In this document: piece after piece, positions 1-47,847 of the stretch
How positions within the stretch are numbered: position 1 is the stretch's first letter
Layout of the letters: each line of letters begins with the position of its first letter
Notes under the pieces: model-generated
Databases searched by the model: none
What the model saw: the letters and a program-made list of their open reading frames with translations, nothing else
What the model was told of the DNA's origin: nothing
From: Gammaproteobacteria bacterium
GTDB lineage: Bacteria > Pseudomonadota > Gammaproteobacteria > Thiohalomonadales > Thiohalomonadaceae
Assembly: GCA_003252455.1 (NCBI GenBank)
Contig: QKED01000069.1
Span: 1 to 47,847, forward strand
Direction: 5' to 3'
Length of the DNA stretch: 47,847 nt
Made by a program: the position numbers and the translations under genes

Positions 1-285
1 TTCTGCCGCAACAACTACCTCGCCCCCCCCAGCGCCATCCTCGCCTACCTCGGCTGGACCCGCACGTGGGTGCTCGATGCCGTCACCACCACCCGGCCCG
101 CAGTGCACGTAATCCTCGGTGGCAAGGACGACCAACTCGCCCCCGACTGGGCACAGACCCTGCGCGACGCGGGGATCGATACCCAGGTGGTGGCCGAGGG
201 TGACCACTTCTTCAGCGACACCGCCAGTTTCGAGTTGCAGGGCCTGTTGCTCGACCTGCTCAACCCCACTGGGACCGGTCAATGA
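1..285 (+). CDS. Alpha/beta hydrolase, C-terminal fragment
   Basis: The frame is open from the first base of the window, so only the last 94 residues are visible. The fragment has the end of an alpha/beta-hydrolase fold. A beta-strand followed by GGKDDQLAPD is the usual place of the catalytic Asp, and EGDHFF some 30 residues later carries the usual catalytic His. The nucleophile elbow lies outside the window, so substrate and exact subfamily cannot be judged. The stop codon overlaps the start of the next gene (ATGA at 282-285), so the two are probably translationally coupled. An internal GTG at 70 is not needed as a start. Confidence 0.7.
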   Translation, partial: FCRNNYLAPPSAILAYLGWTRTWVLDAVTTTRPAVHVILGGKDDQLAPDWAQTLRDAGIDTQVVAEGDHFFSDTASFELQGLLLDLLNPTGTGQ

Positions 286-2561
286 TCGCGGCCTTCATCG
301 CGCGCCTGCGCCGCCTGCTGCCGTTACCGATCGCCGTCTTCCTCGCCCTCTTCTTCTCCGTGGTGGTGCTGCTCTTCATCCTCATCGGTTGGTACATGCT
401 CGAACGCATGGACGAGGTGAAGCACCAGGTGGCCGAGAGTAACCGCCTCGCCGCCAACGTCGAGATGGAGCGCGCACTCAACCAGCTCCATCAGAGCCTC
501 GAAGAGGCCGCCACGCGCCTGCTCGCCTGGGAGGAGGTCTACCAGCAACTCCACGACCCCACCTACTACCAATACTGGCGCAACAACCGCGCCCTACAGG
601 CGGGCCATCTGCCCCACTTCATCAGCAGCCTGGCGCTGTTCGACAAAGAGGGTGACAACCTCGACCGCGACCCCGCCGGTCAGCAGCTCCCGGCACGCCT
701 ACCCCCGGGGCGTGGCTATATCCAGATGGTGCGCGGCCATGGGCAGCTCTTCTACTTCATCCCCATCCCCGACCGGGGCGATGCGCAGCGGCTGCTCGGC
801 TATGCCGGACTACGCGTCGACCTGCTCGAAACCCTGCTCTCACAGAACAAATTCAATCAGGTAGACACCACCACCCTCACCCTCACTATGCGAGAGGGTG
901 AGCGCGTGCCGGTGGAGACCCTGCGGCGGGTCATCTCTTTCAACCCCCACGGACTGGTAGAGACGCGTGAGCTGGAGCGCGTCATGCGCGAGTCGCTGAT
1001 CCACTTCTCGCTCCTCGCCCTGTGCATGACCCTGCTCGGCTACCTGCTGGTGAGTCGCTTGCTGCACGCCCCGCTACGCTGCCTGACGCGCCACATCGAC
1101 GACCTGCGTAACAGCAACCAGGTGGTGCGGGGTGACAGCGCCCAGGCGCAAAACCCCCTCTGTCTACTGGAGTTAGAGCTGCTGCGCGACTCCCTCGACG
1201 AGTACCAGCAGAAGCTCTACGACATGCACAACCGCCTCGACCAGAAGAACAATGAGCTCTGGGAGATGGCCCACCAAGACCCGCTCACCGGCATTGCCAA
1301 CCGCCGTGCCTACGACGAGGAGTGGCGCCAGCTACTCAACCTGGTGCGCGGCCAACGCCTCTCGGTGGCCGTGCTGCTCATCGACTGCGACCACTTCAAG
1401 GCGATCAACGACACCTACGGCCACGCCACCGGCGACGAGGTGCTGCGTGTCATCGCCACCACCCTGCGCGGCCTGCTGCGCGACGGTGACCGCCTCTATC
1501 GCCTCGGTGGCGACGAGTTCGCCATCCACCTGATCAACAGCGGCACCAACGACGCCGAGCGCATCGCCCTACGCTGCCTGGAGCGCCTCGCCGCCTACGA
1601 CTTCGCCACCCTGGGTATCAGTGAGCAGGTGCGCTTCAGCATCGGCATCGCCGTGGCCGAGGGGACCGACACCGAGCGACTGAGCAATCTGCACCACAAC
1701 GCCGACGTGGCCATGTACCTGGCCAAACGCCCCGGCCATGGCAAACTGGTGCTCTACGAAGACAAACTGGCCGAGCAGGCGGGCGAGTTGATCCTCTCCA
1801 ACCGCTACATCAACGCGGTCTACAGCCTGATCGAAGACCCCAGCTGCATCGACCTGGCGTATCAACCCATCTACCCCCTCACCGCCGATGGCCATGGGAT
1901 CTACGAGGTGCTCACCCGGGTACGCGACAAGACCGGCATCATCATGCCCGACACCCTACTGCCGGTGGTCATCGCCGAGCAGTTGGAGAGCGAGTTCGAC
2001 TTCGCCGTGTTCCGGCGCATCGAGCAGTCGATCATCGAGGGGCGCATGCCCGTGGGCCTGCCCATCAGCATCAACATCGGCGCCACTACACTGCTGGAGC
2101 GTCAGTTGCCGGTGCGCCTGGAGCCCCTGCGCCGTCACCTACAGGCGGAGATGATCACCCTGGAGATCACCGAGACCGCCCTCATCAGCGACCTCAACCG
2201 TGCCGCCCAGCAGATCGAAAAGCTGCGTGCCCAGGGCTACCGTATCGCCCTCGATGACTTCGGCAGCGGCTACTCCTCCCTGCGCTACCTGGCCAACATG
2301 CCGGTGGATATCATCAAATTCGACATCAGCATGATCCACGACCTGCTGCGCGACCCACGCCAGAGCCACATCACCGAGACCACCGCGCGCATGGTGCGCG
2401 AGAGCGGCTACCTGGTGGTGGCCGAGGGGGTCGAGTCCGAGGCACTGCTGACGCGGGTCAAGGAGTGCGGCTTCACCCACGTACAGGGCTTTCTCACGGG
2501 TCGCCCCGCCCATCGCATCGACCCCAACCGTAGCATCGACCACCTCCCCGGCAGTTTCTGA
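282..2561 (+). CDS. Membrane GGDEF-EAL protein, cyclic-di-GMP turnover
   Basis: The protein has 759 residues. A transmembrane helix at about 15-40 and a second at about 240-265 enclose a periplasmic sensor of about 200 residues that resembles CHASE4-type domains. A short linker follows, then a GGDEF domain with an intact GGDEF motif at 409-413. The RDGD sequence placed five residues before it matches the RxxD product-inhibition site. The C-terminal EAL domain has EVL at 542-544 in place of EAL, and keeps ITE, DDFGSGYSS, the Lys of IIKFD, AEGVE and the QGF glutamine. By family knowledge it could both make and break cyclic di-GMP; which activity dominates is not visible. It starts inside the stop codon of the hydrolase gene. 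Confidence 0.93.
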   Translation: MIAAFIARLRRLLPLPIAVFLALFFSVVVLLFILIGWYMLERMDEVKHQVAESNRLAANVEMERALNQLHQSLEEAATRLLAWEEVYQQLHDPTYYQYWRNNRALQAGHLPHFISSLALFDKEGDNLDRDPAGQQLPARLPPGRGYIQMVRGHGQLFYFIPIPDRGDAQRLLGYAGLRVDLLETLLSQNKFNQVDTTTLTLTMREGERVPVETLRRVISFNPHGLVETRELERVMRESLIHFSLLALCMTLLGYLLVSRLLHAPLRCLTRHIDDLRNSNQVVRGDSAQAQNPLCLLELELLRDSLDEYQQKLYDMHNRLDQKNNELWEMAHQDPLTGIANRRAYDEEWRQLLNLVRGQRLSVAVLLIDCDHFKAINDTYGHATGDEVLRVIATTLRGLLRDGDRLYRLGGDEFAIHLINSGTNDAERIALRCLERLAAYDFATLGISEQVRFSIGIAVAEGTDTERLSNLHHNADVAMYLAKRPGHGKLVLYEDKLAEQAGELILSNRYINAVYSLIEDPSCIDLAYQPIYPLTADGHGIYEVLTRVRDKTGIIMPDTLLPVVIAEQLESEFDFAVFRRIEQSIIEGRMPVGLPISINIGATTLLERQLPVRLEPLRRHLQAEMITLEITETALISDLNRAAQQIEKLRAQGYRIALDDFGSGYSSLRYLANMPVDIIKFDISMIHDLLRDPRQSHITETTARMVRESGYLVVAEGVESEALLTRVKECGFTHVQGFLTGRPAHRIDPNRSIDHLPGSF

Positions 2562-2645
2562 GTCAGACGGTCAGGCCACCTACGCTCGCGCCAGCGCTCC
2601 ACCAAAGGACCTTCCACGTGAGGCGAACTGCTACAATCCGCGCCC

Positions 2646-3446
2646 ATGCAACACTCACTCTTCAGCCGCTGCGCCGAGGCGCTCTTCACCACCGACCCCG
2701 GCACCAAGGTGCACCACACCCACGCCCTGCGTCGCGACTGGCTCGCGGGCCTCTTGGCGCACCAAGAGGCGACGCCCGTGCGCCCCATCGGCGAACCGGG
2801 CCGCCCCGCGCGCCCCGCGTTGGTCGACCCGCGCCACCTGCCCAGACGCAACCCGAGCAGCGACGAGGGACGCGCCATCCTCTTTCACGCCCTCACCCAC
2901 ATCGAGTTCAACGCCATCAACCTGGCCCTCGATGCGGTCTACCGTTTTCGTGACTTGCCGGCCGATTTCTATGCCGACTGGTTACAGGTGGCCGACGAGG
3001 AGGCGACCCACTTCACCCTGCTGCGCGACCACCTGCAGGGTCTACAGCACGACTACGGCGACTGGCCCGGCCACGACGGCCTGTGGGACATGGCCCGCAA
3101 GACCGCCCACGACCCACTGATACGCATGGCCCTGGTACCGCGCTGCCTGGAGGCACGCGGGCTCGACGTGAACCCCGGCATCCGCGCCAAGCTGGTCGCC
3201 GCCGGGGATCAGGTCGGCGCCGCCCTGCTCGACATCATCCTGCGCGACGAGATCGGCCACGTGGCCATCGGCGACCGCTGGTTCCGCCACCTCTGTGCGG
3301 CGCGAGGTCTCGACGCCGAGCTCCGCTACCGCCAACTGCTGGACGAATACATGAAGGGGCCCCCGCGTCCCCCCTTCCACCTGGATGCGCGCCGTGCCGC
3401 CGGGTTCAGTGACGCCGAGATCGCCTATCTGGAGGGTGTTGGATGA
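2646..3446 (+). CDS. DUF455 family ferritin-like protein
   Basis: The protein has 266 residues and belongs to the DUF455 (COG2833) family of ferritin-like di-metal proteins. The likely metal ligands are on helices: HIEFNAINLALDA near residue 88, ADEEATHF near 119 and LRDEIGHVAIG near 200, the ExxH pattern of the fold. Family members are sometimes compared with the tRNA hydroxylase MiaE, but no substrate is established here. No signal peptide or membrane segment is seen, so it is probably cytosolic. The stop overlaps the next start (ATGA at 3443-3446). The gap of 84 bases to the GGDEF-EAL gene may hold its own promoter. Confidence 0.85.
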   Translation: MQHSLFSRCAEALFTTDPGTKVHHTHALRRDWLAGLLAHQEATPVRPIGEPGRPARPALVDPRHLPRRNPSSDEGRAILFHALTHIEFNAINLALDAVYRFRDLPADFYADWLQVADEEATHFTLLRDHLQGLQHDYGDWPGHDGLWDMARKTAHDPLIRMALVPRCLEARGLDVNPGIRAKLVAAGDQVGAALLDIILRDEIGHVAIGDRWFRHLCAARGLDAELRYRQLLDEYMKGPPRPPFHLDARRAAGFSDAEIAYLEGVG

Positions 3447-4156
3447 GACGTCTGTTACCCCTGCTATGGCTCGCCGGCGCCCCCGCCAGTTGGGCCGCCG
3501 AGGGCACCGTCGCCCACTACATGGTCAACGAACCCGGCCTGCCCGCCTACCACGCGCGGCTGCTGGTCACCCCCGACTACCTGCGCCTCGACGAGGGCCA
3601 AGACACGGGCGACTTCACCCTGCTCGACCGCCGCGACGGGGCCCTCTACAACGTCTCGCGCGACGACCAGACCCTACTGGTGATCAAACCCACCCCGGTC
3701 GACGATGCCTCCCCCATCCCCCTCGACCTCGCCGAGGAGGAGGTGGCCCTGGGGCCCGACGCCCCCCGTCTCGGCGACGCACCGCTCAAGCACTATCGCC
3801 TGAGCGCCAACGGTACCACCTGCTGGCGCATCACCGTGGCCGCCGACCTACTACCCGAGCTGGTCGCCGCCAAGCGCCAACTCCTCACCACCCTCGCCGG
3901 TGAACAGGCACGGGGGCTCAAAGAGTTGCCCGCCGACCTGCAACAGCCCTGCGACCTGGCCAACCACATCTACGCCCCCACCCGTCACCTGGCGCACGGC
4001 CTGCCGATCCACAGCTTCGACGAACGTGGCCGCGAGGAGCGCCTGGTGGACTATCAACTCAAGGCCCCCCTCGCCGACACCCTCTTCACCCTCCCCGAGG
4101 GCTACCAGCGCTTTGCCCCAGGCGACCTCGCCCCCATCCGCAACCCCACCGAATAG
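3443..4156 (+). CDS. Secreted protein of unknown function
   Basis: The protein has 237 residues. A signal peptide of about 18 residues ends at ASWAAEG, so the mature protein is probably periplasmic. The rest is a soluble, beta-rich chain with two cysteines (TTCW near 134 and QPCD near 169) that could form a disulfide. It resembles uncharacterised periplasmic proteins of the DUF4412 kind only loosely, and I do not assign a function. The four-base overlap with the DUF455 gene suggests co-expression. Confidence 0.75.
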   Translation: MRRLLPLLWLAGAPASWAAEGTVAHYMVNEPGLPAYHARLLVTPDYLRLDEGQDTGDFTLLDRRDGALYNVSRDDQTLLVIKPTPVDDASPIPLDLAEEEVALGPDAPRLGDAPLKHYRLSANGTTCWRITVAADLLPELVAAKRQLLTTLAGEQARGLKELPADLQQPCDLANHIYAPTRHLAHGLPIHSFDERGREERLVDYQLKAPLADTLFTLPEGYQRFAPGDLAPIRNPTE

Positions 4157-4307
4157 TCTTTAAGTCACGCTCGCGCGGCCCGCAGAGCGCGCGTACGCCA
4201 GGTCTCCCGACGACGCGCCCAGCGCCCCCCTCCACCCCAATCCCCCCCTGTGCTACTCTTCGCGCCCTTTTTTCCTATGCTTGCGTAAACCGACCAAGGA
4301 GCCTGCC

Positions 4308-7148
4308 ATGTCCGCCATCGTCCCCGGTCAACGCTGGTTGAGCGACGCCGAACCGAGCCTCGGCCTCGGCACCCTGATGGAGATCGACGGACGTAGGCTC
4401 ACCCTGCACTTCCCCGCCGCCGACGAGACGCGCACCTATGCCGCCGAGAGCGCGCCACTGACCCGCGCTGCCTTCACCCAGGGCGACCGCCTGCGCGGTC
4501 TCGACGGCACCTGGATCACCGTCGACCAGGTCGATGAGCACGGCGGACTCTTCACCTATCACGGCCAGAGCGATGCAGGCGCGCCGGTGACCCTACCCGA
4601 GCAGGCCCTCGACCCGCACATGCAGATGAACCGCCCGGCGGCGCGCCTGTTCGCCGGGCAGCTCGACCCCAACCCGCTGTTCGAGCTGCGCCGCACCAGC
4701 CGCGAGCTGCTCGCTCAGATCGCCCGCACCCCGATCAACGGCCTCATCGGCGGGCGCACCGCGCTCATCCCGCACCAGCTCTACATCGCCCACGAGGTGG
4801 CGCGGCGCCACGCCCCGCGCGTGCTGTTGGCCGATGAGGTGGGCCTCGGTAAGACCATCGAGGCGGGCCTGATCCTGCACCATCAGCTGCACCAGGAGCG
4901 CGCCCGCCGCGTGCTGCTGCTCCTGCCCGAGACGCTGCAACACCAGTGGCTGGTGGAGATGGTGCGGCGCTTCAACCTGCGCTTCTCGCTGTTCGACCTG
5001 GAGCGCGCCATGCAGGCCCAGGCCGACGGCTACGCCAACCCCTTCCACAGCGAACAGCTGGTGATCACCAGCCTCGACCTGCTGCTCGACAACCCCGCCC
5101 TCGCCGCGGCCGCGTGTAACGGCGAGTGGGACCTGCTCGTGGTCGACGAGGCGCACCACCTCGAATGGCACCCCGAGGCACCGAGCCCCGAGTACCTGCT
5201 GGTCGACCGCCTGGCGCAGACCACCCCCGGCGTGCTGCTGCTCACCGCCACCCCCGAGCAGCTCGGGCGCGCCGGCCACTTCGCCCGCCTGCGCCTGCTC
5301 GACCCCGCACGCTTCCCCGACCTCGACCGCTTCCACGCCGAGGAGCGCAGCTACGCCCCAGTGGCCGACGCCGCACGCCGCCTGCTCGACGGCGAGCCCC
5401 TCGACGACGCGGCACGTATCACCCTCGCCGCGACCCTCGACGAGGGCGACAACCAGCGCCTGCTCGACGCCCTCGACAACCCCGAGGCCCCCGAGGCGCT
5501 GCGCCACGCCGCGCGCGAGGCGCTCACCGCCCACCTGCTCGACCGCCATGGCACCGGCCGCGTGCTGTTTCGCAATACCCGCGCGGCGGTGCAGGGCTTC
5601 CCCGCGCGCGAACCACACATCGATACACTGCCACTGCCCGACGACTACGAGCTGTTCACCACCAGCCTCACCCCCGAGCGCGCCTACACCAAGGCGGCCC
5701 CGGCGGATGCCGAGGCGTGGTGGCGCTTCGACCCGCGCGTCGCCTGGCTGGTGAACCTGCTCGGCGAGCTGCGCCCGGCCAAGGTACTGCTCATCGCCGC
5801 GCGCGCCGAGAGCGTACTGGAGCTGGCCGAGGCGCTGCGCACCCGCCACGGCATCGACGCCGCGCTGTTCCACGAGGGGCTGAGCATCGTCGAGCGCGAC
5901 CGCGCCGCCGCCTACTTTGCCGACCCCGACGGGAGCCGCCTGCTGCTCTGCTCGGAGATCGGCTCCGAGGGGCGCAACTTCCAGTTCGCCCACCACCTGG
6001 TGCTGTTCGACCTGCCGCGCGACCCAGACCTGCTGGAGCAGCGCATCGGTCGCCTCGACCGCATCGGTCAGCGCGAAAGCGTGCGTATCCACCTCCCCCT
6101 GCTGGAGGGGAGCGCCGGGGCCGCCCTGGCCGACTGGTACCACCAAGGGCTCGACGCCCTGCGCCACACCTGCGCCACCGGCCATGTGCTCGCCCGCGAG
6201 TTCACCGAGCAGCTCGGGGGCGCCCTCGGGCGCCCGAGCGACGCGCTCGCGCGTAGCACCCTGATCGAGGCCACTCGCGTACGTGATAGTGAACTCCGCG
6301 CCGCCCTCGCCGAGGGGCGCGACCGTCTGCTGGAACTCAACTCCTGCCGCCCCGGCGTCGCCGAGCAGCTCACCGCGGCGGCCCAAACGGCGGACGACCC
6401 CAGCGTGCGCACCGCCTATCTCGACCTGCTGTGCGAGACCTACGGCGTGGAGCAGGAGGAGGATGGCGCAGCCAAACTGATCCTGCGCCCCGACACCGCC
6501 ATGCAGCAGTCCCTCCCCGGCCTACCCGAGGATGGCCTACACGCCACCCTCTACCGCGATGCCGCCCTGGCCGACGACGCCATCGCCTTCCTGAGCTGGT
6601 CGCACCCGCTGATGCACGGCGCGCTCGAACGCATCACCACCGAGGCGACCGGCAACGTCGCCTTTTGTACCCTCAGCCACCCGAACCTCAAGCCCGGCAC
6701 CCTGCTGCTGGAGGCGCTGTTCCTGGTCGAGGCGAGCGCCCCGCGCCACCTCGCCCGCCACCTGCCCGCCGGGTATATCCGCCTGCTGCTCGACAGCACC
6801 GGCAAGGAGCTGGCCGCTCAGGTCCCCTCCTCCACACCCGGCAAGGCGCTCGACAAGGCCGTGGCGCACAAGGTGCTCACCGCCTACGGCAAGCCCCTGC
6901 GCACCCTGCTGGAGAGCGCCGAGAGACAGGCCGCCGAGCGTGCCCCCGCCCTCATCACCGCCTCGCGCCAACAGGCCGAACAGGAGCTGGGCGAAGAGGT
7001 CGCCCGCCTGCGCGCGCTGGCCGTGCACAACCCCAACGTGCGCCAGTCGGAGATCGACGCCCTGGTGCAGGAGCTGGCCGGTGTGAACGCGGCCCTCGAC
7101 CAGGCGCGCCTGCGCCTGGATGCCCTACGGGTGGTGATCACCAGCTGA
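4308..7148 (+). CDS. rapA: RNA polymerase-associated ATPase RapA
   Basis: RapA is a Swi2/Snf2-type ATPase that binds RNA polymerase and helps recycle it after transcription. The ATG at 4308 follows an AAGGAG ribosome site and gives 946 residues, close to the usual 968; the in-frame TTG at 4281 lies upstream of that site and is rejected. The N-terminus IVPGQRWLSDAEPSLGLG is typical of the family. Walker A is DEVGLGKT (Lys182), the DEAH box is at 280-283, LLTATPEQLGR is motif III, and the C-terminal helicase lobe ends with EQRIGRLDRIGQ (motif VI). The gene stands alone; tRNA-Phe follows about 170 bases later. Confidence 0.97.
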   Translation: MSAIVPGQRWLSDAEPSLGLGTLMEIDGRRLTLHFPAADETRTYAAESAPLTRAAFTQGDRLRGLDGTWITVDQVDEHGGLFTYHGQSDAGAPVTLPEQALDPHMQMNRPAARLFAGQLDPNPLFELRRTSRELLAQIARTPINGLIGGRTALIPHQLYIAHEVARRHAPRVLLADEVGLGKTIEAGLILHHQLHQERARRVLLLLPETLQHQWLVEMVRRFNLRFSLFDLERAMQAQADGYANPFHSEQLVITSLDLLLDNPALAAAACNGEWDLLVVDEAHHLEWHPEAPSPEYLLVDRLAQTTPGVLLLTATPEQLGRAGHFARLRLLDPARFPDLDRFHAEERSYAPVADAARRLLDGEPLDDAARITLAATLDEGDNQRLLDALDNPEAPEALRHAAREALTAHLLDRHGTGRVLFRNTRAAVQGFPAREPHIDTLPLPDDYELFTTSLTPERAYTKAAPADAEAWWRFDPRVAWLVNLLGELRPAKVLLIAARAESVLELAEALRTRHGIDAALFHEGLSIVERDRAAAYFADPDGSRLLLCSEIGSEGRNFQFAHHLVLFDLPRDPDLLEQRIGRLDRIGQRESVRIHLPLLEGSAGAALADWYHQGLDALRHTCATGHVLAREFTEQLGGALGRPSDALARSTLIEATRVRDSELRAALAEGRDRLLELNSCRPGVAEQLTAAAQTADDPSVRTAYLDLLCETYGVEQEEDGAAKLILRPDTAMQQSLPGLPEDGLHATLYRDAALADDAIAFLSWSHPLMHGALERITTEATGNVAFCTLSHPNLKPGTLLLEALFLVEASAPRHLARHLPAGYIRLLLDSTGKELAAQVPSSTPGKALDKAVAHKVLTAYGKPLRTLLESAERQAAERAPALITASRQQAEQELGEEVARLRALAVHNPNVRQSEIDALVQELAGVNAALDQARLRLDALRVVITS

Positions 7149-7273
7149 CACCTTTCGCCTCGGCGAGCACACCCGGCTATGGCCCCACCCGCGTGACACC
7201 GCCCGCCTCCCCTGGCGCTACGCGCCGCCTCTCGCGCCGTCGAAAGGGCCCCCACAAAATCGCTCACAAAAGG

Positions 7274-7302
7274 TTCACAACCAAGGAAAAATCGGGTTTA
7301 AT
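7274..7302 (+). promoter_or_regulatory. Sigma70-type promoter of tRNA-Phe
   Basis: TTCACA (7274-7279) and TTTAAT (7297-7302) are spaced by exactly 17 bases, each one mismatch from the -35 and -10 consensus. The predicted start lies a few bases before the mature tRNA at 7316. Confidence 0.7.
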
Positions 7303-7315
7303 ACGCACCCTCGCA

Positions 7316-7391
7316 GCCCGGGTAGCTCAGTCGGTAGAGCAGGGGATTGAAAATCCCCGTGTCGGCAGTTCGATTCTGTCCCCGGGCACCA
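7316..7391 (+). tRNA. tRNA-Phe (anticodon GAA)
   Basis: This is a 76-base cloverleaf with acceptor stem GCCCGGG/CCCGGGC, a D-arm TAGCTCAGTCGGTAGAGCA, an anticodon stem GGGGA/TCCCC around loop TTGAAAA (anticodon GAA), a T-arm with GTTCGATTC, and an encoded 3' CCA at 7389-7391. It has its own promoter and terminator. Confidence 0.98.
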
Positions 7392-7397
7392 AAATAG

Positions 7398-7430
7398 AAA
7401 GGCCCGCACATGAAGATGTGCGGGCCTTTT
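7398..7430 (+). terminator. Rho-independent terminator after tRNA-Phe
   Basis: A perfect 14-base-pair stem (AAAGGCCCGCACAT paired with its complement) closes a GAAG loop and ends in a T run at 7427-7430. It begins six bases after the tRNA CCA end. Confidence 0.92.
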
Positions 7431-7870
7431 CCGTTTCTGCGCTCCGCGATGCTCCGCCTGGGCGTGTCGACCAGATGCACAGAGGCAGTCGACTATGGTC
7501 ATCGCTACTCAGCACGGCCTCGCGTTCGAGCCTGAACGCATCCCTTCCGGCGTGTAACGAGTGTGGGCCTGGGTGGGTGGTGAGCGTGCTTTTCGAAATC
7601 TGTCGGGGGCCTATGGCAGACCACGCCTGATGCCATCAAGCGACCGCCTCTGCTGGCACTGACAGAGGCCAACTGGCCGCCAACATCTCAGTGGGCGGGA
7701 TTTGCGCGATTGCCTTGAGTAGAGAACCTATCCGTTCCGTTATCCATAGGATGGAATATACCGCTAGAGGTGTACTTTCTTGGTGCACGTTTTCGGGGGC
7801 CTAAAGAGGTACAGGTCGAGATCTGTACTCCGAGGAGGGGCGGCTAAACACCACCCATGCCTTCTCCTGG
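7431..7870. other. Intergenic stretch, no gene recognised
   Basis: About 440 bases separate the tRNA-Phe terminator from the end of the SEFIR-STAND gene. Open frames crossing it have no recognisable protein content. A small hairpin (GTACAG at 7809-7814 with CTGTAC at 7823-7828) lies about 50 bases beyond the stop of the minus-strand gene; it lacks a clear T run. I see no second copy of the tRNA 3' end here. Confidence 0.6.
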
Positions 7871-10789
7871 CTAGCCCTGCGCCAGATGCCTACGCAGCTC
7901 GGCCAGCTCGTCGTCGCGGCGGTGGTAGCCGGTGGCCTGGATGAGTGCGTCGGCCAGGTCGGCGTGCTCGCGGGCCTGCTCTGAGTTGTATTCGGCCAAG
8001 AACAGACGGGCCGACTCCAGGTGGTAGTCGGTGAGGTGGAGGCGCATGCCGGAGGGTTCAGCGATGTCGTAGACCTCTTGCAAGGCATCATGGGCCTGGG
8101 GGTATTCGGCGGTGAGGCGGTGGAGGGTGGCTTGTACAAGGAGTGCACGTGGTAGGTAGTCTTGTCGCTGTGATGCACGCAGACCGGCGACGGCCTGGAC
8201 CGACCAGTTGCGTGCCTCGCTCAAGTCTTCATCTAATAAGTTGGTAAGAGTGCCATTCTTCAATCCATTTTGTCGGGTTACGCTATCGCTAACCAGACCT
8301 ACGTTTTCGCGATCGGTTAGAAAGTTATGCAGTAGATTGGCGCGTGCCAGAGTGAGTTGGTCCAGGCCGATGGACAGCAGGCTCATATGATTTTGTATCA
8401 ACCATTCTAGAGTTTGCTGCGCACGCTCTAGCACCTCCACAATACCCTCCTCTACCCTCTCGCTCTGGGCCAACAGCAGGTCACAGTAGCGAAAGCCTTG
8501 CACTGAATAGAGGCGAAAATAGGAAGGCTGGCGTTCCTGCTGGATCCGCTCTGCCTCGCGGAAGAGGGCCAGGGCCACCGTCCAATTGCCTGTTTGATGT
8601 AACACGTCGGCGAGGACAGTGCGGCTATACATACGCATAAACCCATCCCCAGAGCGGTCGGCGAACTCCACGGCGAGTCGACCGGTCTCCACCGCCACTG
8701 CCACCTGGCCAAAGGTAAGTTCCAGTTCGCTGAGGTTGCCGGCGCCTTTGGCTACTTCTATCCAATTTTCCATATTTAGCGAAATTTCGATATGCGCCTG
8801 CATCGGCTCAAACGCCTCCCGCAGCCGCCCCAAGGCACGTAGGCGGAAACCGGCCCAGTTGAGCACACCGGCTTGCCACATCTTCTCCATGCCGGTAGCT
8901 GGGGTATTCCAGGGGATGGAGAAGAAATGGGCCACGGCAGCGAGGTCGTCGTTGTAGTAACCAATTTTCTCACACAGGTAGTTCGTCCCCCCATCGCGCT
9001 GGATACGTGGGTAGTAAACCTCCACCAAGGTCCGCTGGTGCTCTCCCGCCGCGCAGCCGTGGGTCACGGCAGCGAGGAGCGGCTGCATCTCCTCCAGGGT
9101 GTCGGGCAGCTCCTTCTCCGGGAGATTGCGGTAGTAGTCATATAGCCGCTCGTGGGCCTCCCGCCACACCTCGGGCTGGTGGCGTTGCAGTTGTCCACCG
9201 AAGAACTCGCGGATGAGGGGGTGGCAGTCGAGCAGGCCGGGGCGGGCGGGGTGTTCTGAGAGGAGGCGGTGCTTCTCTTGCAGGTCGCGGATGGCCACCT
9301 GCCAGGCTCGCTGAGATATGCAATCAGTAAGCCCCTCTATCTGCGCCTGCCAGAGCACCTCCAGCACTTCGCGGTCGATGGGGTGGACGAAGAGGCCCAG
9401 CAGGTAGAGCAGGCGCAGTTCGGGTAGGGGTTGGCCCTGCTCGTCGGTGAGCCACTGCTGGTAGCCCTGCATCACCTTGAAGGCGTGACGGCCTGGGCCG
9501 TCGGCATCGTCGATCAGGGTGTCGAGGGTGTCTCGACGCCGGATGTCTCTGCCCAGATAGGTGCGCACGGCATTGCCAAGCAGGTGCAGGGTGAGGGCGT
9601 GCCCCTCTACTTCCTCCACAGCTCGCTCTTTCTCCCTGAGCGGGCCCTGCACGCCAAGGGAGTCGAGTAGACGCACGCCATCCTCACTCGTCAGATTATC
9701 CAAAGGGTGGGACTGGATGCAGGGGCGGTCGGCGATGTCGTACACAGAGATACGGCTGGTGATGATGCAGAGGTGGCTATGGCTCAGGGCGAGGCGTTTG
9801 AGTAGGCGGGCCATGGCCCGCTCCTTGAGCCGCCCGTCCATCCCCTTGCCGCCGTGTTGCAGCGGCTCCAGGCCGTCCAGCACCAGCAGGCAACGGCGCG
9901 CGGCCAGTTGTTCGGCCAGGGCGTCGGCACGATCTTCGTCGGTGGTGTAAGCGCCGGGGTCGAGCCCCAGCTGCTTGAACGCCTCGGTGAAGAGCGGCGA
10001 GGCGGAGACCTGTTTGTTCTCCGAGGTGCCCTGGGAGTAGAAGGACCAGATGATGCGATCACCCAGCTCAGCATCGTGCTGGTTGAGCCAGTGGCGCAGC
10101 AGCTTGGTCTTGCCCGTGCCCCCGGCAGCGATGAACTGGATGATGCGGGTGGGTGGGTTGTCGGGGTTGGCCTGGGCAGCGGCGAGGGCGTCGTCGAGAA
10201 GTTGCAACTCTTTCTCACGACCGAAGAAGTCGCCGATGACGGTGGGGAGGCGGTCGATGATGAGCTTCTGGGGGCGGTTGCCCGCGCTCTGCTGGTTGAG
10301 CGGAGGGAGTTCCAACCTATCCTCTGGCTTCGGCTTGATGGCCCGTGGTTGCCCGCTGAGGTAGCGATAGAGAGCGAGATAGCCCTCCTCATCGGTCGGG
10401 TTGTAGTAGGTGGCTGCCTTCAACGGCGCCGGGATATGGGCCGCGTCAGAGGGGGCGAAGACCAGCGGCACGAACTTCAGGTTCAGGCTGTCGTTGTCGT
10501 AGATCTGCTGATACGAGAGCAGCGACTCCCATTTGACTCCCTTCCCTACTCCGGACGGCTCCTCACGTTTGACCCGTTTCAGGTAGACCTCGGTACAGAC
10601 CACGAGGACAAAGACGGACTGCTCCATCATCCGCTCCATCCAGATGGGCCAACCCTCAGCGGGGGTACCCTGCACGTACTGGTCGATCTCACAATCGACA
10701 TGCTGTCTGTTAAGCCGGTCGGCCAAGGCCAGGACACGTGCTCGATGCTCTTCGGAGTCGTGGCTGTAACTGATAAAGACCTTCGGCAT
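7871..10789 (-). CDS. SEFIR-STAND-TPR protein, predicted phage defence
   Basis: The protein has 972 residues in three parts. Residues 1 to about 150 form a SEFIR/TIR-like domain: it opens with KVFISYSHDS and has a WMERMMEQSVFVLVVCT core. A STAND (NB-ARC/NACHT-like) NTPase follows, with P-loop AAGGTGKTK (Lys227), Walker B LLVLDGLEPL, and the arginine of IITSRISV as a sensor candidate. From about residue 600 the chain is helical, with tetratricopeptide-type repeats. SEFIR and TIR heads on STAND proteins are known effectors of single-gene anti-phage systems, some of which deplete NAD; the STAND core oligomerises when the repeats sense a trigger. That role is inferred here. The gene stands alone between tRNA-Phe and lnt, with a MITE upstream. 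It is intact. Confidence 0.88.
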   Translation of the reverse strand: MPKVFISYSHDSEEHRARVLALADRLNRQHVDCEIDQYVQGTPAEGWPIWMERMMEQSVFVLVVCTEVYLKRVKREEPSGVGKGVKWESLLSYQQIYDNDSLNLKFVPLVFAPSDAAHIPAPLKAATYYNPTDEEGYLALYRYLSGQPRAIKPKPEDRLELPPLNQQSAGNRPQKLIIDRLPTVIGDFFGREKELQLLDDALAAAQANPDNPPTRIIQFIAAGGTGKTKLLRHWLNQHDAELGDRIIWSFYSQGTSENKQVSASPLFTEAFKQLGLDPGAYTTDEDRADALAEQLAARRCLLVLDGLEPLQHGGKGMDGRLKERAMARLLKRLALSHSHLCIITSRISVYDIADRPCIQSHPLDNLTSEDGVRLLDSLGVQGPLREKERAVEEVEGHALTLHLLGNAVRTYLGRDIRRRDTLDTLIDDADGPGRHAFKVMQGYQQWLTDEQGQPLPELRLLYLLGLFVHPIDREVLEVLWQAQIEGLTDCISQRAWQVAIRDLQEKHRLLSEHPARPGLLDCHPLIREFFGGQLQRHQPEVWREAHERLYDYYRNLPEKELPDTLEEMQPLLAAVTHGCAAGEHQRTLVEVYYPRIQRDGGTNYLCEKIGYYNDDLAAVAHFFSIPWNTPATGMEKMWQAGVLNWAGFRLRALGRLREAFEPMQAHIEISLNMENWIEVAKGAGNLSELELTFGQVAVAVETGRLAVEFADRSGDGFMRMYSRTVLADVLHQTGNWTVALALFREAERIQQERQPSYFRLYSVQGFRYCDLLLAQSERVEEGIVEVLERAQQTLEWLIQNHMSLLSIGLDQLTLARANLLHNFLTDRENVGLVSDSVTRQNGLKNGTLTNLLDEDLSEARNWSVQAVAGLRASQRQDYLPRALLVQATLHRLTAEYPQAHDALQEVYDIAEPSGMRLHLTDYHLESARLFLAEYNSEQAREHADLADALIQATGYHRRDDELAELRRHLAQG

Positions 10790-10823
10790 GACGGCGAAAT
10801 CCCTGCACTTTGTACGTTTAGGG

Positions 10824-10851
10824 ATGATACCGCCGTAAAGGTGTTTAGCAA
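10824..10851 (-). promoter_or_regulatory. Candidate promoter of the SEFIR-STAND gene
   Basis: On the minus strand TTGCTA (10851-10846) and TATCAT (10829-10824) are 16 bases apart, four and five matches to consensus. The start codon is 35 bases further on, after a GGGA ribosome-site candidate. The promoter lies between the MITE and the gene. Confidence 0.4.
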
Positions 10852-10913
10852 CTACCGGGTCGGGGAGTTAGGTACCGCTCGCTGTTTGGTGGATCCGCTT
10901 ACGCGAGAGGCCT

Positions 10914-11068
10914 AGAGCACCAATCAGGTAAAGCTCTACTGCGTGTAACACATTGATATTGACCTTCAGAAGTAGCCCGGCAAGGGTGTCCGAGGAGAAT
11001 CCTAGCTCCAGCAACGGGACGATTCTCAACGAGTTAACAGCGATAGTTTTTTACCTGATTGGTGCTCT
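10914..11068. mobile_element. 155-bp MITE with perfect inverted ends
   Basis: The left end AGAGCACCAATCAGGTAAA (10914-10932) is repeated as an exact reverse complement at 11050-11068, a 19-base perfect terminal inverted repeat. The element is flanked on both sides by the identical 8-mer AGAGGCCT (10906-10913 and 11069-11076), which is a target-site duplication. The interior of 117 bases has no coding capacity and holds an inner inverted repeat (GAGAATC...GATTCTC). This is a non-autonomous transposon copy; its transposase family is not recognised. It sits seven bases past the lnt stop codon and about 125 bases upstream of the SEFIR-STAND start. Confidence 0.88.
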
Positions 11069-11082
11069 AGAGGCCTAAAGGC

Positions 11083-12576
11083 TCAACCCTGCCTGCGGCG
11101 CAGGAGTGACACCAGCGCAACGACCGAAAAGCTGAGCAGCAGCACCGGCCAATCACCTAAGCGCATGTAGGGCGTGGTGCCGCTGTAGCCCTGCACCTCG
11201 CCGCGCAGGGTCTCGGACTCGAACTGGCGGGTGCGGGCGGTGACCTGGCCGTGGACGTCGATGAGTGCGGAGATGCCGTTGGTGGTGGCGCGCAGCATGG
11301 GGCGAGCGTTCTCCAGGGCACGCATGCGGCTCACCTGGAGGTGCTGATGGGGGGCGAGGGAGTCGCCGTACCAGGCGTTGTTGCTGCCGTTGAGCAGCAG
11401 GGTCGCCTCCTGGGTAGATTGGCGCACCTGGTTGCCGAACAGGTCCTCATAACAGACCGAACCCGCCAAACGCTGCCCCGCGACCTCGATGGGCGGTTGC
11501 CCCTCGGGACCGGGGCTGAAGCCGGACATGGGCAGATCGAAAAACTCCACCAGGCCGCGCAACAACGAGCCAAGGGGTACAAATTCCCCGAAGGGGACCA
11601 GGTGGCGCTTGGTGTAGCGCTGGTTGGTACCGATATCCACCAGGCCGGTGTAGTACTCCTCACCGTTCGCATCGAGGATCGGCAGCCCGGCGATGAGGGT
11701 GCCGCCCTGCTCGGCGAGCTTGGCCTGGAGCACGTCGAGGTAGTCGGTCTGGAGTTCGTGCTGGAAGTAGGTCATGGCGTTTTCGGGCCAGACCACCAGC
11801 TCCGCCCTACCCACCTCGGCCAGGGTCATCTCGGCGTAGCGCTGTAGACGTAGGGCGTAGGTCTGCGGGTCCCACTTGGTGATCTGCGCGACATTGCCCT
11901 GGATCAGCGAGACACGCAGCGGCTCGCCGACGGGCACGCTCCAGTGGATACCGCTCAGCAGCACACCACCGCTCCAGAGGAGCACCACCAAGATGAGGGT
12001 GACCCAACGCCGCCACTGGACCAGCGCGGCGGCGGTCAGCGCGGTGACCCAGGCAAGGCCCATGACGCCGATGATCGGCGCGTAACCGGCCAGTGGCGAG
12101 TCGGTGTGCAGATAACCGAGGTTGAGCCAGGGGAAGCCGGTCAGCATCCAGCTGCGCACCCACTCCAACGACAGCCAAAACGAGGCGAGCAGCGGCGCGG
12201 CAAGCCAGGTCGGGCGGGCCGGATAGCGCCGGTAGAGCCAGCCGACGGCGGCGGGAAACAGGGCGAGGAAGAGGCAGAAGATGAGCGTGAGCAACGCGGC
12301 GATGGGCGCCGGGGTGTTACCGAAGACGTGGATGGCGATGTAGACCCAGGAGACGCCGACGCCGAACTGCCCCAGGCCGAAGACGAAACCAAGGCGTGCC
12401 GCCGCCGTGGGGGTGGCCTCGCGCCAAAGGTAGAAGAGCAGTGTAACGGCGAGTAGCCCCACCACCCAATATCCGAAGGGGGCGAAACCGAGGGTGAGCA
12501 GCAGGCCGGCGACGAAGGCGGGCAGCAGCCCCCGCCACTCGGCGGCGAAGGGTGCGAGCAGAGTGGCGATGGGCAT
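11083..12576 (-). CDS. lnt: Apolipoprotein N-acyltransferase
   Basis: Lnt adds the third acyl chain to lipoproteins at the inner membrane. The protein has 497 residues. About six hydrophobic helices in the first 210 residues are followed by a periplasmic nitrilase-like domain. The catalytic triad is present: Glu265 (VWPENAM), Lys323 (YTKRHLVPFGEF) and Cys375 (SVCYEDLFG). A last helix lies near the C-terminus (VLLLSFSVVALVSLL). It is the last gene of the miaB-ybeZ-ybeY-corC-lnt run, 24 bases after corC. The MITE is inserted just beyond its stop codon, so any terminator there may have been altered. Confidence 0.97.
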   Translation of the reverse strand: MPIATLLAPFAAEWRGLLPAFVAGLLLTLGFAPFGYWVVGLLAVTLLFYLWREATPTAAARLGFVFGLGQFGVGVSWVYIAIHVFGNTPAPIAALLTLIFCLFLALFPAAVGWLYRRYPARPTWLAAPLLASFWLSLEWVRSWMLTGFPWLNLGYLHTDSPLAGYAPIIGVMGLAWVTALTAAALVQWRRWVTLILVVLLWSGGVLLSGIHWSVPVGEPLRVSLIQGNVAQITKWDPQTYALRLQRYAEMTLAEVGRAELVVWPENAMTYFQHELQTDYLDVLQAKLAEQGGTLIAGLPILDANGEEYYTGLVDIGTNQRYTKRHLVPFGEFVPLGSLLRGLVEFFDLPMSGFSPGPEGQPPIEVAGQRLAGSVCYEDLFGNQVRQSTQEATLLLNGSNNAWYGDSLAPHQHLQVSRMRALENARPMLRATTNGISALIDVHGQVTARTRQFESETLRGEVQGYSGTTPYMRLGDWPVLLLSFSVVALVSLLRRRQG

Positions 12577-12600
12577 GGGGTGGGCTCTTCTGTCTAGGGC

Positions 12601-13493
<893 letters not shown>

Positions 13494-13497
<4 letters not shown>

Positions 13498-13976
13498 GGG
13501 GAGTCTGAATCACCTTGTATGGAGTAGGGGTTAGGATAACCGAGGCGTTCGAGGATGGCGATCTCTAGCGCCTCCATCTCGTCGGCCTCGGTGTCGTCGA
13601 TATGGTCGTAGCCGAGCAGGTGCAAGGTGCCGTGCACCACCATGTGTGCCCAGTGCGCCTCCAGCGGCTTGCCCTGCTCTTTGGCCTCGTCCGCCACCAC
13701 CTGGGCGCAGACGATGATGTCGCCGAGCAGCGGCAGCTCGACCCCGGACGGGGCCTCGAAGGGGAAAGACAAGACGTTGGTCGGCTTGTCCTTGTGCCGG
13801 TAGGTGGCGTTGAGGGTGCGAATCTCCTCGGGCTCGACGATGCGTACGGTCAGCTCCGCCTCGTCGAGTCCAGAGCCGATGGCCGCCTCGACCCACTGGG
13901 CAATAAGCCCCTCGTCGGGCAGCGCGGCGAGGGCCGCTGCGTCATCCAAAGCCAGCTGCAGGTCGAGGTCGATCAT
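13494..13976 (-). CDS. ybeY: Endoribonuclease YbeY
   Basis: YbeY is a zinc-dependent single-strand endoribonuclease used in 16S rRNA 3' end maturation and ribosome quality control. The 160-residue protein carries the diagnostic metal site [14 protein letters not shown] near residue 118-131, with three histidines. The preceding strand TNVLSFPFE and the N-terminal fold match the family, and the length is normal. It overlaps ybeZ (13973-13976) and corC (13494-13497), a tightly coupled order conserved in gammaproteobacteria. Confidence 0.97.
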
Positions 13977-14983
13977 CGCTCGCCCTCACGGTATGCATCG
14001 CGGCTGGCGTTCTCGCGATCGAAGCGCTCGTAGGCGCTGACCACGCGCTGCACCACCGGGTGGCGCACCACGTCTTTGGACTGGAAGAAGGAGAAGCTGA
14101 TCCCCTCGACATCCTTGAGCACGTCGACCACCTGGCGCAGGCCCGACTTGGTGCCGCGCGGCAGGTCGATCTGGGTCACGTCGCCGGTGATCACCGCGGT
14201 GGAGCCGAAGCCGATACGGGTGAGGAACATCTTCATCTGCTCCACCGTGGTGTTCTGCGCCTCGTCGAGCAGGATGAAGGCCTCGTTGAGGGTGCGCCCG
14301 CGCATGTAGGCGAGCGGCGCCACCTCGATGACGTTGCGCTCCATCAGCTTGGCCACGCGCTCGAAGCCGAGCATCTCGTAGAGGGCGTCGTAGAGCGGAC
14401 GCAGGTAGGGGTCGACCTTCTGGTTGAGGTCGCCGGGGAGGAAGCCGAGGCGCTCGCCCGCCTCCACCGCCGGGCGGGTGAGCACCAGTTTGCGGATCTC
14501 GTCGCGCTCCAGCGCCTCCACGGCACAGGCCACGGCGAGGTAGGTCTTGCCGGTACCGGCGGGGCCGATGCCGAAGTTGATGTCGTGGGTGAGGATGTTC
14601 TTCAGGTAGCGCTTCTGGTTCGGCCCGCGCCCCTTGATCAGGCTCCTGCGGGTGCGGATCGCCACCTCTTCGACGTCGTCCTCGTCGAGGCTGGCGACCA
14701 CGCGCTCCTCGATGCCGGACTCTTGCAGGTAGAGGTGCACGCGCGCGGGGGTGAGCACCTCGTCGGCGCTGACGGCGTAGAGTTCACGCAGCACCTGGGC
14801 GGTCGCCTCGGTGCTGGCGCGGTCGCCGATGATGCGAAAGCGATTGCCGCGATTGTTCACCTCGACGCCGAGACGCCGCTCGACCTGACGCAGGTGTTCG
14901 TCGAGGTTGCCGCAGAGGTTGGCCAGGCGCTGGTTGTCCGCCGGTTCCAGGTCGATGTCGATGGATTGGGTAGGTTTACTCAA
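13973..14983 (-). CDS. ybeZ: PhoH-like ATPase YbeZ
   Basis: The protein has 336 residues. An N-terminal region of about 120 residues includes a KH-like nucleic-acid binding stretch, and the PhoH P-loop domain follows with [16 protein letters not shown] as Walker A and [10 protein letters not shown] as Walker B. YbeZ works with YbeY in rRNA processing in organisms where it was studied. The start lies 15 bases beyond the miaB stop, and the stop overlaps the ybeY start, so the genes form one transcription unit. Confidence 0.95.
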
Positions 14984-14998
14984 GACAGATAACCAAAA

Positions 14999-16345
14999 TT
15001 AGGCACTGGCGGCGCGCAGGGGGTCGACCAGCTCGCCGCGTAGTGAATTGGGCAGGGCGGCGGTGATGCGCACCTTGAGCAGGTGGCCGATGAGCGCCTC
15101 GGGGGCGGTGACGTTGACCACGCGGTTGTTCTCGGTGCGCCCGGAGAGCTGGCCAGGGTCCTTGCGCGAGACGGAGTCGAACAGCACAGTCTGTACGCTG
15201 TCGACCATCGACTCGCTGATCGCCTTGGCCTGGCTGTTGATGAGGTCTTGCAGCTCGGCGAGGCGGCGCTTTTTGACCTCCAGCGGCACGTCGTCGGGCA
15301 GCTCGGCGGCGGGGGTGCCGGGGCGCGGGCTATAGATAAAGCTGTAAGAGTGGTCGAAGCCCACCTCACGGACGAGCTTTAAGGTCTGCTGGAAGTCCTC
15401 TTCGCTCTCGCCGGGGAAGCCGACAATGAAGTCGGAGGAGAGGCAGATATCCGGGCGCGCCTCGCGCAGACGGCGGATGATCGCCTTGTACTCCAGGGCG
15501 GTGTGGCCGCGCTTCATCAGCGCCAGGATGCGGTCGGCACCGCTCTGCACCGGCAGGTGCAGGAAGCTCACCAGCGTGGGCACCTCGTGGTAGGCCTGGA
15601 TCAGGTTGTCGTTCATCTCCATCGGGTGCGAGGTGGTGAAGCGAATGCGCTGGATGCCGTCGATCTGCGCCACGTAGTGGATCAGCAGGCCGAGGTCGGC
15701 GATCTCGCCATCGTGCATCTGGCCGCGATAGGCGTTGACGTTCTGCCCCAGCAGGTTGACCTCGCGCACCCCTTGGGCGGCCAGCGCGGCCACCTCGGCG
15801 ATGACGTCGTCGAACGGACGGCTCACCTCGTCGCCGCGCGTATAGGGAACGACGCAGAAGGTGCAGTATTTGGAGCACCCCTCCATCACCGAGACATAGG
15901 CGGTGGGGCCCTCGGCGCGGGGCTCGGGGAGGTGGTCGAACTTCTCGATCTCGGGGAAGGCGGTGTCGATCACCGCGTGGTGCTCGCGCTCCACCTCGCG
16001 GATCATCTGCGGCAGGCGGTGCAGGGTCTGCGGGCCGAAGACGATGTCGACGAAGGGGGCACGGGCGACGATGGCGTCGCCCTCCTGACTGGCGACGCAC
16101 CCCCCCACGCCGATGATCAGCGCGGGGTTCTTCTCCTTCCACGGGCGCCAGCGACCCAGGGCACTGAAGACCTTCTCCTGCGCCTTCTCGCGCACCGAGC
16201 AGGTGTTGAGCAGCAGCACATCGGCCTGCTCCGGCTCCTGCACCAGGGTGAGGCCGTTCTCGGCGGCGAGTAGGTCGGCGATCTTGGACGAGTCGTACTC
16301 GTTCATCTGGCAGCCGAAGGTCTTGATGTAGAGCGTCTGGGGCAT
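14999..16345 (-). CDS. miaB: tRNA methylthiotransferase MiaB
   Basis: MiaB is a radical-SAM enzyme that makes ms2i6A at position 37 of tRNAs reading codons that begin with U. The chosen start at 16345 opens with [19 protein letters not shown], the usual N-terminus, and gives 448 residues; an in-frame extension to 16420 has no family similarity. The auxiliary iron-sulfur cysteines are in [17 protein letters not shown] and GVGGCVASQ. The SAM cluster motif is CSKYCTFC, and a TRAM domain ends the protein. It heads the operon that runs to lnt. Confidence 0.97.
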
Positions 16346-16450
16346 GGGGTCGTGCGATGGCGGACGAAGGGCGAATTGTATAATTTGCCGCGCCCCGTGG
16401 CTATCGCCCGCCGAGATCACACACCCACTACCGGGATATCCCCACCCCGC

Positions 16451-18511
16451 TCAACGCGGCCCACGCACCAGACGCACATATTGTGCGGTCGCCACACTGC
16501 GCCCGAGGGCCTGATTGCCACCGGCAAAGTCCACCGACCAGAGGTGCAGGTCGCGTGTGCTCTGCTCTGCCGCGGCCCAATACCAGCCACTCTGGGTGTT
16601 GGGGAAATAGGCGCTGTCGATGGTCGGTAACGGGTAGGCGGTGGCGGGCAGCAGCAGGCTCGCCAGCTCGTCGCGACTCGGGAGGCGCCAGTCTGCGTGG
16701 CCACACCACCCGGCGCTGTTCACGGCGCTGACCAGGGCCCCGGTGTCGCACCCCTCGGGGGCGCTGCAGCGCCCTCCGGCGGCGAGCCCGAAGGGGCGCT
16801 TGCCCGCTTGGTAGTAGCTGAACAGGGCGTTGCGGTCGTGCAGCCCGGCGTCCGGCTGCTTCACCTCCCAGGTCAGGCCAGTGAGTTGGTCCTGCACGCA
16901 GTGCCAGGGGTTGGTGGCGAAGTCGGGCTCGCCCCCCAGTACCTGGCCATCGGCACCCAGGCGCACCAGGCCGCCCTTACCGCTGTGTCCGGCGACCACA
17001 CGGTCCTGATCGTCGATCGTGATGAGGGCGCTGTCGCGTAGCAGCACCACCTGATCGCTCTGTGGGGTGAGGTGCAGACTGAGCTGCTCCCGTCCCTCGG
17101 GGATGTCGTCGTCGAGTAGGTGCAGGGTGAGGTGCTTCTCGACCTCACCCGGGGCGAAGGTGAGGCTGCCACTGAGGGGCTCGTAGTCACTGAGGGCCTG
17201 CGCGGTGAGGTTTTCCGTGGCGTAGTCGAGGGTGATAGGGGTGTGGAACGGCTCGCTCAGGCGTAACACCAGGTCGGCGTCGCTCCCCTCCTCCACCCGC
17301 AGGTCGTCGATACCGAGGCGCGGGAGGTCATCGTTGCGCAGGGTGGCGGGGATGCTCAGGTGGCCACCGGGAAAATCGCCGCGCAGCTCCAGGGTGAAGT
17401 GCTCGTCGTGCTCGATGCGCCTGTCGCCGTTGACTTGCACCTCGATGCGCTCCTGCAGGGTACCTGGGGGTACGGTGAGCAGACCCCGCACCTCACGATA
17501 GTCCTCACCAGCGCGGGCCGTGCCATCCTGAGTCTGATAGTCGATGTGCAGTTCGGTGAGGGAGGGGGCGGAGAAATCGAGGGTGAAGTAGACCGGATGG
17601 TAGCCCTGATTGCCCTCGGGGAGGGTCAAGGCGTTGACCCGAAAGTCGGGGTAGTCGTCGTTGAGCAGGGTCCCCACGGCGTTGTCGGTGGCCAGACGTA
17701 GTTGATAGGGGTTACGCAGCACTATCGCGAACTGCTCGTCGGCCTCGATCTGGCCATCACCGAGGGTCTTGACCACCAGCTCCTGTTCGGTCTGAGCGAC
17801 GGCGAACTCCAGGGTACCTGAACCGGCCTCGTAATCACTGCCGGCCAAGGCGGTGCCGTCCACGGTCGCATAGTCGACCCGCGTGATACCGTAGGCCGCT
17901 TCGCTCAGGGTGAGTCGAAAGCGCATCTCCCCCTCGCCCGCCCCTTCGGGCTGCTCCACATTGCCGATGGTGAGTGCCGGCAGGTCGTCGTTGAGCAGGA
18001 TGCCCCGCGCCTGGCTGCTGGCCAGCTCCGCCCCCTGGGGGTTGTTGAGTAGCAGATAGAAGTGTTCATCGGGCTCGATGAAGGTGTCGCCCTGCACCTC
18101 GACGGTGACCGGCATGGTGGTCTCACCGGGGGGGAAGAGCAGGGTGCCACTGGTCATGCTGAAGTCGTTACCCCCCTGGGCGGTACCACCCCGGGTAAAA
18201 TAGTCGACGCGTACCTCATGATTCACCAAGCGGCTCAGGGTGACGATAAAGGTGAGCTTGGTGACCCCCTCGTCCCCCTCGCGCACCTCGGTGTCACGCA
18301 CGGAGAGCTGGGCCGGTGCCGGGTGATCCTTGATCTCGTCCAACCGTTGTCCGATAGGGGTGGCGAAGAGGTGGCCCAATTCGGCATTGAGGTGGTCCAT
18401 CAGTTCGGCCCGCACCGTCCCCGCGAGGCCGACGCCACAGAACAGGCAGAGTAGGACTCGTTGGGCCCTCAGAGGGGGACGAGGGGCACGAACTTTGGCA
18501 GGGGACATCAC
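16451..18511 (-). CDS. Secreted Calx-beta repeat / DUF1566 protein
   Basis: The protein has 686 residues with a signal peptide ending near GTVRAEL (about residue 36). Four Calx-beta repeats run from about 68 to 510; each has the pattern EGxxG...VDYxTxxGTAxxGxDY...GTLxF...E..DEHFxL...GTLLNDD, with acidic loops that bind calcium in the family. The C-terminal 140 residues form a DUF1566 (Lcl C-terminal) domain with GLTWEVKQPD, WCGHADWRLPSRDEL and SGWYWAA. Such proteins are usually cell-surface or secreted and are thought to act in adhesion, which is an inference here. It is divergent from the cyclase-like gene at 18708, with about 200 bases shared between them. Confidence 0.88.
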   Translation of the reverse strand: MMSPAKVRAPRPPLRAQRVLLCLFCGVGLAGTVRAELMDHLNAELGHLFATPIGQRLDEIKDHPAPAQLSVRDTEVREGDEGVTKLTFIVTLSRLVNHEVRVDYFTRGGTAQGGNDFSMTSGTLLFPPGETTMPVTVEVQGDTFIEPDEHFYLLLNNPQGAELASSQARGILLNDDLPALTIGNVEQPEGAGEGEMRFRLTLSEAAYGITRVDYATVDGTALAGSDYEAGSGTLEFAVAQTEQELVVKTLGDGQIEADEQFAIVLRNPYQLRLATDNAVGTLLNDDYPDFRVNALTLPEGNQGYHPVYFTLDFSAPSLTELHIDYQTQDGTARAGEDYREVRGLLTVPPGTLQERIEVQVNGDRRIEHDEHFTLELRGDFPGGHLSIPATLRNDDLPRLGIDDLRVEEGSDADLVLRLSEPFHTPITLDYATENLTAQALSDYEPLSGSLTFAPGEVEKHLTLHLLDDDIPEGREQLSLHLTPQSDQVVLLRDSALITIDDQDRVVAGHSGKGGLVRLGADGQVLGGEPDFATNPWHCVQDQLTGLTWEVKQPDAGLHDRNALFSYYQAGKRPFGLAAGGRCSAPEGCDTGALVSAVNSAGWCGHADWRLPSRDELASLLLPATAYPLPTIDSAYFPNTQSGWYWAAAEQSTRDLHLWSVDFAGGNQALGRSVATAQYVRLVRGPR

Positions 18512-18707
18512 TTACTCCGCTGGCATCGTTGGACAGATTGGCCAGTTGCACGTCCGATTCTACCGTCAGGTCAGGGTCCAGGGCGAGCCGCAACAGGGCC
18601 TGTGGCAATCAATTGTCAACCAGATTTGCCCATGTAACCGCCCCAGAAATAGATGGGATATACTGACCCACTGTTTATTACTCACACGACGGGTAGTCTG
18701 CAACCGC

Positions 18708-21533
18708 ATGCGCTTCGCCTGGGTCACTCTCACAATCATCTTCATGGATATGATGATGAAACTGATCGTCTCGGCGGTCGGTCTGGAGAGTAGCGTCGTA
18801 CTCTGGGGACAGAAGGTGCAGCTGGAGTTGCTGAGCAACAACGCGGCGGCATTCCTGCACTTTTTCCAGCATCAGGAGCTGCGTCTCACGGCCTGGCTAC
18901 TACTCGGCGGTCTGTTGCTGGTCTTTCTGGTGCTGTTTCAGGTGGCCCGTGGTTACCTCAACTCCACCCCTTATACGGGCTTCGGCGTACAGGCGGCGGC
19001 GGGCGGCATCATCGCCCAGGTCTTCGACCTGCTCATCTACGGCACCATACTGCCCCTCTTTCGCCTGGAGGTCGGCCCACACGGCACGCTGCAGCTGGAG
19101 GGGAGCTTCAGCGATGTGGCGATCATCCTCGGCGCCATCACCATGCTCGTCGGTCTGCTGCAGCGTCAGTTCACCCCGCGCGTCCCACAACTGACCCTGG
19201 CCCGCGACCACATTCCCCGGGTCGATTTCAGTAAACTCCCCCGCGGTATCGACAACGTACATATCGATGTGGCGCTGAGCCCGAGCTTTATCCGCTCTGC
19301 CCAGGTGCTCATCGACTATCTGATCGGCAAGTTCCTCAGCCGCAACTTCAACGAGCAGATGCTCACCAAGCTCTCCGACACCACGCTGGACAACTTCCGT
19401 ACCGCTTACACAGAGATGGTGCGTGCGGCGATCTTTCATGCCAAAGAGACCGGCATGACGGTGCGTATCGAGCTGCTACACCTGGCGGTGATCAAGTTCC
19501 TGCAGGAAGAGATCCAAACTCAGACCCTCGTGGCGGTGCAGCGCATCACCGACCGTCAAGGGCGCAACAACGCCATGCGCGACCTCGGCTCGGGCGCCAG
19601 CAGCAGCGATCGCATCAACAAGATGTTTCTGAATCGCAACGCACTCTTCTACAAGGTAAGCCAGGCCCTCTTCCGCCTGCTGCTGAAAACCGAGAACAGT
19701 ACGTTGCGCAAGCTGCAGTCGGCGGTGCACGGCGAGGAGCAGGAGATGGCCATCACCGCCATGAGCGTGCCCCTGGTACAGGCCGCCTCCCCCATCGACG
19801 AGGATGTTCTGCTCTCGCGCTATGTGCTCCTCGGACACATGGACAGCGACCCCTTCAACTTCCCCCGCGTCGACAACCTACTCAGTCAGGTGTTCGCCAA
19901 CTGCCTTTCGGCCCTGGAGCCACGCCGTAGCTCGAAGCACCAGCCCGAGCCCGAAGGCGACGAGCTGTTCGACGCCACCGCCACGGTCACCAAGGAGCTC
20001 TCCGAGGACATGGCCGGTACCGGCGAGTACCTGCGTGCCCTCAACCAGAGTTCCGTGCTGATGGTGCCGGAAAATATTACCCGCCTGCTCGACCAGAATT
20101 GGCTCGACGGCGAGCTGATGCGCGCCCGCGAAAACAGCGACCGGGCGATGGTCAAGATGCTCTCACGCCAGAGGCGCTTTCAGCGCGCGCAGATGGCCAA
20201 CCTGCGCAACGCCCTGGAGAACGCCAACCTCATCTCCACCCTCCTGTGTGCCTATGAGGTGGCCGAGCTCTACCATCGCCACCCAACCTGCCGCCACCCC
20301 GGGCTACTGATGAAGGCGATGAATCAGGAGGACAACTGGTTCTCCACCCGACGCCGCATCCAGACCTTCTACCGTAGTAATCGTGACCTCCCCCCCATGA
20401 AAGAGGTGCTGGAGGCGATTAAACGGGTACGCAAGCGCAGCGATGGCAACCTGGAGGAGCTGCTGCTGCGCTTCGCCCGCGACTTCGCCAACTACCGGCA
20501 CGACCTGCGCCTCGACTTCCTGGTCCAACAGTTGCTCAACGAGATCCGCATCCTCGTCGACGAGCGCGATATCCTCACCTCGCGTTCCAATCAGACCCTG
20601 CATGAATACCTCGCCGCCTCGGAGCAGACCGGGGGAATGGCGGGCATCAAGTCACATGTGATCATCAAGGCCGATCTACGCGGCTCCACCACGGTCACCG
20701 ACGAGCTGATCCGGCGTAAGCTCAATCCAGCCACCCACTTCCACCGCCACTTCTTTCAGCCGATCAACGAGGTGATCCAGAACTTTGGCGCGGAAAAGGT
20801 CTTCATCGAGGGCGACGCCGTCATTCTGATCATCACCGAGGTCGACACCAGCCACGACGAGCACCTCACGGTTAGCCGCGCCTGCGGGCTCGCCTCCGGC
20901 ATCATGCGCGTGGTGGAGCAGCAAAACATCCAACTACAACACCTACAGCTCCCGCTGGTGGAGTTGGGCATCGGTATCGCCTATAACCCTACCCCGCCGC
21001 GCTACCTCTACGATGGCGACAACCGCATCACCATATCCCCAGCCATCAACCGCGCCGATCGCCTCTCGGCCTGCGCCCAAGGGCTGCGCACCTGGCTGGC
21101 CGATCAGAAGGTACCCAGTTACTTCCATGGCTCGGTCTACGAGCCCTCGGACCTGGTCGCACAGCTCGGGCAGAAGGCGCAGAAAGATATGGTCTACAAC
21201 CAGAACGGCATCATCATGGAGCCGGTCGCCTTCGACAAACTGACCAAAGAGCTGAAGCTCTCACGCATTCGCAACACCATCGACACCTTCAGCGACAGCA
21301 CCTTCTACATCTCACGCTACCCTGACGTTAACGGTAACTATCACGTACTGGTAGTGCGTGAGGCGCCGGTACGCATCTTCGACACTGCCAACGGGTATCT
21401 GGAGTCCGAGCTGATCGAGGGCCGCAAGTTCTACGAGGTGATCTACGACCGCCAGGTGTTGAAGATGCTGCAGAAGGTGCAGAAGAGCGGCACGGGACCT
21501 AAGACACCGATCAATACCCGTCTGGTGAAGTAA
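18708..21533 (+). CDS. Membrane protein with class III cyclase-like domain
   Basis: From the ATG at 18708 the protein has 941 residues. The frame is open further back to 18330, but that part overlaps the divergent gene and lacks protein-like composition. Three hydrophobic segments lie at about 5-25, 60-85 and 100-150. A long helical region of about 450 residues follows. Residues about 645-830 resemble a class III nucleotidyl cyclase: KADLRGST (Asp656) and FIEGDAVIL (Asp703) match the two metal-binding sites, and ISPAINRADRLS has the Asn781/Arg785 pair of the transition state. The domain is far from well-known cyclases, so activity and nucleotide choice are uncertain. I do not recognise the middle region. 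Confidence 0.72.
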   Translation: MRFAWVTLTIIFMDMMMKLIVSAVGLESSVVLWGQKVQLELLSNNAAAFLHFFQHQELRLTAWLLLGGLLLVFLVLFQVARGYLNSTPYTGFGVQAAAGGIIAQVFDLLIYGTILPLFRLEVGPHGTLQLEGSFSDVAIILGAITMLVGLLQRQFTPRVPQLTLARDHIPRVDFSKLPRGIDNVHIDVALSPSFIRSAQVLIDYLIGKFLSRNFNEQMLTKLSDTTLDNFRTAYTEMVRAAIFHAKETGMTVRIELLHLAVIKFLQEEIQTQTLVAVQRITDRQGRNNAMRDLGSGASSSDRINKMFLNRNALFYKVSQALFRLLLKTENSTLRKLQSAVHGEEQEMAITAMSVPLVQAASPIDEDVLLSRYVLLGHMDSDPFNFPRVDNLLSQVFANCLSALEPRRSSKHQPEPEGDELFDATATVTKELSEDMAGTGEYLRALNQSSVLMVPENITRLLDQNWLDGELMRARENSDRAMVKMLSRQRRFQRAQMANLRNALENANLISTLLCAYEVAELYHRHPTCRHPGLLMKAMNQEDNWFSTRRRIQTFYRSNRDLPPMKEVLEAIKRVRKRSDGNLEELLLRFARDFANYRHDLRLDFLVQQLLNEIRILVDERDILTSRSNQTLHEYLAASEQTGGMAGIKSHVIIKADLRGSTTVTDELIRRKLNPATHFHRHFFQPINEVIQNFGAEKVFIEGDAVILIITEVDTSHDEHLTVSRACGLASGIMRVVEQQNIQLQHLQLPLVELGIGIAYNPTPPRYLYDGDNRITISPAINRADRLSACAQGLRTWLADQKVPSYFHGSVYEPSDLVAQLGQKAQKDMVYNQNGIIMEPVAFDKLTKELKLSRIRNTIDTFSDSTFYISRYPDVNGNYHVLVVREAPVRIFDTANGYLESELIEGRKFYEVIYDRQVLKMLQKVQKSGTGPKTPINTRLVK

Positions 21534-21565
21534 CTGTTCGCGTAACAGTCGATGTGTCATGCAAC

Positions 21566-21593
21566 AAAAAAGCCGCACAGTGTGCGGCTTTTG
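21566..21593. terminator. Bidirectional terminator, cyclase-like gene and amt
   Basis: AAAAAGCCGCAC pairs with GTGCGGCTTTT around a three-base loop. A runs on the left and T runs on the right make it usable from both strands, fitting its place between convergent genes. Confidence 0.85.
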
Positions 21594-21643
21594 CTCGTCT
21601 GCTCGTCCAGTGGCGGCACCCTATGCGGGTCCGGCTCCTAGAC

Positions 21644-22840
21644 TCAACGGTCGTAATCAGGTGAAGAGGCGATACGGTGGATAGCCAGATCGGCGCCGTG
21701 GTACTCCTCCTCCTCACTGAGACGGATCCCCATGAGCGCCTTGATGGCCCCGTAGACGGCGAACCCGCCGATACCGGCGATCGTGATCCCCACCAGCGTC
21801 CCGACGAGCTGCGCCAGGAAGCTGACCCCGCCGAGGCCACCGAACGTCTCCAGTCCGAAGAGACCCGCGGCGATACCACCCCAGGCGCCACACAGACCGT
21901 GGAGAGGCCAGACACCGAGCACATCGTCGATCCTCAGACGGTTTTGTGCCACGGTAAAGGTCCAGACGAAGAGGGCCCCGGCCACACCACCCACGACCAA
22001 GGCACCGAGTGGGTGCATCACATCGGAACCGGCGCACACGGCCACCAGACCGGCCAGCGGGCCGTTATGCACAAAGCCGGGGTCGTTTTTGCCAGCCGCC
22101 AGCGAGGTGAGAATGCCACCGACCATGGCCATCAGTGAGTTGACGGCCACCAGACCGCTGATCCCCTGCAGTGTCTGTGCCGACATGACGTTGAAGCCGA
22201 ACCAGCCCACGGTAAGGATCCATGCCCCCAGGGCCAAGAAGGGAATACTCGACGGCGGATGGGCGTAGACCTCACCATTCTTGCCATAGCGTCCCTTACG
22301 ATGGCCGAGCAGCACCACGGCCCCGAGCGCTAACCACCCCCCCATGGCGTGCACCACCACAGAACCGGCGAAGTCATGGAAGCGGGCCCCGGTGAGCCGT
22401 TCCAGCCAGTCCTGAAAGCCGTAATTGCCGTTCCAGATCATCCCCTCGAAGAAGGGATAGATGAACGAGACCAGGATCAGGGTCGCCAGCAGTTGCGGGT
22501 AGAAGCGAGCACGCTCGGCGATTCCACCCGAGATGATCGCCGGTATCGCCGCCGCAAAGGTGAGGAGAAAGAAGAACTTTACCAGCTCATAACCCGAGCG
22601 CTCGGTGAGGGCCAAGGCCGGGGCGAAGAAGTTGATCTCGTAGGCGATGGCGTAGCCGATGAAAAAATAGGCGATGGTCGACACGGCGAAATCAGAGATG
22701 ATCTTCACCAGGGCATTGACCTGATTCTTATGCCGTACGGTGCCCACCTCTAAAAAGGCGAAACCTGCATGCATGGCGAGCACCATAATGGCGCCCAGCA
22801 GGATGAAGAGAACATCGTTGGCAGCGTTTATTGTGTCCAT
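21644..22840 (-). CDS. amt: Ammonium transporter Amt
   Basis: The protein is an Amt/Mep/Rh-family ammonium channel of 398 residues in the inner membrane with about 11 helices. The start at 22840 (MDTINAAN) follows a GGGGAG ribosome site; an upstream in-frame ATG at 22882 is not supported. The N-terminal helix MHAGFAFLEVGTVRHKN is diagnostic. The twin-His pore is in VVHAMGGW and in WPLHGLCGAWGG. No glnK (PII) gene is adjacent, unlike the usual glnK-amtB pair. A sigma54-like promoter and NtrC-like sites upstream suggest induction under nitrogen limitation. Confidence 0.95.
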   Translation of the reverse strand: MDTINAANDVLFILLGAIMVLAMHAGFAFLEVGTVRHKNQVNALVKIISDFAVSTIAYFFIGYAIAYEINFFAPALALTERSGYELVKFFFLLTFAAAIPAIISGGIAERARFYPQLLATLILVSFIYPFFEGMIWNGNYGFQDWLERLTGARFHDFAGSVVVHAMGGWLALGAVVLLGHRKGRYGKNGEVYAHPPSSIPFLALGAWILTVGWFGFNVMSAQTLQGISGLVAVNSLMAMVGGILTSLAAGKNDPGFVHNGPLAGLVAVCAGSDVMHPLGALVVGGVAGALFVWTFTVAQNRLRIDDVLGVWPLHGLCGAWGGIAAGLFGLETFGGLGGVSFLAQLVGTLVGITIAGIGGFAVYGAIKALMGIRLSEEEEYHGADLAIHRIASSPDYDR

Positions 22841-22875
22841 ATCTACTCCCCTTATGAAAAATGCGGGCAGTAGCA

Positions 22876-22891
22876 AGCACAAATCGCACCA
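22876..22891 (-). promoter_or_regulatory. Sigma54-like promoter of amt
   Basis: On the minus strand TGGTGCG-N4-GTGCT keeps the GG-N10-GC spacing of -24/-12 promoters (GG at 22890-22889, GC at 22878-22877). The start codon is 36 bases further. The same segment is part of a GCAC-N7-GTGC dyad (22886-22900) that equals the NtrC core pattern, so one reading may be accidental. Confidence 0.5.
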
Positions 22892-22956
22892 ATTTTGTGC
22901 TCATATAGACGACAACCTAAAGCGATACGAGAAAACAACGAGATATAGTAGCTATT

Positions 22957-23028
22957 TTGGTGCGCAAGACTTAGATGCAGCCCGTTATGACGGCTATGGC
23001 AGAGACAGCCGGATCTTCTGCGCACCAA
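22957..23028 (-). promoter_or_regulatory. NtrC-like sites upstream of amt
   Basis: TTGGTGCGCA (22957-22966) and its exact reverse complement TGCGCACCAA (23019-23028) form a 10-base inverted pair 80-150 bases upstream of the sigma54-like promoter. Each resembles one half of the NtrC site (TGGTGCA/TGCACCA). The distance is right for an enhancer, but neither is a full dyad. Confidence 0.4.
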
Positions 23029-23040
23029 TATATGGCAAAT

Positions 23041-23424
23041 TTAGCTATTCTGCCCCCAAATGGTGTGTAACCGCTCAGGGAGTTGCATGGGATCGAAGGG
23101 CTTGGCGATCACCTCCAAGGCCCCAAGGCTCTTGTAGTGCTGCACCTCCTGTGGCTGTACCTTGGCGGTCATGAAGATCACCGGGATCGATGCCGTGCTC
23201 GGGTCGGCGCGGAGGGCGGCCAGGGTGGCAGGGCCATCAAGGCCCGGCATCATCACATCGAGCAGGATCAACTCAGGGGAAAATCCTTTGACCCGTTTTA
23301 GCGCCGCTTCACCAGAGCCGCACACCTCGACCTGGAACTGTCCGACCATCTCCAACGAGAGACGCACCACGGCCTGTATATCGGGCTCATCTTCTACCAA
23401 CAGGATACGGTTCAATCTGCTCAT
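23041..23424 (-). CDS. Single-domain response regulator (CheY-like)
   Basis: The protein has 127 residues and consists only of a receiver domain. The acidic pocket is EDE (11-13), the phosphoacceptor is Asp56 (ILLDVMMPGLDGP), the switch Thr is Thr86 (FMTAK) and the conserved Lys is Lys108 (AKPFDP). There is no output domain, so it must act by protein contact. No histidine kinase lies nearby, so its partner is unknown. It lies 36 bases downstream of mazG on the same strand and may be co-transcribed with it. Confidence 0.92.
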   Translation of the reverse strand: MSRLNRILLVEDEPDIQAVVRLSLEMVGQFQVEVCGSGEAALKRVKGFSPELILLDVMMPGLDGPATLAALRADPSTASIPVIFMTAKVQPQEVQHYKSLGALEVIAKPFDPMQLPERLHTIWGQNS

Positions 23425-23460
23425 CTGCGCTTTACTCCTGATCTCAATGGTGGGTGAGGA

Positions 23461-24222
23461 CTACTCGGCATACGCCCGCCAGGCGGCCTGCAGTTGTGGC
23501 TGATCTTGGCGCTCGAAGGCCGCGCCCTGGGCCTGCTCGAACGCCTTGAAGCGCCGCTCAAAGTCGCGATTGGCTTGACGTAGCGCCGATTCAGCATCCA
23601 CCCCCTGCGTGCGTGCGTAGGCGACACAGGCAAACAACAGCTCGCCGCAGCGGACCTCGGGTGAGCGTGTGTCGGCAGAGGGGCTATTCAGCCGCGTGTA
23701 TGCGGCGTCGAGCAACGCCTGCCCTGCCAACTCAAGCCCCGCACGCGCGGCACGTTGCTGGAGCTTCTGCGCCCGCACCAACGCCGGCAGGCCCAGCGTC
23801 ACCCCGTCGAGACGGGAGGCACCGATAGCGCCTGTAATAGCACTACGTTCACGCTGCTTTTGCACCTCCCACGCCTCGGTCTGGGCATCGGCGTCGCCCA
23901 CCTGCTCACCAGCGAAGACGTGGGGGTGACGGCGGATCATCTTGTCGACGATCGCGGCCACCACGTCCTGGAAGTCGAAGTGCCCTTGCTCAGAGGCCAT
24001 CTGCGCATGGAATACCACTTGAAACAGCAGGTCACCCAGCTCGTCGCGCAGCTCCCCCATGGCGTCACGGGCGATGGCATCGCTCACCTCGTAGGCCTCC
24101 TCCAAGGTGTAGGGGGCGATAGTGGCGAAGCTCTGCTCGCGGTCCCAGGGACAGCCCTCCTCGGGGTCGCGCAACTTGGCCATGATGGCGAGAAGATGGT
24201 CGATCGAGGTCTGCGGGTTCAT
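23461..24222 (-). CDS. mazG: Nucleoside triphosphate pyrophosphohydrolase MazG
   Basis: MazG hydrolyses (d)NTPs to monophosphates and pyrophosphate. It is thought to clean the nucleotide pool and to lower ppGpp in some settings. The 253-residue protein opens with a typical DHLLAIMAKLRDPEEGCPWDREQ. The helical metal site is EEAYEVSDAI with DELGDLLFQVVFHAQ. A second, diverged half follows, as usual for full-length MazG. The stop is 36 bases from the response-regulator start. Confidence 0.95.
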   Translation of the reverse strand: MNPQTSIDHLLAIMAKLRDPEEGCPWDREQSFATIAPYTLEEAYEVSDAIARDAMGELRDELGDLLFQVVFHAQMASEQGHFDFQDVVAAIVDKMIRRHPHVFAGEQVGDADAQTEAWEVQKQRERSAITGAIGASRLDGVTLGLPALVRAQKLQQRAARAGLELAGQALLDAAYTRLNSPSADTRSPEVRCGELLFACVAYARTQGVDAESALRQANRDFERRFKAFEQAQGAAFERQDQPQLQAAWRAYAE

Positions 24223-24252
24223 GCGCTACACCGGGCGGGGTTCAGAAATGCG

Positions 24253-24274
24253 AAGAGCCCCAAAAGGGGCTCTT
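24253..24274 (-). terminator. Stem-loop after the LysM lipoprotein gene
   Basis: AAGAGCCCC and GGGGCTCTT form a perfect 9-base-pair stem around a four-base loop. It lies 60 bases past the lipoprotein stop. The T run is short on the minus strand, so termination is likely but not certain. Confidence 0.6.
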
Positions 24275-24333
24275 GCGCTATCACGATCGCCTTTCAGGAT
24301 CGCAGAGGGGATATGCCATCCCCTCACGATCGC

Positions 24334-24879
24334 TTACTTGGCCAGATAGTCCAGGTCGACCTGCTCGACGGTACCCATGGACCAGGCACCGCGGGTGCGG
24401 GCGTGGGCAACGGCCGCGTCGATATCGGACTGGCTGGAGTCACGCTTGATGGTCAGGACCTGATCGGGGTAGATAAGGTCGGCATCGCGGATCTGGTCAC
24501 GGTTGGCCTTGTAGATGAGCGGCCACTGATAGGGATTGCCGTAGATGCTCTCCTTGGCGGAGATGGTCCACAGATTGTCACCACGCACCACGGTGTAGGT
24601 GTCGTCTGCGGGGGCCTTCTGCACCTCGGGTTCGGCGGCCTTCTCAGGTACCACGATGGGCTTACGCACCATGCTGGCGGCGGGTTCGCTCTTCTCGGCC
24701 AGTGAACCGAGGGCGGCGCCAATCACACCACCCACCACGGCACCACCGGCGGCGGTACCACCAATCTCGGTGGCACCACCAATGATGGCGCCAGCAACCA
24801 GACCAGAGTTACGGTCAAAACTTGCGCAACCAGAAACCAGTCCAACAGTAACGGCCAAAGCCAGAGTCTTTTTCATCAT
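24334..24879 (-). CDS. LysM-domain lipoprotein
   Basis: The protein has 181 residues. A lipoprotein signal peptide ends in LVSGC (Cys18), so it should be acylated and anchored; the residue after Cys is Ala, which favours the outer membrane. Residues 27-62 are a glycine-zipper stretch (GAIIGGATEIGGTAAGG). A LysM domain lies at about 93-140 (YTVVRGDNLWTISAKESIYGNP) and would bind peptidoglycan. The function beyond a wall-binding envelope protein is unknown. The start has two ATGs in a row after AGGAA. Confidence 0.88.
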   Translation of the reverse strand: MMKKTLALAVTVGLVSGCASFDRNSGLVAGAIIGGATEIGGTAAGGAVVGGVIGAALGSLAEKSEPAASMVRKPIVVPEKAAEPEVQKAPADDTYTVVRGDNLWTISAKESIYGNPYQWPLIYKANRDQIRDADLIYPDQVLTIKRDSSQSDIDAAVAHARTRGAWSMGTVEQVDLDYLAK

Positions 24880-25323
24880 TGTTGATTCCTCAACCCTATC
24901 CCGAAATTTATCGTTTATAGCAAGTGCGGACCCAAGACGGGTAGTCTCCTGCCCGGCGTGTCGCTAGCGAAGGTTCACTACTCCTCGACCGATCGCTAGG
25001 CCATCGCGCTCCCGAGCCAGGTACCGCAGAAAATCGTGCAGCAGCTGCCCATGCGAACCGTCGCCATCATTCTACACCAGCGGCAATATATGTCACTATA
25101 AACGACCCGCTCTCAGGCAGAATTTCGCCACTTTTGCGTGACAATCCGCGGTCATTTAGAGTGACGACTATCGATCGCAAGGTACTCGCCTACCCGTGTC
25201 GGCGTCAAACTGAGCTGTGAAAAGCGTGCGCTGGCTCTCGCTGTGGGTCAGTGCCCGGTTGGGTGCGACAAGGCACAGGGGGACGCGACATGTGCGAACA
25301 GATTGCGGATAATACCCCCCTGT
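24880..25323. other. Divergent intergenic region, no gene recognised
   Basis: About 440 bases lie between the divergent LysM-lipoprotein and patatin genes. It must hold both promoters; TATAAA at about 24914-24919 (read on the minus strand) is a -10 candidate without a good -35. No RNA gene or repeat was recognised. An in-frame GTG at 25243 could extend the patatin gene but adds unrelated sequence. Confidence 0.5.
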
Positions 25324-26340
25324 ATGACAGAGAATCCCACCCCATCACCCTCGCGCCCGAAACTCGGGCTCGCCCTCGGTAGTGGTTCGGCACGCGGCTG
25401 GGCCCATATCGGCGTGATCCGTGCGCTGGAGGAGCAAGGGCTGATACCCGATGTGATCTGCGGCTGCTCCATCGGCGCTCTGGTTGGCGGGGCCTATGCT
25501 GCCGGGGCCCTGGATCGACTGACCGATTGGGTGCGTGCCCTCGACCGCTGGCAGATCGTCAAGCTGATGGATGTCTCTCTGGAGGGGGGGCTGATCGAGG
25601 GGGATGTACTGATGTCCGACTTCGGCCAGCAGTTGGCCGACCTCAGCATCGAACAGCTCCCCCGCCCCTTCTCTTGTGTAGCCACCGATTTGCGCACCGG
25701 ACGCGAGGTGTGGCTGCGCGAGGGGTCGCTGCTCGACGCGGTGCGTGCCTCTATCGCCCTGCCGGGGCTGTTCACACCTTTCCACCACCAGGGACGCTGG
25801 CTGGTCGATGGTGGCCTGGTCAACCCGATCCCGGTCTCCATCTGCCGAGCCATGGGCGCCGAGCACATCATCGCCGTCAACCTCAATGGCGATATCGTCG
25901 GCAAGCATCTACGTGACGCCGAGGCACAGGTTACCCCCGGCTGGGGCTTCGGCAACCGCCCGCAGGACCTGCTACGTCAGTGGTATGAACGCATCAACGG
26001 AGACCTACTGAGCCGCGTGGAGCCACTCCTCGACCGACTCGGCATCGTCGATGAGCCATCCGAGCGGCAAGACCCTCGGTCGAAGCTACCGACCCCTGGT
26101 CTATTCGAGGTAACCGCCTCGGCGATCAACATCATGCAGGACCGCATCACACGCAGCCGGATGGCCGGTGACCCACCCGACCTGCTCATCTCCCCGCGCC
26201 TGGCCCACTTGGGTCTGATGGAGTTCGACCGCGCAGAGGAGGCGATCGAGGAGGGCTATCGCGCAGTACAGCGCCAGCTCACCACGCTCAACGAGTTGTT
26301 TGCCAGGTCATCGAGTGACAAAACGCGAGATCGACGCTGA
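25324..26340 (+). CDS. rssA: Patatin-like phospholipase family protein (RssA type)
   Basis: The protein has 338 residues. The patatin fold is clear: oxyanion loop GSGSARGWAHIGVIRALEE near the N-terminus, nucleophile Ser in GCSIGAL, and the catalytic Asp in DGGLVNPIP. Family members are serine lipid acyl hydrolases; the RssA subgroup has no settled substrate. No signal peptide is seen, so it is probably cytosolic or membrane-peripheral. The ATG at 25324 was chosen because the family similarity begins about 15 residues in; the ribosome site is weak. Confidence 0.9.
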   Translation: MTENPTPSPSRPKLGLALGSGSARGWAHIGVIRALEEQGLIPDVICGCSIGALVGGAYAAGALDRLTDWVRALDRWQIVKLMDVSLEGGLIEGDVLMSDFGQQLADLSIEQLPRPFSCVATDLRTGREVWLREGSLLDAVRASIALPGLFTPFHHQGRWLVDGGLVNPIPVSICRAMGAEHIIAVNLNGDIVGKHLRDAEAQVTPGWGFGNRPQDLLRQWYERINGDLLSRVEPLLDRLGIVDEPSERQDPRSKLPTPGLFEVTASAINIMQDRITRSRMAGDPPDLLISPRLAHLGLMEFDRAEEAIEEGYRAVQRQLTTLNELFARSSSDKTRDRR

Positions 26341-26397
26341 AACGCGGTGCTTGCCTGGACGAGCAGGGGTGCCGTGCATCAGCATTTATTGAACATG

Positions 26398-26409
26398 GTA
26401 CTTAAGTAC
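26398..26409. promoter_or_regulatory. Perfect 12-base palindrome upstream of ugd
   Basis: GTACTTAAGTAC is a perfect dyad 174 bases before the ugd start. It could be an operator, but no regulator is known for it here. Confidence 0.3.
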
Positions 26410-26582
26410 ATAACGACCATCGCAGATCGCCACGGCGACGCGGCAGGCGCGGTTTCCCTTGACGATCAACTATGAAACAATGTCGCGCCACAGTGGGGCC
26501 ATCCGCATGACCTTTGCGCCACTCGTCACCGCCCCAGCCTCGATCTTCCGACAAAATTTACCTTAACCTTAGAGTAAGCAAT

Positions 26583-27926
26583 GTGAACATCGTAGTTATT
26601 GGAACTGGTTATGTAGGTTTGGTTACAGGGACCTGTTTTGCTGAGACTGGCAACAACGTCATCTGTGTGGATATCGATGAAAAGAAGGTCTCAGGCCTGA
26701 AAAACGGCATTATGCCCATCTACGAGCCTGGTCTCGAAGAGATGGTGGTGCGTAACCACAAAGAGGGCCGCCTACACTTCACCACCTCCCTGGCCGAGGC
26801 GTGCAAAGAGGCCTCTATCCACTTCATCGCCGTTGGTACACCCCCGGGTGAAGACGGTTCTGCCGACCTGCAGTACGTGCTCGGTGTCGCCCGCGAACTG
26901 GGCAAGCACATGCGCGATGGCTTCAATGTCGTGGTCGACAAATCTACCGTACCGGTCGGCACCGCCGACAAGGTCACCTCCGTCATCAACGAAGAGCTGG
27001 CGCAGCGTCAGCACGGGGTCACCTTCGAGGTGGTCTCCAACCCCGAGTTCCTCAAAGAGGGGGCGGCCATCGACGATTTCATGCGCCCCGACCGCGTGGT
27101 CATCGGCTCCAACACCGAAGAGGGTGGTCGCCTGATGCGCGAACTCTACGCCCCGATCACCCGTAGCCATGAACGTGCCCTGGTGATGGGCGTGCGCGAT
27201 GCGGAGATGACCAAGTACGCCGCCAACGCCCTGCTCGCGACCAAGATCTCCTTCATGAACGAGCTAGCTGGCCTGTGCGAGATCCTCGGTGCCGACGTGG
27301 AACAGGTGCGCCTGGGTATTGGCTCCGACACCCGTATCGGCTACCACTTCATCTACCCCGGCTGCGGCTACGGTGGTTCCTGCTTCCCCAAGGACGTCAA
27401 GGCCCTCATCAGTATGAGTGAAGAGGTCGGCCTAGAGCCCCTAGTGCTGCGAGCCGTCGAGGATCGCAATGACCTGCAGAAGCAGCGCCTGTTCGACAAG
27501 ATCACCGGCCGCTACGGCGACGACCTCAGCGGCAAGACCTTTGGTATCTGGGGCCTGGCCTTCAAACCCGGGACCGACGACATGCGTGAGGCCCCCTCCC
27601 TCGTGCTGATCAATGCCCTGGTCGCCGCCGGTGCCAAGATCAAGGCCCATGACCCGGTCGCCCTGGAGACCACCACTGCTGAACTGCCCGCCGAGTGGCT
27701 GGAGAACGGTACCGTGAGCCTCTTCGAGCACCAGTACGACGCCCTCGAAGGCACCGACGCCATGGTCCTGGTCACCGAGTGGAAGCCATTCCGCTCCCCC
27801 GACTTCGATATCATCAAATCCAAGCTCAAGGAGCCGGTGATCTTCGATGGTCGCAACCAATACAACCCTGCGCAGATGGCCAAACTCGGCTTCGAGTACC
27901 GCGCTATCGGTCGCGGTATCAGCTAA
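26583..27926 (+). CDS. ugd: UDP-glucose 6-dehydrogenase
   Basis: Ugd oxidises UDP-glucose to UDP-glucuronate with NAD in two steps. The start is a GTG at 26583, giving 447 residues that begin with [19 protein letters not shown], a Rossmann NAD-binding motif at the very N-terminus. The in-frame extension to 26514 has no family similarity, and the ATG at 26581 is out of frame. The catalytic Cys is in [11 protein letters not shown], near residue 265. The next gene uses the product to make UDP-xylose, so the two form a short nucleotide-sugar pathway at the head of a glycan cluster. Confidence 0.96.
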
Positions 27927-27954
27927 ACACACCCTCTAGAGGTCTCCAGACAAG

Positions 27955-28917
27955 ATGAACATCACCCAACGCAAGCGAATCTTAGTCACCGGCGGTGCGG
28001 GCTTTCTCGGCTCACATCTCTGCCAACGACTGCTGCATGATGGGCACGAGGTCATCTGTCTGGATAACTTCTACTCCAGCAGCAAGGACAACATCCTGCA
28101 CCTGCTCGACCAGCCGCACTTCGAGCTACTGCGGCACGATGTCTGCGTCCCGCTGTTCGTCGAGGTCGACGAGATCTACAACCTCGCCTGCCCCGCCTCG
28201 CCGCCCCACTACCAGCACGACCCGGTGCAGACCACCAAGACCAGCGTGCTCGGTGCGATCAACATGCTCGGCCTGGCCAAGCGCTGTAAGGCGAAGATCC
28301 TCCAGGCCAGCACCAGCGAGGTCTACGGCGACCCCCAGGTCCACCCCCAACCGGAGGGGTACTGGGGACATGTCAACCCCAACGGTATCCGCGCCTGCTA
28401 CGACGAAGGCAAGCGTTGCGCCGAGACCCTCTTCTTCGACTACCACCGTCAACACGGCCTGCGTATCAAGATCGCCCGTCTGTTCAACACCTACGGGCCC
28501 AACATGCACCCCAACGATGGTCGCGTAGTCTCCAATTTCATCGTTCAGGCCCTTGAGGGGAGCCCCATCACCCTCTATGGTGACGGCAACCAAACCCGCT
28601 CTTTCTGTTTTGTCTCCGACCTGGTCGAGGCACTCGTACGTCTTATGGACTCCCCCGACGACTTCACCGGCCCAGTCAACCTGGGCAACCCCGGCGAGTT
28701 CACCATCCGTGAGTTGGCCGAGAAGGTGATCGCCCAGACCGGCTCCAAGAGTGAACTGGTCTTTCGCCCCCTGCCTCACGACGACCCAAAGCAGCGCCAA
28801 CCCGACATCACCCTCGCACGGAGTCGGCTCGGCTGGGAACCCACCATCCCTCTCGACCAGGGGCTGCAGAAGACCATCCCTTACTTTGCTGCCCTGCTCG
28901 ACAAGGGGCTCTACTAA
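27955..28917 (+). CDS. UDP-glucuronate decarboxylase (UDP-xylose synthase)
   Basis: The protein has 320 residues of the extended SDR family. NAD binding is at [11 protein letters not shown], the serine of the catalytic triad is in [10 protein letters not shown], and Tyr/Lys are in ACYDEGKR (YxxxK). [21 protein letters not shown] is typical of UXS enzymes, which decarboxylate UDP-glucuronate to UDP-xylose. It follows ugd by 28 bases, so the product of Ugd feeds it. The xylose would go to a surface glycan made by the genes downstream. Confidence 0.93.
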
Positions 28918-28950
28918 TTTAAACCCTCATCCATATGTGAAAGATTATTT

Positions 28951-29766
28951 ATGCAGATCGAGGTTGTCGTCGCCACGTATAACAAACCTGAGTTCTTGCG
29001 CTTGGTGTTAGAAGGATACAGACGGCAAAGCGACAGCAACTTCACCATCTGTATAGCTGACGATGGTTCAGGATCTGAAATTGCAGATTTAGTCTCGGAC
29101 TTTCGAGAGAGTGGATTGCGCATTCGCCATATTTGGCAGATTGATGCCGGATTTCGTAAAAATCTAGTCCTTAATAGGGCCATCGCAACAAGCGAAGCAG
29201 ACTACCTTATTTTTGTAGATAACGACTGCATCCCAGAGCCCTATTTTGTCGCCGACCACCGCAAAGCTGCAGCTCCTGGCACCCTGATCGCAGGGAGACG
29301 GGTTAATCTCGGTGCAGCCATCACTCATGCGCTGATCGCAAATAGATTATCAATCGGTGCCCTCTCCTCTCGCTTATACCTTCTCCGTGCAGCTCTACGT
29401 CGCCAGGTTAGATATGCCGAGCTGGGGATGCATTGGCCGTGGTGGATATCCCTACTATGGAGCCGTAGGGCACGCGGGGTTATCGGTGCAAATATGGCCT
29501 TCTGGCGTCAAGACCTTGTGCATGTGAACGGCTTTGACAATAGTGCTGTGAAATACGGTTTACTTGAGGATACAGATATCGAATGGCGACTACATGCCAA
29601 CGGTGTGCGCGGTCGCTCACTTCTTGGGCGTGGATGTGTTTTTCATCTGGATCACCCTACGCGAAAATCAGATGACATTAGTAACCGACAGTACATGGAG
29701 CAGAAGATGGTTAACGGGGTCATATTTGCATGTGATGGGCTTAAGGAAATTGCAAACCATGACTAA
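28951..29766 (+). CDS. Glycosyltransferase family 2
   Basis: The protein has 271 residues. The GT-A fold is shown by VVVATYNKPEFLRLVLEGY at the N-terminus, ADDGSG at the nucleotide-binding strand, and FVDNDCIPEP as the metal-binding DxD equivalent (DND). The acceptor helix GFDNSAVKYGLLEDTDIEWRLH carries the catalytic acid ED. No membrane segment is seen. Codon use is more AT-rich than in ugd and uxs, suggesting transfer of this and the next gene as a unit. The sugar donor and acceptor are not known; UDP-xylose is a possibility only. It overlaps the next gene by eight bases. Confidence 0.9.
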   Translation: MQIEVVVATYNKPEFLRLVLEGYRRQSDSNFTICIADDGSGSEIADLVSDFRESGLRIRHIWQIDAGFRKNLVLNRAIATSEADYLIFVDNDCIPEPYFVADHRKAAAPGTLIAGRRVNLGAAITHALIANRLSIGALSSRLYLLRAALRRQVRYAELGMHWPWWISLLWSRRARGVIGANMAFWRQDLVHVNGFDNSAVKYGLLEDTDIEWRLHANGVRGRSLLGRGCVFHLDHPTRKSDDISNRQYMEQKMVNGVIFACDGLKEIANHD

Positions 29767-31009
29767 TGGTATGGGCACATACTCACACCTTAGAGTGGCC
29801 ACTGCAATAACTTTATTCCTCTTTCCACTTGCGGGTAACTCTGTTACTGGTTGGAGTAGCTACCTTTTTACCCTTATTTGTTTACTCTCTCTGTTCAATC
29901 TATCTCACCCTAAACCGAAACTCGACCATCGAGAGCGGAAGCTCCTAGCACTTGTCGTCCTGCTTTTCACCTGCTTTATGATCTCCAACCTCGTAAATGG
30001 TTGGGGACCAAAGCAAACCAGTGAACTGGGCGTAGAGGTTCGTTATATCCTCTTTATCCCACTTTACCTTCTTTTACGAAGTTACCCTCAGACAATAATA
30101 TGGCTGATGTTAGGTGCAATAGGCGGGGTGTTCATTGCAGCTGGCCAATCTCTTTACGACATCTATACGTTAGGTCTAGATCGTGCCTATGGAATTTATA
30201 AGAGTCCTGGTTTCCTGGCTATGGGTACACTCATGCTGAGCACGCTAACAATACCTATACTGCCGCTCATAAAGAAACCACTAGCAAGAAACTCTATCAT
30301 TGTTATCATTGTTATAAGCTGCATAATAACCGTTATATTAAGCGGATCTCGTTCGGCATATCTTGCCCTAATCGGGTGGCTCATCATACTGCTCGCATTA
30401 CACTTCGGCTGGCGCGGATTCGTTTCTGCCACACTTGGGACTGTCATCCTCGGTTGGATACTCTTTACCAACGTGGATATAATACACGAGCGTAGCGAAA
30501 CGGCTGTTAATGAGATCGCAGAGTATCTAGCAACTGAAGACAAATCCGATGCTGAGCACTATTTTGGCAGTACTGCCCAACGTTTCCCCCTATGGCATGC
30601 AGCAATATTAATGTACCGAGACAATCCGGTATGGGGTGTAGGTCGTGGTAACTACAACCGCAATGCCAAACTTTATGCTCAACGGGGAGAACTGCACCCA
30701 CTAGGTGCGATCCACCCACACCCGCATAGTGGGTATTTAGAGATAATGGCAAGCAACGGAACTGTCGGACTGACCGTCTTTTTGACTCTTCTTGGGTATA
30801 TCGCTTGGATGTTCCGGACAGGAACACAAGGTGTGGCCTCATTGGCGGGATGGGCATTCTCACTCCTAGTAATTTTCACTGCACTCTTCGAGCCGTGCAC
30901 CTTCATTTACGGTAATTTTCTCGCGCTCTATTTAATCGTGCTAGCAGGTCTTAGTGCATGGCAATTCAGTCTCTCCAGCGGATATTCACCTACAAGCACA
31001 GATCGTTGA
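29759..31009 (+). CDS. O-antigen ligase/polymerase-like membrane protein
   Basis: The protein has 416 residues and about 10-12 transmembrane helices. It belongs to the Wzy_C (O-antigen ligase WaaL / polymerase Wzy) superfamily. Diagnostic pieces are ILSGSRSAYLALIGWL and the periplasmic loop of about 65 residues with the HPHPHSGYLEIMASNGTVGL motif, including the catalytic His candidates. Such enzymes transfer an undecaprenyl-linked glycan to lipid A-core or to a protein, or polymerise it. The ATG at 29759 overlaps the GT2 stop; a longer frame upstream is inside the GT2 gene and is rejected. The gene is AT-rich like its neighbour. Confidence 0.88.
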   Translation: MTNGMGTYSHLRVATAITLFLFPLAGNSVTGWSSYLFTLICLLSLFNLSHPKPKLDHRERKLLALVVLLFTCFMISNLVNGWGPKQTSELGVEVRYILFIPLYLLLRSYPQTIIWLMLGAIGGVFIAAGQSLYDIYTLGLDRAYGIYKSPGFLAMGTLMLSTLTIPILPLIKKPLARNSIIVIIVISCIITVILSGSRSAYLALIGWLIILLALHFGWRGFVSATLGTVILGWILFTNVDIIHERSETAVNEIAEYLATEDKSDAEHYFGSTAQRFPLWHAAILMYRDNPVWGVGRGNYNRNAKLYAQRGELHPLGAIHPHPHSGYLEIMASNGTVGLTVFLTLLGYIAWMFRTGTQGVASLAGWAFSLLVIFTALFEPCTFIYGNFLALYLIVLAGLSAWQFSLSSGYSPTSTDR

Positions 31010-31012
31010 AAA

Positions 31013-32083
31013 GTGAGTGATATTAAACACCTGCTTATTGTACGCAACGACAAACTCGGCGATTTCATGCTCGCCTGGCCGAGCCTGGCCCTACTCAAAC
31101 ACTACGCCCCCGAGTTACACATCACCGCCCTGGTGCCTACCTATACGGCCCCTATCGCCCGCCTCTGCCCCTGGATAGACGAACTCCTCATCGACCCGCA
31201 AGGGGATGGACTCGGTGCCACCTGGCGCCTCTACCGCTTGCTACGCGGGGGGCGGTTCGATGCCATCCTGACCCTCTTTTCCACCCCACAGGTTGGACTG
31301 GCGGCCTGCTGGGCGCGCATCCCCTATCGGCTGGCACCGGCCACCAAATGGGTGCAGATCTGCTATCCGCAGCGCATGGTGCAGCGCCGCTCCCGTTCGG
31401 AAAAACCCGAGTACGCCTATAATCTGGACCTCGCTTGGCGGCTGCTCGGCCATCAGGGTCTGGCCCGGCGCCCCTCCTACTATGCCGTGCAGGACCCTGA
31501 GGATTGGCTGCCGATCGAGGTGCAGCGGCCCCTGTTACGTGTTGAAGCGACTCGGGTCTCGGCTCGACGCACGGCCTTCTGTGTGGAACATGGCCTCAAT
31601 CCACGCGCACGCCTGATCTTCATCCATCCAGGCAGTGGTGGTTCGGCCAATAATCTTAGTCTGGGCCAATATGCCGAGTTGGCCCTGGCGTTGCGTCACC
31701 CTGAGCCACTCGCCCTCGTCATCCACGCCGGTCCCGGCGAGGAGCCCCAAGCCGAGCACCTGGCCGCTGCGCTGGGTGCACGCGCGGTCGCTATTGCACG
31801 GCCCGAAGGGGGTCTGGAGGGGATGGTCGAGCGCCTCGCCTTCGCCGACCTCTTCATCAGCGGTTCCACCGGCCCGCTGCACGTGGCCGCCGCCCTCGAC
31901 CGTCCCACCGCGGCCTTCTACCCCCGCCATCGCTCGGCCACACCACTGCGCTGGCAGACCCTCAATCACCCTGCAAAACGCCTCACCTTCATCCCCCCCC
32001 CACACGCCAAGGCCGATCAGGTAAGCGCCATCGAGGTCGTCAAGGCCGCTACGCGCATCAATCAACTCCTCGCCACACTTTGA
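31013..32083 (+). CDS. Glycosyltransferase family 9 (heptosyltransferase-like)
   Basis: The protein has 356 residues of the GT9 family, which includes ADP-heptose:LPS heptosyltransferases. N-terminal motifs are LLIVRNDKLGDFMLAWPSL and, in the second lobe, IHPGSGGSANNLSLGQYAEL and SGSTGPLHVAAALDRPT. The GT-B fold has no membrane segment and acts at the inner face of the membrane. The start is GTG at 31013, four bases beyond the ligase stop, so it is coupled to it. GC content returns to the local norm. Confidence 0.9.
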   Translation: MSDIKHLLIVRNDKLGDFMLAWPSLALLKHYAPELHITALVPTYTAPIARLCPWIDELLIDPQGDGLGATWRLYRLLRGGRFDAILTLFSTPQVGLAACWARIPYRLAPATKWVQICYPQRMVQRRSRSEKPEYAYNLDLAWRLLGHQGLARRPSYYAVQDPEDWLPIEVQRPLLRVEATRVSARRTAFCVEHGLNPRARLIFIHPGSGGSANNLSLGQYAELALALRHPEPLALVIHAGPGEEPQAEHLAAALGARAVAIARPEGGLEGMVERLAFADLFISGSTGPLHVAAALDRPTAAFYPRHRSATPLRWQTLNHPAKRLTFIPPPHAKADQVSAIEVVKAATRINQLLATL

Positions 32084-32106
32084 CCCCCAACGGGCCGAGA
32101 CAAAAA

Positions 32107-32126
32107 AGCCGAGGGAGTCCTCGGCT
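32107..32126 (-). terminator. Terminator of the carbonic anhydrase gene
   Basis: An 8-base-pair stem (AGCCGAGG / CCTCGGCT) with a four-base loop is followed on the minus strand by six T residues (A run at 32102-32107). It lies 27 bases past the gene stop and can also serve the convergent GT9 gene less well. Confidence 0.85.
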
Positions 32127-32152
32127 CATGCAGCGGGCGTGGTTCGTTGTCG

Positions 32153-32797
32153 CTAAAGCTTCCGCAGCGTCTCGCGGTACGCCGCATCGACCCCCTCAGG
32201 GGCATCGATGGAGCAGCCCAAGTCGCGTGCGATACCGTCGGCCAGGCTGTAGACCCAGCCGTGCAGGGTGAGCGGCTGACCCCGGGCCCAGGCGTCACGC
32301 GCCACCGTAGTTCGCGAGACGTTGATCACCTGCTCCAGGACGTTCAACTCACACAGTTTGTCGACCTGCGCCTCCCCCTGATAGCGCGAGAGCAGCTCTT
32401 CATGCTTGGCACTGACGTCTTGGATGTGGCGCAACCAATTGTCGATGAGACCGAGACAGAGGTTGGGGGTGATGGCAGCACGCACACCACCACAGCCGTA
32501 GTGACCCACCACCATGATGTGTTTGACCCGCAACACGTCAACGGCGTACTGCATCACCGAGAGACAATTGAGGTCGGTGTGCACCACCACGTTGGCCACG
32601 TTGCGGTGGACGAACAACTCACCCGGCAGTAGACCGACGATGTCGTTGGCCGGTACACGGCTGTCGGAGCAGCCGATCCAGAGGTACTCCGGGGCCTGCT
32701 GACGCGAGAGGGTAGTAAAGAAGTGCGGGTCATCCTCGCGGATGGACTCGGACCACTTACGGTTATTCTCGAACAGGTGTTCCAGCGTATCCGTCAT
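32153..32797 (-). CDS. can: Beta-carbonic anhydrase
   Basis: The enzyme interconverts carbon dioxide and bicarbonate with zinc. The 214-residue protein has the zinc ligands Cys43, His99 and Cys102 (CSDSR and HYGCGG) and the Asp45-Arg47 dyad. Trp40, Val48 and Arg65 fit the bicarbonate-inhibited (type II) group. The length is near the 220 residues of E. coli Can. It is transcribed alone from the minus strand with a clear terminator. Confidence 0.97.
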   Translation of the reverse strand: MTDTLEHLFENNRKWSESIREDDPHFFTTLSRQQAPEYLWIGCSDSRVPANDIVGLLPGELFVHRNVANVVVHTDLNCLSVMQYAVDVLRVKHIMVVGHYGCGGVRAAITPNLCLGLIDNWLRHIQDVSAKHEELLSRYQGEAQVDKLCELNVLEQVINVSRTTVARDAWARGQPLTLHGWVYSLADGIARDLGCSIDAPEGVDAAYRETLRKL

Positions 32798-32824
32798 GCG
32801 CGATACTCCAACATGTCAACGAGG

Positions 32825-32850
32825 GGTGGCCGCCACAAAGGGCGGCCACC
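32825..32850 (-). terminator. Stem-loop after secF
   Basis: GGTGGCCGCC pairs perfectly with GGCGGCCACC around a six-base loop, starting nine bases past the secF stop on the minus strand. There is no T run, so it may terminate weakly or protect the 3' end. Confidence 0.5.
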
Positions 32851-32858
32851 AGGGCGGT

Positions 32859-33812
32859 TTACGGCATGCCATCGATGGAGTTAAGACCCTCCTCCTCGGC
32901 CCCCTCCTTCTGCACCGGCATCAGGTCCTCCTTGCTGATGCCGAGACTCAAGGCTACGGCACTGGCCACATAGATGGAGGAGTAGGTACCGACGAAGATG
33001 CCGACGATGAGCGCGCTGGAGAAGCCGAGATTGGACTCACCGCCCAGCGTTAAGAGGGCGAACAGCACCAGCAGAGTGGTGAACGAGGTCATCAGGGTAC
33101 GACTCAAGGTCTGGTTGAGCGAGGCGTTGATGATCTCCTCCGGGCTGCCCTTACGCATCAAGCGGAAGTTTTCCCGGATGCGGTCAAAGACCACGATGGT
33201 GTCGTTGAGTGAGTAGCCGATCACCGCGAGGATTGCGGAGAGCACATAGAGGTTGAACTCGATCTGGACCAGGGCGAAGAAGCCGATGGTGATGATCACA
33301 TCATGCACCAGGGCCGCTACGGCACCGAGCGCGAAGCGCTTCTCGAAGCGCAGACTGACGTAGACCAGGATGCCGATGAGCGCATAGAGCACGGCCAGAC
33401 CACCATCCTCGGTCAGCTCCTCACCCACCTGTGGGCCGACGAACTCCTGACGGCGCATCTCGACCTTGGGCTCCGCCTCACGCAGGCTCTTGATCACCTC
33501 GTCACTGAGTTGGGCGCTGGAGAGGTCACCGCGCGGGGCAATGCGGATCAGCACCTCTTTGGCCTCGCCGAAGTGTTGGACCACCGCGTCCTCGAAGCCA
33601 GCCTCGGCCAGCTTGGCACGGATCGGATCCAACTCGGCGGCCTGCGGATAGCCGACCTCGATGACGGTACCGCCGGTGAAGTCGATGCCAAAGCTGAGGC
33701 CGCGGGTCAGGATCAACAGCAGAGAGATGAGGAGCATTGCCCCAGAGAGGATCGCGGCCGGTTTGCGCAGGGCCAGGAACTGATAGTTGGTATCACCAGA
33801 GAGAAATTTCAT
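32859..33812 (-). CDS. secF: Protein translocase subunit SecF
   Basis: SecF with SecD uses the proton gradient to pull proteins across the inner membrane and supports SecYEG. The chosen start at 33812 follows AAGGAG and gives 317 residues (MKFLSGDTNYQFLALRKPA); an upstream in-frame ATG is rejected. Six transmembrane helices are predicted, with a P1 domain after the first. Family motifs include GLSFGIDFTGGTVIEV and GYSLNDTIVVFDRIREN. It starts 10 bases beyond the secD stop in the same operon. Confidence 0.97.
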   Translation of the reverse strand: MKFLSGDTNYQFLALRKPAAILSGAMLLISLLLILTRGLSFGIDFTGGTVIEVGYPQAAELDPIRAKLAEAGFEDAVVQHFGEAKEVLIRIAPRGDLSSAQLSDEVIKSLREAEPKVEMRRQEFVGPQVGEELTEDGGLAVLYALIGILVYVSLRFEKRFALGAVAALVHDVIITIGFFALVQIEFNLYVLSAILAVIGYSLNDTIVVFDRIRENFRLMRKGSPEEIINASLNQTLSRTLMTSFTTLLVLFALLTLGGESNLGFSSALIVGIFVGTYSSIYVASAVALSLGISKEDLMPVQKEGAEEEGLNSIDGMP

Positions 33813-33822
33813 CGTCGGCTCC

Positions 33823-35679
<1,857 letters not shown>

Positions 35680-35755
35680 GCTCGTGTGTCGCAGGTTGCC
35701 AGGCCCGGTCGTTCCTTGAGGGCGGCCGGTCACGTGGGGAGGGGATGAATAGATC

Positions 35756-35777
35756 GACGCCCCTCGGGAGGGGCGTC
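35756..35777 (-). promoter_or_regulatory. Stem-loop between yajC and secD
   Basis: GACGCCCCT and AGGGGCGTC form a perfect 9-base-pair stem with a CGGG loop in the 108-base yajC-secD gap. There is no T run. It may moderate read-through or protect the upstream message. Confidence 0.45.
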
Positions 35778-35787
35778 GGGCGGCGTC

Positions 35788-36126
35788 TTATTTCAGGCTC
35801 TTCAGTGTGCCCTTGGGCAGCAGGCTGGCGATCGCGGCACGCTGTACCTTCACTACCTGGTTCTCGCCCAGCTCCACGGCGGCGTAGTCATCACCCAGCT
35901 CGACGATCTTGCCGTAGATCCCCCCCTGGGTCAGCACCTCGTCGCCCTTACCGAGTGCCGCGACCATCTTCTGATGCTCTTTGGCGCGCTTGGTCTGGGG
36001 ACGCAGCAGCAGGAAGTAGAACACCGCGAAGAGGATGAAGATCGGCAGCAGCCCCATGATGGGATCGGGCTGCTGCTGGGCAGCGGCGGCACCCTCGGCG
36101 AGGGCGTCGGAGATGAAGAAGCTCAT
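35788..36126 (-). CDS. yajC: Sec translocase accessory subunit YajC
   Basis: The protein has 112 residues with the family start MSFFISDALAEGA at 36126. One transmembrane helix (GLLPIFILFAVFYFLLLRPQ) is followed by a cytosolic charged region with QTKRAKEHQKMVAALGKGDEV. YajC copurifies with SecDF-YidC. It lies between tgt and secD in the conserved operon. Confidence 0.96.
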   Translation of the reverse strand: MSFFISDALAEGAAAAQQQPDPIMGLLPIFILFAVFYFLLLRPQTKRAKEHQKMVAALGKGDEVLTQGGIYGKIVELGDDYAAVELGENQVVKVQRAAIASLLPKGTLKSLK

Positions 36127-36201
36127 GCGTGACTCCGTACAACAAAGAAAGGACGAATGCGTATCCGGCACCATTGGGTGCCCCAATAATTTGACCGCCG
36201 A

Positions 36202-37473
<1,272 letters not shown>

Positions 37474-37477
<4 letters not shown>

Positions 37478-38517
37478 TCTCTTTTGCCGCCCTCTGCAGG
37501 CAGCACAAACATCGCATCGCCGTAACTGAAGAAGCGGTACTGCTGCGCCACCGCGTGGCGGTAGGCGGCCATGGTCTGCTCGTAGCCGGCAAAGGCACAC
37601 ACCAGCATCAGCAGGGTCGACTCCGGCAGGTGAAAGTTGGTCAGCAGGGCGTCGATGACACGAAATCGGTAGCCGGGATAGATAAAAATGCGGCTCTCCC
37701 CGGCGAAGGGGATGAGTCCACCCTCGCCCGCCGCCGCGCTCTCCAGCGAGCGCACCACGGTGGTGCCCACCGCCACGACGCGAGCGCCCCGCAAGCGGCA
37801 AGCGGAGACGGCCTCGACCGTCTCCCGCGGTACCTCCAGGTACTCGGCATGCATCTGGTGATCGCGAATATCGTCGCTGCGCACCGGCTGGAAGGTGCCA
37901 GCCCCTACGTGCAGGGTAACAAATGCCCGCTCGATGCCGCGCGCAGCCAGCTCAGAGAACAGGGCGTCGTCAAAATGCAGGCCCGCGGTGGGGGCGGCCA
38001 CCGCCCCCTCCCGGCGCGCGAAGACGGTCTGATAGCGCTCGGCATCCTCGGCCCCATCCTCACGCTGGATATACGGGGGCAGTGGCAGGTGACCATGGGC
38101 CTTGAGCAGGTCGAGTACCGGCCCCGGAAACTGCAGCTCGAAGAGCGCATCTTGTCGCCCGACCATCACCACACTGAAGGCATCGTCCGCCAACCAGAGG
38201 CGCGAGCCGGGTTTGGGCGACTTGCTGGAACGTACATGGGCCAACACCCGCTCACCGTCGAGGATACGCTCCACCAGCACCTCGATGCGCCCGCCGCTCT
38301 CCTTGCGCCCATGCAGACGTGCCGGGATCACCCGGGTATCGTTGAAGACCAGCAGGTCGCCAGGGTGCAGTTGGTCGAGGAGATCGGGGAAGCGCAGGTC
38401 GGCCAGCGAACCATCTGCCCCATCCAGACGCAGCAGGCGGCTACCGCGCCGCTCGGCGGGGGGCTGCTGGGCGATGAGCGCCTCGGGCAGGTCGAAATGG
38501 AAGTCGGTACGTCGCAT
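37474..38517 (-). CDS. queA: tRNA preQ1(34) S-adenosylmethionine ribosyltransferase-isomerase
   Basis: QueA transfers the ribosyl group of SAM to preQ1 in tRNA to give epoxyqueuosine. The 347-residue protein begins with [20 protein letters not shown] and has [15 protein letters not shown], the conserved [13 protein letters not shown] and the [12 protein letters not shown] motif. It heads the queA-tgt-yajC-secD-secF group. Its stop codon lies in the arm of the inverted-repeat element, and the last residues may derive from it. Confidence 0.96.
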
Positions 38518-38552
38518 GGCGCGCGACTATACCAGAAGATGCAAAATCCCGT

Positions 38553-38582
38553 TTGCCGAGAGCCGTAAAATCTCTCTATAAT
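38553..38582 (+). promoter_or_regulatory. Sigma70-type promoter of tRNA-Leu
   Basis: TTGCCG (38553-38558), an 18-base spacer and a perfect TATAAT (38577-38582) precede the mature tRNA by 14 bases. Confidence 0.65.
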
Positions 38583-38596
38583 TGCCGACCCTCCCC

Positions 38597-38683
38597 GCCG
38601 GGGTGGCGAAATTGGTAGACGCAGCAGACTCAAAATCTGCCGTAGGAAACTACGTGTCGGTTCGATCCCGACCCTCGGCACCA
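38597..38683 (+). tRNA. tRNA-Leu (anticodon CAA)
   Basis: This 87-base class II tRNA has acceptor stem GCCGGGG/CCTCGGC with one G-T pair, an anticodon stem GCAGA/TCTGC around CTCAAAA (anticodon CAA, reading UUG), a long variable arm (CGTAGGAAACTACG) and an encoded CCA at 38681-38683. Confidence 0.97.
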
Positions 38684-39013
38684 TACAACCCTTGAATAAC
38701 AATAAGCTCACCTAAGTCTGTCGGGATTATTTCGGGATGAAATTTACCGAAAACACCACAGATAGCCGGAAAAGCCAGAACCCGGGTCCTCCACGGACCT
38801 CCTCAGAGAACCGAAGCCAGCGCCACTAGGCCTACTGCCCAGTCCACGCGTCGGCTCTCGCCCTGCCCCGCCTTAGGCATTCGCAAATTCCGTTGCAGAC
38901 ACTGCACATGGGCCGCAGTCCTTGACATGGCTGGTCTGCGCTTCGCAGATAGACGCGAAAATCACTCCGACAGACTCATCTGGATCCCCCTGGCAGAGGT
39001 GGACTACACAGCC
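38684..39013 (+). other. Intergenic stretch, possible lost integrase N-terminus
   Basis: About 330 bases follow tRNA-Leu before recognisable integrase sequence begins. This is where the 5' half of the integrase gene and its attI site would be expected, but no start, no DNA-binding domain and no attC-like palindrome could be identified. No duplicated tRNA 3' end was seen. Confidence 0.5.
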
Positions 39014-39650
39014 GCCAACTGAGAAGGTACAGCATCTGCTCGGTACCCTTGAAGCTCACCACCAGCCGATCGCCTCTCTGTTCTATGGCACAGGGATGCG
39101 CCTGTTGGAGGGTCTGCGGCTGCGGGTGCGGGACCGGGAGTTCGCCAACAGCCGCATCCCTGTCCGACGGGCCAAGGGGTGGCAAGGGCCGCTATGTCCC
39201 CCTACCCTGCCGCCTCGTCGAGCCGCTCAAGGCGCAGGTGGAGAGGCGACGCGCGCTGTATGAGGCAGATCTGTCGCTGGGCCTTGATGGGGTGGGGCTA
39301 CCCGGCGCCCTGTCGCGCAAATACCCCAACGCGGGGCGTGATATCTCTTCGCCGCCGCGCGACTTTGCGTCGTTCCGCGCAGTGGGCAGGGGCGTCGCCA
39401 TCATACCCACGAGAGTGCGCTACAGAAGGCGGTGAAGCGTGCCGCCGAGATGGCGGGGATTCAGAAGCGGGTCGGCTGTCACACCCTGCGCCACAGCTTT
39501 GCTACCCATCTGCTGGAGGCGGGTCACGACACTCGCACCGTGCAGGGGCTGCTGGGGCACGCCGATGTGTCGACGACGATGATCTATACCCATGTGCTGA
39601 ACAAGCCGGGGGTGGGTGTGCTCAGGCCGTTGGATAGCGTCTTCGACTAA
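39014..39650 (+). pseudogene. intI: Integron integrase IntI remnant
   Basis: Pieces of an integron-type tyrosine recombinase appear in two frames. Frame one from about 39014 has EKVQHLLGTLEAHHQP and YGTGMRLLEGLRLRV (the first catalytic Arg). After a shift near 39180 comes GRYVPLPCRLVEPLK and ALSRKYPNAGR, part of the extra segment special to IntI. A second shift near 39340 restores the first frame, with [32 protein letters not shown] (second His and catalytic Tyr) and a stop at 39650. The N-terminal half is missing. With two frameshifts it cannot be active. No gene cassettes are visible. Confidence 0.88.
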
Positions 39651-39705
39651 CGCCATCTCAGCAGGGCAACCGCATCGCATATTCGACAACACACACGAAC
39701 ACTCG

Positions 39706-39856
39706 CCACGCAGACACAGAGGGCACGGAGGAGCATCGCGCAATGTGCACAGCGCATAACCACTATCGAGACATAACCACTATCGAAAAGAGATGGGTGA
39801 GATGATCTCTGCCCATCTCAGAAATGGTTACTCTCTGTGTCCTCCGTGCCTCCGTG
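39706..39856. repeat. Palindromic repeat element upstream of lysS stop
   Basis: The left arm, 39706-39732, contains GACACAGAGGGCACGGAGGA. Its inverted partner is CTCTGTGTCCTCCGTGCCTC with a TCCGTG tail, at 39833-39856. Inside are a 15-base direct repeat CATAACCACTATCGA (39755-39769, 39772-39786) and a hairpin around GAGATGGG/CCCATCTC. Together it fills most of the 327-base gap between the integrase remnant and lysS. Confidence 0.75.
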
Positions 39857-39977
39857 ACAAAAGAATGCGCTTTCCCTGGTCATCTCACGCTGTGAGACAG
39901 ACTTCTGCAGGATGGGGACGGTAGTCTGATCGCCCTACCCCCTCCATGCAGGCAGGAGACAGGGCGCTCTTCGAGTA

Positions 39978-41483
<1,506 letters not shown>

Positions 41484-41530
41484 GTTCGGCTCTTCGTTGT
41501 AGGGGGTGGCCGCGCCACCGAATTCAAACT

Positions 41531-41930
41531 TTGGAATACACGCCCTGGAGTACACGGCCTGGAGTACACGGCTTGCCGTGTCATTTAACCCTGGATACGC
41601 ACACGCCGAGACGTGTACTCCAAGGCGTGTTCGTCATCCAATAGCGGGAAACCGCCCTGGAGTACACGGCTCACCGTGTCACTTACCCTGGAGGCACACA
41701 CGCCAAGGCGTGTACTCCAAGGCGTGTTCGTCATCCAATAGCGGGAAACCGCCCTGGAGTACACGGCTCGCCGTGTCACTTACCCTGGATACGCACACGC
41801 CGAGGCGTGTACTCCAAGGCGTGTTCGTCATCCAATAGCGGGAAACCGCCCTGGAGTACACGGCTCACCGTGTCACTTACCCTGGATACGCACACGCCGA
41901 GGCGTGTACTCCAAGGTGTGTGCTCCAGGC
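41531..41930. repeat. 97-bp tandem palindromic repeat array, prfB-lysS
   Basis: About four copies with a period of 97 bases start at about 41558, 41655, 41752 and 41849; the first carries one extra base and the last is cut short. An extra partial start is seen at 41541. Each unit opens with CTGGAGTACACGGC, pairs ACACGG with CCGTGT, contains a second hairpin ACACGCC...GGCGTGT, and ends in GTGTACTCC, so the unit outer ends are also complementary (GGAGTACAC / GTGTACTCC). A non-palindromic spacer of about 35 bases (CGTCATCCAATAGCGGGAAA) follows. Copies differ at only a few bases. Because 97 is not a multiple of three, the frames that run through it are not genes. Confidence 0.93.
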
Positions 41931-41931
41931 G

Positions 41932-43030
41932 TTACAGCCCGCTCTTGAGGCTCGCCTCGATAAACTGGTCGAGGTCGCCGTCGAGCACCGCCTGGGTGTT
42001 ACCGGTCTCGACGCCGGTACGCAGGTCCTTGATGCGCGACTGGTCGAGCACGTAGGAGCGGATCTGGCTACCCCAGCCGATGTCGGCCTTGGTCTCTTCC
42101 AGCGCCTGGGCCTCGGCGTTGCGCTTCATCATCTCCAGCTCGTAGAGCTTGGCCTTGAGCTGCTTCATCGCCTGGTCTTTGTTCTTGTGCTGCGAGCGGT
42201 CGTTCTGGCACTGGGTGACGGTGTTGGTCGGGAGGTGGGTGATACGCACCGCCGACTCGGTCCGGTTCACGTGCTGACCACCGGCACCGGAGGCGCGGTA
42301 GACGTCGATGCGCAGGTCCGCCGGGTTGATCTCGATGTCGATGTCGTCGTCCACCTCGGGCGAGACGAAGACCGAGGAGAAGGAGGTGTGGCGGCGATTG
42401 CCGGAGTCGAACGGCGACTTGCGCACCAGACGGTGCACGCCGATCTCGGTACGCAGCCAGCCGAAGGCGTACTCACCGTCGACCTTGATGGTAGCGGACT
42501 TGATGCCCGCCACCTCGCCGTCAGAGACCTCCATCAGCTCGGCCTTGAAGCCGCGCCGCTCGGCCCAGCGCAGGTACATGCGCAGCAGCATGTTGGCCCA
42601 ATCCTGCGCCTCGGTGCCGCCGGAGCCCGCCTGGATGTCGACGTAGGCGTTGTTCGGGTCCATCTGGCCGGAGAACATGCGGCGGAATTCGAGCTCCGCC
42701 AGCGGCTTCTCCATGGTGTCGAGGTCCTTCTCGACCGAGGCGACGCTCTCTTCGTCACCCTCTTCGGCGGCCATCTCCAGCAGCGCCAAGGCGTCGTCGA
42801 GCTGGGTGCCAAGACCACCGAGCACATTGACCACCGCCTCTAGGGCGGAGCGTTCACGCCCTAGGTCCTGGGCACGCTCGGGCTTGTCCCACACCTTGGG
42901 GTCTTCCAGCTCGCGGTTGACCTCGATCAGGCGCTCGTACTTGATGTCGTAGTCAAAGATACCCCCTAAGGGCGCCCAGGCGCTCCTGCATGTCCTTGAT
43001 ACGACGAACGATGAGATTGATCTCCAACAT
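41932..43030 (-). CDS. prfB: Peptide chain release factor 2, with programmed frameshift
   Basis: RF2 ends translation at UGA and UAA. The start at 43030 ([18 protein letters not shown]) reads 25 codons to an in-frame TGA at 42955-42953, where a +1 shift continues as [13 protein letters not shown] to a stop at 41932. The product has 365 residues, exactly the length of E. coli RF2. The stop-recognition motif SPF is in [12 protein letters not shown] and the GGQ motif in [16 protein letters not shown]. The gene must be annotated as a single joined CDS, not a pseudogene. The 97-bp array begins at its stop codon. Confidence 0.97.
42952..42967 (-). promoter_or_regulatory. RF2 +1 frameshift site
   Basis: Read on the minus strand, AGG GGG TAT CTT TGA C is the complete canonical element: an internal Shine-Dalgarno AGGGGG, the slippery CTT and the TGA stop followed by C. 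Low RF2 slows stop decoding and lets the ribosome shift, so RF2 controls its own synthesis. Confidence 0.97.
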
Positions 43031-43120
43031 ACCCGGCTCGCTTGAAACTTGGTGCTAAAAAGGCGGCGATTTTACACCATTCGGCCTTGTTTGTGGGGCG
43101 CGGCATCCGCGCTGAATGTG

Positions 43121-43192
43121 CCACGCAGGCACAGAGGACACGGAGAGGAATGTTACGTAGTGACTAGCCCTGCTCCACTCCGCGCCTCGGTA
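43121..43192. repeat. Degraded palindromic repeat between prfB and zeta
   Basis: The left arm, 43121-43148, contains CACAGAGGACACGGAGAGG and matches the arm at 39706. A diverged inverted partner (CTCCGCGCCTCGGT) lies at about 43177-43190. Confidence 0.55.
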
Positions 43193-43204
43193 GCAACAGC
43201 GTGT

Positions 43205-43790
43205 TCAACCCGCACCCCATGGGTAGAGGTTGGAGAGCCATTCCGGCATCGGCTCGACCAGTAGACGCCCCCTCCCCTCGACCACCTCGGCCACGGCGCG
43301 GTAGGGGTGCTCCAGGCTGGAGTTGTCGTAGAGGCGTGCGCGCTGGGCCAGGGGCAGTGCTGCCTTGAGGTTCGTAAGGGTGCGCGGGATGCGCTCGATG
43401 ATCTTCTGTGGCGGTACGCTGTGGCCCCCCCTCGCTCACCCGCTGCGCCACGCGCGCCTGGTTGAGCATGGCGCTGTCGAGGTGGATATAGATGAGGATA
43501 AGCGTATAGCCGTGGGCCAGCGCCTCGGCGGCAAAGTCGACCTTCGAGGGGTGGGAGAAGACCGTCTCGAAGCAGAAACTCACCTGCTGGCTGAGCAACT
43601 CCTGACGCGAATGGGTGGCGAGCAGCGCCGCCTGATAGCTGAGCGCCTCGGCGTTGTGCGGGTCGAGACGCTTGGCGATGAGGTCCGCGTTGACGAAGGG
43701 GAGCCCCTTGGAGGCGAGAAAGCGCTGGTAGAAGGTGGACATCCCCGCGCCGTTACCGCCGGTGAGCAGCCAGAGCTGGGGCCGACTCAT
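43205..43790 (-). pseudogene. Zeta-like toxin kinase, frameshifted and P-loop altered
   Basis: The first part from 43790 reads MSRPQLWLLTGGNGAGMST, which is a zeta-toxin/AAA_33 P-loop whose invariant Lys is replaced by Met17 (codon at 43742-43740). HSRQELLSQQVSFCFETVFS follows as in zeta proteins. In a run of seven G (C at 43425-43431 on the plus strand) the frame breaks. Removing one G restores a family-like end (SVPPQKIIERIPRTLTNLKA, LAQRARLYDNSS) that stops at 43205. Either the gene is dead, or it has a one-base sequencing error plus a substitution. It overlaps the ParD-like gene by four bases. If translated as is, the frame ends at 43164. Confidence 0.82.
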
Positions 43791-44179
43791 GCCTCGGGGT
43801 GAAACTGGCCATCGACAAAGCGACCTGGGGTGCGGCACCCGTCCGGGTCGAGGCGATCGATAAGGCCGGGGTGGCTCTGGCTGGCGGCATAGCGCGGGCC
43901 GCTGCCGCCGATGAGGGCGTCGCCGTCGTGCACCGCGCGCGTCTCCACCTTGGCGAAAAGGTCGTCCACATCGATGGACGGGACGCGCACCGGCTCCACC
44001 TGGAGCCGTGCCGCCCCCTGCATCAGCGCCAGCAGTTCACGACTACCCACCTGCGCGGCGACCTGACGGCCCAGCTCGGCCCAGAACTCGATCTGCTTGG
44101 GGGCGGTGCGTTTGAGCAAGGCCCCCTCTGCTTCGGCGGCGTGGACCAGCTCATCGTTGAGGCGTAGGGCGATACTCAT
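43787..44179 (-). CDS. ParD-like antitoxin
   Basis: The protein has 130 residues. The first half, SIALRLNDELVHAAEAEGALLKRTAPKQIEFWAELGRQVA, has the form of the ParD-like antitoxin family (ribbon-helix-helix type at the N-terminus). The second half is longer than in classical ParD and ends with VDGQFHPEA. It lies upstream of, and overlaps, the zeta-like remnant, giving the antitoxin-toxin order of a two-gene module. The frame is intact. Confidence 0.75.
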   Translation of the reverse strand: MSIALRLNDELVHAAEAEGALLKRTAPKQIEFWAELGRQVAAQVGSRELLALMQGAARLQVEPVRVPSIDVDDLFAKVETRAVHDGDALIGGSGPRYAASQSHPGLIDRLDPDGCRTPGRFVDGQFHPEA

Positions 44180-44257
44180 GGGGGTTTGCGCTAGCTGTGT
44201 GTGGCACCATGCAACGAAGGTAGCAACATGCTACAGCGCGGACAAGCCAGCGGCCAC

Positions 44258-45985
44258 TCAGTTGGGGAGAAACGCCTCGACCATCAGCTGTAGGCGTGGC
44301 TCGTTCCAGTAGCGGTTTACGCCGAGGCGGAAGGCGAAGCGCCCGCGCTGATAGACCGGGTCCGCCAGTGGCCCCTCGACATTGAAGGCGATCGCCTCCA
44401 GCTGGCGCCCGCTGGTGTGGAGCAGTTGCAGGCGCAGGTGGCGCTCGCCCACCGCCCGCCGCTCACGGATGATGAACTCGTCGTCGAACAGTGGTTCGGG
44501 AAAGGCCTGCCCCCAGGGCACGGCGCGCTGGAGCTGCACCGCCACCTCCAGCTCATATTCATCGGCTGCCAGCGGGCCGTCGGAGAGCAGCACGGCGTCG
44601 AGCTGCTCGGGGCTCAGCCACTCCTCGGCCAACTCGGCGAAGGCCAGGGCGAAGGGCTTGAAGTTCTCCTCGGGCAGGGAGAGGCCAGCGGCCATCGCAT
44701 GGCCACCGAAGCGTGCAATCAGCCCGGGGTGACGCGACTCGATACGCTCCAGGGCATCGCGCATGTGAAAGCCTGGGATGGAGCGGCAGGAGCCGCGCAG
44801 GATCCCCTCCGACTCCTGCGTGAGGATCGCCACCGGGCGGTGCAGGCGCTCCTTGATGCGCGAGGCGAGGATGCCGATCACCCCCTGGTGCCAGCTCGGG
44901 TCGAGCAGCACCAGACCGTTGGGCAGGTCACCGTCGAGGCGGTGGCGCAACTGCTCCAGGGCGTGCAGTGCCTCCTCCTGCATCCCCTGCTCGATCTCAC
45001 GGCGCTGCTTGTTGAGGGTATCGAGCCGCTCGGCGAGCTGGCGCGCCTGGGTGAGGTTGTCGGCCAGCAGGCAGCGGATGCCGAGGGCCATGTCGTCGAG
45101 GCGCCCGGCGGCGTTGAGGCGCGGGCCGATGGCGAAACCGAGGTCACCACTGAGCAGGTGTTTGCTGTCGCGCCGCGCCACCTCGCAGAGGGCCTGGAGG
45201 CCAGGCGAGGCATGGCCCTTGCGCATGCGCAGCAGCCCCTGCTGCACCAGGGTGCGGTTGAGGTGGTCGAGCGGCACAACGTCGGCGATGGTGCCGAGCG
45301 CGACCAGGTCGAGCAGCGCGGCGAGGTTCGGCTCAGGGTCGGGCAACAGCCCCGCGCTGCGCAGGCGACCACGCAGGGCGAGCATCAGGTAGAAGATCAC
45401 CCCGACCCCAGCCAGCGCCTTACTCGGAAAGCCACAACCGGGTTGATTGGGGTTGACGATGGCGTCGGCGGGCGGCAGTTGCGGGCCGGGCAGGTGGTGG
45501 TCGGTGATGAGCACGCGGATGCCCAGTTCGCGGGCACGGTTGACGCCGCGATGGTTGGAGACGCCGTTGTCCACGGTGATGATCAGCTGCGGCCTGCGCT
45601 CGGCGGCCACCTCCACCAGCGGCAGGGTGAGGCCGTAGCCGTAGGTGAAGCGGTTGGGCACGAGGAAGTCGACCTTCGTGTAACCGAACAGACGCAGGGC
45701 ACGCAGGGCCAGGGCGGTGCTGGTGGCGCCGTCGGCGTCGAAGTCGCCCACCACCAGGATCGACCACTGCGCCTCACGCGCCTCGTGCAGTAGGTCGAGT
45801 GCGGCATCGATGCCTTTGAGTAGTAGCGGGTCCGGCAGGTTATCCAGGCCATACTTCGCCTGCGACGCGTCATCCAGGCCCCGACTTGCGAGCAGACGGG
45901 CGAGCAGCGGTGAGCGTACCTCCTCAATGAGTGCCGGACTCGGGGTGACAGCGGCGCGCCGTTCGATGCGTGGTTGACTGCTCAT
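44258..45985 (-). CDS. recJ: Single-stranded-DNA exonuclease RecJ
   Basis: RecJ degrades single-stranded DNA 5' to 3' in recombination and mismatch repair. The chosen start at 45985 (MSSQPRIERR) gives 575 residues, as in E. coli (577). The DHH-family motifs are VVGDFDADGATST, TVDNGVSNHRG, ITDHHLPG (the DHH) and NPNQPGCGFPSKALAGVGV; the DHHA1 part has RFGGHAMAAGLSL. The longer open frame to 46024 lies in the upstream gene and is rejected. The start overlaps the upstream stop by four bases. Confidence 0.96.
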   Translation of the reverse strand: MSSQPRIERRAAVTPSPALIEEVRSPLLARLLASRGLDDASQAKYGLDNLPDPLLLKGIDAALDLLHEAREAQWSILVVGDFDADGATSTALALRALRLFGYTKVDFLVPNRFTYGYGLTLPLVEVAAERRPQLIITVDNGVSNHRGVNRARELGIRVLITDHHLPGPQLPPADAIVNPNQPGCGFPSKALAGVGVIFYLMLALRGRLRSAGLLPDPEPNLAALLDLVALGTIADVVPLDHLNRTLVQQGLLRMRKGHASPGLQALCEVARRDSKHLLSGDLGFAIGPRLNAAGRLDDMALGIRCLLADNLTQARQLAERLDTLNKQRREIEQGMQEEALHALEQLRHRLDGDLPNGLVLLDPSWHQGVIGILASRIKERLHRPVAILTQESEGILRGSCRSIPGFHMRDALERIESRHPGLIARFGGHAMAAGLSLPEENFKPFALAFAELAEEWLSPEQLDAVLLSDGPLAADEYELEVAVQLQRAVPWGQAFPEPLFDDEFIIRERRAVGERHLRLQLLHTSGRQLEAIAFNVEGPLADPVYQRGRFAFRLGVNRYWNEPRLQLMVEAFLPN

Positions 45986-46956
45986 GCGGCCCACAACCAG
46001 TCCGGGCGACGCTTGCGTGGCCACCAGCGGCGCAGCCTTTTGGCGTCGATGCAGTAGCGGTGGCCGGTGCAGTCATGGAGGTTGATCGTCTGCCACTCAC
46101 CGCTCTGGAGCTGGGTGAGTAACGGGGTGAAGTGGCTCATTTCCATGGCCGCTAGTTTGGCATAGTAGGCGTGGCTACGGGTGGCTGTTGCCTCGGCCAG
46201 GCTCATATCGAGCCAGAGGGTCGCTCCCGCCTGCCCCTCCTCGGTGATGCCGTAGTGGCGGCGCAGCCCTTCGAGGAGCGGTTCGCTGCCGACGATGTGG
46301 CGCCACGGCAGTGTGCTGGGCAGCTGGTCGAGGCGCCCTGCCCCCCAGAGCCAGAGGCCGTTGGCCGGGGAGTCACTCGCCACCGAGTGGAGGGCCATCT
46401 GGAGTTCGTTGAGCAGGGCGCGCCAGGGGGCACCCTCGCTGCCGGGCGGCAGGTGGTGGAAGAGGTCTGCGCCGAGCAGGCTACGTGGGTCGGGCAGCGC
46501 CTGTGGCGGTAGATCGGGGCCAAGTAGATAACCACGACCGTCGGCGCCAGCGAGGAAGGTCCAACCCTCATCTTGGTAGAAGCTGGCGACTTGGGAGAAC
46601 AGCGCGGATAGCTGCTCGTGTTCGATACCGAGCGGTGGGGCTTGGAGGAGATAGACCTTGTCTTGATCGGCGTGCAGCGTGATGGGGTCGGCGCGATACC
46701 AAAGCCCACCTTGCGCCTGATCGCTGTTGCTCTCTTCGACACTCAGGGTGAGTGCTGCGACAGGTAGCTCGGTAGGACCGAGGCCCATCAACACCGCGAG
46801 TGTCTGGTGGTAGCCGCCCGGCAGATCTCGCTCAGACACCGTCTCACGCTCAGCGGCGCCGAGCATCTGTTCCAATGCGGAGAGGCGCAGAGATCGCTCT
46901 GGTGCAGGGCCAGGACCTGCGAGGCCGGGGATGAGGAGGTTTAGGATTTGGGGCAT
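45982..46956 (-). CDS. RpfE-like protein of unknown function
   Basis: The protein has 324 residues, with no signal peptide or membrane segment; the start MPQILNLLIPGLAG is typical. It resembles the RpfE-type/COG4255 proteins, some described as phosphoglycerate mutase-related, that are encoded next to recJ in Xanthomonas and relatives. The chain includes GLWYRADPITLHADQDKVYL, GWTFLAGADGRGYLLGP and LWLWGAGRLDQLP. The cellular role is not established. It overlaps recJ (ATGA at 45985-45982), so the two are co-expressed. Confidence 0.75.
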   Translation of the reverse strand: MPQILNLLIPGLAGPGPAPERSLRLSALEQMLGAAERETVSERDLPGGYHQTLAVLMGLGPTELPVAALTLSVEESNSDQAQGGLWYRADPITLHADQDKVYLLQAPPLGIEHEQLSALFSQVASFYQDEGWTFLAGADGRGYLLGPDLPPQALPDPRSLLGADLFHHLPPGSEGAPWRALLNELQMALHSVASDSPANGLWLWGAGRLDQLPSTLPWRHIVGSEPLLEGLRRHYGITEEGQAGATLWLDMSLAEATATRSHAYYAKLAAMEMSHFTPLLTQLQSGEWQTINLHDCTGHRYCIDAKRLRRWWPRKRRPDWLWAA

Positions 46957-47126
46957 TGTGGCATTCAGGTCTGTCTCTTCGTTGTTGTGACAGGATTATG
47001 GAGAGAAGGTGCTCCTTACGTCATTCCCAGCCAGCCTGATCACAACTAAACCAGTGTCTGCTATTAGGAACTAAGCTCGAAACAAGTACCAGAGATGCAT
47101 AATACGAGCGCTTTCAAATCGACTAC

Positions 47127-47393
47127 TCACTCGGCCACTCGTATCGTCTTAACGCCGTTTACTGTAGTTGATACAACACGAGATGGCTTGGCCATGAATA
47201 GCATGGTTTCTGCTTTGCCTTCCAACGAACCGAATTCAGCATGTATTGCCCGAGCGGCCTGAGCACGTCCTGTTACCATTCCATTTTTATGACCAAGCGC
47301 AAACCACCGCTTTTGCTCACTGCGAACAATAATGACTGAGGCAATGCCGATAACGAAGGCACCTAGAGTAAAACCAAGTATAAATTTCTTCAT
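47127..47393 (-). CDS. Small membrane-anchored protein, unknown
   Basis: The protein has 88 residues. One hydrophobic helix (FILGFTLGAFVIGIASVIIV, residues 4-23) is followed by a charged cytosolic or periplasmic tail with HKNGMVTGRAQAARAIHAEF. I recognise no family. Codon use is AT-rich compared with the rest of the window, like the next gene, so it may be accessory. The start ATG at 47393 has an AGAC-rich leader with no clear ribosome site. Confidence 0.5.
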   Translation of the reverse strand: MKKFILGFTLGAFVIGIASVIIVRSEQKRWFALGHKNGMVTGRAQAARAIHAEFGSLEGKAETMLFMAKPSRVVSTTVNGVKTIRVAE

Positions 47394-47538
47394 GTCTTTT
47401 CACAGGCAAGCGGATCCAGACACATGAAATTCTCCAACTAACGCTTTTAATGGGTTGGATAGTGGGCTGAGGCTTGTAGTAGTGTAGAGTATCGCACAAA
47501 CAAACAGCGTGGGCGGCACGCCCCTCCCAATGCCATTG

Positions 47539-47847
47539 TCAGGCCCTCTTATCTGCTACCCATTCCGGCAACATCGCCGCAAGCTCATGCGCCCCTTCCT
47601 TCGATGTGCAAATCAATGCACCGCATGGGTGATAATTTTCAGAAAGACTAATCACACTCTTACTGTAAATAATTTTAACTCTTAAATTTTCCACATGCTT
47701 GGCTCTTATTACGCAACGAATATACTTGCCAGAGTTTCGACACTGCCCTATTACAATTATATCTTCGCACGCACCAGGATATGAGCCGATAATATTAACT
47801 TTTGCTCCGGCTTTAAATTTTTTCAACCCAGACTTTATCTCATCCCC
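47539..47847 (-). CDS. Hypothetical protein, N-terminus outside window
   Basis: The frame is open from the window end with no in-frame ATG; a TTG at 47826 is possible but probably not the start. About 102 residues are visible, with four cysteines (GACED, GQCRN, IRCVI, GALICTSK). No family is recognised. The sequence is AT-rich, which contrasts with the GC-rich core genes and fits a recent arrival. Confidence 0.5.
   Translation of the reverse strand, partial: GDEIKSGLKKFKAGAKVNIIGSYPGACEDIIVIGQCRNSGKYIRCVIRAKHVENLRVKIIYSKSVISLSENYHPCGALICTSKEGAHELAAMLPEWVADKRA

Follow-up and report, generated by a model that had tools for sequence, protein, structure and literature searches.

REPs, in the broad definition of PMC12306157, are extragenic short palindromes that form a stem-loop and share a motif present in many copies per genome. 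In Pseudomonas fluorescens SBW25, inverted REP doublets (REPINs) fold as one hairpin and are repeated in tandem together with flanking sequence; the largest cluster consists of four REPINs and one REP, and clusters adjoin genes of RAYTs, the REP-associated Y1 transposases of the HuH type (Bertels and Rainey 2011, PMC3116915). The BIMEs of Stenotrophomonas and E. coli are regularly spaced, alternating REPs in repeated modules, formed from dimorphic REP pairs with the head GT(A/G)G and associated with RAYT genes (Nunvar et al. 2010, PMC2817692). The GTAG- and CGTC-tagged REP superfamilies (Di Nocera et al. 2013, PMC3733652) are short palindromes with an unpaired 5' tetranucleotide. They occur as dimers and in tandem groups, for the most part where the neighbouring genes are co-directional or convergent, and near the upstream gene's 3' end. 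The TnpA-REP and Y1 subclasses of transposases possess a HuH motif and an NPxKxG motif past the catalytic tyrosine, and have REPs beside their genes (Quentin et al. 2018, PMC6006769). Described heads read GTAG or GTGG, a superfamily that lacks a dedicated transposase has CGTC (PMC2817692, PMC3733652, PMC6006769), and atypical elements accompany the subclass 2.6 and class 3 transposases, those of class 3 being CnGA (PMC6006769, PMC2817692, PMC3733652).

The window, that is the whole stretch of 47,847 nt that was analysed, carries prfB and lysS on the minus strand with a tandem palindromic array in the gap between them. Its relevant features are as follows.

7811 to 7832, minus strand: single degenerate REP of the array's family, 3 mismatches
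39978 to 41483, minus strand: lysS, lysine--tRNA ligase, from its translation; ATG at 41483-41481
41532 to 41929, no strand: tandem REPIN/BIME array, 97-bp unit in about 3.7 copies, from TRF and from direct and inverted repeats
41532 to 41572, plus strand: 14-bp half-REP (half-hairpin) in 2.9 copies at the lysS-side edge, from TRF
41560 to 41581, plus strand: REP 1, plus-strand type, with GGAG head and stem ACACGGC/GCCGTGT
41601 to 41622, minus strand: REP 1, minus-strand type, with one stem mismatch
41623 to 41657, no strand: 35-nt linker, copy 1, equal to copies 2 and 3 and containing the small palindrome GCGGGAAACCGC
41658 to 41679, plus strand: REP 2, plus-strand type
41698 to 41719, minus strand: REP 2, minus-strand type
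41720 to 41754, no strand: 35-nt linker, copy 2
41755 to 41776, plus strand: REP 3, plus-strand type
41795 to 41816, minus strand: REP 3, minus-strand type
41817 to 41851, no strand: 35-nt linker, copy 3
41852 to 41873, plus strand: REP 4, plus-strand type
41892 to 41913, minus strand: REP 4, minus-strand type, the first full REP, 18 nt past the prfB stop codon
41932 to 43030, minus strand: prfB (RF2), stop at 41934-41932, C-terminus ...IEASLKSGL-stop as in relatives
near 42958-42952, minus strand: CTTTGAC site of prfB resembling a programmed frameshift site, recognised by reading rather than by a family search

The initial annotation had described about four nearly identical 97-bp palindromic units, with complementary outer ends and a constant 35-base spacer, between the prfB stop and the lysS start, and this description was borne out. 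TRF placed the array at 41558-41921 with a period of 97, 3.7 copies, 94% matches and no indels, and the direct-repeat search gave three register copies of 140 nt at 97-bp spacing, the others being 93% and 96% identical to the reference. The 35-nt spacer was identical to the letter in all three inter-unit intervals; a CRISPR reading was rejected because the intervals between the repeats are identical. The repeat search also found 19 inverted pairs. When TGGAGTACACG was searched with at most one mismatch, 10 of the 11 matches in the window fell in the array (0.66 expected in the window, and none of 100 shuffles reached 11). The transcribed strand of the array folded as RNA at -230.6 kcal/mol compared to -157.9 ± 5.75 kcal/mol for shuffles (z -12.6). 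On the prfB side the array ends at 41921 (TRF) or at 41929 (outer inverted arm), i.e. 2-10 nt from the prfB stop, the arm that pairs over the whole array beginning 2 nt past it, and on the other side the array ends 48 nt ahead of lysS. Open reading frames overlap the array.

Each unit consists of two 22-nt hairpins in opposite orientation with their GGAG heads pointing outward. The plus-strand hairpin reads GGAG-TACACGGC-T[CT]-[AG]CCGTGT and the minus-strand hairpin GGAG-TACACGCC-T[CT]-GGCGTGTG, and each doublet also folds into one long hairpin (-28.6 to -36.7 kcal/mol). The REPs follow each other in the order +-+-+-+- at 97-bp spacing with identical 35-nt linkers. The inverted hairpin doublet has the layout of a REPIN, and the alternation of REPs across constant linkers that of a BIME. 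The array is thus like the SBW25 clusters (PMC3116915) both in its inverted doublets folding as one hairpin and in being repeated together with flanking sequence, since the tandem unit includes its linker, which also supports the earlier proposal of a local expansion. The head and stem sequences differ from those of SBW25, and the present array lies at an operon junction away from its RAYT. With the Stenotrophomonas and E. coli BIMEs (PMC2817692) it shares the regular spacing of alternating REPs, the repeated modules, the dimorphic pairs and the association with RAYT genes. We consider the array to be a tandem REPIN/BIME cluster of a RAYT-associated family with a probability of about 0.88, a figure that concerns its identity and not its effect on the transcript.

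The initial annotation had also offered REP-like DNA as one possible nature of the repeats, and a search of the genome for further copies upheld it. With at most three mismatches the hairpin pattern matched 103 places of the genome (4.58 Mb), some of them next to a RAYT gene, compared to one place for the reversed pattern. With at most two mismatches there were 90 places in the array's own genome and four stray matches in three of the 19 other genomes of the taxonomic family, where two control matches were found among the 19; the repeat family is thus nearly confined to its own genome among the 20 searched. As no relative carries it, stray matches aside, its movement is not seen directly. A 346-nt query taken from the array found no second full copy in its own genome, and matched 28 other places over 22-141 nt once the array and its own reverse strand were excluded, some of them still inside the array. 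A search with the 10-mer TTGGAGTACA, followed by 13 free bases and a non-T base, avoids selecting on the stem; it found 55 places in the genome compared to one for the reversed control, and 52 of these run into the hairpin, 49 with perfect pairing over 7 bp, while the remaining three look like chance. Stem covariation was assessed at the four free stem positions in each of 22 distinct 16-mers: 74 of the 88 free positions pair, compared to 41.2 ± 3.9 when the arms were shuffled, a value reached in none of 10,000 shuffles. The stem variants include CGCC/GGCG, GGCC/GGCC, GGGC/GCCC, GACC/GGTC, GAGC/GCTC, GCGC/GCGC and GCCC/GGGC. Stems that vary and yet pair indicate that the hairpin is kept rather than its letters.

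The initial annotation took repeats at random sites across the genome, unconnected to transcription, as evidence against its reading, and this applies in half. The repeats are indeed found genome-wide, but their positions are not random relative to genes. Clusters were tallied in the window and in 25 stretches around REP matches (28 stretches were fetched), with genes called by our own simple codon-usage caller, which missed the C82 RAYT itself, and with one pattern match (C48:82690) left uncounted as a REP. Among the 36 clusters, 31 were intergenic: 22 between co-directional genes, six between convergent and three between divergent ones; one was intragenic and four lay at contig edges. A stop codon lies no more than 15 nt from the beginning of 12 of the 28 clusters whose neighbouring genes are co-directional or convergent, compared to 4.06 ± 1.65 for random placement within the same gaps (0 of 20,000). 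In this preference, as in its short palindromes with an unpaired 5' tetranucleotide, its dimers and its tandem groups, the family is like the superfamilies of PMC3733652.

The genome encodes four Y1 transposases, all of which score over the NCBIfam cut-off for REP-associated tyrosine transposases. The RAYT gene on contig C82 (3526-4116) scored 100.1 bits with NF047646 (cut-off 80) and 38.5 with PF01797 (cut-off 23), and the closest solved structure of its product is E. coli TnpA-REP (4er8, E 2.4e-12). Copies of the repeat flank it on both sides, two upstream (3347, 3483) and four downstream (4136, 4159, 4258, 4293), as would be anticipated for a cognate gene. The stems of most of these copies are ACAGGGC or ACAGAGC, with one ACACGCC, and the array's own plus-strand stem (ACACGGC/GCCGTGT) was not seen among them, so the link between the array and this RAYT rests on head, length and loop. 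The last residues of the RAYT, LEYRARPVR, are encoded by a degenerate REP with a TAGAG head (C82:4085-4106, L031:1991-2012), which is contained in the 3' end of the reading frame.

A second RAYT, on contig C69, has on either side arrays of another REP family, GGAGC[TC][TA]CAAGCCAACGGCTTG (L033, L171), which occurs at 112 places in the genome with at most two mismatches (control 0). No repeated hairpin with a GTAG, GTGG or GGAG head was found near the remaining two RAYTs (C66 and C102). The C82 and C69 RAYTs are sisters (support 100/97) whose proteins are 45% identical, and the stem sequences of their REPs are unrelated. The place of the pair among RAYTs is unsure, as the pair, C66 and C102 all form long branches. 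Like the transposases of PMC6006769, they have the HuH motif, NPxKxG past the catalytic tyrosine and REPs beside the gene; here, however, the HuH motif is D[DE]HYH, and W[CR]NYWDY.PR is the segment that reads the head, unlike the motifs tabulated in that paper, for example DHLH and WE in subclass 2.2 and DH[LF]H and WQ in subclass 2.5.

The outward-pointing GGAG head sets the family apart from the described ones, as it is neither the GT(A/G)G of the Stenotrophomonas and E. coli BIMEs and of the GTAG superfamily (PMC2817692, PMC3733652) nor the CGTC of the other superfamily (PMC3733652). In the text of PMC2817692, PMC3733652, PMC6006769, PMC8266576 and PMC3116915 no word begins with GGAG, although a GGAG in a figure or written with preceding letters would escape notice, and a wider literature search brought up no paper that names GGAG together with REPs and RAYTs; the variant is apparently undescribed and its novelty provisional. 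Among the GTAG, GTGG and GGAG heads searched, all the repeated hairpins beside the C82 and C69 RAYTs (5 and 12, respectively) were GGAG. The head-reading segment is WCNYWDYCPR in the former protein and WRNYWDYSPR in the latter; in E. coli, W94, Q95, E100, H101 and R104 are in the GTAG-reading region (PMC6006769, PMC8266576). For comparison, 37 other RAYT loci were read, a subset of the matched places (29 from a class search and 8 from a phylum search). Repeated flanking hairpins were present at 13 of them, all 13 GTAG with the same three heads searched, and the segment, readable in 30, was WQ..[FY]W[ED]H in every case. Single unrepeated GGAG-headed hairpins were also seen at L179 and L181, loci of the GTAG type or with no head, so a lone hairpin of this kind is no proof.

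A profile model built from the C82/C69 pair matched 78 of 369 class genomes at 1e-15 and 7 of 398 phylum genomes at 1e-19, the own genome included in both counts and the phylum set overlapping the class set. No match besides the own two exceeded 90 bits in the class and phylum genomes (own pair 387). In plasmids, 3 and 13 records matched, with at most 33% identity among the matches listed, and viral contigs gave no relative. In this small search of 369 class and 398 phylum genomes, plasmids and viral contigs the GGAG branch was thus not found elsewhere. On balance we lean slightly towards a separate branch of RAYT-REP systems: GGAG may have replaced GT(A/G)G as the guide tetranucleotide, and the segment with which the transposase reads the head may have changed to match. 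The two cases are related and come from a single genome, so they suggest a co-variation of head and reader but do not demonstrate it.

We propose that a REPIN of the GGAG-headed family landed directly behind the prfB stop codon and would then have expanded about fourfold in place together with its 35-nt linker. The family belongs to the C82 RAYT, which probably moved the REPIN, and the expansion could have occurred by slippage, unequal recombination or RAYT-made copies. Between 41400 and 42050 neither a sigma-70-like promoter nor any intrinsic-terminator-like site (stem plus T-run) was found, and both were rejected as explanations of the array. The 448-nt linker between prfB and lysS is therefore probably transcribed, and transcription of lysS probably passes through the array, unless an unrecognised promoter serves the gene.

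REPs have been reported to act as attenuators and as barriers to decay and, within 15 nt of a stop codon, to reduce translation (PMC12306157). The hairpins of the array could likewise form a non-specific 3' barrier that would protect the prfB mRNA and lower read-through into lysS. Of the possible effects on the prfB/lysS transcript we tentatively consider this one the most likely, and the absence of a measurable effect is about as likely. A cluster of the same identity would in the latter case be a neutral passenger with no effect on the expression of prfB or lysS, a reading to which we give a little less than an even chance. The near confinement of the family to this genome agrees with it, as do such clusters at many other places of the genome, which point to tolerance rather than need. 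However, transcription and decay are unlikely to pass over 398 nt of GC-rich hairpins between two essential genes without a trace, and REPs elsewhere do have the effects mentioned above.

It is very unlikely, by contrast, that selection at this locus has made the array a cis-regulator dedicated to lysS or prfB (an attenuator, a riboswitch-like leader or an RNA-processing site). The very strong RNA fold, the site at an operon junction with its short distances from the prfB stop, and other palindromes in the same gap of some relatives would be in keeping with such a role. Against it, the hairpins are a genome-wide family, no terminator-like site is present, and no Rfam family matched at gathering score, the eight matches with E up to 1 all being microRNA models below gathering; a known regulatory RNA was rejected on this ground. 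The gap in relatives also speaks against a regulator. It was compared at 98 loci (18 from the taxonomic family and 80 from genome contigs) and was resolved in 72 of these (17 and 55, respectively), the 26 without a resolved gap being dropped. The median gap was 34.5 nt, which leaves no room for a conserved element of the array's size; three gaps exceeded 448 nt, and the enterobacterial ones were about 8-22 nt.

Palindrome-rich gaps, picked by eye, were unrelated to the array's family. They were seen in five of the 17 resolved family members (L118, L119, L126, L127 and L131), where the fold z ranged from -3.2 to -6.2, and also in L043 and L097, where it was -8.6 and -5.9, respectively; the z values come from 60 mononucleotide shuffles. 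Long ungapped inverted arms were confirmed in L126 (29 nt) and in L097 (21 nt, GTAG-headed, L097:2413-2482). No ungapped inverted pair of at least 18 nt was found in the L119, L131 and L043 regions, so the palindromes there rest on fold z and reading. The gap of L043, a gammaproteobacterial record like L097, by reading contains GTAG-containing palindromes too. Judged from the gap sequences, the array is not a conserved prfB-lysS device or lysS regulator, most relatives having a short gap, and different repeats have probably invaded the gap on several occasions.

That the array is an assembly artefact, i.e. a collapsed or falsely expanded repeat, is hardly credible. The assembly does have 118 contigs, and two contig ends carry a further array of the family. 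Single-base differences between the units, however, speak against a simple duplication by the assembler, and prfB and lysS enclose the array on a single contig of 47.8 kb. The unit count, rather than the presence of the array, may be wrong. Contigs C104 (1-242, L165) and C111 (156013-156304, L167) share REP-array units, the best piece being 146 nt and 97% identical, which suggests that the assembly breaks at REP arrays and that unit numbers may be under-counted.

Other features were observed in the neighbourhood. Two genes on the minus strand between recJ and prfB encode a ParD-like antitoxin (43787-44179; PF11903, 28.1 bits, cut-off 23) and a zeta-toxin-like protein (43164-43838; PF06414, 29.4 bits, cut-off 22.3). 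The P-loop of the latter by reading has Met in place of the usual Lys, and its PF06414 match ends at residue 144 of 224; the gene may be decayed. A second dispersed repeat, resembling GGCACAGAGGACACGGAG, occurs at 43128-43145, 39713-39730, 39833-39850 and 37365-37382, these being the four matches in the window with at most three mismatches (0.07 expected). Similar words are present on contigs C101 and C102, and by eye they resemble palindromes in the prfB-lysS gaps of some relatives.

The array is best taken as the footprint of a mobile element, an identity that cautions against seeing a lysS regulator in it. Judging by the unrelated palindromes in the prfB-lysS gap of other gammaproteobacteria, such elements may be tolerated at this gene end or attracted to it. 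If the proposed change of head and reader is true, the GGAG branch would be a natural experiment on how RAYTs read their guide. The two GGAG families with their sister RAYTs in one genome offer a test of whether the tetranucleotide and the protein segment change in step, a question relevant to target choice and cleavage by domesticated Y1 transposases.
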